Shown: positions 1 to 64,000 of the stretch, one piece after another
Layout: the number at the start of each line of letters is the position of its first letter
How positions within the stretch are numbered: the first letter of the stretch is position 1
NCBI GenBank assembly: GCA_024698705.1
Contig: JAILQX010000025.1
Coordinates: 20,925-84,924, forward strand
Length of the DNA stretch: 64,000 nucleotides
Origin: Lachnospiraceae bacterium
GTDB lineage: Bacteria; Bacillota; Clostridia; Lachnospirales; Lachnospiraceae
Direction: 5' to 3'
Position numbers and translations under genes: made by a program
The notes under the pieces: generated by a model
Told to the model about the DNA's origin: nothing
Database searches by the model: none
What the model saw: only the letters and a program-made list of their open reading frames with translations

Positions 1-161
1 GTGTTTCCATCATGTACCACCATATATTGTGGTTGTGCTTAAGGTGGGGGTGTTTTTTGTGTTATTTGCACTAAAAAGCTGTAAAAATTTTGTTAGATTT
101 GTCCCGCAAAAAAGTCTCTGCCAACGCTCTGATTCATGAAAGATCAATGGAAAAACAGCAT
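1..161. other. Left edge, no supported gene
   Basis: I see no convincing coding region here. The plus-strand ORF that starts at 90 runs antisense into the fusion gene and lacks a ribosome binding site. The segment is AT-rich and lies beyond the terminator of the gene on its right. Confidence 0.4.
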
Positions 162-190
162 AAAAAAAGCAGGAACACGAGGTTCCTGCC
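162..190 (-). terminator. Rho-independent terminator of the channel/cNMP/fusion operon
   Basis: An 8-bp GC-rich stem (GCAGGAAC/GTTCCTGC, loop of 5) is followed on the minus strand by seven T residues. It lies 21 nt beyond the stop codon of the fusion gene. Confidence 0.85.
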
Positions 191-210
191 CTTAATAATG
201 TCGATTGAAT

Positions 211-2655
211 TCAGTTTTTCACGACTGTCGTGCCAAGTATCACCCCGCACAGATCTTCGAATTCCATGCCGGCTGTCTTTGCTTCAAGCACAAAATGTGC
301 ATCCGAATACAACTGAGGCAGTGAATCACACTCCAGACATACGAATGAGCCGTCATCACGCACGATAAAATCCATCTTTGCATAAGCCATGACACCCAGT
401 ACCTCCGTAACGGTCTCCGCAGCCTCCTTGAGCTTTTCTGCAAGTTCATTCGGTATATCCGCAGGACACTTGGGCTTGCGCTTTCCTTCGAGCGTCATAC
501 CGGACTCTTCATCCACTGTTTCCAGAGGCAGAACTTCAAGCACAGGCAATGCCTTTCCGTGCAGTGTGCCTACGGCGAATTCACGTCCGGCCACATATTC
601 TTCCACAAGGATATCGCTCTCCCACTTAAATGCTTCACGAACTGCCTTCTGATATGCGTTCACATCGTTTGCGACCGAGATACCTATTCCGATACCGCCG
701 TTGTTCGGCTTAACGATAACGGGATAATTAAGTCCGCATGCCTCAGGCATAACAAGCTTCTTGCCACGGAATACAACATATCCAAGCGGAACCGGTACCC
801 CTGCTGCAGCCATGAGCTGCTTTGCGACCGACTTGTTCGAAGACAAAGCCGAAGAAAAATAATCGCAGCCTGTATAGCTTATGCCGATAAGGTCGAGCAT
901 GGACTGTACCTTTCCGTTCTCGCCGTTTGAGCCGTGAAGCGCTATGAACACCATGTCAGCCTGTCTGCATATCTGTATGACATTCGGTCCGAAATAAGCC
1001 GGCGACTGATCCGTACGGCGCTTTCTCACCGCCCAGAGATCCGGTATGTCATCCGGAATATCCGAAAGCTCGAGCGAATACTTATCGGGATCAACAAATG
1101 CATCCTTTATATTTTCTTCCGTTTCGCCGTATCCCATAAATGAATCCAGTAATATGACGTTATGTCCCTGACCTTTGAGTATCTCCGATACGGTATAGCC
1201 GGTACGAAGAGAGAGATTTCTCTCATTTGACAGACCGCCCGCAAGAACGACGATATTGATCTCTTCCGCAAGCTCGGGATCTATCACCGTTTCTTCAGCG
1301 AGATCTTCTACGGCCAGATCCGAACCGTCCATGTTGAGTTCCAGGGTATTCATCATTTCCTTGGTCATCGATAGTATCTGAAGGACTCCTCGCACCTTGT
1401 CGGGCGGCAGATCCAGATCATACCTTTTCTTAAGTATCGTTTGTACCTGTGCCACAAGCACACTGCTTGCATGCTGTACCAGGAAATTCGAAAAGTTTAT
1501 GATACGGTTGATCTTCTTTGATCTTAACAGATCATCAACCATATCGATGATCTTTAACATATCACCCAGTTCAAAGCTCTCGGTTATACCTCTGACAGCC
1601 TCCAGAAACTCCGGCTTTTCTTTTGAATACATGATGCAGTAAGCGAGCAGATAAGCCGTGTTGTCGGAGTATGTCGGGTCTGCGACCATATCACACAATA
1701 TCCCCAGATAATCAGTAACGGTATGCTCACTTCCGATCGCAAATGCCTTCTGTACAAGGATCCCGACCAGCTTGTTTGTTTCACTCTTTTCCTTATCATT
1801 TACGGCGGAACGGATCATCGAATTAAAGAACTGATCCATGATCTGCATCTCCGGCCTCTGTCCGTTCGGATTGACATGGATCGCATATTCCCCGTTCTCT
1901 CCGAAATCAAAAAAAGTTACCGGCGAATGTGCCTCCGCAAATCCGAACCTTCCGTAATCATATCCGATATAATATGTCTTTTTTCCGATATCGTTCATCA
2001 GGATATTGACATAGTCAAAGTCAACGTTATGATTCTCGATCACGTCCTGCCTTAAAAGTATCCTGTCGCGGTAATGCTCCACGAACTTGTCCGAAAAGCC
2101 CTGTCCGTCAAAACTTACGCATCGCATCGGGGTGTCATTTAAGATCGCTACGTATTTGGCCTTATTTCCGCCCTTGGAATGACCGAGTACCGTAACGTTC
2201 CAATCCTCCAGATGCATCTTCTGATATACCGCACGATACCATTCCAGGGCATTGATCTGCTGGAGAGAATCGATCTGGTTAGCACCCAAAAAATCATCCT
2301 CCCACTCGTTGCTTGCGGTACCGCGGAAGGCTACTATCGCTTCATGTTCCTCATCCTCAAGAAATACTGCGGACACACCGCCACCGCCGCCGTATGCACG
2401 ATCCATATTGCTCTCTTCGATACGGATGTTCATCAGTTTATCATTCCTGCGGATAGCCATGATCAGATTCTTCCAGTCATTTCCAAGCATAAATGATGCG
2501 TAATTGTATTCGTCATCAATCTTGCTCATATCTATTCCATCAAGACACTCACGAACCGTTTTACCATGTTCCGAGAGTATTCTCGGGAACGGTCCTGTTC
2601 CGGGAAGATATACCATATTCTCCAAAAGGAGCAACTCATCCATTTTCAGATACAT
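211..2655 (-). CDS. Mbeg1-like (DUF2974) alpha/beta hydrolase fused to D-Ala-D-Ala-ligase-like ATP-grasp domain
   Basis: Two-domain protein of 814 residues. The N-terminal part resembles DUF2974/Mbeg1-like hydrolases, with a nucleophile elbow GHSKGG near residue 160 and a possible His in EAHSPVTFF. A helical linker follows. From about residue 470 it resembles D-alanine-D-alanine ligase: GGLSNERNLSL, an HGSNGENG block, the ATP-grasp segment VIVKPNNGGIGIG and a C-terminal metal-site block ECDSLPQ. In typical Ddl the last block reads as E-V-N; here Asn is Asp, so the substrate may not be D-Ala. The track start is a TTG overlapping GGAGGA; that GGAGGA sits 7 nt before the ATG at 2655, which I take as the start. 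It is the last gene of an operon with a K+ channel and a cNMP-binding protein. Family membership of both halves is fairly clear; the combined function is unknown. Confidence 0.8.
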   Translation of the reverse strand: MYLKMDELLLLENMVYLPGTGPFPRILSEHGKTVRECLDGIDMSKIDDEYNYASFMLGNDWKNLIMAIRRNDKLMNIRIEESNMDRAYGGGGGVSAVFLEDEEHEAIVAFRGTASNEWEDDFLGANQIDSLQQINALEWYRAVYQKMHLEDWNVTVLGHSKGGNKAKYVAILNDTPMRCVSFDGQGFSDKFVEHYRDRILLRQDVIENHNVDFDYVNILMNDIGKKTYYIGYDYGRFGFAEAHSPVTFFDFGENGEYAIHVNPNGQRPEMQIMDQFFNSMIRSAVNDKEKSETNKLVGILVQKAFAIGSEHTVTDYLGILCDMVADPTYSDNTAYLLAYCIMYSKEKPEFLEAVRGITESFELGDMLKIIDMVDDLLRSKKINRIINFSNFLVQHASSVLVAQVQTILKKRYDLDLPPDKVRGVLQILSMTKEMMNTLELNMDGSDLAVEDLAEETVIDPELAEEINIVVLAGGLSNERNLSLRTGYTVSEILKGQGHNVILLDSFMGYGETEENIKDAFVDPDKYSLELSDIPDDIPDLWAVRKRRTDQSPAYFGPNVIQICRQADMVFIALHGSNGENGKVQSMLDLIGISYTGCDYFSSALSSNKSVAKQLMAAAGVPVPLGYVVFRGKKLVMPEACGLNYPVIVKPNNGGIGIGISVANDVNAYQKAVREAFKWESDILVEEYVAGREFAVGTLHGKALPVLEVLPLETVDEESGMTLEGKRKPKCPADIPNELAEKLKEAAETVTEVLGVMAYAKMDFIVRDDGSFVCLECDSLPQLYSDAHFVLEAKTAGMEFEDLCGVILGTTVVKN

Positions 2656-2671
2656 CAGTCTGTCCTCCAAA

Positions 2672-3154
2672 CTAATTTGATTCTATCTCCTCGATCAGAG
2701 CCTGAAATACAAGATTCAGGTTTTCATTTTCAAGGCGCATGTTACGCACCAGGTTCACGCTGATATAACGAAGAAGCTCCACACCCGCTTTCGGATGTGC
2801 TTCCACATATGCATTGAATGCGCGGTCATCTATCGACAATGTCCTGCATGAAGTAACGGCATGCACCGTTGCGGAACGTTTGTCCTCATCGATCATGGCC
2901 ATCTCTCCGAACACCGGCTTCATTGAATCATCCAGGGACGCGCATACAAATTTTTCTCCGTACAATGTGGACCTGATAATGTCAACTTTTCCCTCAAGAA
3001 GGATGAACATCTCCCTGCCCTTTTCGCCATCACTTATGATGTCTGTGTCCGCTTCGAACCGTCTCTCCTTAAGACTTTCGAACAAGCTTGTCATATCCTC
3101 CTCCGAAAGTTTTTTAAAGAAAGGGAAATCCTTTAATACATGATGATCGGACAT
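2672..3154 (-). CDS. Cyclic-nucleotide-binding domain protein
   Basis: A 160-residue stand-alone cNMP-binding (CAP_ED) domain. The phosphate-binding cassette is visible as FGEMAMIDEDKRSATV, with the family Glu and Arg in place. There is no DNA-binding HTH, so it is not a CRP-type regulator, and there are no membrane segments. Its ATG overlaps the stop of the upstream channel gene (TAATG), indicating translational coupling. I infer it senses a nucleotide and modulates the channel or the downstream fusion enzyme. The ligand cannot be read from the sequence. Confidence 0.85.
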   Translation of the reverse strand: MSDHHVLKDFPFFKKLSEEDMTSLFESLKERRFEADTDIISDGEKGREMFILLEGKVDIIRSTLYGEKFVCASLDDSMKPVFGEMAMIDEDKRSATVHAVTSCRTLSIDDRAFNAYVEAHPKAGVELLRYISVNLVRNMRLENENLNLVFQALIEEIESN

Positions 3155-4314
3155 TATTTTTCCTCCCCAAGTATGATGGCACCCATATTTGCTCCGAGTA
3201 CGAAATCATCCGGTGGATTCAGTTTAGGTGCATTTGTTTCAAGTTTCTTTACGTCTTTGAGTTTCTGAACTATTTCCCCGTAATTTGTGGACTTCTGTGC
3301 CTCAGAGAGTATCCTGTGTTTGATCTCTTTTTCAACTCCGATATTCTCAAGAACACCGAGAAGCAAAAATCCCTTATCTTTCTTATATTTTGTAAACAGT
3401 TCTCCGTATGTACGGCCGGCCCATTCATCCTCTATCGGTATGATCTGGACCGATACACCGTCGCCGTTGTCGAGGAACGAGCTCATGACCTTGCTCATGC
3501 CGCTGTAATTTGTCGAGGTCGCCAGGATGTACCTGGTGTACTCATCTGCGTATATAACTTCAGCACAGTTCTGCACCTCAAGATACGTCTTGTAACGCTC
3601 CGTACGTACCTCTGCGCAGATATGACATTTTGCATTCATATTCCTGAACATCAATGCACTCACAAACACTCTCGAATCCACGAGTTCGTCATCGAGCGAC
3701 TCCTGATTCTCTCCTATTATGAGCACCTTTGATGCTGATTTCGCATTGGCCTTTATAAGTGTCTGTTCTTCGGTATAATCTCCGCGCAGTATATTGAGTC
3801 CTTTGAGAGATCTGTCATCGCGCAACACGTCAAGCTTCGACTCTTCCGTGCTGCTTATCAGTATCAGATCCGAAGCCTTGAGTTCTTTATTTTTACGTAA
3901 AATATCAAGGAGAAGTCCCTTGATATCATTTTTCCATCCACATATGATGATATGATCTTTCATTTCCTGCATCTTTCTGCGTCCTCTTTGCCTATTCAAC
4001 CGCTTCGTGACCATTGCCGACGATATGTAACCCGTGATCGTCGACAGACCGATCATCCCGAGTATCAGCACCAGGATGCCGATCATCCTTCCCGGAAGAC
4101 TTTCGGTGAATACGTAATCATTGCCCGCCATCGACAGCACATTAAATACGACCACATCAACAAAACGGATATCCTCGCCCGCTGAGATCAGGGTCTTGTA
4201 ACAGACCGCACATACCGCCAGATATACCAGTACGATGACCATGATAGTGTCGATATGATTCTCTCTCGTAAGACGCTTAATTTTTCGAAACAGCCTTCGC
4301 AGTTTTACTTTCAT
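3154..4314 (-). CDS. Ion channel with RCK/TrkA-N-like cytoplasmic domain
   Basis: A 386-residue membrane protein. The N-terminus has a basic start, a membrane helix around residues 22-43, a re-entrant/pore-like segment (VLSMAGNDYVFTES) and a second helix around 75-98. The cytoplasmic part begins DHIIICGWKNDIKG, a Rossmann-type nucleotide-binding fold as in RCK/TrkA-N or CASTOR/POLLUX-like channels. The canonical TVGYG selectivity filter is absent (LSMAGND in its place), so ion selectivity is uncertain. It heads the operon with a cNMP-binding protein. It is probably a ligand-gated potassium or cation channel. Confidence 0.7.
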   Translation of the reverse strand: MKVKLRRLFRKIKRLTRENHIDTIMVIVLVYLAVCAVCYKTLISAGEDIRFVDVVVFNVLSMAGNDYVFTESLPGRMIGILVLILGMIGLSTITGYISSAMVTKRLNRQRGRRKMQEMKDHIIICGWKNDIKGLLLDILRKNKELKASDLILISSTEESKLDVLRDDRSLKGLNILRGDYTEEQTLIKANAKSASKVLIIGENQESLDDELVDSRVFVSALMFRNMNAKCHICAEVRTERYKTYLEVQNCAEVIYADEYTRYILATSTNYSGMSKVMSSFLDNGDGVSVQIIPIEDEWAGRTYGELFTKYKKDKGFLLLGVLENIGVEKEIKHRILSEAQKSTNYGEIVQKLKDVKKLETNAPKLNPPDDFVLGANMGAIILGEEK

Positions 4315-4346
4315 ATCAGTGTTCCCGCATAACCTGTGATCAAACC

Positions 4347-5444
4347 TTATACATTGAATCTGAAAAGGATGACGTCTCCGTCCTTTACCACGTAATCCTT
4401 TCCTTCCATGCCGACAAGTCCCTTCTCTCTTGCTGCCGCAAGACTTCCCTGTTCAAGCAGATCCTTGTAATTGACGACTTCAGCCTTTATGAAGCCCCTT
4501 TCAAAGTCCGTGTGGATCTTTCCGGCTGCCTGCGGTGCTTTCGTTCCGATCTTTATCGTCCAGGCTCTGCACTCATCCTCTCCTGCAGTCAAAAAGCTCA
4601 TAAGATTAAGCAAACGATAACTTGCTGATATGAGCTTGTCCAGTCCCGATTCCTTAAGTCCGAGATCCTCTAAGAACATAGCTTTCTCGTCATCATCAAG
4701 CTCTGCTATCTCCTGTTCTATCTGGGCACAGATCACAAATACCTCCGAGCCGTTTGCCGCCGCATAATCCCTTACAGCCTTAACATGTGCATTACCTGCT
4801 CCGTCATCGGCAAGATCATCCTCTCCGACATTTGCCGCAAATATGACCGGCTTTGCGGTAAGAAGATTGTATGTTGCAATAAATCCCTCTTCATCCTCAT
4901 CACCGCACTCAAAGCTTATCGCAAGCTTTCCTGCTTCAAGATGAGCTATGAGTCTCTTTATGAATTCAACCTCTTTTGCTATCTTTTTGTCATTGTTTGC
5001 AGCCCTGCCCTGCTTTGCAAGACGTCTTTCCAGCACCTCTATATCGGCAAATATAAGCTCGAGATTGATGGTTTCTATATCACGCAGCGGATCAACGCTT
5101 CCGTCAACATGGACAACATTGCTGTCCTCAAAGCATCTTACGACATGTACGAGCGCATCCACCTCTCTGATATTTGCCAGAAACTGGTTACCAAGTCCTT
5201 CTCCCTTGCTCGCTCCCTTGACAAGCCCCGCTATGTCGACAAACTCTATGACTGCGGGTGTAACCTTCTTTGTATGGTACAGTTCTCCGAGCAGCTTTAT
5301 CCTTTCATCCGGTACGGCCACGACTCCAACGTTCGGATCTATCGTACAGAACGGATAATTTGCCGACTCCGCTCCCGCCTTTGTAAGTGAATTGAATAAT
5401 GTGGATTTGCCTACGTTTGGCAGACCCAAAATGCCTAGTTTCAT
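4347..5444 (-). CDS. ychF: Redox-regulated ATPase YchF (Obg family)
   Basis: 365 residues, the normal YchF length. It has the P-loop GLPNVGKST, switch II ([10 protein letters not shown]) and a G4 position altered to NVGE. That change gives YchF its preference for ATP over GTP. The C-terminal TGS-like domain ends with [11 protein letters not shown], the characteristic YchF tail. It binds ribosomes and acts in stress and translation control. The start follows AAGGAG with good spacing. It has its own promoter (separate entry). Confidence 0.97.
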
Positions 5445-5500
5445 GATCTATCTCCTTGCACCCGTAAATACGGGATAATTTATATTTTGTATTTTTTAAG

Positions 5501-5546
5501 CCCGATGTAACTAGTGTATTATAACATCGGACCCTGTTTTTCTCAA
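5501..5546 (-). promoter_or_regulatory. ychF promoter with flanking inverted repeat
   Basis: On the minus strand TTGAGA is separated by 17 bp from a perfect TATAAT (5518-5523). An inverted repeat CCGATGT/ACATCGG flanks the -10 box. Its outer arm lies upstream of the transcription start, so it is more likely a DNA operator than an RNA hairpin. The leader also holds a short CCCGTA/TACGGG stem near 5461-5474. Confidence 0.75.
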
Positions 5547-5582
5547 TAGCGCAGCACAACAAAAAGAACTGCCGCGGATAAA

Positions 5583-5617
5583 TAAAAAGAACTGCCGATC
5601 GTCTCGGCAGCTCTTTG
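5583..5617 (-). terminator. Rho-independent terminator after the histidine phosphatase gene
   Basis: The minus strand reads AGAGCTGCCGA, loop, TCGGCAGTTCTTTTT. A 7-bp core stem extends through A-T pairs and is followed by five T residues, just past the stop at 5651. Confidence 0.85.
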
Positions 5618-5650
5618 TTATCTGATTTGTGATCGCATGGACCGTCCATG

Positions 5651-6202
5651 TCATATAAGCCTCAAAAGCTTGCAGTTTTCTATTCCGACAGACCAATAAT
5701 CCTTTATGGGGATATTTCTGATCCTGTTTATTATGCTTAAGTTCATGGCTCCATGTCCGACTATCAGGATATCCTTGCCTTCCGTGAGGAGAGGATATAC
5801 CATCTCGTCAAGAAAAGCGCCCGTCCTTTCGAACAATTCTTCAAAGCTCTCTCCGTCTTCTACCGGAACCGTATACTTTTCCGGTTCCTTAAATAAAACA
5901 TTTACGGGACAGCCCGGGATCTTGAAGCTGTTCTCCACGCCTTCGTATATACCAAAGCACATTTCGACCAGCCTTGTATCTTCGATGATCGGAATATCTC
6001 TGTCTCCTGCGATTATCGCGGCGGTCTCGGCCGCTCTCTTTAAAGGAGATGTGTAGATGATATCCAGATTCACATCCGCATATGTGGCGGCTGCATCTCT
6101 TGCCATCTGCCTTCCGCTATCATTAAGAGGGATATCGGTCCTGCCCTGGAGTTTATGCATATCGTTCCAGTCGGTCCTTCCATGTCTCATAATATATAGC
6201 AT
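5651..6202 (-). CDS. Histidine phosphatase family protein
   Basis: 183 residues of the phosphoglycerate-mutase-like superfamily. The RHG motif is in MRHGRTDWN, and the second conserved His lies in IVGHGAMN near residue 150. The phosphoryl-enzyme His and the flanking Arg are intact, so it should be active. Substrates in this family range from phosphosugars to nucleotides and cobalamin precursors, and none can be chosen here. The ATG follows GGGAGG at 7 nt. It lies 15 nt after the GGGtGRT gene and is probably co-transcribed with it. Confidence 0.88.
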   Translation of the reverse strand: MLYIMRHGRTDWNDMHKLQGRTDIPLNDSGRQMARDAAATYADVNLDIIYTSPLKRAAETAAIIAGDRDIPIIEDTRLVEMCFGIYEGVENSFKIPGCPVNVLFKEPEKYTVPVEDGESFEELFERTGAFLDEMVYPLLTEGKDILIVGHGAMNLSIINRIRNIPIKDYWSVGIENCKLLRLI

Positions 6203-6217
6203 TTAATGGCCTCCCGA

Positions 6218-7237
6218 TCAGAATTTGCCTGCTTTTGCAGCTTCTTCGATAGATACGGCTACGGCAACGGTCATACCAACCATAGGATTGTTACCTGCAC
6301 CGATAAGGCCCATCATCTCAACGTGAGCGGGAACTGAAGAAGAACCTGCGAACTGAGCGTCTGAATGCATACGTCCCATAGTATCTGTCATACCGTATGA
6401 AGCAGGACCTGCTGCCATGTTATCGGGATGAAGTGTACGTCCTGTACCGCCGCCTGAAGCAACTGAGAAATACTTCTTGCCTGCTTCAACTCTTTCCTTC
6501 TTGTATGTTCCTGCAACGGGATGCTGGAATCTTGTGGGGTTGGTTGAGTTACCTGTGATAGATACATCAACATTCTCCTTCCACATGATCGCAACGCCTT
6601 CCTGAACATCGTTTGCTCCGTAGCAGTTAACCTTTGCACGCGGAGAATCGGGATTCTTTGAATAACATTTACGGAAAACTTCTTTTACTTCGCCCGTGAA
6701 ATAATCATAATCCGTCTCAACATATGTAAATCCGTTTATTCTGGAAATGATCTGTGCTGCGTCTTTTCCAAGACCGTTAAGGATAACTCTTAAGGGTTTC
6801 TGACGAACCTTGTTGGCTTTCTCTGCAATACCGATAGCACCTTCGGCTGCCGCAAATGACTCATGTCCCGCAAGGAATGCGAAACACTCTGTGTCTTCTT
6901 CAAGAAGCATCTTTCCGAGGTTTCCGTGTCCAAGACCAACCTTACGTCTGTCTGCTACGGAACCGGGAATACAGAATGACTGAAGTCCCTCACCGATCGC
7001 TGCTGCTGCTTCCGATGCTTTTTTGCATCCTTTCTTGATAGCGATCGCTGCGCCTACGGTATAAGCCCACTTTGCGTTCTCGAAACAGATCGGCTGAATG
7101 CTCTCAACCTGCTTATATACATCAAGGCCTGCAGCTTTTGTGATCTCTGCCGCCTCTTCAACACTTCCGATTCCATACTCATTCAACTTAGCAAGAATCT
7201 GTTTTTCTCTTCTTTCATATGATTCAAATAATGCCAT
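6218..7237 (-). CDS. GGGtGRT family protein
   Basis: 339 residues. The signature SGGGTGRT that names the family lies near residue 270, followed by a Gly/Ala/Met-rich C-terminus with GLIGAGNNPMVGM. There are no membrane segments or signal peptide. The family is common in strict anaerobes and is typically found beside an Fe-S scaffold-like gene, as here. No biochemical role is established to my knowledge. The ATG is preceded by AGGAGG at good spacing. It lies 17 nt downstream of the Fe-S gene in the same operon. Confidence 0.9.
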   Translation of the reverse strand: MALFESYERREKQILAKLNEYGIGSVEEAAEITKAAGLDVYKQVESIQPICFENAKWAYTVGAAIAIKKGCKKASEAAAAIGEGLQSFCIPGSVADRRKVGLGHGNLGKMLLEEDTECFAFLAGHESFAAAEGAIGIAEKANKVRQKPLRVILNGLGKDAAQIISRINGFTYVETDYDYFTGEVKEVFRKCYSKNPDSPRAKVNCYGANDVQEGVAIMWKENVDVSITGNSTNPTRFQHPVAGTYKKERVEAGKKYFSVASGGGTGRTLHPDNMAAGPASYGMTDTMGRMHSDAQFAGSSSVPAHVEMMGLIGAGNNPMVGMTVAVAVSIEEAAKAGKF

Positions 7238-7254
7238 TGTTATTGTCCTCCTGA

Positions 7255-7947
7255 TTACTCTTTACGTGGATCGATGAATCTTACAGCGTCAGCAACACGA
7301 CCATACTGTCCTGAAGCCTTTTCAAGGGCTGTCTTAGCATCGTCACCGGCCTTAATGAAATCCATCATCTTACCGAAGTTAACATACTTGTAACCGATTA
7401 TCTCGTCATCCTCGTCAAGAGCAAGCTCTGTAACATAACCATCGGTCATTTCCAGATATCTGGGACCTTTTTCCTTTGTGCCGTACATTGTACCAACCAT
7501 GGATCTGCTTCCCTTACCGAGATCTTCAAGACCAGCACCGATCTGAAGTCCGTCCTCAGAGAATGCACTCTGTGTACGACCGTAAACGATCTGAAGGAAC
7601 AGCTCTCTCATAGCTGTATTGATAGCATCACATACAAGGTCCGTATTAAGTGCTTCAAGGATCGTAAGTCCCGGTAAAATCTCTGCTGCCATAGCTGCAG
7701 AATGGGTCATTCCCGAACATCCTATTGTCTCAACAAGAGCTTCCTGGATGATACCGTCCTTAACATTGAGTGAAAGCTTACATGTTCCCTGCTGAGGTGC
7801 ACACCAGCCAATACCATGTGTGTATCCGGAGATATCTTTGATCTCTTTGGCTTTTACCCATTTTGCCTCTTCCGGAATGGGTGCTGCGCCATGGGAAACT
7901 CCCTGAGTAACCGGACACATGTTCTTTACTTCCGTTGAATAAATCAT
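7255..7947 (-). CDS. Fe-S cluster scaffold-like protein paired with GGGtGRT
   Basis: 230 residues. Cysteines are arranged as WCAPQQGTC, GCSGM and LVCDAI, in a layout reminiscent of NifU/IscU-N scaffolds but extended at both ends. It always appears to travel with the GGGtGRT protein in anaerobes, so the two probably form a complex or act on one cofactor; that is inference. The start follows GGAGGA. A 190-nt leader lies upstream. The high number of common codons in both genes hints at strong expression. Confidence 0.8.
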   Translation of the reverse strand: MIYSTEVKNMCPVTQGVSHGAAPIPEEAKWVKAKEIKDISGYTHGIGWCAPQQGTCKLSLNVKDGIIQEALVETIGCSGMTHSAAMAAEILPGLTILEALNTDLVCDAINTAMRELFLQIVYGRTQSAFSEDGLQIGAGLEDLGKGSRSMVGTMYGTKEKGPRYLEMTDGYVTELALDEDDEIIGYKYVNFGKMMDFIKAGDDAKTALEKASGQYGRVADAVRFIDPRKE

Positions 7948-8084
7948 ATATATTTCCTCCTACAGTTATATATTTATGGTTATGTTCCCGGCGTTCATCC
8001 GGGATTTTACCCATTTTTTTCTCAGACCGCTACATAAAGGGACCGCCACGTCCGACCGTTCCCCGATCAACAGCAGTTTAATCT

Positions 8085-8113
8085 ATTCTACTCTATTTAC
8101 ACTGATATGAAAA
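8085..8113 (-). promoter_or_regulatory. Candidate promoter of the Fe-S/GGGtGRT/phosphatase operon
   Basis: TAGAAT (8085-8090) with a weak -35 TTTTCA 17 bp upstream on the minus strand. The transcript would carry a ~140-nt leader with a CCCGG/CCGGG stem. The -35 match is poor. Confidence 0.35.
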
Positions 8114-8140
8114 GAAAAAAAATAAACATATTTGATGCAT

Positions 8141-8665
8141 TTACAGGATGCTCTCCTTGCTTATCAGCTGGCTGACGGAATCAACATCCTTTATGTGCCG
8201 CAACGTGAACGCGGTCTGATCGGAAGGCTTTCTGCTGTATCCCGATGTCTCCGTTCCGCTTGCGAAGTATATATTGCCCGTACCATCCGGAAATAACTCC
8301 GTACTGAAATCCGGAAGATGACTCCTCTCCACGCTTCTTATCCTGTTGCTTTCGTTTATGATGATCCTCTGATTGGTTATCACATAAAAAGTATTGCTGT
8401 TCTTATATGCTTTTACGATCAGCCGGCCTATCGACATATAAAGTCCTATAGCCACAAACACCATGCCGTATAATGCCACGCCCGCAGATCCGGAAGCAAC
8501 TATGGCACCTATGGTCCAGAATATGGCAAAGCCTGCCCATACGACACTGAACGGTATGAGATACGCATCCTCTTTTGAAAGCAGTTTTCCGGGCTCCGGC
8601 TTTCCGGTCCACATCTCAAATTCATCAAGTCTCATCAGATCCTTGAACCAAGTCTTTTCTTTCAT
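8141..8665 (-). CDS. PH domain-containing membrane protein
   Basis: 174 residues. Two membrane helices (about 38-60 and 64-85) are followed by a bacterial PH-like domain: NTFYVITNQRIIINE, then RSVERSHLPD. This is the YdbS/bPH layout, facing the cytoplasm. The function is unknown; such proteins are membrane-associated scaffolds or stress proteins. It is the last gene of the long run that includes rsgA and the PASTA kinase, 15 nt after the PPOX-like gene. The start follows CGGAGAAAG. Confidence 0.75.
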   Translation of the reverse strand: MKEKTWFKDLMRLDEFEMWTGKPEPGKLLSKEDAYLIPFSVVWAGFAIFWTIGAIVASGSAGVALYGMVFVAIGLYMSIGRLIVKAYKNSNTFYVITNQRIIINESNRIRSVERSHLPDFSTELFPDGTGNIYFASGTETSGYSRKPSDQTAFTLRHIKDVDSVSQLISKESIL

Positions 8666-8680
8666 CGTGCTTTCTCCGTT

Positions 8681-9073
8681 TTAGAATGTAACAGTTTTGG
8701 GCGGCTCTGTAAATGATGAGAATACAGCCGTTGCATCCTTGAAGTATAATACCTCAGTATTGTCATCCTCTGCCGAATACATGGCCTTTAACGAAGGATG
8801 CTCATCAAGCATGTGTGCCTTTGCTTCTATCCTGTCATCTCTTACCAGAGTACCTGCTACTCTGAGCCATCTGCCATCCTTGAACGCACAGATCTCAACC
8901 TTGGGATTGGCCCGGATCTGCTTTGATACATCCTTTGACTTGCCTGTCTGAATGTAAAGCTTTCCTTCAAATATGTCTGCCGTTCCGAACGGACGGACTC
9001 TGGGCTGATCCTTGTCCACCGTCGCAAGATAATATGTTTCCGCTTCCTTTAAAAATCTGTAAACCTCTTCCAT
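8681..9073 (-). CDS. Pyridoxamine 5'-phosphate oxidase-like flavoprotein
   Basis: 130 residues with the split-barrel FMN-binding pattern TYYLATVDKDQPRVRPFG near the N-terminus and VEICAFKDGRWLRV in the middle. The track ORF begins 18 codons earlier, but AAAGGA lies 6 nt before the ATG at 9073. That start also removes the run-in from the preceding gene. It is likely a small FMN- or F420/heme-binding protein of the PPOX class, not the B6 biosynthetic enzyme. Substrate unknown. Confidence 0.85.
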   Translation of the reverse strand: MEEVYRFLKEAETYYLATVDKDQPRVRPFGTADIFEGKLYIQTGKSKDVSKQIRANPKVEICAFKDGRWLRVAGTLVRDDRIEAKAHMLDEHPSLKAMYSAEDDNTEVLYFKDATAVFSSFTEPPKTVTF

Positions 9074-9090
9074 TTTCTGTCCTTTCCGCT

Positions 9091-9723
9091 TTAAGCATTG
9101 CCGATATGTTCCGCCACCGCATAGCAATAACCTTCCTCTTCCCAGAGTCTGAAACGATAATCGTCAGCTGCTACGCCCGGTGCATCACATAACACAACTT
9201 TGTTATCATCGATCTTAAATACAGCCTTATCTATAGGATATGCAAGACCTTTACCGACGGCCTTGATAAAGCTCTCCTTTAATACCCACAGTTTTGTGAG
9301 GTAAATATCACGCTCTTCGCCGGACAGCTGCTCTATCCCTTCAAGCTCTTCTCCTCCAAAGAAACGCCTTGCGATCTTAAGCGAACATCTGCCGACAGCT
9401 TCCACATCGCATCCGACCTCATGATCGGCCATGACAAGCAAAACCCTGTTGCCCGAATGAGAGATATTGTGATCGATACCGGCTGCTCCCATGATCCGTG
9501 GCTTGCCGTTTGCATCCGTTTCGACACGTCCGTCATACACTACGTTGCATTCCTTACATGCCTTCCTTAACAGGTCTTCCGCTGCAAGCGATCTCATCTT
9601 ATCTTCCATGCCCTTAAGCCTGTCGGTCTTTTTCTTCCTGTATCCGGCAGCCTGCATGTAGCTTTCGTTAAATCTGTTTTCATCCTTTAGCTCATCGGTC
9701 CGTGAAGTATATATTCTTATCAT
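9091..9723 (-). CDS. 4'-phosphopantetheinyl transferase (Sfp type)
   Basis: 210 residues. Sfp-family motifs: NISHSGNRVLLVMAD, GCDVEAVGR (Mg2+-binding Asp and Glu) and LWVLKESFIKAVGKGL. It transfers phosphopantetheine from CoA to carrier proteins. The Sfp type usually serves NRPS/PKS or secondary acyl carriers, but no such genes lie in this window. Its start overlaps the stop of rsgA (ATGA), so it is translationally coupled to a housekeeping gene. That makes a general carrier-protein role possible. Confidence 0.9.
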   Translation of the reverse strand: MIRIYTSRTDELKDENRFNESYMQAAGYRKKKTDRLKGMEDKMRSLAAEDLLRKACKECNVVYDGRVETDANGKPRIMGAAGIDHNISHSGNRVLLVMADHEVGCDVEAVGRCSLKIARRFFGGEELEGIEQLSGEERDIYLTKLWVLKESFIKAVGKGLAYPIDKAVFKIDDNKVVLCDAPGVAADDYRFRLWEEEGYCYAVAEHIGNA

Positions 9724-10619
9724 CTTCTGCTGTTCTTATCCTCACATTCTCCGAGAAGCTGAAGGTAGTTTTCATATCTTACCCTGCTGATAAGTCCCTT
9801 ATCTACCGCTTCCTTCACGGCACAGCCGGGTTCGTTGCGATGAATGCAGTCATCAAACCTGCATGCACCGGCGTATTCATCAAACTCATGATAATGATCC
9901 TTAAGATCATCCTTCGTCACATCAAAGAGAGAAAGAGATGAAAATCCGGGTGTGTCAAGTATGTACGAGTCCTCATCCAGTGCTATCAGTTCACTGTGCC
10001 TCGTTGTATGTCTGCCTCGTTCGATCCTGTCGGAAATAACTCCCGTCTCCATCACGACCTTTGGCTGTAAAAGATTGATTATGGATGATTTGCCTACTCC
10101 GCTCGGTCCTGCGACCGTCGTTGTCTTTCCCTTAAGATATCCCGAAAGTTCCGAGATGTTGGTACCGTTTACCGCTGACGTAAATATGATCGGATATCCT
10201 GCCTTCTCATATATGTTCTTGATGTCCTTAAGCCTCTCATCTTCTGCAAGATCCTTTTTGTTAAACACAAGAAGACAGGGGATATCGTTCTGCTGCATCA
10301 GTATCAGAAAACGGTCAAGGAGATTGTAATTGGGTTCGGGCTTCACAGATGCAAATATGACTAATGCCTGGTCGACATTAGCCACATTGGGACGTATAAT
10401 GCTGTTCTTTCGATCGAGAATGCGCACGATATTGCCCGTTTTGCTATCCTCATCGATGACGTCCATCTCACAGTCATCACCCACAAGGGGTTTCTCGTGA
10501 TTCTTTCTGAAGACGCCCTTAGCCTTACACTCATATATGTTCTGCGCATCCTTATGTGTGTCATCGCTGACATGCACATAATAGAATCCCGCAATTCCTT
10601 TTACGATCTTTCCGTGCAT
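9720..10619 (-). CDS. rsgA: Ribosome small subunit-dependent GTPase A
   Basis: 299 residues. It has an N-terminal OB fold and a circularly permuted GTPase: NKKD (G4) comes before the P-loop GPSGVGKSS, then DTPGF (G3). The C-terminal zinc-binding domain has CRFDDCIHRNEPGC. RsgA matures the 30S subunit. It lies 17 nt downstream of the PASTA kinase gene, the conserved Firmicute neighbourhood. Confidence 0.97.
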   Translation of the reverse strand: MHGKIVKGIAGFYYVHVSDDTHKDAQNIYECKAKGVFRKNHEKPLVGDDCEMDVIDEDSKTGNIVRILDRKNSIIRPNVANVDQALVIFASVKPEPNYNLLDRFLILMQQNDIPCLLVFNKKDLAEDERLKDIKNIYEKAGYPIIFTSAVNGTNISELSGYLKGKTTTVAGPSGVGKSSIINLLQPKVVMETGVISDRIERGRHTTRHSELIALDEDSYILDTPGFSSLSLFDVTKDDLKDHYHEFDEYAGACRFDDCIHRNEPGCAVKEAVDKGLISRVRYENYLQLLGECEDKNSRR

Positions 10620-10636
10620 ATTTTCGCCGTTTCGTA

Positions 10637-12802
10637 TTATTCCTCTGTAAATTTAACGGATCTCTTGACCGATCTTTCCTCGGATCTGGCTTCGGTCACG
10701 ACTCTGTTACCGTCTGCATCGATCTCCTCTGTCCCGGGGATATCCACATTATAGACAATGGTTATGACTCCGTCGCCGCTTCCTGTGATACCCGTGATGT
10801 TCATTGAAACAGGGAACGATGTGACAGTTTCTCTCTTGAGTTCAAGTCCTTCAAGCGTTGAAAGGATGACCGTAGCTTCACTTCCTGCCTTGTATTCACT
10901 GTCTTCGTTTCCGGGGCTTTCTATATTGCCTACAAAGAAGTATACCTTCTCGCCTGTTCCCGTACTGATCCTGATGTCAACCTTTGTACCGCTGTTGACG
11001 ATAACATCGGCTGCATATGACTGATAGCATACCTTGTCTATCATTGCCGGATCGGGGTCGGTAGCTTCCGTTACCGCACCTACCTGAAGTCCGTGCTCTA
11101 TAAGTACTGCAGTGGCATCCATCTCACTCATACCGATAAGGCTCGGTACCTTGACCTCTATGACTTCCGTTCCCGTACTTACCGTAAGAACGATCGTATC
11201 CTCTCTCTCTGCCTTGTCTCCGGCCTTCGGTGTCTGATCGACTATATTGCCCTTCTCCACCGTATCGGAGCTGGCCTGTACCTTTTCTATCTTCTTGAAG
11301 CCTGCTTTGTTTAACTTGGCAACCGCTTCCGCATATGACAGATTTGATACATCGGGAACCTCGACTAGCTTTGAATCCTTTTCATCTCCCTGTGTGGGTT
11401 CCGCTGTTGCGGAAGGTGTTATCTCTATATCGTCCGCAATGACTTCCTCTTCGGGTTTGTCAAATAAGAACAACCCGAAATGTCTTCCGACAAAGAATAT
11501 TATGAGTAATCCGATGATAACGGCTGCAATAACTGCAAGGACCGTTGTGAGTCTTTCCATGAACTCATCATGTGTATCATCGATCTCTTCATACTCCGCG
11601 CCTTTTCTTCTTGTATCCGCAGGCTGAACGCGTTTCTTTCTGCCTGCCTGCACATTTACCGGCTGCTTCTTAGCCGGAACGGGTTTGCGCTTTTTAGCGC
11701 TTGTGGGCTTTGCCTGCTTAGTTGCAGCCTGTTTTGCCGCTGCCTGCTTTGCCGCTTTTGACGGCTGCTGTTTGCTTCCCTGCTTGGGCGGTCTGGCTTT
11801 GCCCTGCTGCTTCTTTACCGGCACTGTACCTGCCTTAGCTGCCGCCTCATTGGTACGCATGTGTATCTGATCCGCTTCGGTGATACGTCCGGTACGGTTC
11901 TTTATCTCTCTTATGTCCCCTTCGGTAGCGATCCTTGTACGCGATTCCTCTTCGGGGTCTACTATCTTAACGAAGTCCTCATCGGGCTTCATAAGTGATT
12001 TCTTAAGATCGTCGATGAGCTCGGCCATGTTCTGATATCTTCTGTCCGGACTCTTCTGTGTACATTTGAATACGATCTGTTCCACGCTGATCGGGATCTC
12101 GGCCACATACTCTCTCGGCGAAGGCATGGGCTCCTGTATATGCTTGATAGCGATCGCAACGGTCGTCTCACCGTTAAACGGCACACGTCCGGTAAGCATC
12201 TCAAACATTGTGATACCGAGACTGTAGATATCACTCTTCTCATCGGAGAATCCGCCTCTTGCCTGCTCAGGTGATGTGTAATGCACCGAACCCATAACGT
12301 TCGAGGTGATTGTGTTGGAACTTACTGCCTTTGCGATACCGAAGTCAGTAACCTTAACCTTTCCTTCCTTTGAGATCATGATATTCTGGGGCTTGATATC
12401 CCTGTGAATGATATGATTGTTATGTGCGGCTTCTATACCCATGGAAACCTGTATTGCTATGCTTATGGTCTCCTTGATGGACAGTCTGGCCTTCTTTTCT
12501 ATATATTTCTTGAGGGTGATACCTTCGACCAGTTCCATGACGATATAGTATATGCCGCCCTCTTCGCCGACATCATACACATTGACGATATTAGGGTGCA
12601 TCATACCTGCTGCCGCCTGGGCCTCGGTACGGAATTTTGATACAAAATTTGCATTTTCCGAAAATTCCTGCTTAAGCACCTTTACGGCTACAAAACGGTT
12701 TAATTTGCCGTCTTTGGCTTTATATACATCCGACATGCCGCCGGTCCCGATTTTTTCAAGGATTTCGTAGCGATCTCCTATTACCATCCCGATCTTTATC
12801 AT
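10637..12802 (-). CDS. prkC: PASTA domain Ser/Thr protein kinase (PrkC/Stk1 family)
   Basis: 721 residues. The kinase domain covers about 1-275: GTGGMSDVYKA, VAVKVLK, HRDIKPQNIMI and TDFGIAKA are intact. A long Lys/Ala/Gln-rich cytoplasmic linker (about 320-400) precedes one membrane helix (about 415-440). Outside there are two recognisable PASTA repeats (VPDVSNLSYAEAV and VPSLIGMSEMDA) and a divergent C-terminal domain. It senses muropeptides or lipid II and controls growth and division. Its phosphatase partner lies just upstream. The strongly basic low-complexity linker is longer than usual. Confidence 0.95.
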   Translation of the reverse strand: MIKIGMVIGDRYEILEKIGTGGMSDVYKAKDGKLNRFVAVKVLKQEFSENANFVSKFRTEAQAAAGMMHPNIVNVYDVGEEGGIYYIVMELVEGITLKKYIEKKARLSIKETISIAIQVSMGIEAAHNNHIIHRDIKPQNIMISKEGKVKVTDFGIAKAVSSNTITSNVMGSVHYTSPEQARGGFSDEKSDIYSLGITMFEMLTGRVPFNGETTVAIAIKHIQEPMPSPREYVAEIPISVEQIVFKCTQKSPDRRYQNMAELIDDLKKSLMKPDEDFVKIVDPEEESRTRIATEGDIREIKNRTGRITEADQIHMRTNEAAAKAGTVPVKKQQGKARPPKQGSKQQPSKAAKQAAAKQAATKQAKPTSAKKRKPVPAKKQPVNVQAGRKKRVQPADTRRKGAEYEEIDDTHDEFMERLTTVLAVIAAVIIGLLIIFFVGRHFGLFLFDKPEEEVIADDIEITPSATAEPTQGDEKDSKLVEVPDVSNLSYAEAVAKLNKAGFKKIEKVQASSDTVEKGNIVDQTPKAGDKAEREDTIVLTVSTGTEVIEVKVPSLIGMSEMDATAVLIEHGLQVGAVTEATDPDPAMIDKVCYQSYAADVIVNSGTKVDIRISTGTGEKVYFFVGNIESPGNEDSEYKAGSEATVILSTLEGLELKRETVTSFPVSMNITGITGSGDGVITIVYNVDIPGTEEIDADGNRVVTEARSEERSVKRSVKFTEE

Positions 12803-12858
12803 CTGTTTCCCATATCTTTCTCCGCGATCCCGTCAAGGGCCGAGGGTGTTACTCCTAT

Positions 12859-13599
12859 TCAGTCATTATCAGCAAACGGCTCGACAAGAACAACAGCTAT
12901 ATTGTCCTTACCTCCGTTGTTATTGGCTGCTTTCACAAGGCTCTCCGCCTTCTCCGCGATATCTCTCTGTCCCTGCATGATCATACGGATCTCCTCATCC
13001 TCTATCATGTTGCTGAGTCCGTCTGAACACATCAGTATCACGTCATCTTTATTAAGTGTAAGTTCAAAAAAATCAACATCAACATCATCAAGCGCACCTA
13101 TGGCTCTGGTGATGATATTCTTATCCGGGTGTGTTCTCGCAAGTTCGCGTTTGAGCCCGCCCATACGTACCATCTCTTCAACGAGTGAATGGTCTCTGGT
13201 TATCTGCTTTATCTCTCTGTCATTGATTATGTAGAGCCTGCTGTCTCCGACATTGGCTACACAGAGTTTGTCTCCGTCGATCGTAGCAGCCACGACCGTC
13301 GTTCCCATACCGTTGAGTTCGGCTTCCTCTTCGGATTTCCGACGTATGTGGGAATTGGCGCTCTTTATAGCCTTCTCAAGAACAAATACCGGTGATTCGT
13401 CATCAGACTTGCTTATCTCGTCCACAATGGTTTCGATCGTATACCTTGAAGCATAATCCCCCGCATTGTGTCCTCCCATACCGTCAGCTACCATGAACAG
13501 ATTCGGCAGATGACCGACCGCCACTTCCGACGTATACACATAATCCTGATTGAGTTTTCTTCTTTTACCTATGTCGGTAATAGAAAATGTCTTTAGCAT
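12859..13599 (-). CDS. PP2C-family Ser/Thr phosphatase (Stp1/PrpC type)
   Basis: 246 residues. PP2C metal motifs: RKLNQD, ADGMGGHNAG, MCSDGLSN and KDNIAVVLVE. It removes phosphate from PrkC and its substrates. The track ORF starts at a TTG, but GGGGAG lies 6 nt before the ATG at 13599, giving the usual MLKTFSITDIG start. It lies directly upstream of prkC, as in most Firmicutes. Confidence 0.95.
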   Translation of the reverse strand: MLKTFSITDIGKRRKLNQDYVYTSEVAVGHLPNLFMVADGMGGHNAGDYASRYTIETIVDEISKSDDESPVFVLEKAIKSANSHIRRKSEEEAELNGMGTTVVAATIDGDKLCVANVGDSRLYIINDREIKQITRDHSLVEEMVRMGGLKRELARTHPDKNIITRAIGALDDVDVDFFELTLNKDDVILMCSDGLSNMIEDEEIRMIMQGQRDIAEKAESLVKAANNNGGKDNIAVVLVEPFADND

Positions 13600-13687
13600 A
13601 TTCTTCTCCCCAGTTGTCAATTCGGCTAATGCCTCTAACTGTCCGGATAGCTGTTAAACGCAACAAAAGTAAGTTTACCGCCGATCA

Positions 13688-14722
13688 TCAGATATCACCG
13701 GTAAGCTTACGTCGTCTTAACTGTCCGCAGGCACCATCAATGTCCTGCCCCATTTCCCTTCTAATAGTAACATTTATTCCATTTTTTTCAAGTTTATTTT
13801 TAAATGCAAGGATTGCTTCCCTGCTCCCCCGTCTGTAATCACGCTCCTTGACGGGGTTCACCGGAATGAGATTGATGTGAGCCGAAACTCTTGCTGCAAG
13901 TTCCGACAATAATTCCGCATCCTTCAAAGAATCATTTACTCCCGCCACAAGGCTGTATTCGAAGGTTATCCTGCGACCTGTGCATTTGTGATAATATTCG
14001 CAGGCCTCCATGAGTTCCTCTATCGTATAGCTGTTTGCTATGGGCATCAGTTCCCTTCGCTTTTCGTCCGTTGCAGCATGAAGTGACAATGCCAGTGTGA
14101 TCGCCAGCTTCTTCTTTGCGAGTTCCCTCATCTTGGGAACGATCCCGCATGTTGAAACGGTTATATTACGGCCGCTTATGTTCAGTCCGTCCTTGCATGT
14201 CAGCAATTCTATGAACTTAAGCAGGTTATCGAAATTGTCCATGGGTTCACCTATACCCATAACGACCACATTGCTTATACGCTCTTTCATGTAATGCTGT
14301 ATGGCATAGATCTGGTCGAGCATCTCCGACGGTGTGAGACTTCTCTCCAGTCCGTCAATTGTGGAAGCACAGAACCTGCAGCCCATCCTGCAGCCTATCT
14401 GTGAGGAAATGCATACGCTGTTCCCATGCTTATATCTCATAAATACACTCTCAACAAAATTGCCGTCACCGAGCGCAAATAAAAACTTCTTTGTTCCGTC
14501 AAGCTTCGATTCCTGAAGATCCGCTATCTCAAGTGAGGTATAGATACACTCCTTCCCAAACAGCTCTTTCACGGATCCGGGAATATTGGTCATTTCATCA
14601 TATGACCTTGCCAGCTTTACGTGCATCCAGTCATATATCTGGTCTGCCCTGAATGACTGAAGCCCAAATTTCTTTATATACTCTTTTAATTCATTCTTTG
14701 AAAGTGATTTTATGTCAACCAT
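13688..14722 (-). CDS. rlmN: 23S rRNA (A2503-C2) / tRNA (A37-C2) methyltransferase
   Basis: 344 residues. It is a radical SAM enzyme with CRMGCRFC and the methyl-carrier Cys in GACGQLR near the C-terminus. The SLHAATDEKRR block is also typical. The ATG at 14722 is preferred over the TTG just before it; GGAG lies about 8 nt upstream. It overlaps the end of rsmB by 8 nt. Confidence 0.97.
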   Translation of the reverse strand: MVDIKSLSKNELKEYIKKFGLQSFRADQIYDWMHVKLARSYDEMTNIPGSVKELFGKECIYTSLEIADLQESKLDGTKKFLFALGDGNFVESVFMRYKHGNSVCISSQIGCRMGCRFCASTIDGLERSLTPSEMLDQIYAIQHYMKERISNVVVMGIGEPMDNFDNLLKFIELLTCKDGLNISGRNITVSTCGIVPKMRELAKKKLAITLALSLHAATDEKRRELMPIANSYTIEELMEACEYYHKCTGRRITFEYSLVAGVNDSLKDAELLSELAARVSAHINLIPVNPVKERDYRRGSREAILAFKNKLEKNGINVTIRREMGQDIDGACGQLRRRKLTGDI

Positions 14723-15989
14723 CAATGCGCTCCAGTTTTGCTATAAAAAATCCTCCGTTGTCATCACACGGATAATAGGTTTTCTCTTCCAGAAGCTTAA
14801 ACGGGTGATTATCAATTATATATCTCACCCTCTCTTCATTTTCGGCTTTGCGAAGCGTACAGGTCGAATAGATCATGATACCGCCCTTCTTCACATAGTT
14901 CCACACACTGTCAACTATCTGGCGCTGCAGCTTTTCCAAGGAATCCCATGATTCCTTTGATGCATTGAGCTTTATATCGGGCTTTCTGCTCATCACTCCG
15001 AGTCCCGAACACGGAACATCCGCAAGCAGGACATCTGCCTTTTCACAGGCCGTTTCATCAAATACGGTGGCATCCCACACCTTTACACTGATGTTATCCG
15101 CCCTCATCCTTTTTATATTCTCTTCTATGAGTCCGGTCTTATATGCGCTTATGTCTCTTGCTTCGACTATAGCACCCTTGCTGACCGCATGAAGACTCTT
15201 CCCTCCCGGGGCAGCGCATACATCTATGACCTTGTCACCTTTTTTTATGCCCGCACATTCACATACCATCATACTGGCTATGTCCTGAACGGCATAAAGT
15301 CCTTCCTTAAAGCATGCTAACCTGTCGAGTCCTTCCGTACCCGTAAGTTCGTATGCATATGATAATGCCGCGTTCCTGAAAACTATGTTCTCACGCTTCC
15401 ATTCACCCGTTATCTTCTCAACATCCGCATCGATTATATCTTCTCTGATCCTTACGAACAAATGGCTTTCCTTCAAACTCTCCTCAAGGATCTTTTCCGC
15501 TATCTCATTTCCGTAATCCTTTATGAGGCTGTCTTCTATGAGCTTCGGGACCGAATATCTTATCTCGTGATCGTTATAGTCTATATTGGCTTTCTCTGCC
15601 GATATCTTTCTTAAAACGGCATTGACAAATCCCGCGAGACTTGCAAACTTATGCTTCTTTGCCAGCTTAACGGCTTCATCGATTGCTGCCCTGTCAGGAA
15701 CTCTGTCCATGTACAGTATCTGATACACGCTCATACGCATCAGGCATCTTATGAACGGCTTCATTTTGGCAGCCTTTACACTTGAATAGGTATCTATTGA
15801 GTGATCGATGCTTATAAGGCGTTCCATGGTCCCTGTGAACACACGCCTTATCCAGGCTCTGTCAGATTCCGGTATGTAGTTGTATTTGTCCAAAACCTGT
15901 TTCAAAAGAATATGGCTGTGGGTGCCTGTACGCACAACTTCAAGTAACATCTCCACAACCATCTCTCTTATGTTTATCTTATTGTCCAT
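14715..15989 (-). CDS. rsmB: 16S rRNA (cytosine(967)-C(5))-methyltransferase
   Basis: 424 residues. An N-terminal NusB-like RNA-binding domain (about 1-140) is followed by a Rossmann methyltransferase domain: DVCAAPGGKS (SAM site), DVPCSGLGVMSRKP and the catalytic STCTLRKAENE. Both Cys residues used by m5C RNA methyltransferases are present. It lies between fmt and rlmN, as in many Firmicutes. Confidence 0.97.
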   Translation of the reverse strand: MDNKINIREMVVEMLLEVVRTGTHSHILLKQVLDKYNYIPESDRAWIRRVFTGTMERLISIDHSIDTYSSVKAAKMKPFIRCLMRMSVYQILYMDRVPDRAAIDEAVKLAKKHKFASLAGFVNAVLRKISAEKANIDYNDHEIRYSVPKLIEDSLIKDYGNEIAEKILEESLKESHLFVRIREDIIDADVEKITGEWKRENIVFRNAALSYAYELTGTEGLDRLACFKEGLYAVQDIASMMVCECAGIKKGDKVIDVCAAPGGKSLHAVSKGAIVEARDISAYKTGLIEENIKRMRADNISVKVWDATVFDETACEKADVLLADVPCSGLGVMSRKPDIKLNASKESWDSLEKLQRQIVDSVWNYVKKGGIMIYSTCTLRKAENEERVRYIIDNHPFKLLEEKTYYPCDDNGGFFIAKLERIDG

Positions 15990-16001
15990 TGTCTGTTCAT
16001 A

Positions 16002-16931
16002 TCATCCCAGTCTGTCTCCGGGATCCATCTTATAACCAAGCAGAAACGCTGAGGTCTCCATCCGCTTTTTCCCTTCCAGCTGTAGCTCGGTGATCCGCAG
16101 GGCTCCGCATTTGCATGCTACGACCAGCCCCTTTTTGTCCGCTTCTATGATGGTGCCGGGATCTTTGTACTGTCCCTCGACCACATCTGCTTTCCAGATC
16201 TTAAGCTGCTTTCCGTCCTTATATGTATAGGCACCCGGCCATGAATTGAGTCCCCTTACATATCTCTCCAGGATCACGGCGTCTTTGTTCCAGTCGATCT
16301 CTCCCATTTCCTTGGTGAGCATCTTTGCATAACTGCTCTTACTGTCATCCTGTTTAACAGGCTTCAGTTTACCCTGTTCGATGAGCGGTATGGCCTTAAC
16401 TATCGCTTGCGCTCCCAGTCTGCTCAATCTGTTAAACAGTGATTCTCCGGTATCATCATCCGCTATGACTATCTTCTCACTCATCAATATGTCTCCGGTG
16501 TCCAAGCCCACATCCATCTTCATGATGGTAACGCCCGTCTCCTTAAGGCCGTCAAGTATGGCCCACTGTATGGGAGCCGCACCTCTGTAGGCCGGCAACA
16601 GCGATGCATGTATATTGACACATCCGAGACGCGGCATGTCGAGCACTTCCTTAGGAAGTATCTGTCCGAAAGCAGCCACTATGAACAGATCCGCCGGATA
16701 GGCCCTCAGTTCTTCTATCGCTTCCGGCTGTCTCAGTCTTACCGGCTGAAGGACATCTATACCATGCCTTAAGGCACACTCCTTGACCGGTGACATGGCT
16801 ATCGACTTTCCTCTGCCTTTCTGTCTGTCAGGCTGGGTCACAACTGCCGCCACTTCGTATCCCGCCGCTATGACAGCTTCAAGCGCTTCCGCCGCAAAAT
16901 CAGGCGTCCCCATAAATACTATTCGCATCAT
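16002..16931 (-). CDS. fmt: Methionyl-tRNA formyltransferase
   Basis: 309 residues. It has an N-terminal formyltransferase fold with MGTPDFAAEAL, HASLLPAYRGAAPIQWA (catalytic His) and the loop MDVGLDTGDIL, then a C-terminal OB-like tRNA-binding domain. Two tandem ATGs are possible (16931 and 16928); GAGGG fits the second slightly better. It overlaps def by a few bases. It formylates initiator Met-tRNA, and def removes that formyl group later. Confidence 0.97.
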   Translation of the reverse strand: MMRIVFMGTPDFAAEALEAVIAAGYEVAAVVTQPDRQKGRGKSIAMSPVKECALRHGIDVLQPVRLRQPEAIEELRAYPADLFIVAAFGQILPKEVLDMPRLGCVNIHASLLPAYRGAAPIQWAILDGLKETGVTIMKMDVGLDTGDILMSEKIVIADDDTGESLFNRLSRLGAQAIVKAIPLIEQGKLKPVKQDDSKSSYAKMLTKEMGEIDWNKDAVILERYVRGLNSWPGAYTYKDGKQLKIWKADVVEGQYKDPGTIIEADKKGLVVACKCGALRITELQLEGKKRMETSAFLLGYKMDPGDRLG

Positions 16932-17416
16932 TTTCCCTCGTCCGCAGATTCATCAGCGACCACGTCGCGCAGTTCTCCTATAACCTTTTCCGTATACATC
17001 TTTCCGTCAAGGTGATCGATCTCATGCAATATGCATCTTGCCAGCAATTCCGTCCCTTCTATGATCTGCTCTTTCATATCGGTATCGTAATATCTGACCT
17101 TTACATAGTTAGGTCTGGTCACATCACCGCATTTGCCGGGAACGCTCAAACACCCCTCCTGTCCCGTCTGCTCCCCGCTTGTTTCGAGTACCTTGGGATT
17201 GATCATTGCGATAGGATCCTCATATGTGACATCAACAACACATATTCTTTTGAGTATGCCCACCTGCGGTGCCGCAAGTCCGACACCGTTTGCATCATAC
17301 ATAGTGTCAAACATATCCTCGATAAGCTGTTTTATACGCGGTGTGACCTCTTTGACCTCCTTGCATACCTTGTTTAGTACCGGGTCTCCGTAGACCCTTA
17401 TCTGTCTGAGTGCCAT
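16928..17416 (-). CDS. def: Peptide deformylase
   Basis: 162 residues with all three deformylase motifs: GVGLAAPQVG, EGCLSVPG and HEIDHL (metal-binding Cys and two His). It removes the N-formyl group from nascent proteins. The ATG follows GGAGGAGA. It is the normal length, and it is coupled to fmt. Confidence 0.98.
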   Translation of the reverse strand: MALRQIRVYGDPVLNKVCKEVKEVTPRIKQLIEDMFDTMYDANGVGLAAPQVGILKRICVVDVTYEDPIAMINPKVLETSGEQTGQEGCLSVPGKCGDVTRPNYVKVRYYDTDMKEQIIEGTELLARCILHEIDHLDGKMYTEKVIGELRDVVADESADEGK

Positions 17417-17443
17417 ATCTCTCCTCCACCGGTCTTGTGTTCA

Positions 17444-19660
17444 TCAATAGGGATTCATGGGATTCAGATCAAAAAATACCTGAAGATCTCCCATTTCCTT
17501 TATACCGGATTCCAGCCTGTTCTTACATTCAGTCAACAGCCTTTCGTCCCGGCTCTTTATAAAAAACACGAACCGAAATACATCATTTATCTTTCCTATC
17601 CCTGCTTTAGCCGGTCCTATGACCTTCACCTTATCACTTACACCCTTTATATATTCTGCCATGGATGTGCATGTGTTTTCGGCCAGTTCCCTGCTGCGGG
17701 ATGTTACCAACACTGCAAGTATATCACAGATAGGTGGGTATCCGCCAAGTTCTCTGTACAAAATCTCTTCGTCATAGAATGCCCTGTAGTCCTGGGCTGC
17801 CGCTCTGACTATCGCATAATGCTCGGGCTGATAGGTCTGTATGACCGTTTCGCCTTCCTTGGTACCTCTTCCCGCTCTGCCGGCCGCCTGCGTTATGAGT
17901 TGGAATGTACGTTCCGCAGCCCTGTAATCATTGATCGCAAGCGACATGTCTGCTGCTATTATACCAACCAGCGTCACATCGGGAAAGTCATGACCCTTGA
18001 CTATCATCTGTGTACCTATTAGGATATCCGCTTTCCTGTCACCGAATTCGGACAGGATGTGTTCGAGACTGCCTTTCTTTTTGGTTGTATCCGCGTCCAT
18101 CCTGAGTGTTCTTGCAGCGGGAAATATCTTCTTTACCTCTTCCTCTATCAGCTCCGTTCCCGCCTTGAATCCGAGGATATATTTTGAGCCGCATTTGGGG
18201 CAGACAGACGGCCTTTTCTCCTCGTAGCCGCAATAATGACATACCATCTTTCCCGTGCTGCGATGCTCCGACAATGATACGTCACAATGCGGGCAGCGCA
18301 GAACAATTCCGCAGGATCTGCATGATACAAATCCTGCATATCCTCTTCTGTTCAGAAACAGCATGACCTGCTCATTTCTGTCCAGTTTTTGTGCAATGCT
18401 CTCCTTAAGCTTTTCACTGAAAACGGATTTGTTGCCCTTTTTAAGTTCCTCACGCATATCCACTATGCTCGTACCTGCCAGCCTGCCTCCTACGGCACGC
18501 TTATACATGCTCCAAAGCCTGTATTCGCCGTTTACGGCACGGTAAAACGTATCAACCGAAGGAGTGGCACTACCGAGTACCACCGAAGCATGATTAAGCT
18601 CCGCCAGTTTTTCGGCGACCTCCCTTGCATGATACTTCGGGACATTTTCGGATTTGTATGTATGCTCATGCTCTTCATCCATGACTATGAGCCCGACTCT
18701 TTCAAACGGGGTGAACAGCGCGGATCTGGGACCTATGATCACGTCTATCTCGCCTTTTTTTGCCCTCTCGCACTGATCGTATTTTTCTCCCTCGGACAAT
18801 GTCGAATTCATGATCGAAACACGCTCTCCGAAATAATGATAAAATCTCTTTACCGTCTGATAGGTCAGAGCAATCTCGGGGATGAGGACGATGACCTGCT
18901 TTCCCCTCTTTACGACCTCCTCAATGAGCTTTATGTATGTAACTGTCTTTCCGCTTCCGGTGATACCGTGAAGAAGATATGTCTTTCTTATGTCCGCATC
19001 GTAATCTTCGATGAATTCTTTTACTATAGCCTTCTGTTCATCATTGAGTTCTATGTTCTTCTCTACGCTCTTTTTGATGACTATCGGATTTCTGAAATAA
19101 TTCTCGGTCTCAATACTGATCACACCGGCTTTTTCAAGATTTGTTACCGTTGTTGCCGACACTCCAAGCTTTCCGGTGACCAGATGATAATCCAGTACTT
19201 TCTCCTCAATGAGCTCCCTCATAAGCCTTTCCTTGCCTGCCTGTTTCTTTCTCACGGCTACAGCCAGTTCTTCTACGGCTGTCTCCTCCGAAGCCTTAAG
19301 GATGATCGTCTTTTTTGCCTTCGGTTTATATGTCTTTTTGATCGGCAATACGGTCTTAAGAGCCGTATTCATGGTCGAACCGTACCGCTCTTTTATAAAT
19401 GCGGCAAGTTCGATCAGACGTCCCTCACTTGCGTTCTGTTCCACAACGATATCCGTTATGTCCTTGATCCTGTCCGGGTCGAAGTCCGTATGATCGCTGC
19501 ATTCGATCACATATCCGGTCAAAAGCCTGCCGCCTTTTCCGAAAGGCACGGTGACCTTTGTCCCCGGTTTGCATCTGTCCTTAAACCTGTCGGGTACACT
19601 GTATGAAAATGTTCTGTCCAGGCTCTCGGCACTGATATCTACAATCACACTGGCATACAT
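17444..19660 (-). CDS. priA: Primosomal replication restart helicase PriA
   Basis: About 738 residues. It has a 3'-BD domain, winged helix, helicase motif I GITGSGKT, Walker B DEEHE, GSATPS, a zinc module (CRSCGIVLRCPHC, CHYCGY, CPKCGS) and QAAGRAGRG. It reloads the replisome at stalled forks. The track start is 8 codons earlier and overlaps recJ; MYASVIVDIS at 19660 matches the usual N-terminus. No strong SD favours either, so the start is uncertain. Confidence 0.95.
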   Translation of the reverse strand: MYASVIVDISAESLDRTFSYSVPDRFKDRCKPGTKVTVPFGKGGRLLTGYVIECSDHTDFDPDRIKDITDIVVEQNASEGRLIELAAFIKERYGSTMNTALKTVLPIKKTYKPKAKKTIILKASEETAVEELAVAVRKKQAGKERLMRELIEEKVLDYHLVTGKLGVSATTVTNLEKAGVISIETENYFRNPIVIKKSVEKNIELNDEQKAIVKEFIEDYDADIRKTYLLHGITGSGKTVTYIKLIEEVVKRGKQVIVLIPEIALTYQTVKRFYHYFGERVSIMNSTLSEGEKYDQCERAKKGEIDVIIGPRSALFTPFERVGLIVMDEEHEHTYKSENVPKYHAREVAEKLAELNHASVVLGSATPSVDTFYRAVNGEYRLWSMYKRAVGGRLAGTSIVDMREELKKGNKSVFSEKLKESIAQKLDRNEQVMLFLNRRGYAGFVSCRSCGIVLRCPHCDVSLSEHRSTGKMVCHYCGYEEKRPSVCPKCGSKYILGFKAGTELIEEEVKKIFPAARTLRMDADTTKKKGSLEHILSEFGDRKADILIGTQMIVKGHDFPDVTLVGIIAADMSLAINDYRAAERTFQLITQAAGRAGRGTKEGETVIQTYQPEHYAIVRAAAQDYRAFYDEEILYRELGGYPPICDILAVLVTSRSRELAENTCTSMAEYIKGVSDKVKVIGPAKAGIGKINDVFRFVFFIKSRDERLLTECKNRLESGIKEMGDLQVFFDLNPMNPY

Positions 19661-19670
19661 ACGCTTCACA

Positions 19671-21419
19671 TTACCTGTAATCATTTATGATAAACTGAAC
19701 GCTTCTTTTTCCCATATATTCATTGACGGCAGGATAATAAATAATATCACACATGACATTTTCACGTGCTCCCGGCGTCATTAGTCTCTTTGACGTGCCC
19801 TCTCCGAATTTCTCATCGACATGAGCCAAAAAAAGATCGAGTTTCCTGAACATGACGAGTTCCGTATTAAAGCCGTCCTCACAAGTGACCGAAAACTTTG
19901 CCATATTTGCATTTTTGCCCATGTATCTTCCTTCAAGAAACCTGATGTTCCTGCAGGCAAATACCGGCTTTTCATTGCCGTTTCCAAATGGTTCCAGCAT
20001 TGAAAGCTGATCTATCAGTTTTTCGCTTACGTAAGATAGAGGCATCGGAACGTCTATGATGATCTTCTCCTCCAGAGAATCCGGATCGATCTCACACTCG
20101 TTGATCCTTCTTTTAAATTCCTCAAGCCTGTCTCTGTTCAGTGAAAATCCGGCTGCCATTGCATGTCCGCCGAACTTGGTAAATACATCCTTCACTTTGC
20201 ACATGGCATCGTAGATATGAAATCCAGGTATGCTCCTTGCCGAGCCTTTGAGCGCATCTCCTTCGCCCGTTACAACAAATACGGGTCTGTAATATTTTTC
20301 CTTTATCCTGCCGGCCACGATCCCCGCAAGGCTCTCATGCAATTGCGGAAGGTGCACGACTATGACTCTGTCCTTCGCATCTACAAGCTCTTCGGCACTC
20401 TTTAGACCGTCTTCGGTCATGTACTTTCTGCTTTCATTGAGTTCCTTAAGTTTGGAAGCGATCCTTATACCGTCTTCTATTGTCTCACACTTTAACAGAT
20501 CAAGAGAGATATCCGCGGTGTCCAGTCTGCCTGTGGCATTGATACACGGCCCCAGCACGAAACCAATGCTCTGTGATGTTTTTGTTTTACCTTCCAGTCC
20601 GCATACCTTCACAAGGGCTCTCATTCCGAGGTTATGGCTCTTATCAAGGCACTTTAGTGTGTTACGTACAAGATATCTGTTCTCATCCTTAAGTTCCATG
20701 ATATCACATACGGTAGCAAACCCCGCAAGCTCCATGAGTTCCTCCAGCGGCTCTGTTTCCATGCCTATCGCATCGAACATTGCCTGAATGAACTTGAACG
20801 CCACCACGGCCCCGCAGATATTCTTGAAGGGGTATATGCAATCCTCTCTCTTCGGGTCCACAACAGCAGGAACATTGGGCAGGATATATCTTCTCTCACC
20901 GTCTCTTTCCTCATAGGGTATCTCATGATGATCCGTTACTATACATGTTAATCCAAGTTCCAGTGCATGGTCAAATGCATCAACGGCAGCTATACCGTTA
21001 TCACATGTGACCAAAAGGTCGACCCCGTCATTTGCGGCATCATCGATCATGGATGCATTGATGCCGTATCCGTCCTTTATCCTGTGAGGAATGACCGTAT
21101 CGACATCGGCTCCGCAGATCGTAAGACCCTTCCATAGAATATAGGTTGACATAATTCCATCGACATCGTAGTCTCCTACAACTCTTATTTTCGAATTCAT
21201 ATCGATTTTATCCAATGTTATGTCTACCGCTTTGTCGATATCCTTCAAGTAATTGTAATCATGTACGCACGATCTGTCGGGCGATAAAAACCGTCTCATC
21301 TCCTCTTCATCCATGAGATCCCTGTTGCGCATTACGCGGACAACGACCTGGTCTATGCCGAGATGATCGCCTATGCCTTTAAAATCACATTTCTTGCCGG
21401 ATACAACCCATTTAGCCAT
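19671..21419 (-). CDS. recJ: Single-stranded-DNA-specific exonuclease RecJ
   Basis: 582 residues. DHH-family phosphoesterase: DYDVDGIMST, TCDNGIAAVDA and TDHHEIPYE, then the DHHA1 part with KFGGHAMAAGFS and an OB-like C-terminus. It is a 5'-3' ssDNA exonuclease in recombination and mismatch repair. It begins the priA-prkC run. GGAGGA precedes the ATG. Confidence 0.96.
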   Translation of the reverse strand: MAKWVVSGKKCDFKGIGDHLGIDQVVVRVMRNRDLMDEEEMRRFLSPDRSCVHDYNYLKDIDKAVDITLDKIDMNSKIRVVGDYDVDGIMSTYILWKGLTICGADVDTVIPHRIKDGYGINASMIDDAANDGVDLLVTCDNGIAAVDAFDHALELGLTCIVTDHHEIPYEERDGERRYILPNVPAVVDPKREDCIYPFKNICGAVVAFKFIQAMFDAIGMETEPLEELMELAGFATVCDIMELKDENRYLVRNTLKCLDKSHNLGMRALVKVCGLEGKTKTSQSIGFVLGPCINATGRLDTADISLDLLKCETIEDGIRIASKLKELNESRKYMTEDGLKSAEELVDAKDRVIVVHLPQLHESLAGIVAGRIKEKYYRPVFVVTGEGDALKGSARSIPGFHIYDAMCKVKDVFTKFGGHAMAAGFSLNRDRLEEFKRRINECEIDPDSLEEKIIIDVPMPLSYVSEKLIDQLSMLEPFGNGNEKPVFACRNIRFLEGRYMGKNANMAKFSVTCEDGFNTELVMFRKLDLFLAHVDEKFGEGTSKRLMTPGARENVMCDIIYYPAVNEYMGKRSVQFIINDYR

Positions 21420-21443
21420 AAATCCTCCGCTATATGAAACAAA

Positions 21444-21466
21444 GGGGATGAGCCCTGCTCATCCCC
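21444..21466 (-). terminator. Terminator-like hairpin after secDF
   Basis: A perfect 10-bp stem (GGGGATGAGC/GCTCATCCCC, loop of 3) lies 28 nt past the secDF stop. The following tract on the minus strand is only TTTGTTT, so termination may be partial and feed recJ. Confidence 0.65.
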
Positions 21467-21493
21467 GAAATCCAATCTGCCTTATATCATCAA

Positions 21494-23674
21494 TCACTTA
21501 GATGTCTTAGCTTTTACCTTATCGGTTTTCTTGACAAACTTTGTTCTGAATATGTACCACATAGCACCTGTCAGACATACTGAAGAGTATGTACCGATCA
21601 GAATACCTACCATAAGCGGCATCGCGAACTCCTTGATGCTCGTAACACCGAATACATAGAGCGATGCGACCATGACAAATGTTGTCAATGATGTGAATAT
21701 ACTTCTCGACAATGTCTGGTTGATACATTTGTCGACCATGGCTTCGTATCTGTCAAGGTTGTTGCCGACAGTCGGAAGTGTCTCCCTGATCCTGTCAAAT
21801 ATAACGATCGTGGCATTTATCGAATAACCCACTACCGTAAGCATACATGCGATGAATGTCGATCCGACGCTTATCTTAGCCAAGGCATAGAATGCAAGGA
21901 CTACAAGAACGTCGTGACACAGAGCAAGTACCGAACTTGCGGCAAAACGTATATCCTTAAATCTGAACCAGATGTAAAGAAGCATGCAGATCGTAGCTAC
22001 TATGACAGCAACGACCGCTTCTTTTCTCATTTCGCCCGAGATCGTTGATGAAATGGTCTCTGCAGTGATCTTTTCTTTCTCTATTCCGTAGTTGGTCTCA
22101 AGAGCCTCGGTCATGGCTTCACGCTGTGCAACATTAAGTGTTGAGGTCTTGAAGATGACTTCGTTGGTTCCCTGAACCTTCTGTTTCTGGATGTCTCCGC
22201 CACCGATGGCTGCTCTGATAACAGGTATGACCTTGCTGTCAAGATCTGCGAGGCTTATGTCCTCATTGAATGCAACGTTGGTACTTGTACCGCCCTTGAA
22301 CTCAAGCGAATAATTGAGGACGTCACCGATCTTTGATTTATTCATGGCCATACCGGCAATACCGGAAATGATGAGCACTGCCGAGAAGCAGAAAAAGATG
22401 ACCTTCTTTGAAAGGAATTTTGCTTCTTTTCTCTCTTTTGCCCTGCCGTAGAATTTCTCGTCGGTGATACCGATCGCATAGAATGCATTGATGATCACTC
22501 TTGTGATAACAAGTGCCGTGAACATTGATATTACAATACCAATTCCGAGTGTCTGAGCGAAGCCCTTAATGGTACCGGTACCCATGGCTCCCAGCACAAG
22601 TGCTGCGATAAGTGTTGTGATATTACCGTCTATGATAGCTGAGAATGCTTTCTTAAAACCTATCTTGATAGATGAGCTTACCGTCTTGCCCGTTGCGATC
22701 TCTTCCCTGATACGTGCAAATATGATAACGTTCGCATCAACCGCCATACCTATCGAAAGGATGATACCCGCGATACCCGGTAATGTAAGTGTTACATTGA
22801 ATGCGTTCAATGTAAGTATCATAAGAACAACATACAATGCCAAAGCTATTACGCTTGCCAGACCCGGTATGAAATAAACAACGATCATGAATACCGCTAC
22901 AATGGCAAAACCGATCGCTGCGGCATAAAGGCTTGTCTTTATGGCTTCTTCACCGAGCTGTGCGCCTACCACGTTACTTCTGAGTTCTTCAAGTTCAAGT
23001 TTAAGACCACCGATACGGATCGTAGTCGCAAGTCTGTCAGCCTCCTCAAATGTGCTGCTGCCGGTGATAACTGCATTACCATCGGTTATTGCAACCTGAA
23101 CATAAGGGCTGCTTATGATTTGATTGTCGTATATTATATAGATAACATCGTGGTTTACCGCTGCCTTTGTGGTAGCTTCCGCAAATGCTTTCGTACCTTC
23201 CTCGGTAAACTCAAGTGCTACTACGAATTGCTGGTTGCCCATGCTGTCCTTCTGTGAGCCTGCCTGAGCATTGGCCACTTCCGTTCCGGACAATACAAGG
23301 TTTCCGTCTTTATCATAGAATTCAAGAGATCCGGGCTTTCCAAGTTCTTCAAGAACCGCATTTGCATCTGATACACCGGGTATCTCGATGTTTATCCTGT
23401 CACTGCCTTCCTGATATACACTGGCTTCGGTCGAATAACTGTCAACACGCTTCTGCAGTTTGAAGATCGTATCCGCCATATCTTCCGCCGAGGGATCTTC
23501 CTCTCCGACAACCTGATATGTAATGCTGACACCACCTGCCAGATCGAGGCCCTGCTTGATATTGGCTGCGCTTCCCGAGCCCGCACTGTCAAGGCCGAAA
23601 ATACTTGCGTACACACCGCCTGCCAAAAGGGCAAGAATGATCACAAGTGTGATTATACCGTTTCTTTTACTCAT
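21494..23674 (-). CDS. secDF: Protein translocase subunit SecDF (fused)
   Basis: 726 residues. SecD and SecF are fused, giving about 12 membrane helices. The SecD half has the P1 region with DLAGGVSITYQV and the motif GIAGIILSIGMAVDANVIIF. The SecF half starts near residue 440 with EFKGGTSTNV and carries GYSINATIVIFDRIRE. It pulls exported proteins across the membrane using the ion gradient. GGAGGAGG precedes the ATG, and it has its own promoter. Confidence 0.97.
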   Translation of the reverse strand: MSKRNGIITLVIILALLAGGVYASIFGLDSAGSGSAANIKQGLDLAGGVSITYQVVGEEDPSAEDMADTIFKLQKRVDSYSTEASVYQEGSDRINIEIPGVSDANAVLEELGKPGSLEFYDKDGNLVLSGTEVANAQAGSQKDSMGNQQFVVALEFTEEGTKAFAEATTKAAVNHDVIYIIYDNQIISSPYVQVAITDGNAVITGSSTFEEADRLATTIRIGGLKLELEELRSNVVGAQLGEEAIKTSLYAAAIGFAIVAVFMIVVYFIPGLASVIALALYVVLMILTLNAFNVTLTLPGIAGIILSIGMAVDANVIIFARIREEIATGKTVSSSIKIGFKKAFSAIIDGNITTLIAALVLGAMGTGTIKGFAQTLGIGIVISMFTALVITRVIINAFYAIGITDEKFYGRAKERKEAKFLSKKVIFFCFSAVLIISGIAGMAMNKSKIGDVLNYSLEFKGGTSTNVAFNEDISLADLDSKVIPVIRAAIGGGDIQKQKVQGTNEVIFKTSTLNVAQREAMTEALETNYGIEKEKITAETISSTISGEMRKEAVVAVIVATICMLLYIWFRFKDIRFAASSVLALCHDVLVVLAFYALAKISVGSTFIACMLTVVGYSINATIVIFDRIRETLPTVGNNLDRYEAMVDKCINQTLSRSIFTSLTTFVMVASLYVFGVTSIKEFAMPLMVGILIGTYSSVCLTGAMWYIFRTKFVKKTDKVKAKTSK

Positions 23675-23740
23675 CTTTTATCTCCTCCTCCACATGCCGT
23701 ACCATATGTCAGTCCGGCATCGGATAACATACCGCATATA

Positions 23741-23769
23741 AATTTAGCACATTTCCGATTTTATGGCAA
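23741..23769 (-). promoter_or_regulatory. secDF promoter
   Basis: Minus-strand TTGCCA, exactly 17 bp, then TAAATT with an upstream TG (extended -10). It lies about 67 nt before the start codon. Confidence 0.7.
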
Positions 23770-23811
23770 CCCAAATAAACCGAATGTTCCCATATGTTCT
23801 TTAACCCGGTT

Positions 23812-25071
23812 TCAGGCTTCTTTATCATCGATCCTGAGCAATACCTTTTTGATACGATTTTTATCTATGGCCTGCACCCTGATCCTTATGCCGTCCTCGG
23901 TTACTATCTCGTCTCCCTTTTCCGGCATCCTGTCCAGTATCTCTATGACAAGGCCGGCGATGGAATCATTTTCCTTGCTCTCAAGCGTAAGGCCGAGTTC
24001 GTCATTTACATCGTCGATCTTCCTGCTGCCGTCTATGATGTAGGCATTCTTTTCAACCTTCTTTATGAATTCTTCTTCATCGGCATCGTACTCATCCCTT
24101 ATCTCGCCGACTATTTCCTCAAGCAGGTCTTCAAGCGTTACCATACCGACACAGGTACCGTATTCACTGAGGACAAATACAAGGCTGAACGTGGTCTTTC
24201 TCAGTTCCATCAGAAGATCCGCCGTTTTTTTGTATTCATATGTATAATAGGTTTCCCTCAGGATATCCGAAACCTCAAAACTCTTTTTATCCTCTACAAG
24301 TATGAAGTCCTTGATATTGATGAGGCCTATCACATTGTCCGGTTCGTCCCTGTACACCGGTATCCTTGTGTACATGTGCTTTTTAAAGACCTCGAGGACC
24401 TCTTCGTACTTTGACTTCTCTTCGACACATACCATATCGATACGAGGTACCATGATATCCTTTGCCACCGAATCCGAGAAGTCAAACACATTGTTGATCA
24501 TGACCTTTTCGCCCGACTCGATAACTCCATCCTCGTGGCTTACATCCACATAAGTCCTTAATTCTGCTTCGGTTATGGTGTTTCTTGCCTTCATATCAAT
24601 ACGCATGAGAAACAGTATTCCCTGCGCTATCTTATCGACTATCCATATCACGGGAGTCATAACACACATCAATGAATAGATGATGGGAGCATATATAAAT
24701 GCCATCTTATCGGCCAGTATCTTGGCGGCATTTTTAGGAACGATCTCCCCAAATAAAAGGACGACGATAGTCAGTATGCCCGTGCCTATCGAAATAGCCG
24801 CATTGCCCCACAGCTCCATAACGAACAAAGTCACGAGCGATGATGCCGCTATGTTGACTATATTATTTCCTATGAGTATGGCACTGAGCATCTTGCTGTA
24901 TCTGTCCAAACAGGCTTTGACAATGCCCGCTCCCTTTTTATTCTCTTCAAGCCAGGCTCTCACCTTCACCTCGCTTATAGTTGAAAGCGCGGTCTCTGCA
25001 GAAGAAAAAAAGGCCGATAAAAGTATGAGAATGATTATTATTGTCAGTTTGATTATCTGATCACTGCTCAC
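23812..25071 (-). CDS. CNNM/CorC (hemolysin C) family membrane protein
   Basis: 420 residues. An N-terminal DUF21/CNNM domain with four hydrophobic segments (LLSAFFSSAETALS near the start) is followed by paired CBS domains (DIMVPRIDM, VIGLINIKDF, FVLSEYGTCVGMVTLEDLLEEIVG) and a CorC/HlyC domain. The family is linked to Mg2+/Co2+ efflux or homeostasis. The track ORF reads 45 codons back into tRNA-Leu. The real start is the GTG at 25071, with CGGAG 6 nt upstream. Confidence 0.92.
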   Translation of the reverse strand: MSSDQIIKLTIIIILILLSAFFSSAETALSTISEVKVRAWLEENKKGAGIVKACLDRYSKMLSAILIGNNIVNIAASSLVTLFVMELWGNAAISIGTGILTIVVLLFGEIVPKNAAKILADKMAFIYAPIIYSLMCVMTPVIWIVDKIAQGILFLMRIDMKARNTITEAELRTYVDVSHEDGVIESGEKVMINNVFDFSDSVAKDIMVPRIDMVCVEEKSKYEEVLEVFKKHMYTRIPVYRDEPDNVIGLINIKDFILVEDKKSFEVSDILRETYYTYEYKKTADLLMELRKTTFSLVFVLSEYGTCVGMVTLEDLLEEIVGEIRDEYDADEEEFIKKVEKNAYIIDGSRKIDDVNDELGLTLESKENDSIAGLVIEILDRMPEKGDEIVTEDGIRIRVQAIDKNRIKKVLLRIDDKEA

Positions 25072-25100
25072 TTTATTCTCCGATCGTGCAAACAATATAC

Positions 25101-25125
25101 TAAAAAAGCTCCTTTCAGGAGCTCT
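25101..25125 (-). terminator. Terminator after tRNA-Leu
   Basis: AGCTCCT/AGGAGCT stem (7 bp, loop of 3) followed by six T residues on the minus strand, directly after the 3' end of the tRNA. Confidence 0.85.
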
Positions 25126-25129
25126 TAAA

Positions 25130-25212
25130 TGCTGGTAGTGGGACTTGAACCCACACGTGGTTGCCCACAACAGATTTTGAGTCTGCCTCGTCTGCCATTC
25201 CGACACACCAGC
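25130..25212 (-). tRNA. tRNA-Leu (anticodon CAA)
   Basis: Class II tRNA of 83 nt. The acceptor GCTGGTG pairs with TACCAGC (one G-T pair), with discriminator A. The anticodon loop CTCAAAA gives CAA, which reads UUG. A long variable arm is present, and the T-arm reads GTGGGTTCAAGTCCCAC. CCA is not encoded. Confidence 0.95.
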
Positions 25213-25238
25213 CTATCGGTCTTATGCGACCGAATTAA

Positions 25239-25267
25239 AGTTTATCATATCACTTACCCATTTGCAA
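25239..25267 (-). promoter_or_regulatory. tRNA-Leu promoter
   Basis: TTGCAA, 17 bp, TAAACT on the minus strand, 27 nt upstream of the tRNA. A TCGGTC/GACCGA hairpin sits between promoter and tRNA and may be a processing leader. Confidence 0.55.
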
Positions 25268-25274
25268 GAACTAT

Positions 25275-27116
25275 CTAGATCGCGTTTTTCCTGTTGATCA
25301 TGTCTCTTTTTCTGAGTGTGGAATCAAGTATCTTCTTCCTGATACGAAGGTTCTTGGGTGTTACTTCAAGCAGTTCATCGGTATCTATAAATTCCAGTGC
25401 CTGCTCAAGGCTAAGGACCTTCTTGGGTGAAAGTCTTAGCGCCTCATCGGCACTTGAACTTCTTGTATTGGTAAGCTGTTTCTTCTTGCAGACATTGATC
25501 TCTATGTCCTCAGCTTTGCCCGTCTGACCAACGACCATTCCCGCATATACTTTTTCACCGGGCTCGATAAAGAGTGTACCTCTGTCCTGAGCATTATACA
25601 GTCCGTAAGTAATGGCTTCACCAGCTTCAAATGCTATGAGCGAGCCCTGTTTACGATACATCATGTCTCCCTTGTAAGGGCCGTATCCGTCAAATATGGT
25701 ATTGAGTATACCGTTACCCTTTGTATCTGTCATGAACTCCCCTCTGTAGCCTATAAGACCTCTTGAGGGAATATTGAATTCAAGTCTTGTGTATCCGCCG
25801 TTTATAGATGTCATGCCGAGGAGCTCGCCCTTTCTTGCGGAAAGCTTCTGGATAACGCTTCCGGAGAATTCTTCGGGTACATCTATATAAGCAAGTTCCA
25901 TAGGCTCCTGCTTCTGATTCCTTTCATTGAATTTGTAAAGGACTTCTGCCTTGGATACTGCAAATTCATATCCTTCACGTCTCATATTTTCTATAAGGAC
26001 GGAAAGATGGAGTTCCCCTCTTCCCGATACCTTGAACACATCCGTCGAATCCGTTTCCTCGACCCTGAGAGAGACGTCTGTGTTGAGTTCCTTAAACAGT
26101 CTGTCCCTTAGATGACGGGAAGTGACATACTTACCTTCCTGTCCGGCAAGCGGCGAATCATTGACCATGAAATTCATGGCGATCGTAGGCTCGGAGATCT
26201 TCTGGAAGGGTATCGCTTCCGGCTGATCCGGTGAGCAGAGTGTATCTCCTATATGAATATCCGAAATGCCGCTTATGGCTACGATGGAACCTATGCCGGC
26301 TTCATTTACTTCAACCTTGTTAAGACCATCAAACTCGTACAGCTTGCTGACCTTGACTTTGGTGCATTTATCGGTCTCATGATGATTGACTATGACAACA
26401 TCCTGATTGACCCTGATGGTACCGTTATCGACCTTTCCGACACCGATACGTCCTACATATTCGTTATAATCAATGGTACTGATGAGCACCTGGGTTCCCT
26501 TCTCGGGATCTCCCGTTGGTGCGGGAATGTAATCAATGATAGTCTCAAACAGCGGGACCATGTCCGTTCCCGGCTTATCGGCTTCCATGCTCGCATAGCC
26601 GCCTTTTGCCGAAGCATATACAAAGGGACATTCAAGCTGTTCGTCACTCGCATCGAGATCCATGAAAAGTTCAAGCACCTCGTCCACGACCTCTGCAGGT
26701 CTGGCTTCGGGCCTGTCTATTTTATTGATACATACGATGACATGAAGATCAAGTTCCAGAGCCTTCTGAAGCACGAACTTGGTCTGGGGCATAACGCCTT
26801 CAAATGCGTCTACCACAAGGATAACACCATTGACCATCTTAAGAACACGCTCTACCTCTCCTCCGAAATCGGCATGTCCCGGTGTATCTATGATATTTAT
26901 CTTGGTGTTCTTATATGTAACGGCAGTGTTCTTTGACAGGATGGTTATCCCACGTTCACGTTCGATGTCGTTGGAATCCATTATACGTTCTGCCACTTCC
27001 TGATTTTCCCTGAATATACCACTCTGCTTGAGCAGTTCATCGACAAGCGTTGTCTTGCCGTGATCAACATGGGCGATTATCGCAACATTTCTTACATCTT
27101 CTCTTGTCTGTACCAT
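25275..27116 (-). CDS. typA: Translational GTPase TypA/BipA
   Basis: 613 residues. G1 [11 protein letters not shown]3 [10 protein letters not shown] and G4 NKIDRPEAR are intact, followed by EF-G-like domains and the TypA-specific C-terminus ([21 protein letters not shown] is the closing region). It acts in ribosome assembly and stress. GAGGAAA precedes the ATG, and it has its own promoter. Confidence 0.98.
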
Positions 27117-27149
27117 AATATTTCCTCTTTCTGCCTTAAAAACTTATTC

Positions 27150-27178
27150 ACTATAGCACAGCAGATGCAAGTATGCAA
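27150..27178 (-). promoter_or_regulatory. typA promoter
   Basis: TTGCAT, 17 bp, TATAGT with an upstream TG (extended -10) on the minus strand, about 35 nt before the start codon. Confidence 0.75.
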
Positions 27179-27194
27179 TAGTCGCATTGTACAA

Positions 27195-30100
27195 CTATTC
27201 GTACATACCGCTGAATTTCATCATACGTTTGTTTACATACATCATTTCATCGGCACGCTTTGCAACATCCGCCACATTTTCATCCTTGTCCTTTTCATAG
27301 ATTGCAATGCCGGATGCTATGGACGCCTTGCCGTCCTCGATAGTCTCAAGGTTAACGGCGAGATGTATGTAATCTCTGAGCCTGTCCATACATTCGTCCC
27401 TGTTCCTGTAATCCTCGCCTCTTAGGATAACGGCGAATTCATCCCCGCCTATCCTGAATACGGGACTGTGGGTAAATGCGTCACATATCAGCTTACAGCA
27501 GTTTCTGATATAGACATCCCCGACGTCATGTCCGTAGGTATCGTTGATCTTCTTTAACCGGTTCGTATCACACATGACAACACCGAACTCCACAGGCTTT
27601 AAATTGTCGCTTATCTCCTTGGTGATCCTTTCGATCGTTGCAAGATAAGCGGTCAGGTTCTTGACACCCGTAAGCGGATCTCGGTTTGCCTTTATGACGG
27701 TCTCGTCCAGTTTCTTCTGAAGTGCATCCTGCTCGCTCCTCATGCTTGTTATAAGAAGCTTTGTCAGATTCGATACCGTTACGGGCTTTAAGATATACGA
27801 ATTCATGCCGGCGTCAAAGGCCTTCTTGATCACCTCTTCGGAATTGACATTGATAAGTGCGATCATCGGGACTATGTCCGCTCTGGGCATTGACAGTGAC
27901 CGGATGCTCCTTGTAAGCTCATAGCCGTCCATATCGTTCAACGTAAGATCGAGCAGTATCGCGTCAAGGTTCTCGCACCTTACCTTTCTTATCGTACTGA
28001 TGGCCGCCTTACCGTTTTCCGCTTCGTATACGCTTGCTCCTTCTTCTTCAAGGATGTCCTTAGTGATCTTTCTGGTAAGATCGTTATCCTCAACGAGCAG
28101 GAGTTTAATCCCGGAAAGTGAATGAGCGGTTACGCCGCCTGCGTTGGATGTATCAAACCTGCTTGCCGAATTCAGCGCATGCTTTACGAACTCCTCCTTG
28201 CAGTTTTCAAATACACCGAGCATCTTCTCGGAAAATGCCCCGCATTCTCCGTTAAGTATCATGTCATATGCTTCATCCGTTGTATATGCATCCTTATATA
28301 CTCTTCTTGTCGTCAGGGCATCGAAACAGTCCGCGATCGAAACTATCTGTGCGGAGATGGGTATATCATCGCCGGCCAGTCCGTCCGGATAACCCTTGCC
28401 GTTCCATTTCTCATGGTGGTGACGGCATATTTCCATACTGATATCCAGATAATCCTTGCTCCAGCCCTTCGGAGCCTTCTGCAATATCTTACAGCCTTTT
28501 TCACAATGGGTCTTCATGACTTCAAACTCTTCGGGCGTAAATCTTCCGGGCTTTAAAAGTATCGCATCCGGTATCATGATCTTGCCTATATCGTGCAATG
28601 CGCTCGCGGAAGTGATGAGCGCGATCTTCTCCGGTGTCAGACCGTACTCCGGCAGTTCATTCATTACATGGTTCGCAAGGATATTGGTAAATCCCTTTAC
28701 CCTTCTGATATGCTCACCGCTTTCGGTATCCCTTGCCTCTGTTATATTACCGAGCAGTTCTATGATCTCTTCATGTATCTGATTGAGGGATTTTGCCTTT
28801 TCATGAAGTTCCACGGTCCTGTCCGTGATCGTAGTCTCAAGCTGGATACTGTATTCACGTTCCTTGGCCTGCTCACCCTTAAGTATCTCCCCGCGGACCT
28901 GGGCATCCGTGTCGATTATACCGATGATAAGACCTTCGGGATCGTTGGTATCCATGGAGAATCTTAAATTGTAATATCTCTCGTCTCCGTCGATCTCAAA
29001 TAAACCTTCTATATTGTACGAACCGTTCATCATAAGTTCATTGAAGATGACATCCTCATCGGTCTTTTCGATAAACTCTTCTCTCTCTTCCGGTCTGACT
29101 ATATCGATAAACAGTTCGCTGATACTTGTCACCGAATCCATATCGACCGTTGCATCCGCAAGTTTATCAAATCTTTCACTTGCCTTGTAAACTTCGATAT
29201 AACCGTTCGCAAGGTTTACATAACATACAAATTCAAAACTGTCGACAAGTCCGCCGATGATCGCATCCTTTTTTTCGGAGATCGTCATATTTTCGGTATC
29301 CTTGCTCCTGTCGAGCAATCCCATGACAACAGCGGACACTTCACCTTCATCGCTCGCACGCCAGAAGTTTATCTCGACCTGTCTTATCTCGCCTTCCCTT
29401 ACGGCCCTGTAATGCTCCGTATACACATCACGATCCTTCAGATGCTCCTTGATGTTCTTCGGATCGACTATCATCCTAAATCTCTCTTCGTCAGCTGAAT
29501 ACACTCCGACATTTCCATAAAAATCCATAAGTTCGGTATAGGAAAGTCCCTTTATCCTGTCCTCGTAATATTTGCCGCCGTATTCGTTTCTCGCATAGAG
29601 TTCCTGAGTATTCTTATTCAGATTTACGTAGAAAATGGCTATGTACTCATTTTTGATGGCATTCATTATGGTGCCAAAATGCATTAATTCCTTCTCACGC
29701 GCTTCGGAAATACTCTGCAGCCTCATCGCAACAAATACGCAGAATGCGACCATACAGCCAAACGCCTTGTAATTATGATTCGTCACATACATGATGAGTT
29801 CAAAGCCTATGATGACAGATGAATAGATGAGTGTGGCAGCCATGCGCTTTTTCTGATCTTCCCTGAACCTGAAGATGCAGATCGCCGAAATGATAAATGT
29901 AGCTGCATAATGCGCAAGAATGCCGTAAACCTGGGCATAGAACCACAGATTGTTCCAGATCATGCTGCCGTCCTCTGCGATGAGCGTCGAGTCAAATGCT
30001 GAAATAAACCAAATTGCGATCAGAATGGCAGCACAGGGTATACACAGAAAAAAAGAAAGGATACGGAATTTCTTCTTATCCTCCACAACTCTCGAGACAA

Positions 30101-30392
30101 CATAAAGAAGCCATATCATCGCAGCAAATGACAGACATGTTGAATAGATCTTGACAAATATGATGATGCTTTCCTCCGGTATAAAACCGTTGTCACTGAG
30201 GATCCTCCCAAGCGACTCAAAAAAGAAAGCCAGACTGTAAAGCGCACCGAGCACTCTCAAAAGCCTGCTTGCGATCCGCCCGTTTTCATTCATGAACCTG
30301 ATCGCGATCAGACCCGCCAGCAGGATCGCGATTATGCAAATAAAATTTATCTCCAAATTGGAAAGTGGGATCAATCCTATCGCTTTTTCCAT
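27195..30392 (-). CDS. Multidomain c-di-GMP protein: membrane sensor, HD-GYP, REC and GGDEF
   Basis: 1065 residues. About seven N-terminal membrane helices (residues 10-225) resemble 7TM sensor modules. Two PAS-like regions follow (about 245-530) with a coiled coil. The HD-GYP phosphodiesterase domain (about 560-740) carries HDIGK, HHEKWNGKGYPDG and SIADCFDAL. A receiver domain (about 765-885) has the phospho-acceptor in LLDLTLNDMDG, and a C-terminal GGDEF domain has RIGGDEFAVIL. It could therefore both hydrolyse and make c-di-GMP. An internal REC with no attached kinase suggests control by a separate kinase. AAAGGA precedes the ATG. Confidence 0.92.
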   Translation of the reverse strand: MEKAIGLIPLSNLEINFICIIAILLAGLIAIRFMNENGRIASRLLRVLGALYSLAFFFESLGRILSDNGFIPEESIIIFVKIYSTCLSFAAMIWLLYVVSRVVEDKKKFRILSFFLCIPCAAILIAIWFISAFDSTLIAEDGSMIWNNLWFYAQVYGILAHYAATFIISAICIFRFREDQKKRMAATLIYSSVIIGFELIMYVTNHNYKAFGCMVAFCVFVAMRLQSISEAREKELMHFGTIMNAIKNEYIAIFYVNLNKNTQELYARNEYGGKYYEDRIKGLSYTELMDFYGNVGVYSADEERFRMIVDPKNIKEHLKDRDVYTEHYRAVREGEIRQVEINFWRASDEGEVSAVVMGLLDRSKDTENMTISEKKDAIIGGLVDSFEFVCYVNLANGYIEVYKASERFDKLADATVDMDSVTSISELFIDIVRPEEREEFIEKTDEDVIFNELMMNGSYNIEGLFEIDGDERYYNLRFSMDTNDPEGLIIGIIDTDAQVRGEILKGEQAKEREYSIQLETTITDRTVELHEKAKSLNQIHEEIIELLGNITEARDTESGEHIRRVKGFTNILANHVMNELPEYGLTPEKIALITSASALHDIGKIMIPDAILLKPGRFTPEEFEVMKTHCEKGCKILQKAPKGWSKDYLDISMEICRHHHEKWNGKGYPDGLAGDDIPISAQIVSIADCFDALTTRRVYKDAYTTDEAYDMILNGECGAFSEKMLGVFENCKEEFVKHALNSASRFDTSNAGGVTAHSLSGIKLLLVEDNDLTRKITKDILEEEGASVYEAENGKAAISTIRKVRCENLDAILLDLTLNDMDGYELTRSIRSLSMPRADIVPMIALINVNSEEVIKKAFDAGMNSYILKPVTVSNLTKLLITSMRSEQDALQKKLDETVIKANRDPLTGVKNLTAYLATIERITKEISDNLKPVEFGVVMCDTNRLKKINDTYGHDVGDVYIRNCCKLICDAFTHSPVFRIGGDEFAVILRGEDYRNRDECMDRLRDYIHLAVNLETIEDGKASIASGIAIYEKDKDENVADVAKRADEMMYVNKRMMKFSGMYE

Positions 30393-30443
30393 AAGTGATA
30401 TCCTTTCCTGTCTTATCTGTTTATTTTACCATATTGTGCGACT

Positions 30444-30470
30444 ATTATAAATGATTTACGTGAATTTTTG
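30444..30470 (-). promoter_or_regulatory. Possible promoter of the HD-GYP/REC/GGDEF gene
   Basis: A perfect TATAAT (30444-30449) on the minus strand, 52 nt before the start. No good -35 is visible at 16-18 bp. Confidence 0.3.
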
Positions 30471-30514
30471 CATAATTTGCGCATACAAAAAGCCGGCGCA
30501 CAAACGTGGGGCAT

Positions 30515-30550
30515 AAAAAAAGCCGGATGCGATCACTCACATCCGGCTTT
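30515..30550 (-). terminator. Terminator of the flotillin gene
   Basis: GCCGGATG/CATCCGGC stem followed by seven T residues on the minus strand, 12 nt after the stop. Confidence 0.85.
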
Positions 30551-30561
30551 ACAGTTTTTAC

Positions 30562-32082
30562 CTACTTCTTGGTTTTTGTTTCCTTTACGGCTTCCGCTGC
30601 GACTACGGCTTCGGCCTGTTCTCTTTCAAGTCCGGTAACATTGATGTTGCGTGTTACCTTGGCATCATATGTATTGGCCTTCATGATATCAACTATATCC
30701 AGTCCGGTCACTTCCTTAACCGCTTCAATGGTCTGGGCAAGAACACCGGGAACATAAGAACCCATGTTGTTCACTCCGTTTGAACCGTTACCGCCGTCAA
30801 TTATCGTAACCTTATCGATATTTTCAAGAGGCTTTGCGATAGCTGTAGCCATCTCGGGCAATGCCTTTACGATCATCTCGACCATGGCTGCCTGACCGTA
30901 TTTCTTCATGGCTTCGGCCTTCTTTTCAAGTGCCTCGGCTTCGGCTATACCTTTGGCTTCGATGGCTGCCGCTTCGGCTTCACCGACTTTTCTGATACCT
31001 TCAGCTTCCTGAGCCTTTGCGAACAGGTCTGCCTCAGCCTGTACCTTCTTTGCTTCAGCTTCTTTTTCTTTTTCGAACTTCTCGGCTTCGGCCTTTCTCT
31101 GACGCTCGAACAATTCCGCCTCAGCCTTCTGCTGTCTTGCAAATTTCTCGGCTTCGGCTTTCTTCTTGATCTCGGCTTCAAGAGTCTGTTCCGTTACTTC
31201 AACGTCCTTACGCTTGAGTTCGATCTCTCTTTCCTGCTTTGCGATATTTGCATTGGCGGTTGTGATCTCTATCGTTTTACGCTGTTCCTGCTGCTGGATC
31301 TCATAAGCAGCATCGGCTTCAGCCTGCTTGATATCACTTTCACGCTTCAGTTCTGCCTGCTTGATACGAAGTTCGTTCTGCTTTGCGGCGATCTCTGTTT
31401 CGGCTGCAACCTGTGCCTCATTGGCCAGTCTCTTTGCTTCCGCTTCGGCGATCGCAACATCCTTGTCAGCCTGAGCCTTTGCGATCGATGCATCTTTCTG
31501 GATCTGGGACATGTTGTCCTGACCGAGGGCGATGATCAGGCCCTTCTCATCTTCTATCTTCTGGATATTGCATGAGATGATCTCGATACCGAGAGCATTC
31601 ATATCCTTCTGTGCTTTTTCCTGAACCTCATCACCGAATTTCTTACGATCGGTGTTGAGTTCCTTCAACTTAACGGTACCGATGATCTCACGCATGTTAC
31701 CCTGAAGTGAATCCGTAAGTGCCGATACAATGAGCTTCTCATCCATGTTAAGGAAGTTCTTCATGGCGATCTTGATACCTTCGGGATCCGTCTTTACCCT
31801 TACCTTTGCGACCGCATCGATGTCAACACCGATGAAGTCAAGTGTTGGAACATATCCGTTGGTCTTTATGTCTATACTGATCTGCTTGAGAACAAGCGTA
31901 TCCTTTCTTTCAAGGAAAGGAAACTTGATCCCGGCACGACCTATGAGGATCTTGGGTTCTCTCTTCCATCCCGAAATGATAAACGCTTTATCCGGCGGAG
32001 CCTTGACATAGCCGCTGGCTATGATGCCGAGTATCACGGCAATGGCTACGACGATGATGATGATCAATGTAAGTGTATCCAT
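30562..32082 (-). CDS. Flotillin-like SPFH protein
   Basis: 506 residues. One N-terminal membrane helix precedes the SPFH/Band 7 domain (SGYVKAPPDKAFIISG, then the segment around VSALTDSLQGNMREIIGTV). A long Glu/Ala/Lys coiled coil of repeated AEAEKF-type heptads covers about 210-420. It resembles FloT/YuaG, which organises membrane microdomains. No NfeD partner gene is adjacent. The track start lies 9 codons early; AAAGGGG sits about 8 nt before the ATG at 32082. Confidence 0.92.
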   Translation of the reverse strand: MDTLTLIIIIVVAIAVILGIIASGYVKAPPDKAFIISGWKREPKILIGRAGIKFPFLERKDTLVLKQISIDIKTNGYVPTLDFIGVDIDAVAKVRVKTDPEGIKIAMKNFLNMDEKLIVSALTDSLQGNMREIIGTVKLKELNTDRKKFGDEVQEKAQKDMNALGIEIISCNIQKIEDEKGLIIALGQDNMSQIQKDASIAKAQADKDVAIAEAEAKRLANEAQVAAETEIAAKQNELRIKQAELKRESDIKQAEADAAYEIQQQEQRKTIEITTANANIAKQEREIELKRKDVEVTEQTLEAEIKKKAEAEKFARQQKAEAELFERQRKAEAEKFEKEKEAEAKKVQAEADLFAKAQEAEGIRKVGEAEAAAIEAKGIAEAEALEKKAEAMKKYGQAAMVEMIVKALPEMATAIAKPLENIDKVTIIDGGNGSNGVNNMGSYVPGVLAQTIEAVKEVTGLDIVDIMKANTYDAKVTRNINVTGLEREQAEAVVAAEAVKETKTKK

Positions 32083-32258
32083 ATAACTTTCCCCTTTCTT
32101 GTGTGACATTGTTTAGTGTTTGTTACGCATGCCCCGTCACACGGGCAGGCGTTTTCTGATACTGATATAAGTATAACCAAATAAATGCAGGATATAAACC
32201 ATATTTACACCCAAATATAATACGGTATTATGGGATAAATGACAGGATCAAGACTTGT
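32083..32258. other. Intergenic region between the flotillin gene and atpC
   Basis: AT-rich. A possible minus-strand promoter (TTTATA, 17 bp, TATACT) and a GCCCCGT/ACGGGC stem lie before the flotillin gene. No strong terminator for the atp operon is visible; only an A-T-rich ATAATAC hairpin near 32217. Confidence 0.35.
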
Positions 32259-34974
<2,716 letters not shown>

Positions 34975-35041
34975 GTAACGTCGCCCTTTATATTATGTAA
35001 ACCAAATATCTGTTTTTCGTATCTTAGTTATGTAAACTGCA

Positions 35042-36754
35042 TCAAATGATACTCTCTGCTGTTTCAAGTATTTCCTTTATGTCATCATCGGTGAGTTTTT
35101 CACTGGTATCGATCCTTGAGCACAGCTGATCGTGCTGAGTGTTGAATACTTCCAGGATATCCTTTATCTTGTCTTTTATATCATCAGGTTCAAGATTGAT
35201 GAAAAGCTTATTGAGGGCTACCACAAGGATGATGACCTGTTCATGGAGTGAATACGGCGAGAACTGCGGCTGACGCAATATCCTCATGAGTCCCTGTCCG
35301 TGCTTAAGTCTTTCCTTCGTCATTGCATCAAGATCACTTGAGAATTGCGTGAACACTTCCATTTCCCTGTATTGGGCAAGTTCGATACGGAGTGCTCCAA
35401 CCGCCTTCTTCATGGCTTTTGTCTGTGCATCACCGCCTACTCTCGATACCGAAAGACCTACATTTACCGCAGGACGCTGTCCCGAGAAGAACAGATCGCT
35501 TTCAAGGAAGATCTGACCGTCCGTGATGGAAATGATATTGGTCGGGATGTATGCGGATACATTTCCGGCCTGTGTCTCAACGATCGGAAGTGCGGTAAGC
35601 GAACCTCCTCCTCTTTCATCACTCAGATGAGCCGATCTCTCGAGAAGCCTTGAATGCAGATAAAATACATCACCGGGATATGCCTCACGTCCCGGAGATC
35701 TGTCGAGCAGCAGACTCAATGACCTGTATGCTATCGCATGCTTTGAAAGATCATCATATATGATCAGGACATCCCTGCCCTTTTCCATAAAATATTCGCC
35801 GAGTGCGGTGCCCGAATAAGGCGCTATATACAGAGCCGGTGCCGCATCACTTGCTGAAGCGTTGACGACCACCGTATAATCCATGGCCCCACGCTGTTTG
35901 AGTGAATTGACAAGCTGGGCTACCGAGCCCGCCTTCTGTCCGATAGCAACGTATATACAGATGACATCCTTGCCCTTCTGGTTAACTATCGTGTCTATTG
36001 CAACGGCTGTCTTACCCGTCTGTCTGTCACCTATTATCAGTTCTCTCTGTCCTCTTCCTATGGGGAACATGGAATCTATGGCAAGAAGGCCTGTCTCAAG
36101 TGGTCTGTTGACCGGTTGTCTGTCAATGATCGGAGGGGCGTCATGTTCTATCTCTCTGTAATCCTGCGCGACAACATCTCCTTTACCGTCAATAGGCACA
36201 AAAAGAGCGTTGACAACTCGTCCGAGGAAACCGTCGCCGACCGGTATGCCGGCCGTCTTATGAGTCCTTCTTACCTTGCTGCCCTCGCATATCTCGTCAT
36301 CATCGTCAAATAAGATACATCCTACCGCATTTTCGGAAAGGTCCAAGACCATGCCTCTGATACCGTTTTCAAATATAAGGATCTCTCCGTAAGTGGCACT
36401 CTCCAGTCCGTCAACCATGGCGATACCGTCACCCAGTGTCAAAACGGTGCCTATCTCTTCCGGATCCGTCGACGGTTCCCATGATTCGATATTTTCCCTG
36501 ATGAGGGTTATGATATCCCTGTTTATACACGCAAGACTGCGCAGTCTTTCCTTAAACTGTTCCAGTCTTCCTTCGTTGTTCCAGTCGTATATCTCATTGC
36601 CGACAACGAGCCTGAAACCGCCGGCATATTTGTGGCTCTCTTTCCACACAAGAGCGATATCTTCACCATATCTGTCTTTTAAAAATGCCTGAAAGCGGAC
36701 CTCCTGATCTGCCCTCGGTGCGCTTTCCGAATAAAGGATCGCATTTCTGCCCAT
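35042..36754 (-). CDS. atpA: F-type ATP synthase alpha subunit with N-terminal delta C-terminal-like domain
   Basis: 570 residues against about 500 for a normal alpha. From about residue 80 it is a canonical alpha subunit: [24 protein letters not shown], Walker A GDRQTGKT and [16 protein letters not shown]. The first ~75 residues instead resemble the C-terminal domain of subunit delta/[16 protein letters not shown], then [14 protein letters not shown] and [11 protein letters not shown]. There is no separate atpH in the operon, so this looks like a partial delta-alpha fusion. CGGAG lies 9 nt before the ATG at 36754. The alpha assignment is certain; the fused delta part rests on motif alignment by eye. 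Confidence 0.95.
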
Positions 36755-36783
36755 AATCACAAACTCCGATTTTATTTCGTAAA

Positions 36784-37263
36784 CTATTTGCCTGCAGCTT
36801 TAAGGAATGTATCAAAACTGTCTGATACATCTTCGCCGCCAACGATCTTTGATGTAGCCACAGCGATCATATCCGTGATCTCCTTCTGTGTCTCACTCAG
36901 TATCCTGTCATGCTCTTCGGATGCTTTTTTCTTGGCCGTTGCTATGATCTCGTCGCCCTGTGCTTTGGCTCCGTCGAGCATCTCCTGACGGCTCTTTGAA
37001 GCCTCCTTCATGGCTTTTGCCTTGTTGGCTGCTATCTCTTCATCTGCCGAAACCAACTTCTGCTCATATTCTGCCTTAAGCTGTTCGGATTCCGCCAGCT
37101 TAGCCTTTGCCTTTTCATCAATATCCTTGTAATAATCCGCGCGCTTTTCCATAAAAGCCTTGATCGGCTTATATAACAGGAAATACATGATCGCAAACAG
37201 GATCACCAGATTGAGCATATGCAACAGGATCTGCTGCCAATCTATGTTAAGAGGTATATTCAT
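36784..37263 (-). CDS. atpF: F-type ATP synthase b subunit
   Basis: 159 residues. One N-terminal membrane helix ([19 protein letters not shown]) and a long charged coiled coil rich in Ala/Lys/Glu. It is the peripheral stalk. The track ORF starts 21 codons early; AAAGGA lies 6 nt before the ATG at 37263. Only one b gene is present, so a b2 homodimer is expected. Its C-terminus normally binds delta; here the partner would be the delta-like domain on alpha. Confidence 0.96.
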
Positions 37264-37349
37264 TACTTGTCCTTTCTGCCGCCGGGCTGAAAGCGGCCAT
37301 TGGTGGCGCATTCCATGCGGCAACAATCAAGATTGAAACGCAGTTTCAA
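37263..37349 (-). CDS. Possible 28-codon leader ORF before atpF
   Basis: A TTG-started ORF (TTG AAA CTG CGT...) has its own GAAAGGACAAG ribosome site and ends TAATG, overlapping the atpF start. The same 12-nt ribosome site occurs again before atpF, so the segment looks duplicated. Its start codon sits in a TTGAAAC/GTTTCAA hairpin. It resembles no family I know and may simply be a spacer. Confidence 0.25.
   Translation of the reverse strand: MKLRFNLDCCRMECATNGRFQPGGRKDK
37333..37349 (-). other. Hairpin between atpE and atpF
   Basis: TTGAAAC/GTTTCAA, 7 bp with a 3-nt loop, 16 nt past the atpE stop. Without a T tract it is not a terminator. It may set mRNA stability so that atpE (c subunit, needed in many copies) is expressed more than atpF. 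Confidence 0.4.
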
Positions 37350-37364
37350 ACTTGTCCTTTCTCT

Positions 37365-37721
37365 TTACAATACAAATATGATAAGTATTGCTATGATCAA
37401 TGCATAAATTATAGCGGTCTCGATAAATACAAGGCCGAGCATCAGTGATGTTCTGATCGGACCTTCTGCCTCAGGCTGTCTTGAAATACCTTCAGCGGAT
37501 TTTGAAATGGCATGGCTCATGGCAATGGCACCGGCTGCCGCAACAACCGCGATAGCGATACCTGCCGCAAATGCTTTACCATTGGTTTCGGACATACCGC
37601 CTGCTTCTTCGATCTGTTCCTCACCTGCCTGGGCTGCACCGGCCTTTACCGGTGAAAGCAAAGCCGCGCTGACCATAACCAACATCAATGCAATAAATAA
37701 TCTCTTTAATACGTTTTTCAT
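37365..37721 (-). CDS. atpE: F-type ATP synthase c subunit with N-terminal signal-like extension
   Basis: 118 residues against about 80 for most c subunits. A signal-peptide-like N-terminus (LKRLFIALMLVMVSAALLSP) and an acidic linker precede the two c-ring helices. The loop SRQPEA and the ion-carrying Glu in FIETAIIY are intact. At the TM1 position where Na+-binding c subunits carry Gln, I read Met, while TM2 has the E-T pair, so H+ or Na+ cannot be decided. GGAGGG lies 7 nt before the ATG at 37721; the track start is a TTG within that ribosome site. Confidence 0.95.
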   Translation of the reverse strand: MKNVLKRLFIALMLVMVSAALLSPVKAGAAQAGEEQIEEAGGMSETNGKAFAAGIAIAVVAAAGAIAMSHAISKSAEGISRQPEAEGPIRTSLMLGLVFIETAIIYALIIAILIIFVL

Positions 37722-37758
37722 CAATAAGCCCTCCAAAGCTTTTATTTATGTTGAAAAT

Positions 37759-38634
37759 TTATGCCACTACTTCAAATGTTCTGTCATTTGTTTTTGTCTG
37801 TCTGTCTTTTTTCTTCTTTTCCTTCGGTGGTTTCGGCGGTGATTTCTCGGAGACTTCACCGTAGAATATCGAAGTCAGCATCGTTAGAACGTATGCCTGT
37901 ATGAGTGCGTGCAGCAATGTGAACAGGACTGCCACAAATACCGGCAGGACAAAACTCAATGCCGTCGAATAATATACAAGTTCCGTGACCAGCGCCCCGC
38001 TGAGCAATGCACCGAACAGACGGAAGCTCATGGATATCGGCAGTGAAAAATCCTTCAACGTCATGAACACGCCCTTGATGCCGTTGCTCACAATTCCGCC
38101 TGACAATATGACCGTGTATGAGAGCACTCCCAGACTTATCGCTCCGTTTATGTCCGCAAGAGGTGCCGGCAATGAAACGGGATGTCCCGAAACGGATATT
38201 GCCTGCACACCAAGAAGTTCAAACAGAGTACCGATAAAGATATATCCGCCGGCGGTAAATATATATGCTCCGAGGAAACTGTTCCTATGCGGACTGTTAC
38301 CTTTGGCAAGTCCGTCAAACATGCCCACGGCTTCCTCCAGGAGCATCTGGAATTTTCCCGGTATGATCTTAAATTTTGGAATGAAAAATATACGAACGAT
38401 CAGTGCAAAGACAAATATGATCCCCGTTACGACATACGCTGATATTACCGCAGGGTTCACATCCTTGATCCCAAGAAAACTGATCTTCACCGATTCATGG
38501 AGCACCGCATCCTTCATCGTTTCCCGGATGGTCTCCGCTCTTTGCTCGGCTCCTATCGCAAATATGCCTATCAGCAACAAAACTATGATGACACCGAACA
38601 CAACTGCGCTGATGCATTTTCTCTTCTTACTCAT
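37759..38634 (-). CDS. atpB: F-type ATP synthase a subunit
   Basis: 291 residues. About six membrane helices. The essential Arg lies in SMSFRLFGALLSG, where the usual following Asn is Ala; the final helix block HALIQAYVLTMLTSIFYGE is typical. The C-terminal tail is long and basic (PPKPPKEKKKKDR). It forms the ion half-channels against the c ring. It starts the operon, with GGAGG before the ATG. Confidence 0.95.
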   Translation of the reverse strand: MSKKRKCISAVVFGVIIVLLLIGIFAIGAEQRAETIRETMKDAVLHESVKISFLGIKDVNPAVISAYVVTGIIFVFALIVRIFFIPKFKIIPGKFQMLLEEAVGMFDGLAKGNSPHRNSFLGAYIFTAGGYIFIGTLFELLGVQAISVSGHPVSLPAPLADINGAISLGVLSYTVILSGGIVSNGIKGVFMTLKDFSLPISMSFRLFGALLSGALVTELVYYSTALSFVLPVFVAVLFTLLHALIQAYVLTMLTSIFYGEVSEKSPPKPPKEKKKKDRQTKTNDRTFEVVA

Positions 38635-38650
38635 ATCGCTGCCTCCACAT

Positions 38651-38715
38651 CGGATGCAAAAGCATCCGCAACTCCGCTTTATATTATATCACCAAATATG
38701 ACAATGCACTACTCG
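38651..38715 (-). promoter_or_regulatory. atp operon promoter and leader hairpin
   Basis: On the minus strand an extended -10 TGATATAAT (38683-38691) lies about 50 nt before atpB; no good -35 is seen. The leader contains CGGATGC/GCATCCG (38651-38668), a 7-bp hairpin just before the ribosome site, which could modulate atpB translation. Confidence 0.5.
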
Positions 38716-38741
38716 CTTTCATGTTTTGTCTCGGTAAATAT

Positions 38742-39941
38742 CTACTCTATCCTGAAATCATAATATGCATGGACCAGACTCTTGTATCCAAGCTCCTTGA
38801 GCCTTGAATAGCGAACGTTGTAACGTGCTTTTGAATGGGTACCCGCCAGCAGATATCTTATACACTGCTGGGCGTAAAGATCTATCATGTGTAAACTTTT
38901 TTCGGTATTGATCACCGAGAAGAACCAGTAGCTCCATGTCAGGTCATTGTCACCGGCATTCTCAAGAAGCTTGCTGTTGAATATCCTGATAAATGCGGCA
39001 GCCGCACGTTCTCTGTTAAAACCGCCTCGTTTTCTCCAACGATCCAGAGCCCTCATCTTGCGTCGCATCTTCTGTTTCATCTTTACGACCGATGCCGGGG
39101 CTATGTCTATGATACTGCCTTTGATCTCAAATCCGAGAAATGAAAATCCTTCGGAAGCATTGCCGCAAAATTCCTTGTCAGGATTGACGTCAAGACCCAT
39201 GTCCCCAAGAAACCGTCTTATATATCCCGCGTATTCGTCCCGTTTCTCTTCGGTCTGTGCAAATACGATAATGTCATCGGAGTACCTGGCATATACCGCG
39301 CCCTCATCGGCAAAATATCTGTCAAGTTCCTTAAGATACAGATCCGCATAAAACGAGGCGATCGGCGTTCCTGCCATTATGCCTTTTTCCTCTATGACAG
39401 GTTCTTCTTCGTCCAAAACATATTTTTCTTCGAGCAGTCTTCTCAGAAGATCAAAGAGTTCCGTATCGTCCTTCAATGTATCCTCAATCATCGGTATCAG
39501 CCGATCCACCGGTATCGAATTGAAATAATTCTTCACATCGACCTTGTAGAAATACATCCTGTCCTTTAATGGTCTTAATGTTATCCTTCTTATCGCATCC
39601 TTGGCACTTCTACCGGGTCTGAACGAATACAGATTGTCACTGTAAATGCCATCGTATTTCCGGAGTATCAGGTGTGTCAGAAGTTTTAAGACCATGTTCT
39701 CCGCATAGGGATAGCTGTAAACGACTCTCTTTTTTGCCGACCCCTGCTTGCTTATTATCGCTTTTTTAGGCAGGGCAAACCTTTCCCCGCATTCGATCCC
39801 GTCGCATACCTTAAGATATCCATGCGAATCGATAAAGGCTCTGAGCTCCTTCACGAAATCCTTCGGCACCGCAAGCCCCGTCTTATATCTGTAATATTTC
39901 TCCCAGCTTTCTTCACGGGAAAGCATATCCAAAAGAGACAT
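38742..39941 (-). CDS. Stand-alone reverse transcriptase of unassigned group
   Basis: 399 residues. RT blocks in order: LYSFRPGRSAKDAI, YFYKVDVKNYFNSI (first catalytic Asp), GIMAGTPIASFYADLYL, YARYSDDIIVFA (YSDD catalytic pair) and FSFLGFEI. The block-4 sequence is neither the group II intron form (usually with PQG) nor the DGR form (PQ/PIGN). There is no HNH nuclease or clear maturase domain. About 115 C-terminal residues (with LTWSYWFFSVINTEKSL and ELGYKSLVHAYYDF) form a conserved-looking tail. No intron domain V is visible downstream. A structured leader lies directly upstream. It most resembles defence-type or unknown-group RTs. AAGGGG precedes the ATG. Confidence 0.88.
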   Translation of the reverse strand: MSLLDMLSREESWEKYYRYKTGLAVPKDFVKELRAFIDSHGYLKVCDGIECGERFALPKKAIISKQGSAKKRVVYSYPYAENMVLKLLTHLILRKYDGIYSDNLYSFRPGRSAKDAIRRITLRPLKDRMYFYKVDVKNYFNSIPVDRLIPMIEDTLKDDTELFDLLRRLLEEKYVLDEEEPVIEEKGIMAGTPIASFYADLYLKELDRYFADEGAVYARYSDDIIVFAQTEEKRDEYAGYIRRFLGDMGLDVNPDKEFCGNASEGFSFLGFEIKGSIIDIAPASVVKMKQKMRRKMRALDRWRKRGGFNRERAAAAFIRIFNSKLLENAGDNDLTWSYWFFSVINTEKSLHMIDLYAQQCIRYLLAGTHSKARYNVRYSRLKELGYKSLVHAYYDFRIE

Positions 39942-39958
39942 ATTATTTCCCCTTAAAC

Positions 39959-40161
39959 AAAAAAACCATTCAGAGTCAGATCGGCGTAAGGACCTGCCTC
40001 TTGCCCTCGACTCTGAACGGAATAACAGAAAAAGAAATCATTAAATCCATGTAAATACATGGAGGTACCGGACCGTACACGACCGAACTGCCTGCGAAGT
40101 ATAAAAAGGCCGTGCCTGATCCGCCGCAGGCGCAAAGCGTTCTCTTTCTGCTGTTAACTGA
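39959..40161 (-). ncRNA. Candidate structured RNA upstream of the reverse transcriptase
   Basis: The gap between the upstream gene and the RT folds as a series of stems on the minus strand. A ~15-bp long-range stem pairs 40141-40156 with 40023-40037. GCCTGCG/CGCAGGC pairs 40125-40131 with 40090-40096 around an inner AGGC/GCCT hairpin. CCATGTA/TACATGG lies at 40047-40062. A 12-bp stem (40009-40020 with 39966-39977, 31-nt loop) is followed by seven T residues, so the last hairpin is terminator-like. This layout resembles retron or DRT non-coding RNAs, but I cannot show reverse transcription. It could instead be only a terminator or attenuator of the upstream gene. Confidence 0.5.
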
Positions 40162-40677
40162 TCAACTAAGCGCATCATTTGTACGCTTTATCACATAGGC
40201 TTTTGTGTTCCACCAGCCTTCATGATCATGATAAAAACGCAGATACGGTATGTTCTGCTTTCTGCACATATCACGTGTCTTCTGTGCACCGGTACTGTCA
40301 GACATGACCTCTGTGATGAGTGCTGTGCTTCCGTCTTTCTCAAATGTAAATATCACACCGTCTCCGTAACCGTATTTTTCTCTCTTAACCTGATATTGCG
40401 GAAATTCACTTCTGTATATCTGCTCAAAATAATCCCCGTAATGACCGTTAAAATTATACTGATTTTCTTCATCCGGCATCTTCGGTCCCCATGAAAAACC
40501 TGAAGGAGTGTCAGCTTCATCCTCTTCGGCATATCCCGTCTGTGCTGCTGCGACAGGTCTTGCCGTCTGCTGATCTATATTTTGTGCTGCCTCTTTTACC
40601 ACCGACATGGCGGCATTTTTTAACTTATCCAATGACGGATCGTTGGCTAAGTCCTTTAATTTCGAAAATAATCCCAT
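40162..40677 (-). CDS. Uncharacterised protein upstream of the RT leader
   Basis: 171 residues, no family I can name. The N-terminus (MGLFSKLKDLA) is amphipathic; a charged Ala/Gln/Asp-rich linker follows. The C-terminal ~90 residues are an alpha/beta domain with VIFTFEKDG, ALITEVMSDS, QNIPYLRFYHD and GWWNTKAYVI. The strand-Glu-helix-IPYLRFY order is vaguely like restriction-endonuclease-fold domains, but no clear catalytic set is visible. AGGAGGT lies 7 nt before the ATG at 40677. From its promoter, transcription would continue into the RT leader and RT unless the terminator stops it. Confidence 0.7.
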   Translation of the reverse strand: MGLFSKLKDLANDPSLDKLKNAAMSVVKEAAQNIDQQTARPVAAAQTGYAEEDEADTPSGFSWGPKMPDEENQYNFNGHYGDYFEQIYRSEFPQYQVKREKYGYGDGVIFTFEKDGSTALITEVMSDSTGAQKTRDMCRKQNIPYLRFYHDHEGWWNTKAYVIKRTNDALS

Positions 40678-40712
40678 ATCCCATACCTCCTGAAACCTGC
40701 AATACATCATTT

Positions 40713-40741
40713 ATTTTATAGGAAAAGCCATAGCGTGACAA
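40713..40741 (-). promoter_or_regulatory. Promoter of the small gene / RT locus
   Basis: Minus-strand TTGTCA, 17 bp, TAAAAT, about 35 nt before the ATG at 40677. It makes this locus a unit separate from the c-di-GMP genes upstream. Confidence 0.7.
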
Positions 40742-40785
40742 GGGTAACAATACTTGTTTACGGTACGGCTATATGCTTTTTCCCA

Positions 40786-42498
40786 TCAGGCCTGTTCAAT
40801 ATCCGTATAATACTTTTCGATCCGCGGTCTGGCGGCCACATAATACTTTTCAAGGCTCTTGTCAAAATGCTTTCCCATGCTCTCCATCATGATCGAATCC
40901 GCCTCTTCAAATGACATCGCGTCCTTATATACACGCTTGCTAACAAGAGCGTCATAAACATCCGCAATGGCCATTATGCGAGCTTCGATAGGTATCTCAT
41001 CTCCTTTAAGTCCCTGCGGATAACCTGATCCGTCCATCCTTTCATGATGATAATGGGCGATATTTTCTGCAAGTACCTTGAAGTAAGCATCATTTGTTCC
41101 CTCAAGTATCTTACGCAACACCTTTGCCCCCTCGGGCGCGTGTTGTTTCATTTTCTCGAATTCCTCATCGGTAAACCGTCCGGGCTTTCTCAACACCGCA
41201 TCGTCAACCGCTATCTTCCCTATATCGTGCAGGGGTGCAGCCTTGATGATCGCCTTGACAAAATCCTTCGTGATCCCCCGGTTTTCCGTGAATTCCTTAT
41301 CCTTCACGATCTCGTCCATAAGTATCTCGACAACATCACTCGTGCGGACGATATGGCCTCCTGTTGAATTGTCCCTGCTTTCAACCATGACCGCCATACT
41401 CTTTATTAGGTTATTGTTGATCCTTACTATATCACGTGTCTTATCCTCAACCTCACGTTCAAGATCGGCATTGTAGTTATCCAGCATCTTTATATATTTC
41501 TGGTTCTGGGTATCATCGGTTATGACCATCTGATATCCCTTTTTCACACCCTCGTCGTACAGATGATTGATGTCCACAAGGTAGATCCTGTCATCCTTGT
41601 TGTAGAAGAATTTATCATCACGTCCGTCTTTGTCAAATGCCTCAAGCCTTGACATGAATGCCTCATTCAATGAAGGACTGCCGGTGATCGGAGTATCTAT
41701 CCTTATATCCTCGAGTTCGTTGAATATGTTCTTTGCGACCTGATTACTGCCCAGATAATTCTTTGCAAAATCCAATGATATGAATCCGGTATCACCTGTC
41801 TCTATAATGGAGTCGATCGATGTATCGGCCACATCATACATGCATGATCTGTGTGCGATGAGCAGATACATGAACTGGGCAAATACATATGCTGCCGGCA
41901 CCAGTTCGAAATTATTTATTCCAAAGGCTTTCTGCCCGAAAAATGCAATGATCGTGATCAGTTCCGGCACAAAAAAGAGGATTACGGTTCTCTTCGAAAC
42001 CTCATTTTTATTGACAAAACTGTATATGATCGCCCCCATGCCGAGTGCGAGGTATATGATCACAAGTCCGTAAAATACACTGTGCATTATCCCATAGGTC
42101 TTCACAACGATGAGTCCGTTATCCCCCGCGGTAGCCGTTATATCTTTATAAAAGATCGGAAGCCGCCCGATCGAGAAAACAGAAAGATAGACCATGAAAC
42201 TGATAAGCAACGCGATCAGCCTTATGGTTCTGGTTACCCTGATACAACAGATATCATATATGTTAAGAGTGATGAAAAGTATAAGAAAACATCCGCCGAT
42301 ATATATGATCTTTACGGCCAGGATATACTCTTGCAGAATCGACGCCCGGCTCATAAAAACATAACCGACGTTTACGATCGGAACAAATGCATATATCAGT
42401 GAAAAATTGACATTGAAATGGCGATGCCAGAGACAGACATACACAACCGTCAACAATATTGAAAAATAAAATAATATAAGATAATACGTTGCTATCAT
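40786..42498 (-). CDS. Membrane-bound HD-GYP c-di-GMP phosphodiesterase
   Basis: 570 residues. Seven or so membrane helices (about 1-225) like the 7TM histidine-kinase N-terminal module, a linker with coiled coil (about 320-350), then an HD-GYP domain: APLHDIGKIAVDDAVLRKPG, HHERMDGSGYPQGL and AIADVYDALVS. All metal ligands look intact, so hydrolysis of c-di-GMP is predicted. It follows a GGDEF gene by 7 nt on the same strand, so synthesis and breakdown are co-expressed. Confidence 0.93.
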   Translation of the reverse strand: MIATYYLILFYFSILLTVVYVCLWHRHFNVNFSLIYAFVPIVNVGYVFMSRASILQEYILAVKIIYIGGCFLILFITLNIYDICCIRVTRTIRLIALLISFMVYLSVFSIGRLPIFYKDITATAGDNGLIVVKTYGIMHSVFYGLVIIYLALGMGAIIYSFVNKNEVSKRTVILFFVPELITIIAFFGQKAFGINNFELVPAAYVFAQFMYLLIAHRSCMYDVADTSIDSIIETGDTGFISLDFAKNYLGSNQVAKNIFNELEDIRIDTPITGSPSLNEAFMSRLEAFDKDGRDDKFFYNKDDRIYLVDINHLYDEGVKKGYQMVITDDTQNQKYIKMLDNYNADLEREVEDKTRDIVRINNNLIKSMAVMVESRDNSTGGHIVRTSDVVEILMDEIVKDKEFTENRGITKDFVKAIIKAAPLHDIGKIAVDDAVLRKPGRFTDEEFEKMKQHAPEGAKVLRKILEGTNDAYFKVLAENIAHYHHERMDGSGYPQGLKGDEIPIEARIMAIADVYDALVSKRVYKDAMSFEEADSIMMESMGKHFDKSLEKYYVAARPRIEKYYTDIEQA

Positions 42499-42505
42499 AA
42501 AACCT

Positions 42506-44221
42506 CTATCTCAATGCATGCATGTCTTTTTTCATCGCATACATCCTTTCATCCGCGATCCTCAGTCCCTCTCTTATTCCAAGACCGTCATCGGGTTTTG
42601 ACTCATATATTCCGTAAGCCGTGCTGAGCAGAAGATCCTCATATCCGGTATCCGCTTCGGCGAGTCTGTTGTTAAGCTTATCAAGTACACTGATGAGCCA
42701 TGTCCTGTCGTCATCCTTATCCACCTGCAGAACAAATATGAACTCATCTCCGCCTGTCCTCGCAAGGAAGCCCCTGCCCTCAAATGATGCCTTTAGTACA
42801 TCCGCAAAATGCAAAATATATTTATCACCGGCTTCGTGTCCGTAGCTGTCATTGGCCTTTTTCAGATGATTGAGATCGAACTGGACTATTATGTATCGCT
42901 TTTTGCCTTCGTCGATCATATCGAAATAATTCTCCGAAGCCTGCCTGTTGTTCAGTCCGGTAAGCGTATCCGTAAATGCCAGTTTTTCTATGATCTCCGC
43001 TCTTTCCTCAACCCTTGCCGACCTCATCGCATTGACTATGTAATCATAGAACATGGACAAAACAAAGAATATCATCGCGAAATACAGCAGGTTTGACGAA
43101 AAACCGTAATTGCTCTCCGTAGCGTGATATCGGATCATGCTCAAAAGAGCTACGATCCCCATTGAAATCGTTGCATATACGGACAGGATATATCTGTTTT
43201 TGCCCTTGACGATATCATAGATCCTTATACTCAGGACCGATACGATAGCTATTCCCGAAAGAACATGCATGATCGTCAATGAAGAACGCATGCCGACCTT
43301 ACAAAATATATATAAGCCGGTCGTCACGGCAAAAAATGCAATATCTATAAGCCACAGTATGCCAAAATAAATATTTCTTCGTGTCCTAAGTCTCCCGTTC
43401 TCTTCCTCAAACTGGTAAGCCATGAAAAAACACGGGAGCAGATAGAATGCGAAATATTTTATGAAAGCCTTTAAGACCAGGTCGTCAGAAAACAGTTCCG
43501 TGATATCGAGCTCACATATCATCCATACACCGAATGCTATCGAAAACAATGCAAGCCCGGCAAACCTGAACATATCCACCGGTCTGAACAGTTTTCTGAG
43601 ACTGCAGACGATCACCATTACGGTCATAGAACATCCGAGGATTATAAAGAAGAATCCCAGCGACATCGGAAATACCTTGCTTGAAGGATAATCCTTAAAA
43701 AATGCCCTGCCTTCCCATATTTCCGGCGGTGCGAGTTTGCTGAAAGCATCGTCCTCACCTATACGCATTGTGATACTCAACATGGCACCGGCCACCTTAT
43801 CATCCAGCTTCACGGTTCTGAAACCCACACCGAGCACATCTCCTCTTTCATATGCATCCGTTTCTGCTCTCAGCAGTTCCTTTCCATCCAGCTCAACCAC
43901 GATATCATAATAATGCTCATAGACTACCATGATCGTATTGTCCGGAAGCTTATCGGGAAGTTTTCTTGATATGACAAGGGTATCGCTCTTCTTTACATCG
44001 TCAAATACTTTCTCAAACAGATCGACATCCGTATATCTTTCATCGTTATATGTGACATCCCATCCTGCATTCAATATCTCCGGTCTTGATTCGGTCTTTG
44101 CATATCCCTCTAACAAACAGATCGCAGATACAAGTCCGCCCATTGCGCAGAATATCGCGATTATCACCAGGAACAAACTTGCAGGTGTCAGTTTTTTTTC
44201 TTTGCTCACATTAGTTTTCAT
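42506..44221 (-). CDS. Membrane GGDEF diguanylate cyclase with 7TM-DISM-like sensor
   Basis: 571 residues. A first membrane helix, an extracellular beta-rich domain (about 40-190, 7TMR-DISM-like), then about seven helices (190-400) and a GGDEF domain with DTLTGLNNR, FDLNHLKKANDSYGHEAGD and RTGGDEFIFVL. The active site is intact. No RxxD inhibitory site is visible at the usual position. The ribosome site is weak: GTG at 44227 or ATG at 44221 is the start. It is paired with the HD-GYP gene downstream. Confidence 0.92.
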   Translation of the reverse strand: MKTNVSKEKKLTPASLFLVIIAIFCAMGGLVSAICLLEGYAKTESRPEILNAGWDVTYNDERYTDVDLFEKVFDDVKKSDTLVISRKLPDKLPDNTIMVVYEHYYDIVVELDGKELLRAETDAYERGDVLGVGFRTVKLDDKVAGAMLSITMRIGEDDAFSKLAPPEIWEGRAFFKDYPSSKVFPMSLGFFFIILGCSMTVMVIVCSLRKLFRPVDMFRFAGLALFSIAFGVWMICELDITELFSDDLVLKAFIKYFAFYLLPCFFMAYQFEEENGRLRTRRNIYFGILWLIDIAFFAVTTGLYIFCKVGMRSSLTIMHVLSGIAIVSVLSIRIYDIVKGKNRYILSVYATISMGIVALLSMIRYHATESNYGFSSNLLYFAMIFFVLSMFYDYIVNAMRSARVEERAEIIEKLAFTDTLTGLNNRQASENYFDMIDEGKKRYIIVQFDLNHLKKANDSYGHEAGDKYILHFADVLKASFEGRGFLARTGGDEFIFVLQVDKDDDRTWLISVLDKLNNRLAEADTGYEDLLLSTAYGIYESKPDDGLGIREGLRIADERMYAMKKDMHALR

Positions 44222-44286
44222 AGTCACATCATATCACTATTTTCCGTTCTCCACCATGTATCTTATTAACAAAAAATATTTCCGAA

Positions 44287-44347
44287 ATACGAAGCGCAAA
44301 AGCACCCCGCATACGAAGCGCAAAAGCACCCCGCATACGAAGCGCAA
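44287..44347. repeat. 24-bp tandem repeat, 2.5 copies
   Basis: Two identical 24-bp units (ATACGAAGCGCAAAAGCACC...) plus a 13-bp partial third copy, ending where the large inverted repeat begins. The length is a multiple of three, so an antisense ORF shows a repeated AGCFCASY, but nothing indicates it is translated. Confidence 0.9.
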
Positions 44348-44565
44348 TACAGCAGGGATCGGGGCCGGAATAATAGGTCCGGATTCTGCTTATGCACGTC
44401 AAATGCCCACAACTTCTTTTTCTTACGGGTCGGCAGTAATCCGCCATCCATGGCGGTACTGCCTCAAAATGCCTTCCGGGCATTTTGACCCTTTCCTGTT
44501 AAGCATTTGACGGCAACGCAACGAATCCGTCGTATATTATTCCGGCCCCGATCCCTGCTGTGTTG
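44345..44565. repeat. Large nested inverted-repeat element with branched core
   Basis: A perfect 26-bp inverted repeat (44350-44375 with 44535-44560) encloses further matched arms: 44380-44386 with 44523-44529, the 10-bp CGTCAAATGC/GCATTTGACG (44397-44406 with 44503-44512) and GGGTC/GACCC (44427-44431 with 44487-44491). The last encloses two hairpins: GGCAGTA...TACTGCC with inner CCGCCAT/ATGGCGG (44432-44463), and AAAATGCC/GGCATTTT (44466-44486). Either strand gives the same branched fold. It lies between the ABC permease gene and the GGDEF gene. It could be a MITE-like element or a structured RNA; no T tract makes it a simple terminator. Confidence 0.85.
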
Positions 44566-44584
44566 TGTTTGGTTTCCCGTGCGC

Positions 44585-45376
44585 CTAGCTGGCCAGGTCT
44601 TTTCGGGTGTATTTTACGAAGGCTGTTACAACGGCCGCTATGATCAAGACAGCACTTATGATATATGCTGAAGCCGCGATCTCATTTCCAACAAATATCT
44701 CGGTTGCATTTGCCAGTGAATAAGGCCCGTATACGATGTAGTCCTTAAGATCCGGGCTGATCCTGCAGATCAGATCCGAAAAATAAAACAGCAATGCGAT
44801 ACCCAGTCCCGCACCGATCATGTTCTTTTTGACAAATGCCGAAAATGCAACACAGATGCAGGCTATCTCGATATTCATCAGCAGAACCGAGATCATATAC
44901 TTTAGGAAAAGATCTGTTTCAAAATTCTCACCGAGATAAGCAACTCCGCTGATATAGAATATGCCGGTGATGACACTGAACAATATCAGACCTGTGATAC
45001 ACGCTGCGATCTTCACTGCCACGACCTTAGTTATTGAGACCGGCAGCGAATACAGGAATTCGCCCGTATGTCCGTCCTCTTCCTTTGAGAGTAACGAAGT
45101 CGCCATGATGGCAGCAAACATTCCGCTACCTATGCCATGGACCGCACCGACCTCAGTTGCGAAATATCCTTTGAGTGTACCTATACCAAGTGTGCTCATG
45201 CCAAACGCATCCGAGAATGCACCCATATTGGAAAAGCTGTCCGAAAGCGCCTGCATATCCTCTGTCATACTTTGATAAAGAAGTACGCACATAAGTCCGA
45301 GCGTTCCGACTGAAATACTCCATATCAGAAGGCTTTTCAGATTCTGTTTGAATTCATGCTTGAATAATGTGATCAT
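44585..45376 (-). CDS. ABC-2 type transporter permease
   Basis: 263 residues, six predicted membrane helices. The N-terminal MITLFKHEFKQNLKSLLIWS is the usual ABC-2 permease start, and the first extracellular region (MQALSDSFSNMGAFSDAFGM) is typical. AGGAGG lies 6 nt before the ATG at 45376, so the earlier GTG of the track is not used. It pairs with the ATPase upstream, from which it is separated by the hairpin repeat. Substrate unknown. Confidence 0.85.
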   Translation of the reverse strand: MITLFKHEFKQNLKSLLIWSISVGTLGLMCVLLYQSMTEDMQALSDSFSNMGAFSDAFGMSTLGIGTLKGYFATEVGAVHGIGSGMFAAIMATSLLSKEEDGHTGEFLYSLPVSITKVVAVKIAACITGLILFSVITGIFYISGVAYLGENFETDLFLKYMISVLLMNIEIACICVAFSAFVKKNMIGAGLGIALLFYFSDLICRISPDLKDYIVYGPYSLANATEIFVGNEIAASAYIISAVLIIAAVVTAFVKYTRKDLAS

Positions 45377-45390
45377 ATCCATCCTCCTCA

Positions 45391-45538
45391 CTACATATTG
45401 GGAACCACCCGCGCATGCAGATTTGCCTTCGGCAAAGCGCGGGGGCTACATAGTGCAATGTTTTCTCTGAAAACCTTGCACTACATTTCGGGAACCACCC
45501 GCGCATGCAGATTTGCCTTCGGCAAAGCGCGGGGGCTA
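45391..45538. repeat. 58-bp direct repeat (two copies) with hairpins
   Basis: Copies at 45391-45448 and 45481-45538 differ at only two or three positions. Each folds as CCCGCGC...GCGCGGG around TTTGCC/GGCAAA. The 32-bp spacer forms a third hairpin, TAGTGCAA/TTGCACTA with GTTTTC/GAAAAC inside. The second copy includes the stop codon of the ATPase gene, and the first lies just before the ribosome site of the permease gene. Confidence 0.9.
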
Positions 45539-46360
45539 TGCTTCATAATAACCCATAAAGATCTCTTCTATCGAAGGATCAGTTATGTCCAGCTGCGTTA
45601 TGTTTTTTCCCGAAAGGTCGGCTATAAGTGAGTTCATGTCACCCTTATAGAGATAATCCGATTTTTTACCGTCTGCCGTCACGATTACCCTCTTCGAGTT
45701 TGTATGAGTAAGCTCATCCACGCTTCCGCAGCTTATGAGTTTTCCCTCCTTCATGATCGCAACATTTTTGCAGTAGTTTTTCACTTCCGAAAGAACATGT
45801 GTTGACAGCAGACAGGTCGTACCCTGCTTTACATACTCTTCTATGAGTTCAAAAAATGTATTCTGCATCAGCGGGTCGAGACCGCTTGTCGGTTCATCAA
45901 ATACGAACAATGCCGGCTTGTGCTGCATTGCGCATACTATACTCACTTTTTTCCTGTTTCCGAGTGAAAGCTCATTTATACTTCTGCTCGTATCTACCTT
46001 CAGTCTCTCGCAAAGTTTTCCCGCTTCGTCAGCACAATCTGTACCTCTTACGTCTGCTGCAAGCTTTATCACTTCGCTCACTTTCATTGACGGATAGAAC
46101 ATGGCCTCGGAAGGCATGTATCCTATGTTCTTCATCAGTTTCTCATGGCCTGACCTCGCATCGGATCCCAATATCTTTATCTCTCCTTCATACCCCAGAA
46201 ACCCAAGCATCGATCTGATCGTCGTTGATTTGCCGGCCCCGTTCGGTCCTAAGAATCCGAATATATCTCCCTCTTTTACCGTAAATGATACGCCCTCGAC
46301 TCCCCTGTGCTTCCCGTATCGTTTTGTAAGGTTGTTTATCTCTATAACATTTCCTGCCAT
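45536..46360 (-). CDS. ABC transporter ATP-binding protein
   Basis: 274 residues. Walker A GPNGAGKST, signature LSLGNRKKV, Walker B LFVFDEPTSG and the switch STH are intact. The signature has SLGN rather than SGGQ, common in ABC-2 drug/peptide exporters. GGAGG lies 8 nt before the ATG at 46360; the track ORF runs 37 codons further through a terminator and is wrong. It forms an exporter with the next permease. Confidence 0.93.
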   Translation of the reverse strand: MAGNVIEINNLTKRYGKHRGVEGVSFTVKEGDIFGFLGPNGAGKSTTIRSMLGFLGYEGEIKILGSDARSGHEKLMKNIGYMPSEAMFYPSMKVSEVIKLAADVRGTDCADEAGKLCERLKVDTSRSINELSLGNRKKVSIVCAMQHKPALFVFDEPTSGLDPLMQNTFFELIEEYVKQGTTCLLSTHVLSEVKNYCKNVAIMKEGKLISCGSVDELTHTNSKRVIVTADGKKSDYLYKGDMNSLIADLSGKNITQLDITDPSIEEIFMGYYEA

Positions 46361-46401
46361 ATGCATTTCCTCCGTTTTCCTTAAACCGAATATAACAACA
46401 T

Positions 46402-46431
46402 AAAAAAACGGGAGCAATACAAGCTCCCGTA
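46402..46431 (-). terminator. Terminator upstream of the ABC ATPase gene
   Basis: ACGGGAGC/GCTCCCGT stem with seven T residues on the minus strand. It ends the GntR/CPBP/LytTR run and lies only 42 nt before the ATPase start, so some readthrough or attenuation is possible. Confidence 0.85.
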
Positions 46432-46479
46432 AGTCGCACTTATTCGTCCGTATCCCGCACTTATCCCGCACAAGATATA

Positions 46480-46743
46480 TCAGACCTTATTCATTTTCTC
46501 CACGTAATCTGCGCTTTTGACCGTCATCCGGACCCATGCGGGTCTGAATCCGCTTTTGAATGCGTTTCTTACCCATCTCAGATTTGACCATGCGCTGCAA
46601 TGGAAAGGTACCTTCCCTCTTTCCGGTATTTCAAGCGCCAGTCTGTTCGTTAAGGCTGAAGCGATACCTTGTCTTCACACAATGGATTGCTCCATCGCTA
46701 TCCGCAAGACTTCTTCGTCAGTGAACATCTTATTATCTGTCAT
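46480..46743 (-). pseudogene. GNAT acetyltransferase remnant with in-frame stop
   Basis: Not in the ORF track. From an ATG 4 nt after the DUF3021 stop, 22 codons (MTDNKMFTDEEVLRIAMEQS...) run to an in-frame TGA at 46675-46677. The frame then continues RQGIASALTNRLALEIPE and CSAWSNLRWVRNAFKSGFRP to a stop at 46480. The second part matches the acetyl-CoA-binding and C-terminal region of GNAT enzymes. The N-terminal half is missing and the first 22 codons do not join naturally, so an internal deletion and a nonsense change are likely. Confidence 0.7.
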
Positions 46744-46747
46744 AACT

Positions 46748-47230
46748 CTACGGTTCAGCCTCCGTGTCCTCTTCTTTGCCGGGTCTTGACTGGAACATTT
46801 CCAATTCTTCGTTCAACACCTTATCATCTATCCTTCTCTTCACTTTGTATATCAGGAATATGCAAATATATACGAGGATGATATATGCTGCGAAGCCCGC
46901 CGTCCATGCGACACTTCGTTCGAACCAGTCAAACAGTAAAGAAAACCCTGTGTAAACGGCTGTGCAGATAAATATCCCACCGGCTTCCTTTGCGCCAAAA
47001 CTCTCCGATTCATCGAAATTGCCGAGCAGGTAGACCTGTACGTAACAGATGATGTAGCAGAGCAGTATCATTTCCGCCATATGCAGGATGTCGGCCGTAA
47101 ATGATCCCTGTGTCAGTTTATACACGCAGTAGATAAACAATATCGCAAAGAAATAGAGGCATGCTTTAAATTCAATTCCTATCTCCTTTGTGAGATAACG
47201 CTCCCACAGCGATGTTTTTTTCTTATTCAC
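46748..47230 (-). CDS. DUF3021 family membrane protein
   Basis: 160 residues with four membrane helices and a charged C-terminal tail, the DUF3021 layout. These proteins sit beside LytTR regulators, as here, and probably restrain them. The start is the GTG at 47230, with GGGAGG about 8 nt upstream, overlapping the end of the LytTR gene; the track start is inside that gene. Confidence 0.85.
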   Translation of the reverse strand: MNKKKTSLWERYLTKEIGIEFKACLYFFAILFIYCVYKLTQGSFTADILHMAEMILLCYIICYVQVYLLGNFDESESFGAKEAGGIFICTAVYTGFSLLFDWFERSVAWTAGFAAYIILVYICIFLIYKVKRRIDDKVLNEELEMFQSRPGKEEDTEAEP

Positions 47231-47675
47231 GTCCGACACCTCCCTTCTTAAGTCTGTTGCGCAATTCCGATGCATATGTCCTTGAAATGAGTATATGCTC
47301 TCCGCCCTTCATCGTTGCATCGATACGGTTGGACGGAAGACTTTTTAATCTCTCTATCTTATCGATGTTGAGTATCATGGATTTACTGCATCTTATAAAG
47401 CTTATATCATCCAACAGTTCGGTAAGTGCCGCCAGCGAATGCGAGAGCTTTATTATCTTACTCTCGGTATAGGCAAATGTTCTGTCATCAACCGTCTCGA
47501 TATAGAGTATATCCCTTGCATTGAACCTGACGGTCTCATCATCGCATTTTCCGGTCAGCGTTGTGCTGTGCCCTTTAAGAAAATCTATGACTTTTTCCAC
47601 TTCCGGCGTAAGCTCTCCGTATGTTACGACCACCTGAGCCTCGGCGCCGTCGGTCTGTTTTATCGTAATCTTCAT
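47223..47675 (-). CDS. LytTR DNA-binding transcriptional regulator
   Basis: 150 residues. A short N-terminal region precedes a LytTR domain: ARDILYIETVDDRTFAYT, FIRCSKSMILNIDKI and ISRTYASELRNRL. It has no receiver domain. AAGGA lies 9 nt before the ATG at 47675. With DUF3021 it forms a common regulator/membrane-partner pair in Firmicutes; targets are often adjacent transporters, so the ABC genes here are candidates. Confidence 0.9.
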   Translation of the reverse strand: MKITIKQTDGAEAQVVVTYGELTPEVEKVIDFLKGHSTTLTGKCDDETVRFNARDILYIETVDDRTFAYTESKIIKLSHSLAALTELLDDISFIRCSKSMILNIDKIERLKSLPSNRIDATMKGGEHILISRTYASELRNRLKKGGVGRE

Positions 47676-47703
47676 ACAATCTTTTCCTTCAGATCTTTGA
47701 AGT

Positions 47704-48603
47704 CTATTGTACCTCATAAGACGTTTTTCGCCAAATGATCAATACCACACCTGCTGCGACCGCTAAGACAACGATCGATCCGATCCAGTAAGAACTCCTG
47801 CCTGATACATAAGATACTTTATCGGGATCGATAAATCCGTTCAGGATCGCGGGATTAGTATTATAGACCGCATGCATTACAGCTGCGGGCCATACCGAGC
47901 CCGACCTTTGTGTAACATAGGTCAGAAGGATACCCAGTAATATGCACATTATACACATCCTTACGATACCAAGATACGGAAATCCCGGATAATCCGTCCC
48001 GAAATTATGTCCTATGCACGTAAGAGGAGCATGCCACAGTCCCCATATGATACCTCCGACGATAAAAGCTGCCCACTTTGGCATGAGTTTCATGAGCTTG
48101 GGCATCATATAGCCTCTCCATCCGCCCTCTTCTCCGAATGCCGCAAATGAACCGATAAGTCCGCTTACGATCGCTGCGATCGGATATATCATCATAGTAT
48201 TACGATCAATCCCAAGCGTAAGATAATATCCGGGATCATAGCATTCGGGACTGATGAGCAATGCTATACCGCAGGCGGCCTCTCCCAATATCCACGGAAG
48301 AAATATCGCCGACATTAAGCAGACCCATCTGCGGTCTTTGAAACTGATACCCAGCATCATGGAATCACTGCCGGTCATCCTGAATCCTTCTTTGGTGATC
48401 AGTCTTGTCAGAACATGCGAGATCACCGGAAACATCATTCCGAGAGCAACAAAGCTCTGCAGTTGCTGAGACATATCGTCCCAGTATTCTCCTTTGGGAA
48501 CAGCAAGCGCAAACCATATCCACGTAAGAGCGAAGGAAAGGGCAAGATAGATCAGAAGTCTCTTCAGATCGTCTGTACCTTTTTTATTTTTTATATCAGT
48601 CAT
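47704..48603 (-). CDS. CPBP family intramembrane metalloprotease
   Basis: 299 residues with about eight membrane helices. The catalytic motif EEGGWRGYMMPKL, then WGLWHAPL and AAVMHAVYN, give the conserved Glu/His set of CPBP (Abi/Rce1-like) proteases. GGAGG lies 6 nt before the ATG at 48603. It overlaps the end of the ABC-2 permease gene by 8 nt. Such proteases often go with bacteriocin or peptide export and immunity. Confidence 0.9.
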   Translation of the reverse strand: MTDIKNKKGTDDLKRLLIYLALSFALTWIWFALAVPKGEYWDDMSQQLQSFVALGMMFPVISHVLTRLITKEGFRMTGSDSMMLGISFKDRRWVCLMSAIFLPWILGEAACGIALLISPECYDPGYYLTLGIDRNTMMIYPIAAIVSGLIGSFAAFGEEGGWRGYMMPKLMKLMPKWAAFIVGGIIWGLWHAPLTCIGHNFGTDYPGFPYLGIVRMCIMCILLGILLTYVTQRSGSVWPAAVMHAVYNTNPAILNGFIDPDKVSYVSGRSSYWIGSIVVLAVAAGVVLIIWRKTSYEVQ

Positions 48604-49372
48604 CACTTACCTCCTTCCTCTCATACAGGCCTGCCGCTGTAAGATATGAAAGATAATATATCCCCGGAGAAATGATCGGTGACAATACGGTCATAAGCAT
48701 CATTTCAAACTCGTGCGCATCGATCCATTTTATGATCTTATCAATGTCGAATCCAGCAATCTTATCCAGATCCCCGAACAGAAACCAGGCGATGGCAAGC
48801 ATGGCAAGTGCCATCCAGAATGCGGTCTTAAACATCTGGGCTTTTTCCTTTCCCATCAGAAGAAACATCGGGATCTCAAATGCCTCCAAGATAAGGATCA
48901 TGCTCAGAAAGGGAACCGAGAAACCATTCACGAGATCAAGCATATCCATACTGACACCTTCTCTCATAAATGATGCTGCTGTAACATTCCATATAAGAAA
49001 AAGTGAAAAGACCACATATATCACTATGGCTATAAAGATATATTTGCTCGCTACATAGGTCCTCTTGTTCAGGGGCATCGAAAACAGATATCCGCGCGTT
49101 TTATCCCTGTCATCAAATCGCATGATCGCAGAGCCCCAGTTATTGATCAAAAAGGCTCCCATCCAGATTATAAAAAATGCTCCGAACAGGAAAAAAGCAT
49201 CAAATAAATTGACCGATTCTCCGTCAATATTCTCAAAAACGTAAATACTGCCTTCATTATTTCCCCGGAATATCATTCGCAGGACGATAAACAAACATGT
49301 TGCGATAAGCATTGTAATAACCAGTCTTTTTCCTTTGACCGCAACAAAATCCTTATAAAGCAATCCGCCCAT
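48596..49372 (-). CDS. ABC-2 permease (second of pair)
   Basis: 258 residues, about six membrane helices, with the start MGGLLYKDFVAVKGKRLVI and the segment RDKTRGYLFSMPLNKRTYV, characteristic of Lachnospiraceae ABC-2 permeases downstream of YtrA-type regulators. The start overlaps the previous stop (TGATG). Confidence 0.85.
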   Translation of the reverse strand: MGGLLYKDFVAVKGKRLVITMLIATCLFIVLRMIFRGNNEGSIYVFENIDGESVNLFDAFFLFGAFFIIWMGAFLINNWGSAIMRFDDRDKTRGYLFSMPLNKRTYVASKYIFIAIVIYVVFSLFLIWNVTAASFMREGVSMDMLDLVNGFSVPFLSMILILEAFEIPMFLLMGKEKAQMFKTAFWMALAMLAIAWFLFGDLDKIAGFDIDKIIKWIDAHEFEMMLMTVLSPIISPGIYYLSYLTAAGLYERKEVSDD

Positions 49373-50160
49373 CAGATGACACCTCGCTTTCTTTCAGCTG
49401 TCAGTACCGATAAGGTGTATGACAGGATACTTATGCAGACGGCGGTCAGTACAAAGATCCACCACTTATCTTTCACAAGATCAAGAGTATTCCATACAAA
49501 CGAACTTCCGTCTTCTCTTACGGGTTCGGGTATGACCTCGGTGATCACAAGCCATAGCATCTTAATGGTCCTAAATCCCGCGATAAATGCCATCAGTATC
49601 ATCAAAAGAAGTGTAAATATCTGGGCATAACTTTCCTTACCGAAACCTAAAAGTATGCAGAAAAAGATCAGTAACGAACCGTATATGCCGATCACGGAAG
49701 CTCCCGATAAAATGATCCCCATAAACTCTCCGAAAGACAGAAGATCGGTAAGAGCCGACAGAACCGCAGCCAGAATGGTATCGATCGTTACACTCATAAA
49801 AAACATCGCAAAGATCGTCATAAATCTCGCAAGGACTCTTTGACGTATCGGGATCGGAAAAGATGCGGCCACCTTATCAAAGCCTGCCTTCCCGTCGGCT
49901 GTAAACACATTCGTCATATCTCCGACCGCTGCGATAGGTAACAACATCAATAAAACCAGTACCTGTACTCCGAGATTTTTTACATCTGTGGAAGTCATCT
50001 GATTATCGGCCAGCATACGCTCTCCGGCCATTGCTATATTTCCGAAACGTGCGCTTAAAACGAACATCACGGATATTACCACAGTTCCGATAACGGAAAA
50101 GAAAGTAATATGGAGTTGTTTTCGAAGACATAATATGTCTTTTATGATCAATCCTTTCAC
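49372..50160 (-). CDS. ABC-2 permease (first of pair)
   Basis: 262 residues with about six membrane helices and the N-terminal KGLIIKDILCLRKQL. GTG start with GAGG 7 nt upstream. It and the next permease should form a heterodimer served by the ATPase upstream. The segment DGKAGFDKVAASFPIPIRQRV parallels the coupling loop of its partner. Confidence 0.85.
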   Translation of the reverse strand: MKGLIIKDILCLRKQLHITFFSVIGTVVISVMFVLSARFGNIAMAGERMLADNQMTSTDVKNLGVQVLVLLMLLPIAAVGDMTNVFTADGKAGFDKVAASFPIPIRQRVLARFMTIFAMFFMSVTIDTILAAVLSALTDLLSFGEFMGIILSGASVIGIYGSLLIFFCILLGFGKESYAQIFTLLLMILMAFIAGFRTIKMLWLVITEVIPEPVREDGSSFVWNTLDLVKDKWWIFVLTAVCISILSYTLSVLTAERKRGVI

Positions 50161-50164
50161 CCGA

Positions 50165-51031
50165 TCACCTCATTTCACTGACATAATGAAGCATGATCTG
50201 TTCAAGTGAAGCGGGCTCTGTCAGAAGATCCGGATACAGCCTTGCGGCCGCATGTCTGTCATTTATAAGTATCTCAGCGCCCAGGCTGCTTATCTCCTTG
50301 TGAACCACCAGTGGAGCGCTTATCTTCTCTGCATCTTCTTTTCTGCATTTGATCAGACCGTGCCTTTCAAGAAGCTCGTCCTTATTTCCCGCAATGACCA
50401 GCTTTCCGCCATTGATAAATACCACCTCATCCGCGATCTTTTCCAGATCTTCGGTGATATGTGATGACAGAAGTATCGTATGATCCTCCTCTATGACAAA
50501 CTCCCTGAAGATATCCAGCATCTCATTTCTGACTATCGGGTCCAGACCGCTTGTGGGCTCGTCCATTATCAGAAGCTTCGCATGGTGTGACAATGCCACA
50601 GCGATCTGAAGCTTCATCTGCATGCCTCTTGAAAAGGTACCGCATTTTTTCTTTGACGGAAGCGAGAATCTCTTCAGATATCCGAAAAAGGTTTCCTCAT
50701 CCCAGTTTTTGTAGATGTTCTTCATCATGATATCTATGTCTTTGCCGTTCATAAATTCATGAAAGCCCATCTCTGCAAATACAACGCCTATATCTTCTCT
50801 CAAATCAGCACTGTTTTTATCCACACTCTCCCCAAATACACGTATCTCCCCCGCATCACGTTTTATAACATCAAGGATCAGGTTGATCGTTGTTGTCTTT
50901 CCCGCACCGTTCTGGCCGATGAATCCGCATACCGACCCTTCCGGCACCGAAAATGATATGTTATCAAGTTTAAAGTCCCCGTAATCCTTTGTTACTTTTT
51001 CGAGTTCTATAACATTTTTTATCTCATCCAT
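50165..51031 (-). CDS. ABC transporter ATP-binding protein (YtrB-like)
   Basis: 288 residues. Walker A GQNGAGKTTT, signature FSRGMQMKLQ, Walker B LLIMDEPTSG and LLSSHI are intact. GGAAG precedes the ATG at 51031; an ATG four codons earlier overlaps the gntR end and is possible. It powers the two ABC-2 permeases, probably export or antibiotic sensing as in the YtrBCDEF system. Confidence 0.93.
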   Translation of the reverse strand: MDEIKNVIELEKVTKDYGDFKLDNISFSVPEGSVCGFIGQNGAGKTTTINLILDVIKRDAGEIRVFGESVDKNSADLREDIGVVFAEMGFHEFMNGKDIDIMMKNIYKNWDEETFFGYLKRFSLPSKKKCGTFSRGMQMKLQIAVALSHHAKLLIMDEPTSGLDPIVRNEMLDIFREFVIEEDHTILLSSHITEDLEKIADEVVFINGGKLVIAGNKDELLERHGLIKCRKEDAEKISAPLVVHKEISSLGAEILINDRHAAARLYPDLLTEPASLEQIMLHYVSEMR

Positions 51032-51045
51032 ATCTTCTTCCATTT

Positions 51046-51426
51046 CTATCTGGACTTATCCAGATAAATAACATTAAGCATTTCTGTCATCTCTTCAAGC
51101 GAAACCTTTCCGAGCAATGCTTTGTCAACTGCCTTTTCAAGCCCTTCCTCTATCGCGTAAAGCATATTTTCCTTCATGATCTCGCTGCTCACGCCTTTTA
51201 TGAAGCTGCCTTTACCGACAACGGATTCTATAAATCCGTCTCTTTCAAGGTCTTCATAGGCTCTTTTCGTCGTTATCACGCTTATCTTCAGATCCTTGGC
51301 AAGAACTCTCATGGACGGGATCGCGTCTCCCGCAACAAGCTCTCCCGTCATGATCTGACTTTTGATCTGTTCTTCGATCTGTTCGTAGATCGGTACTCCG
51401 GAGGTATTACTGATGATGATATCCAT
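51046..51426 (-). CDS. GntR-family regulator, YtrA subfamily
   Basis: 126 residues. A winged helix-turn-helix (SNTSGVPIYEQIEEQIKSQI at the start, then LAKDLKISVITTKRAYEDLE) and a short C-terminal dimerisation helix pair, the YtrA form without a large ligand domain. It lies first in the ABC operon and has a palindrome over its own -10 box, so it probably represses the operon. Cell-wall antibiotics induce such systems in Bacillus. Confidence 0.92.
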   Translation of the reverse strand: MDIIISNTSGVPIYEQIEEQIKSQIMTGELVAGDAIPSMRVLAKDLKISVITTKRAYEDLERDGFIESVVGKGSFIKGVSSEIMKENMLYAIEEGLEKAVDKALLGKVSLEEMTEMLNVIYLDKSR

Positions 51427-51523
51427 ATTGTTTTTCCTTTTGTGTCGGGCAGGTGATACTGCAAGATATCACTTTCCCTGATAATCGATTATCCGTAAAC
51501 GGTCATGCGCATTGACCATTTAT

Positions 51524-51563
51524 TGTATATATCCAATATATACACTAGTTCTGTATTTGTCAA
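51524..51563 (-). promoter_or_regulatory. gntR/ABC operon promoter with operator palindrome
   Basis: Minus-strand TTGACA (51558-51563), 17 bp, TATATT (51535-51540). The palindrome TGTATATAT-CCA-ATATATACA (51524-51544) covers the -10 box and is the likely GntR binding site. A second weaker palindrome, GGTCA...TGACC, lies at 51501-51517. Confidence 0.85.
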
Positions 51564-51607
51564 CACCCAAACAATGAGCAGATCAGTATTTTTTAAACAC
51601 AAAATAC

Positions 51608-51636
51608 TTTATTAAAACATTTCATAGGTATATAAT
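51608..51636 (+). promoter_or_regulatory. Promoter of the plus-strand GGDEF gene
   Basis: A perfect TATAAT (51631-51636) with a weak -35 (TTTATT) 17 bp upstream. AAAGGA lies 7 nt before the ATG at 51691. Confidence 0.5.
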
Positions 51637-51690
51637 GTGGATTGATAGGGGATAAAGGGAATATAAAAAGTATATTCGAAAGGAACCATC

Positions 51691-52995
51691 ATGAGTATCA
51701 ATAAGTTGGAAGATTACACCCCTGCAAACATTGCCGATCTCATCATAGGTAATACGGATGCCGTTCTCGTTGTCGATTCACAAAACGATAGTTATCGACG
51801 CATCATAAGTCATGGCTTCTTTTCGGATTTCATTGCGGAAACCGGGAGCTATCATGATCTTATAGAAAGTCTGTATTTTCACATAAGTAACAGCGGAAAA
51901 AAGGTTGAAGGCAATTACCGTGTGTTCATACCCACCTTCGGTGAATTTCATGGTAAATACAGCAAGAACCTTAAACTGACATATAAAGACATCACACATC
52001 AGATCCTTATGCAGATCTATCCTGTGGAAGAATCAAGATTTTATATATTAACTCTCAATGAACTTGACAACAGCACTTCACTGGATGAGTTCCAAACCGA
52101 TTCAAAGGTTACAACGATCCAGAAGGCTTACCTGTTCTCGATGTATTTTGATCTGATAAAAAATACCACAAGCAGCTTAAGCATTACCGAAATATCGGAT
52201 GAGACCATGAACTCCCAGCTTTCTTACACAGACTGGCGCATGGGTATCGTCAATGCCATATGGCCGGATGATCAGCCACTTTTCCTTGAGCGTACCGATC
52301 CCGATTATCTGAAGGCACACTTCAAGCCGGGACAGACATCCTCGTTCGACTGCCTCATGGCTAATCTGGAAGGTAAATTTATCTGGGTTAAGCTGACATT
52401 CAGCAGAGCTCAGACAACCAATGATGATGATTACAGATTTGTATTCATGGTTCAGGATATCAATGAAGATACCGTGGCCATGATGACCACGTTAAAGAAA
52501 TATGAAGAACTGGCATCTATAGATCCGCTTACCGGGATCCTTAACCACGGCAGGATAGAAACTGAGATGTGCAATACTATCGAAAACAATAAAAAGACCA
52601 CCGAACCTGCTGCATTTATGATGCTTGATATAGATCATTTCAAATCCGTCAATGACAACTTCGGTCATTCTGTCGGAGACAAGACTCTAAAGCATTTTGC
52701 GGAAATACTCGACGAACAGACCAAGAAGTACAACGGCATGATCGGACGATGGGGCGGTGAAGAATTCGTAGCAGTGTTCTCCGGTCTTGAAATGTCCGAG
52801 ATCAAACGTATCGCGGAAGAGATGCGCGAAGCCGTAAGCAATGCCGAATTTACATCTGTCGGTCATATCACCACTAGTATCGGTGTTACCGGGTTGCGGG
52901 CAAACGATGATTTCCAGACGGTATTTGAGCGCATGGATAAGATGCTTTACGAAGCAAAATCAAGCGGACGTGACCACGTTTGTGTTGCCGAATGA
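51691..52995 (+). CDS. Cytoplasmic GGDEF diguanylate cyclase with PAS-like sensor region
   Basis: 434 residues, no membrane helix. The N-terminal ~265 residues form two PAS-like segments (ADLIIGNTDAVLVVDS; later FIWVKLTFSRAQ). The GGDEF domain starts at DPLTGILNHGR, with MLDIDHFKSVNDNFGHSVGD and the active-site variant GGEEF in RWGGEEFVAVF. GGEEF is a functional form. It is monocistronic on the plus strand, next to the autoregulated gntR. Confidence 0.93.
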   Translation: MSINKLEDYTPANIADLIIGNTDAVLVVDSQNDSYRRIISHGFFSDFIAETGSYHDLIESLYFHISNSGKKVEGNYRVFIPTFGEFHGKYSKNLKLTYKDITHQILMQIYPVEESRFYILTLNELDNSTSLDEFQTDSKVTTIQKAYLFSMYFDLIKNTTSSLSITEISDETMNSQLSYTDWRMGIVNAIWPDDQPLFLERTDPDYLKAHFKPGQTSSFDCLMANLEGKFIWVKLTFSRAQTTNDDDYRFVFMVQDINEDTVAMMTTLKKYEELASIDPLTGILNHGRIETEMCNTIENNKKTTEPAAFMMLDIDHFKSVNDNFGHSVGDKTLKHFAEILDEQTKKYNGMIGRWGGEEFVAVFSGLEMSEIKRIAEEMREAVSNAEFTSVGHITTSIGVTGLRANDDFQTVFERMDKMLYEAKSSGRDHVCVAE

Positions 52996-53009
52996 TATGA
53001 TTATCACCT

Positions 53010-54164
53010 TCATCCGAACGTGATGTTCAGATAACCGTCATCAAACTTTGCTTTGATGACTTCCCTGTCGGCAAATTCAGAAGGGATGGCGAATTTTCGG
53101 ATCTCATTTTTAACTCCGACGATCAATTCATTACCATCCTGTTCAAGATCAAGTTCATCTTTAATTGCGAATGGAAGCAGTATCCTCAGGATACTGTTTT
53201 CTTTGTCTATAACATAGATCTCCTTTTTGAACAGCACTTCAAACGGATCCCGATCTTCATAGATCATCTCTCCCACTCTTCGAAGCACCTCGATCGAACG
53301 TATCTCACACGGCTGAAGTTCCACAAAAAACTGCGGTACTTCACTGAAGGATTTCCCGATCTCTTTTAGGCCTTCCTCCTGAAATTGATTCCATTTGCTG
53401 AAATACCCCTTCATCGCTTCTTTGGGATAAATATGGTTCACAATGATCGCATCCACGTTATAATGATAGAGATACATGCATGTAAAATTTCTCTTTGATT
53501 CACTTATGACTATCTTTTCCGGAGTCGTGACTATACGGATGCTCACGATATCCTTGTTAAGCAGCAATGCCTGCAGCCTCTCCATTTTATCTATCAGATA
53601 TTCTATATCATCAAACACGTTTTCTCCGGGCATCGGAACCTTCATGACACTTTCGACTATCGGTCCCACGGTCTTAACGCCTGCTTTTTTGATCGGCAGG
53701 ATCTTTTTTATCAGCTGAGAAAATCTTTCGGGATACTTGAGTAAAGCCAGAGTTTCCCCTGTCGGAGCACAGTCAACGATCACGGTGTCATATCTGCCGC
53801 TTTCATAAAATTCAAGCATCTTAAACATTGAGAACAGTTCCTCAAGGCCCGGAAATACAAGTAGTTCCTCAACCTCTATGCTGCTTTCGCTGTTTATTGT
53901 AAGAAGTCTCTTAAAATATTCTTTTAAGTTGCCCCAGCTCTTCTCCGCCTCATAGACCGTATCTATCTCCAATGCCGTCAGATTTTCATCTATCTGCGTC
54001 TCTTCTTTGCCGATACTTACCTCAAATGAATCTCCGAGACTGTGCGCGGGATCCGTACTCATTATCAGAACTTTCTTTCCCGATGCTGCTATCTTGCAGG
54101 CTGTAGCGGCTGCCATACTGGTCTTGCCGACGCCTCCTTTTCCGGTATATATTATGATCCTCAT
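53010..54164 (-). CDS. ArsA/GET3-like ATPase with C-terminal HSP20-like domain (copy 2)
   Basis: 384 residues. The deviant Walker A GKGGVGKTS, switch I STDPAHSLGDS and VDCAPTGETL define the ArsA/Get3 family. The last ~75 residues (KENSILRILLPFAIKDELDL onward) are an ArsA HSP20-like beta domain. Neither the Get3 zinc CxxC nor the ArsA Cys triad is evident, and no arsenite genes are nearby, so arsenic resistance is unlikely. It may target membrane proteins or act as a chaperone ATPase. Third gene after marR. Confidence 0.88.
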   Translation of the reverse strand: MRIIIYTGKGGVGKTSMAAATACKIAASGKKVLIMSTDPAHSLGDSFEVSIGKEETQIDENLTALEIDTVYEAEKSWGNLKEYFKRLLTINSESSIEVEELLVFPGLEELFSMFKMLEFYESGRYDTVIVDCAPTGETLALLKYPERFSQLIKKILPIKKAGVKTVGPIVESVMKVPMPGENVFDDIEYLIDKMERLQALLLNKDIVSIRIVTTPEKIVISESKRNFTCMYLYHYNVDAIIVNHIYPKEAMKGYFSKWNQFQEEGLKEIGKSFSEVPQFFVELQPCEIRSIEVLRRVGEMIYEDRDPFEVLFKKEIYVIDKENSILRILLPFAIKDELDLEQDGNELIVGVKNEIRKFAIPSEFADREVIKAKFDDGYLNITFG

Positions 54165-54220
54165 ATCTCTCTGTCCTTCCTTATCGCGTTTCCTGACCGT
54201 TTGCTTCCGAATATCCGCTC

Positions 54221-54457
54221 TCAGGTTATATCAACCTTCTTTGCGCCCCTGTTTCCCTTACTCTCATCACTATCTGCGTTTCTCGGATGGATACAGCATT
54301 CCGTTATGACCTCAGACACGATCTCCTTAATAAGGTCCTTAACTTCTTTCTCTATCACATCAAGATGTTCTCCGACACTCTCCGGGAAAAGAGCTGTGAC
54401 TGCTTTTTTCTGATACATGTATGCTGTTTTTAACCTCTGCAATGCAACTTTATTCAT
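54221..54457 (-). CDS. 78-residue protein between the two ArsA-like ATPases
   Basis: The start ATG overlaps the last codons of the first ATPase (ATGAATAA), a clear sign of coupling. Residues 1-55 are mainly amphipathic helix (VALQRLKTAYMYQKKAVT, then VEKEVKDLIKEIVSEVI-like), followed by a CC pair and a charged tail. No family recognised. Its place between two ATPases suggests a small adaptor or subunit of their complex. Confidence 0.7.
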   Translation of the reverse strand: MNKVALQRLKTAYMYQKKAVTALFPESVGEHLDVIEKEVKDLIKEIVSEVITECCIHPRNADSDESKGNRGAKKVDIT

Positions 54458-55622
54458 TGTTCGTCTCCTTTGTAAATCTTATATGAAGCCTGTCTGACTT
54501 AAATTCCGCTCCCGCCACTTCGTATTCCCTTAGCATGTTCGGAAGCGGTATGTTTCTCTTGAAGTTTCCTGTTTTTATCACTATATCTGTATTTGATCTG
54601 TACAGATCGATGTCCGCTTTGTCAGCTGTCGGGATAAATATTTCCAGGCTGTATCCTTCATCGGTCTTCTTAAATGCTTCTCTTTCGGTGATCACTTTTG
54701 GTATAAATACACCTTCATCCAGTGCATCATCTATGATCCTTTTGATATTTTCTATGCCCCTCACTTCCTCGTCGTACCAGGGTATCTCATATATGGGAAG
54801 CGCCGAAAATGTTTCCTTTATCGAATCTATATATCCCTTCTGTATCCTGATCCAGTCATCAAAAAACTCATTGTCCATATCCTGTGGGAGTATCCTGTTA
54901 ATGTAGAGCGCATCAACATTGAAATCATACAGATTCATATACATGTAATTTCGTTTTGTCTCGTCTATCACTATCTTTTCGGGTGTCGTGACTATCCTGA
55001 CGCTTGTTGTCTCTCTGTTCTTAAGAAGTTCCTGCAACTCCATCAGTTTGACATACATTTTTTCCATATCGTTCAAAGCCACTTTATTGGGCATCTCCAC
55101 CTTAAAGACCGTCTTGGATATCGGTGATAAAAGTCTGATACCGACCTTCCCTATCGGAAATAATTTTTCCATATACCATGAAAGGAGTTCCGGAAATTTG
55201 AGAAGTGAAAGCGTCTCTCCTGTCGGTGCGCAGTCAACTATTATCCTTCCGTATTTTTTGCTGTTGTAGATCTCGGAGATCTTTAAAAGAGAAAACAGCT
55301 CTTCCATTCCGGGTATCATTCCCATGTCCTGAAGACTGATATCACTCTTGTCCGAAAGCAGCTTCATGATATAATCCGTCATTTCAGCAAAATCATTTTT
55401 CATGACATGATCCGGGTCTATCTCATATACATCGAGGTTTGGTATGACCTCTTTGGGTTCTTTTCCAAGTCTCTTTTTAAAGATATCACCGAGATTATGA
55501 GCCATATCGGTGCTTACGAGCATCGTCTTTATTCCTTCACCGGCGCTTTTGACTGCATGAGCTGTTGCTACCGAGCTTTTTCCGACACCGCCTTTTCCTG
55601 TAAATATATATATCCTGTTCAT
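54450..55622 (-). CDS. ArsA/GET3-like ATPase with C-terminal HSP20-like domain (copy 1)
   Basis: 390 residues, clearly paralogous to the downstream copy. GKGGVGKSS, STDMAHNLGD and VDCAPTGETL are intact, and the C-terminal YSLEIFIPTADKADIDLY...FKRNIPLPNML is the HSP20-like domain. The switch I Pro of the usual DPAH is Met (DMAH), a difference from copy 2. AGGAGG precedes the ATG. The two probably form a heterodimer. Confidence 0.88.
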   Translation of the reverse strand: MNRIYIFTGKGGVGKSSVATAHAVKSAGEGIKTMLVSTDMAHNLGDIFKKRLGKEPKEVIPNLDVYEIDPDHVMKNDFAEMTDYIMKLLSDKSDISLQDMGMIPGMEELFSLLKISEIYNSKKYGRIIVDCAPTGETLSLLKFPELLSWYMEKLFPIGKVGIRLLSPISKTVFKVEMPNKVALNDMEKMYVKLMELQELLKNRETTSVRIVTTPEKIVIDETKRNYMYMNLYDFNVDALYINRILPQDMDNEFFDDWIRIQKGYIDSIKETFSALPIYEIPWYDEEVRGIENIKRIIDDALDEGVFIPKVITEREAFKKTDEGYSLEIFIPTADKADIDLYRSNTDIVIKTGNFKRNIPLPNMLREYEVAGAEFKSDRLHIRFTKETNNE

Positions 55623-55683
55623 AGGACCCTCCTTTTATTTCTTATAGCGAATATTTCCGCTCTCGAAGTATTTGCCTTGTCTT

Positions 55684-55703
55684 AAGGCAGCGTGCGCTGC
55701 CTT
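55684..55703. other. Hairpin between marR and the ArsA operon
   Basis: Perfect 9-bp inverted repeat AAGGCAGCG/CGCTGCCTT with a 2-nt loop, directly after marR, without a T tract. It may limit transcription into the ATPase genes or protect their mRNA. Confidence 0.5.
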
Positions 55704-55708
55704 ATCAG

Positions 55709-56203
55709 TTAATCTATATTTATCTTCTTTATCCCTGTTTTGGTTTTTTCTTTTATCTTTTCCTCTCTCAGAACCTCGAGGACCTTACCCGTCATCTTTG
55801 CGAAAAGCTCCATCTCCTCTTTGGTAAGTGCATTCATTACCTTTATCCCGTAATGGGTGATCGTAAAGAGCAGTTTTTCAAAATGTTCGTTTCCCTTTTG
55901 ACTGAGTTCGATAAGTACCACTCTCTTGTCTACCGTAGAACGGTTCCTGATGATCAGATCGTTTTTCTCCATACGGTTTACGATACCAGTCGCCGTATTA
56001 AGCGGCACATGTATGTACTCGGCTATCTCGGTCATGTTAACTTCTTTTTTCTGATACAGAAGCCAGAAGACCAGGATCTCGTTCTTGGTGAAATTCAGAA
56101 ATATACTCTCCCAGATATCGGCTGACAGAAGTTCTTTTATATCGTCTATATATTTCTTAATGTTTTCAAACTGTTCATTTGAAATGAGCTGTTTCTTTTC
56201 CAA
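55709..56203 (-). CDS. MarR family transcriptional regulator
   Basis: 164 residues. The winged helix includes NMTEIAEYIHVPLNTATGIV, then the wing RSTVDKRVVLIELSQKG. The start is a TTG with GGGGA upstream; there is no ATG before the HTH. It lies first in the ArsA operon and probably controls it. The promoter upstream is strong and would be its own target. Confidence 0.92.
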   Translation of the reverse strand: MEKKQLISNEQFENIKKYIDDIKELLSADIWESIFLNFTKNEILVFWLLYQKKEVNMTEIAEYIHVPLNTATGIVNRMEKNDLIIRNRSTVDKRVVLIELSQKGNEHFEKLLFTITHYGIKVMNALTKEEMELFAKMTGKVLEVLREEKIKEKTKTGIKKINID

Positions 56204-56250
56204 TTACCGCATCCCCTTCGGATAATTACTTCGGGCTTCGAACTAATTTG

Positions 56251-56279
56251 ATTCTAGCGCGGAAGTATTTTTTTGTCAA
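56251..56279 (-). promoter_or_regulatory. marR/ArsA operon promoter
   Basis: TTGACA (56274-56279), 17 bp, TAGAAT (56251-56256) on the minus strand: near consensus. An imperfect CTAATTTGATTCTAG palindrome covers the -10 box and is a possible MarR site. Confidence 0.8.
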
Positions 56280-56338
56280 TACTCTTTTTTTCTTCTCGAT
56301 AAAACTGAGGATCATGACTGCCCCGGATGATTTCATAC

Positions 56339-56367
56339 TTAAAGTAAGGATGATTTCATGGTACAAT
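56339..56367 (+). promoter_or_regulatory. Promoter of the EAL gene
   Basis: Extended -10 TGGTACAAT with a weak -35 TTAAAG 17 bp upstream. It places the transcript start near 56374, favouring the ATG at 56403 over that at 56385. Confidence 0.5.
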
Positions 56368-56402
56368 AATATCTGTCACGAAATATGAAAGCGGGTTTTA
56401 AA

Positions 56403-58403
56403 ATGAGTGATCCTAAATTTAAAAACATCCATAAAAAAGAAAATGAAAAACTTTATAAGAAAGTAAAACATATAAGTTCATTCGGTTCCATAACCATGTA
56501 TCTGTTCCTCAGCATACTGTTTTGCGTGATGGCAGTTATACTTGCGGGCTTTATCCTTGAATACATCATCGAGACCAAATTCACGGAAGCCTATACAGAT
56601 CTGAAATATGTTTCGGAATTATACGAGTTGGGAAACACCGATAATACTGTCATGGACTATCTCCGATCTGACGGCCGTGATTTCATTGTAACAGACAGCT
56701 CCGGAAAAGTTGTTTATCAGATCGGTGAGAATACGATCAGCGACATTTCCGGTGATATAATCTTTTCCAACAGTACGGAAACATACACGGTATATGCGGA
56801 TTCGGAATCGGGTTACCTTTATCCGAATAACGGCCATCTCGGTGTCGATTTCATGAGATTACGTGACAGCCTCGAAATGGATGTTGAAAATATAGAACTC
56901 CCGCTCTGGTTATCCATCGATATAAACGGAGGCGATCGGAAATTGGTCGGCAAGACCCTTTTCTCGTTCAGCAAAAGGGATGCCATCCTTGCGATAGAAC
57001 TGACCATAGGTATCGGTGTCATCACCCTTATCATGTTCTTGATATTCTTCATCTACCTGATCAGAAGTATCGTCAATTACAAACGTGTGGTAAAACTCTT
57101 CTACTCCGATCCGGTAACAAGCGGTCATAACTGGGTATGGTATGTAAGAAACGGCAATGAAAGACTCCGTAAGGCCTCAAGCAAAGCATCTGCATTTGCG
57201 GTCGTCGATGTTGTATTTAAAAACTACAGAAATTACTGCCTGTGTCATTCCATATCCGAAGGTGAAGCATTTCTGTCAAAGATCTACACCATATTGTCCG
57301 CGGAAATAAAACGCGGTGAGATATGTGCGCATTCAACGACAGCGGTCTTTGCTCTCCTTCTGCGATACGACAGTGAAGAACAGCTCCGCTCAAGACTGAA
57401 TGATATATTACAGAAGCTGCGAAATATGGACAAAGAGCATAACCATGTCTTCCAGATGGGTGTAAACCTGCTTGAACCTGTTACCGATGAAAACGGCAAG
57501 CCTCTTAAGCGTAAAAAGATCAGTATTGAAAATGAATACAACAATGCTGCCGCAGCTAGTGCGACTCTGGAATCCTCCGATGCATGCGAAATACGCTTCT
57601 TTGACAGTAATCTGCTCGAAGAACAGCGCTGGAGTGACAGTGTACACGAAAGGCAGATGTCAGCTTTGGACAACGAAGAATTTGTGGTATATTATCAGCC
57701 CAAATATGATCCGAAGACCAGCATCCTTCGCGGTGCGGAAGCGCTTGTCAGATGGGATTCACCGGATCTCGGCTTTGTATCTCCGGGCCGCTTTATACCT
57801 ATATTCGAAAAGAACGGATTTATCACCAGACTGGATCATTATATGATAGCCCACGTTGCCAGGGATCAGAAATCATGGCTCGATGCGGGTTATAAATGTG
57901 TACCTGTATCCGTCAATGTTTCCAGGGCCCATTTTTCCGAAAACGATCTTGCAGAACAGATCCGTGATATCGTTGACAAGGCGGAATGCCCTCATGATCT
58001 TATAGAGATAGAATTAACGGAAAGTGCATTCTTTGATGATAAGCATGCAATGATCGAAACGATCGGCAGATTAAAGAGCTACGGCTTTGCGGTCTCAATG
58101 GACGATTTCGGAGCAGGCTACTCCTCTCTCAATTCGCTGAAGGATATGTCTCTTGATGTCCTCAAACTGGATGCTGATTTCTTCCGGGGTGAAAATGCCG
58201 ACGAGCGCGGACAGATAGTCATTTCCGAAGCCATCAGGCTCGCAAAGAATCTGAATATGCGTATAGTTGCGGAAGGCGTTGAAGAAAAGGAACAGGTCGA
58301 TTTCCTTGCCGATCAGGATTGCGATATGATCCAGGGCTACTATTTTGCCAAGCCCATGCCGAAGAGTGAATATCTTTCGAGGATAGCCGTAAGCGAAGCA
58401 TAA
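56403..58403 (+). CDS. Membrane EAL-domain c-di-GMP phosphodiesterase with degenerate GGDEF
   Basis: 666 residues. Two membrane helices (about 35-60 and 205-230 of the track ORF) enclose an extracellular sensor domain. A degenerate GGDEF-like domain follows, with CAHSTTAVFALLLRY where the active site should be, so it cannot make c-di-GMP. The EAL domain (about 430-672) keeps GAEALVRW, SVNVSRAHF, ELTES, MDDFGAGYSSL, KLDADF and EGVE, so it should be an active phosphodiesterase. The ATG at 56403 has GCGGG upstream; the track ATG lies about 10 nt from the probable transcript start. Confidence 0.9.
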   Translation: MSDPKFKNIHKKENEKLYKKVKHISSFGSITMYLFLSILFCVMAVILAGFILEYIIETKFTEAYTDLKYVSELYELGNTDNTVMDYLRSDGRDFIVTDSSGKVVYQIGENTISDISGDIIFSNSTETYTVYADSESGYLYPNNGHLGVDFMRLRDSLEMDVENIELPLWLSIDINGGDRKLVGKTLFSFSKRDAILAIELTIGIGVITLIMFLIFFIYLIRSIVNYKRVVKLFYSDPVTSGHNWVWYVRNGNERLRKASSKASAFAVVDVVFKNYRNYCLCHSISEGEAFLSKIYTILSAEIKRGEICAHSTTAVFALLLRYDSEEQLRSRLNDILQKLRNMDKEHNHVFQMGVNLLEPVTDENGKPLKRKKISIENEYNNAAAASATLESSDACEIRFFDSNLLEEQRWSDSVHERQMSALDNEEFVVYYQPKYDPKTSILRGAEALVRWDSPDLGFVSPGRFIPIFEKNGFITRLDHYMIAHVARDQKSWLDAGYKCVPVSVNVSRAHFSENDLAEQIRDIVDKAECPHDLIEIELTESAFFDDKHAMIETIGRLKSYGFAVSMDDFGAGYSSLNSLKDMSLDVLKLDADFFRGENADERGQIVISEAIRLAKNLNMRIVAEGVEEKEQVDFLADQDCDMIQGYYFAKPMPKSEYLSRIAVSEA

Positions 58404-58453
58404 CCTGTATCATATGTCCGGACGATCGTTTTTTACCGGGCAGATCATGATCC

Positions 58454-59596
58454 TCAATATTCGTCGAGGAAATTATGACGCACTCCTTTTTGCTTATATT
58501 CTATGACTGTATCAAGATTTACATTTTCAACACTTCTGAAAATGTTTGATTCAATAAAAGGATTGGTTTTTTTCAGTTCGGCTATAAGCTTCTTTGTCTC
58601 AAGACGTTTGGATGAAGTTGTCCCATCCTCATGACATGTTGTACACGTATCCGTAAAATGGCATGCACATTGAAGGAAATGCAATTCGTTGTAATCTCTC
58701 CATGCGCATATATCACTTTCTCTGACCAGATATAGCGGTCTGATCAGTTCCATTCCTTCAAAATTGGTACTGTGAAGCTTGGGCATCATGGTCTGTATCT
58801 GTGCACCATGTATCATACCCATAAGTATGGTCTCGATCACGTCATCATAATGATGTCCCAACGCTATCTTATTGCATCCAAGTTCCCTTGCCTTACTGTA
58901 CAGATATCCGCGTCTCATTCTTGCACACAGATAACACGGACTTTTCTCTATGGTGTCCACCGCATCAAATATCGTGCTTTCAAATATCGTGATGGGAATA
59001 CCTAGTGCTTCCGCGTTGCTCTCTATCAATGCTCTGTTTTCTTCATTGTAACCGGGATCCATGACAAGAAATGTCAGTTCAAATTCCATTTGTCTGTGTC
59101 GCTGTATCTCCTGGAAAAGCTTTGCCATGAGCATGGAATCCTTTCCTCCTGAAATGCAGACGGCAATACGGTCTCCTTCTTCTATCAGCTTATATGTTTT
59201 GCAGGCCTTTGCAAAAGGCGCAAAAAGCTGTTTATGAAATTTCTTCTGTATGCTCTTTTCCGCCCTGTCTCTTTTTCCTGCTTTATCCGTATCATCCGAA
59301 ATGCCGGATCTGATATATCCTACATACCCTTTTTCAAGGCTGTAACAGTCTCTTCCCGCAAGGTACTCTGTCGTATCATCTATCTCACGTGACCTCCGAC
59401 CGATCTCACAGTAAAAGATCAGTTTTTTATCCTTGGGAATTGCCGCCAGTTCATCACTGTTTTCAAGGTCTTCCACATAGATATTTACGGCACCCGGGAT
59501 CATCCCGTACAAAGTCAGCCCTTCATCTCTGATATCTATCAAAACATACTCATCCGCGGACAGCAGTTTCAGTTCATCATATGTTATCTCTTTCAT
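58454..59596 (-). CDS. Rhodanese-TtcA-like PP-loop fusion protein
   Basis: 380 residues. The N-terminal ~100 residues are a rhodanese domain with its active Cys in FYCEIGRRSRE. The rest is a PP-loop ATPase of the TtcA class: ISGGKDSMLMAK, PCYLCARMRRGYLY and GHHYDDVIETILM. TtcA thiolates C32 of tRNA through an Fe-S cluster; the rhodanese would supply sulfur in cis. Extra cysteines (CACH, CTTCH) near residue 315 may bind a second metal. The exact substrate is not certain. Confidence 0.85.
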   Translation of the reverse strand: MKEITYDELKLLSADEYVLIDIRDEGLTLYGMIPGAVNIYVEDLENSDELAAIPKDKKLIFYCEIGRRSREIDDTTEYLAGRDCYSLEKGYVGYIRSGISDDTDKAGKRDRAEKSIQKKFHKQLFAPFAKACKTYKLIEEGDRIAVCISGGKDSMLMAKLFQEIQRHRQMEFELTFLVMDPGYNEENRALIESNAEALGIPITIFESTIFDAVDTIEKSPCYLCARMRRGYLYSKARELGCNKIALGHHYDDVIETILMGMIHGAQIQTMMPKLHSTNFEGMELIRPLYLVRESDICAWRDYNELHFLQCACHFTDTCTTCHEDGTTSSKRLETKKLIAELKKTNPFIESNIFRSVENVNLDTVIEYKQKGVRHNFLDEY

Positions 59597-59636
59597 CTTT
59601 ATTCCATTATGCCTTCCCGTTTTTTATGATACCGGA

Positions 59637-60254
59637 CTACTGCATCTTTTCACAGATGATCGTATCCATACAATGAAAATGCGGGATGCCTCCACTGTTA
59701 TCTTCGAAGATAACTTCTTCGATATCAAGCACCTTCCAGTCTGAAAGAAATGTAAAGAGTTCACCTGACCTCCACATTTTCTCTTCGATATCCCAATCCG
59801 GGGGCAGTTCAAGGAAAGGCTTTTCAACAAATACATTCAGATAAACGATTCCGTGCAGGTTTGTTATGCGGTCCAGTTTCTCAAAGAAATTTTTTTTGTT
59901 TTCATCAAACAGATACTGAACGGTACCGGTCGAATATATGATGTCAAAACATTCTTCCGTCTCAAAAGTGTTTATATCATCAACATATGCATTCACCTTA
60001 ACGCCACGATCATTCGCAAGTTTAATGGTCTTTTTGATTCCGTTCTCAGTGATATCAAATGCTGTAACATCATATCCTTTCTCAGCCATATAAACAGCAT
60101 CCTTGCCTTCGCCGCAACCTATATCAAGCACCTTGGGAGCGATCTCGCATGATCTTAAAGATATTAATCTATCCAGAAAATCACCCGGTTCTGTCCCCCA
60201 ATAATACTCGTCCGAATCGTACCATTTTTCATAATTTGTTCTTATATTTCCCAC
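59637..60254 (-). CDS. Class I SAM-dependent methyltransferase (TehB-like)
   Basis: 205 residues. SAM motif I VLDIGCGEGKDAVYMAEKGY and post-I VTAFDI, with IIYSTGTVQYL later. The start EKWYDSDEYYWGTEP resembles TehB-like and thiol methyltransferases. GTG start with GAGG 7 nt upstream. Substrate unknown. Confidence 0.85.
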   Translation of the reverse strand: MGNIRTNYEKWYDSDEYYWGTEPGDFLDRLISLRSCEIAPKVLDIGCGEGKDAVYMAEKGYDVTAFDITENGIKKTIKLANDRGVKVNAYVDDINTFETEECFDIIYSTGTVQYLFDENKKNFFEKLDRITNLHGIVYLNVFVEKPFLELPPDWDIEEKMWRSGELFTFLSDWKVLDIEEVIFEDNSGGIPHFHCMDTIICEKMQ

Positions 60255-60276
60255 TCTTGTACCTCACATATATTTA

Positions 60277-60342
60277 TTATTCGGAATTGCGCAGGATATC
60301 TGCTTTTTCCGGTTCCTCTTTTGTAACTCGGATATACTCCAT
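60277..60342 (-). other. 21-codon ORF, possible gene remnant
   Basis: ATG-started ORF MEYIRVTKEEPEKADILRNSE ending TAA, between the radical SAM and methyltransferase genes. It reads like the N-terminus of a longer protein cut short. No clear ribosome site. Confidence 0.2.
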
Positions 60343-60346
60343 ACGA

Positions 60347-61237
60347 TCACTCGCCTTCCTGCAGATCGAATATACTCATCTGGGTGTATTTCTGCGGGAA
60401 CTCGTTCATATAACGGAAGATCTCATCCTCATCGTGAATGATCCCGTTTTCTTCACAGTACCTTGTGAGAAGCGATCGCAGTTTGTGTGCCCGCGGGCTC
60501 GGTAGCTCGTAGGCGTTTCCGTACGTTTTTACGTAACGTTCCTTCATTCCGGGGAAATGCTTGTCCAGTGCGGCGTAGAAATACTCGCGATCACCCTCCC
60601 GAAGAGTCAATCCCATGCCGAAACCTATGATACCTTTTACGTCAACACGAACGCATTCATTCAGGATCGAAGTAATGTTTTCTTCCGTATCGTTGATGAA
60701 CGGAAGGATCGGTGTCAGCCATACGACTGTAGGGATTCCCCTCTTCTGCATCTCCTCCAGGACTTCGATCCGGCGTTTGGTATTGCAGACATGCGGCTCG
60801 AGGATCTTGCAAAGTTCGTCATCATAGGTCGTAAGCGTCATCTGAACTACACATTTTGCAGAGCGGTTTATCTCCTCCAGAAGATCGATATCCATGAGGA
60901 TGCGGTCCGACTTTGTCTGCACCGCGGCGCCGAAACCGTACTTCCTGATGATCTCCAGGCATCTTCGCATGAGATGCAGCTGCTCTTCACAGTGCATATA
61001 CGGATCAGACACGTAACCGGTACCGATCATACATTTACTGCGCTTACTGCGCAGTGCTTTTTCCAGAAGTTCCGGTGCATTCTGCTTCACCTCTATATCC
61101 TCGAACGGATGCGTGAACTGATAGCATGCGCTTCTGCCGTCACAGTAAATACAGCCATGACTGCATCCGCGATATATATTCATCCCGTATTGTCCGCTGC
61201 TTCCGTTCAATATTCCCTTGGCATCAACAAAATGCAT
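60347..61237 (-). CDS. SPL family radical SAM protein
   Basis: 296 residues. The cluster motif CSHGCIYCDGRS lies near the N-terminus, followed by the spore-photoproduct-lyase-like pattern (GTGYVSDPYMHCEEQ, QTKSDRILMDIDLL, PILPFINDTEENI). These Rv2578c-like proteins are widespread in Firmicutes; their substrate is not settled. AAAGGAG precedes the ATG. Confidence 0.88.
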   Translation of the reverse strand: MHFVDAKGILNGSSGQYGMNIYRGCSHGCIYCDGRSACYQFTHPFEDIEVKQNAPELLEKALRSKRSKCMIGTGYVSDPYMHCEEQLHLMRRCLEIIRKYGFGAAVQTKSDRILMDIDLLEEINRSAKCVVQMTLTTYDDELCKILEPHVCNTKRRIEVLEEMQKRGIPTVVWLTPILPFINDTEENITSILNECVRVDVKGIIGFGMGLTLREGDREYFYAALDKHFPGMKERYVKTYGNAYELPSPRAHKLRSLLTRYCEENGIIHDEDEIFRYMNEFPQKYTQMSIFDLQEGE

Positions 61238-61258
61238 CGCATCATTCTCCTTTGGTTT

Positions 61259-61738
61259 TTAAAGTTTTAATCTCATATCCGTATACTTCTGAACCTTATC
61301 TTCAAACCCAAGCTTTTTATATACAGGATACCCTTCATCCGTCGCCATCAGATCAATGCGGCAGACCTGATGTTCTCCGGCATATTTGATCATATTGCTC
61401 ATTAGCTGCGTACATATTCCCATGCCACGATATTTTTCTTCGGTATATACACTGAGAACCTCGGAATCGAGACCGTTTAACAGAAACGGATTTGCCGGTT
61501 TCTCGATTATCAGCAAATAAGCCGCCGCAACAAGCCTGCCCTCCGCTCTTGCAACAAACGCGATCAGTTTCTTTCCAAGTTCTCTTTCAAAATAGCCCGG
61601 AAGCTGAGTTTCCATACTCTCTCTTTCCTCGTCGGTAATCGAACCAAAATCATCTATCATATATAGGATCCTAAGTCTGACAAGTTCCGGAATATCGCTT
61701 ATTGTTGCAGTATCGTATATAACACTTTCCTTATCCAT
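61259..61738 (-). CDS. GNAT family N-acetyltransferase
   Basis: 159 residues with the acetyl-CoA site YRGMGICTQLMSNMI and a C-terminal VYKKLGFEDK. Complete length for the family. Substrate unknown; it lies in a mosaic region with gene remnants. Confidence 0.88.
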   Translation of the reverse strand: MDKESVIYDTATISDIPELVRLRILYMIDDFGSITDEERESMETQLPGYFERELGKKLIAFVARAEGRLVAAAYLLIIEKPANPFLLNGLDSEVLSVYTEEKYRGMGICTQLMSNMIKYAGEHQVCRIDLMATDEGYPVYKKLGFEDKVQKYTDMRLKL

Positions 61739-61753
61739 TCATTTCACCGCCTT

Positions 61754-61989
61754 TTAATTATTGTTATCATAGCTTTTAATAATATCCACAAGGCTGCTGA
61801 TCGCCTTACCTATATGTTTATCTTTGTGAACAAATACCTGTGAGTAGATCGGGAAACTGTTTCCCTTCCAGTCCAGTTTTTTCAGAGTTTTGTTTTTTAC
61901 CTCATTTACGGCAGTCATGTCCGGGATAAAAGCAATTCCGAGATTGTTAACCGCAAATTGCTTTAACACTTTTATATCTTTATTCCTTT
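61754..61989 (-). pseudogene. LysR-type regulator C-terminal fragment
   Basis: The reading frame VLKQFAVNNLGIAFIPDMTAV, then KKLDWKG and SLVDIIK, is the last ~75 residues of a LysR substrate-binding domain. The N-terminal HTH and most of the effector domain are missing. Upstream, the frame runs antiphase into the end of the neighbouring gene, so the fragment is probably a deletion remnant. Confidence 0.7.
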
Positions 61990-62852
61990 GCCATATAGGC
62001 GTAAAGAGTAACCCACTTGTTCTCTTCTCCGGCATTTCCGGCTTTGAATGCCGGTACGCTTTTGGATGCAGTCAGCACATATCTGCCATTCTCCATCCTA
62101 TGCTGATCAAGTACCCGGTAACCGGCCTGCATTGCTTCCGACTCAGGCTCACATCCCAATGCGTGCAGAGCATATATGATCTGGTGAGCCCCGATCTTGA
62201 TCGGGTCCGGCGGATAGAATGTCCCTATCATCACGTCTACCATAGGCGTTATCATATCGTCTGTCCTATAGAAAATGTTTCGTTTGGTAAAGTAATGTAC
62301 CAGGTCATCAGCGCATTCCGGCCTGCATCCCTGAAGTGACAGTTCCGCAACCAGCAAAAGGTATTCCACCGTCAGACGCGCGCAGCTCTTATGTGGCTTA
62401 TTGGGATTATTGATCTTCTTGTTGGTGCTGATACACCTGAATCCACCGTCTTCCCGGATCAGTCCGAGGACACTGTCGATCTCATTTTTCACTATGTCTT
62501 CCTGATCGTATCCCAGTTTAACAAAGTTTCTGAGTAAAAGCGGCTCGCCGCAAAGCATTTTGAAGCCTGTACTTTCGATCAGGCCGAACACCTCGCTGTC
62601 GATATCCTTTCCGATATCATCTCTTGTCAGGCCCCATTCGGCAAAGCCAAGGATCGCATCATACTTGTCCCAGTTTTTTTCTTTCCCGAGTTTTTTAAGC
62701 GCGCGCTCGTATACTTTGCTTCCAAGCAGGGCATTTTTACACGCGATCACTTTTTCATCATTTTCCGGTAAATGCTCATACTCCTTCAGCGTTCTGAGCC
62801 TTACTTCCGGATTATTTTCTTCCAAAAGCCAATCTAAAATGTTTTGATCCAT
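61980..62852 (-). CDS. Toroid-like protein of unknown function
   Basis: 290 residues, no named domain certain. The start WLLEENNPEVRLRTLKEYE, with repeated helix motifs (LREDGGFRC-like GLIREDGGFRC, LLLVAELSLQG, HQIIYALHALG), suggests an alpha/alpha toroid as in prenyltransferase/squalene-cyclase folds. The DxDD-type catalytic motif is not present. GGGAGG precedes the ATG. It is followed by the LysR remnant. Confidence 0.65.
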   Translation of the reverse strand: MDQNILDWLLEENNPEVRLRTLKEYEHLPENDEKVIACKNALLGSKVYERALKKLGKEKNWDKYDAILGFAEWGLTRDDIGKDIDSEVFGLIESTGFKMLCGEPLLLRNFVKLGYDQEDIVKNEIDSVLGLIREDGGFRCISTNKKINNPNKPHKSCARLTVEYLLLVAELSLQGCRPECADDLVHYFTKRNIFYRTDDMITPMVDVMIGTFYPPDPIKIGAHQIIYALHALGCEPESEAMQAGYRVLDQHRMENGRYVLTASKSVPAFKAGNAGEENKWVTLYAYMAKE

Positions 62853-62870
62853 TCTTTTCGCCCTCCCTGC

Positions 62871-63755
62871 TTATTTCTTCTTTACAGGGATCCAGATCGC
62901 ACTGTGATAATCCGAAGAACTCGGATCCTCGTCGCCATACCACTCGATGTTCACGCGACCCGGAAACTCAAAGTCAGGATTGCCCGGCAGCCACTCTTTC
63001 CAGATCTTTGTGTTTACGTCCTGAAGTGCTTTAGGGCAGGGACCGTAGCAATCGAAGATTGCCCAGTCAAAATCCGGAAGTTCATAAACGGTCATGCCTT
63101 CGGGTACTTCGCCGCCATTGTAAATACCTGCAACGATATAACTGAACCTTCCGTCACAGAGATCATCAACACAAACACCGTACTCGCCGATATTATTATC
63201 TACGATCGCTTTTTCAATATCATTTGCCGGTGCATTTCCTTTCCAGACATTGTTAGCATATTTTTCACCGATCTCATCCCAGAACTTGGGGATCTCAACA
63301 TAAGAAGTCTCTCCGTCAAATTCTCTTGCAAATCCGATCACCTTAAAACCGGTCATATTTTTTATCCTGTAATCCATCTTATTACCTCCGTGAATTGATA
63401 TTTCAATTTTCAGAGGAAGAAATGCTTTGATCGGCGCGCCTTCACGCACCTGAGTCGGGCTCACTCCATGAAAACGCGAAAACGCTTTTGTAAAGCTTTC
63501 GGGTGTTTCATAGCAGTAACGAAATGCAATATCGATAATCTTTTCATCCGTTTTCTGAAGGTCCAATGCCGCACGAAAAAGCCTACGGCTTCTGATATAC
63601 TCACCCGGTCCGTAACCGGTCATCAATGAAAATCCCTTCTGAAAAAAGAATGATGACATAAAGACCTGATCGGCAACATCCTGCGCACTGATATTGTCTT
63701 CCAGATGCTCTTCCATGTAATCAATCGCCTTCCGAATGCATGTAAGCCACTCCAT
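62871..63755 (-). CDS. AraC family regulator with GyrI-like effector domain
   Basis: 294 residues. Two N-terminal HTHs (ISAQDVADQVFMSSFFFQKG and IIDIAFRYCYETPESFTKAF) form the AraC domain. From about residue 125 the GyrI-like/Bacterial_transcription-activator effector domain follows (MDYRIKNMTGFKVIGFAREF, DWAIFDCYGPCP, IEWYG). It resembles Rob/SoxS-type sensors of small hydrophobic molecules. GAAGGAG precedes the ATG. It is probably co-transcribed with the toroid-like gene. Confidence 0.92.
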   Translation of the reverse strand: MEWLTCIRKAIDYMEEHLEDNISAQDVADQVFMSSFFFQKGFSLMTGYGPGEYIRSRRLFRAALDLQKTDEKIIDIAFRYCYETPESFTKAFSRFHGVSPTQVREGAPIKAFLPLKIEISIHGGNKMDYRIKNMTGFKVIGFAREFDGETSYVEIPKFWDEIGEKYANNVWKGNAPANDIEKAIVDNNIGEYGVCVDDLCDGRFSYIVAGIYNGGEVPEGMTVYELPDFDWAIFDCYGPCPKALQDVNTKIWKEWLPGNPDFEFPGRVNIEWYGDEDPSSSDYHSAIWIPVKKK

Positions 63756-63892
63756 TTGTCACACTCCTTCTCTTTGATGATCTTATTTTATACGGAGGTC
63801 CGAAAGTTATCCTGTCAATTTATGTTCCGTTTTGTCCTGATCAATGTATATTCTTTACCGGCTCTTCGATCCCGGTCACCTTGCACAGAAAC

Positions 63893-64000
63893 TCACAATG
63901 TCGTAAGCTGTTCTACTCCCGACTCTGTCTGATCCATACCGGGATCCCGGTTTGTCATCACGACGGAAACTTCTCCCGTGGCAACATTCATTTTCAACAT
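63893..64000 (-). CDS. Possible C-terminal end of a gene running off the window
   Basis: An open frame enters from the right edge and ends at a TGA (63893-63895) after 35 codons (LKMNVATGEVSVVMTNRDPG...). Length alone cannot exclude chance. No family is recognised. Confidence 0.3.
   Translation of the reverse strand: MLKMNVATGEVSVVMTNRDPGMDQTESGVEQLTTL

Follow-up and report, generated by a model that had tools for sequence, protein, structure and literature searches.

The locus and its inverted repeat

The window, a 64,000-nt stretch of a Lachnospiraceae bacterium contig (JAILQX010000025.1), contains a long nested inverted repeat between two minus-strand genes (Table 1). From reading their ORFs, we take one product to be ABC-permease-like and the C-terminal part of the other to be a GGDEF-like domain. 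A short tandem repeat borders the element, and its last partial unit prolongs the outer stem outward by G-U pairs on the plus strand; copies in a relative (G016) likewise have repeated units beside the element. Two 60-nt direct repeats that are 97% identical and 90 nt apart (45389-45448 and 45479-45538), each with a small hairpin TTTGCCTTCGGCAAA, lie between what are presumably the ABC permease and ATPase genes and represent a different intergenic repeat from the one studied here. The window also holds an RT-5 RNA (RF03026) on the minus strand at 40033-40135 (86.4 bits, cut-off 45.7).

Table 1. Features in and around the inverted repeat; arms and hairpins are named as read on the minus strand.
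Feature	Position	Strand	Details
Gene with a presumed GGDEF-like domain at the end of its product	42506-44227	-	Inverted repeat lies upstream of the gene
24-bp tandem repeat	44287-44347		2.5 copies, 100% matches; abuts outer stem
Outer stem, 3' arm	44349-44375	-	27 nt, perfectly complementary to 44535-44561; sequence and folds; outside Rfam model
TwoAYGGAY RNA core (RF01731)	44373-44536	-	Model 1-168 of 168; 58.8 bits, E 3.6e-07 over the window
Second stem	44380-44386 with 44523-44529	-	CGGATTC/GAATCCG; fold
Third stem	44397-44406 with 44503-44512	-	CGTCAAATGC/GCATTTGACG; fold
Second core hairpin	44432-44463	-	Tip CCA-UGGA-UGG, an AUGGAU loop of CsrA-site type; fold and alignment
First core hairpin	44464-44488	-	Loop CGGAA (GCC-CGGAA-GGC); fold and loop listing
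Outer stem, 5' arm	44535-44561	-	Sequence and folds
Presumed ABC-permease-like gene	44585-45391	-	Stop codon 23 nt before outer stem

An initial annotation described a nested inverted repeat with a two-hairpin core, and both the sequence and its predicted folds confirm this. The outer stem is perfect, as claimed, but measures 27 bp rather than 26. More stems follow in register inside it: two further matched stems, the inner of which encloses two adjacent hairpins. The 261-nt stretch folds at -145.1 kcal/mol on the plus strand (z -14.5) and at -141.0 kcal/mol on the minus strand (z -11.3), and none of 200 dinucleotide shuffles was equally stable on either strand, in agreement with the view that such pairing is far from random. 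The annotation was also right that this is not a normal terminator. That candidate was rejected because the outer stem lacks a T-run behind it, and a scan of the element for canonical terminators gave only a five-pair match, as frequent in shuffled sequence.

Identity and distribution of the element

The sole Rfam match within 44200-45600 is TwoAYGGAY (RF01731), on the minus strand and at full length, scoring 58.8 bits (gathering score 43). The family's two hairpins with AYGGAY-type loops are both present: the second loop reads AUGGAU exactly, and the first, CGGAA, preserves the GGA without its flanking letters. From its sequence, the feature is as certain to be a TwoAYGGAY copy as it can be here. 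The suggestion of a structured RNA of unknown role thus gains a name, as the inside of the repeat is a known RNA family without known function. Weinberg et al. listed TwoAYGGAY in 2010 as probably an RNA, probably not cis-regulatory, and of unknown function (PMC2864571), whereas Rfam files it as cis-regulatory. On the basis of motif matches alone, a subsequent paper suggested that CsrA binds its loops and left validation open (PMC4333381).

When the whole element was used to search its own genome and 40 relatives for DNA similarity, the window copy matched only itself, so that sequence search alone would call the element unique. The covariance model revealed a second copy in the same genome (G000:C17:155906-156070) and, in a sample of 61 genomes of relatives that included this one, copies above the cut-off in seven, with up to 20 in one genome. 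Across 298 Lachnospiraceae genomes drawn from 280 genera, 46 had RF01731 matches; copy numbers in this survey are lower bounds because few candidates were scored per genome. The annotation named the lack of a second copy and of conservation in any relative, along with no transcript, as what would refute it; a second copy and conservation in relatives were both found. Copies are often arranged as divergent pairs about 80-330 bp apart, and the phage and plasmid collections searched gave no meaningful match. The inner stem has CTTAG on each of its two arms in 27 of 93 copies, so that a conserved U-U mismatch interrupts a helix that is paired elsewhere. This feature is present in the second copy of the window's genome and has been lost from the window copy.

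Inverted arms and mobility of the family

Among 93 copies gathered with flanks, all 91 with full flanks carry pairing arms outside the Rfam model, with a median of 47 pairs in 70-nt flanks compared with 16 when the flanks are shuffled. The feature first noticed in the window therefore belongs to the TwoAYGGAY family as a whole, and the outer arms are a family trait, newly described here, that is missing from the published model.

In two relatives (G194 and G096), copies end in GATTCGGGTGTCAAAAGGT-like repeats of 19 bp, and an exact scan of species genomes located at least 111 stretches that contain this terminal repeat, mostly labelled Lachnospiraceae. Forty-one elements with both terminal ends served as the sample for target-site duplications. 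Exact 7-bp direct repeats flank 16 of them, compared with 0.25 expected from mispaired flanks, and allowing at most one mismatch raises this to 25 (expected 1.0); none has 8-bp flanking repeats. In 20 of the 41 the inside measures 257-277 bp, which matches copies with the two-hairpin core, and most of the others have insides of 18-165 bp, too small for the core. The G194 genome contains 34 two-ended elements, 18 full-size and 16 too short for the core; size classes of 68 and 121 bp recur among the shorter ones. Together, the terminal repeats, 7-bp duplications and core-less derivatives mark the elements of these genomes as MITE-like and mobile with TwoAYGGAY as their core, and mobility of the family is strongly supported in at least part of its range within Lachnospiraceae. 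That the arms end in GATTCGGGTGTCAAAAGGT flanked by 7-bp target-site duplications in several Lachnospiraceae is a new observation. Genes neighbouring the element differ at nearly every copy, and its orientation relative to them is random, with upstream genes facing either way about equally over all copies.

The loci retrieved and the paired ends in G194 yielded no parent transposase and no autonomous partner sharing the terminal repeat, and the viral contigs scanned did not contain the repeat. A serine-recombinase-like ORF (GYVRVST...; L271:1336-2240) that starts beside a terminal repeat and a truncated core start was considered as a partner and set aside, as it looks like a chance neighbour; it may be a gene that inserted into an element. 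In three loci from Clostridia MAGs (L176, L180 and L211), the same terminal repeat, with ATGTCAT duplications, encloses an unrelated inside of 92-95 bp, so the same ends carry other cores.

The window copy has terminal inverted repeats in the form of its 27-bp perfect arms. These are shorter than the arms of relatives and are not the GATTCGGGTGTCAAAAGGT repeat, which is absent from the window's genome; no target-site duplication is visible at the copy, and the genome holds only one other TwoAYGGAY copy. Given these differences, we infer the past mobility of the window copy from its family. The initial suggestion of a MITE-like or REP-like mobile element, and the check for duplications proposed with it, are accordingly borne out by the ends and duplications of relatives and not by the window copy itself. 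Within its own genus, copies at different loci have ends such as ATAATATTTCTTATCTG in common, and the divergent pairs show no clear target duplications. G004 and G011, both species of this genus, retain a copy pair at one shared site, suggesting that some copies are old and inherited. At both loci of the window's genome, no clean empty site was found among relatives because the genes on one side differ there.

Core loops and predicted CsrA sites

Conservation within the core centers on its loops. In an alignment of 53 copies, both loops have an invariant second G in the GGA and the second loop also an invariant A, while the stems vary freely. Most loops read CA[NGGA]UG, that is mostly A-N-GGA-U, matching the CsrA site, for which SELEX gave the consensus RUACARGGAUGU (PMC7652899). 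Both window loops, AUGGAU and CGGAA, present GGA in a hairpin loop as CsrA-type motifs do. A sizeable minority of copies, including most of those in G043, have CGA in place of GGA and should not bind CsrA. The stems of the family are also very stable, a property that may disfavour CsrA binding, as the SELEX work suggests (PMC7652899).

Counted by hand from the lists of positive and CsrA genomes, CsrA is present in 44 of the 46 TwoAYGGAY-positive genomes compared with 105 of the other 252 (Fisher p ~1e-12). The motility control FlhA is present in 45 of the 46 and predicts TwoAYGGAY equally well, so the association may be with CsrA or with motility in general. The window's genome encodes CsrA at G000:C25:92722-92877, beside an ORF that we take to be FliW-like, and this CsrA retains the residues at the positions of Leu4 and Arg44 in E. 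coli CsrA. Judged by motif and distribution, CsrA binding by TwoAYGGAY loops is plausible.

Competing explanations

The two-sided pairing can be read at the level of RNA or of DNA. Changes on both sides occur in 29 of 30 consensus pairs, supplying the compensatory changes that the initial annotation had proposed to look for. In the arms, 210 G-U oppositions compare with 187 A-C overall, and this surplus comes from five near-identical G194 copies (31 vs 3); without them the counts are equal (179 vs 184), so the strand test supports neither strand. A G-U excess would be the expected mark of selection on an RNA helix, and without it there is no indication that pairing is selected on the minus-strand RNA. 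These counts favour the main rival, which we still consider doubtful: a purely DNA-level MITE or palindromic repeat whose arms and hairpins are recognized as DNA, by a transposase or as a cruciform, or are made perfect when one arm is copied from the other, the RNA having no function. We read the counts, together with the scarcity of one-sided changes, as the probable result of such copying during replication, by which palindromes would stay perfect, in an element with loops under selection for another reason. The DNA-level rival would suit the near absence of one-sided intermediates, which in the first hairpin stem number 3 against 195 two-sided changes, as well as the target-site duplications, the core-less derivatives and the random orientation. 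It fits poorly with the persistence of the core across dozens of genera although core-less derivatives multiply too, with a loop motif that is the site of a known RNA-binding protein, and with the near confinement of TwoAYGGAY to genomes with CsrA and flagella.

The position of the copy suggests another role, in which the hairpin, standing in for a lost terminator in the manner of REP sequences, stops or stabilizes upstream operon transcripts and the loops are incidental. The G016 genome does have an intrinsic terminator directly after the gene orthologous to the ABC-permease-like one, and both copies in the window's genome lie behind a stop codon, in sense orientation. The missing T-run, the even split of upstream gene directions across all copies, and the conserved loops and tie to CsrA-bearing genomes, which this role leaves unexplained, make it improbable. 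An ordinary, non-mobile chromosomal cis-regulatory RNA or sRNA gene is very unlikely: the changing neighbours, and the duplications and size derivatives of relatives, speak against it, and the discoverers themselves thought a cis-regulatory role improbable (PMC2864571). It would agree with the Rfam class, the two diverged copies in the window's genome and the vertical inheritance implied by the same-site copies of two species in the genus.

The reading we prefer, at about an even chance, is that of a long-resident MITE-like element within the 3' region of an ABC-transporter operon, where a read-through transcript would fold and offer two predicted CsrA sites. The element, a non-autonomous one with a two-hairpin core of ~165 nt between long inverted arms, would have been moved in trans by a transposase making 7-bp target duplications and, as a mobile repeat, have come to lie directly behind the stop codon of the ABC-transporter gene. 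Read-through from that gene probably transcribes it on the minus strand, and the transcript would fold into one long hairpin displaying two GGA loops, most likely binding the two faces of a CsrA dimer. Each transcript could then be a local or sponge-like CsrA ligand, and the long stem may cap the 3' end of the upstream mRNA. For the window copy itself, we infer transcription, CsrA binding and a host effect. In favour of this preferred reading are the RF01731 match, the further copies, the arms, the duplications in relatives, the loop motif, the co-occurrence with CsrA and the CsrA that the genome itself encodes next to a presumed FliW-like ORF; against it are the parity with FlhA, the CGA loops, the stable stems, the lack of a G-U excess, the random orientation, and a window copy without target duplication in a genome without the terminal repeat.

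Significance and comparison with known systems

In the years since 2010 no function has been assigned to TwoAYGGAY, and a place as the conserved core in a mobile inverted-repeat element would explain its patchy, multi-copy distribution. The literature on the family contained no mention that we could find of a mobile carrier or of target duplications. Its near confinement to flagellated genomes with CsrA turns a guess from motifs into a concrete hypothesis. Tentatively, miniature elements with a TwoAYGGAY core may carry predicted paired CsrA sites into host transcripts in Lachnospiraceae, so that a mobile element would change the wiring of the CsrA-FliW motility regulator or be dependent on it. 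The known CsrA antagonist in Firmicutes is a protein, FliW; if this proposal is true, CsrA in this phylum would have a candidate RNA partner in TwoAYGGAY. Should binding be confirmed, CsrA of Gram-positive gut bacteria would receive an RNA input, and a miniature transposon would be spreading regulator-binding sites.

Compared with the published TwoAYGGAY model, the window copy is a full-length match in which two GGA-loop hairpins are likewise enclosed by a long stem, and the model ends where the 27-bp perfect outer stem starts. Like bacterial MITEs, the TwoAYGGAY elements of relatives are small and gene-free, with terminal inverted repeats, target duplications of fixed length, deletion derivatives and many copies per genome; this likeness rests on the relatives, and for a MITE the element is unusually long and fully self-complementary, with a conserved two-hairpin core. 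REP and REPIN palindromes are similarly intergenic and sometimes occur as inverted pairs, whereas TwoAYGGAY forms units of ~165 nt plus arms and has direct target duplications. Finally, CsrA-sequestering RNAs of the CsrB/RsmY type share the GGA in hairpin loops, the flanking ACA and UGU, and more than one site per RNA. Unlike them, TwoAYGGAY has two sites per element, predicted as CsrA sites, on long stable stems and in several dispersed copies.
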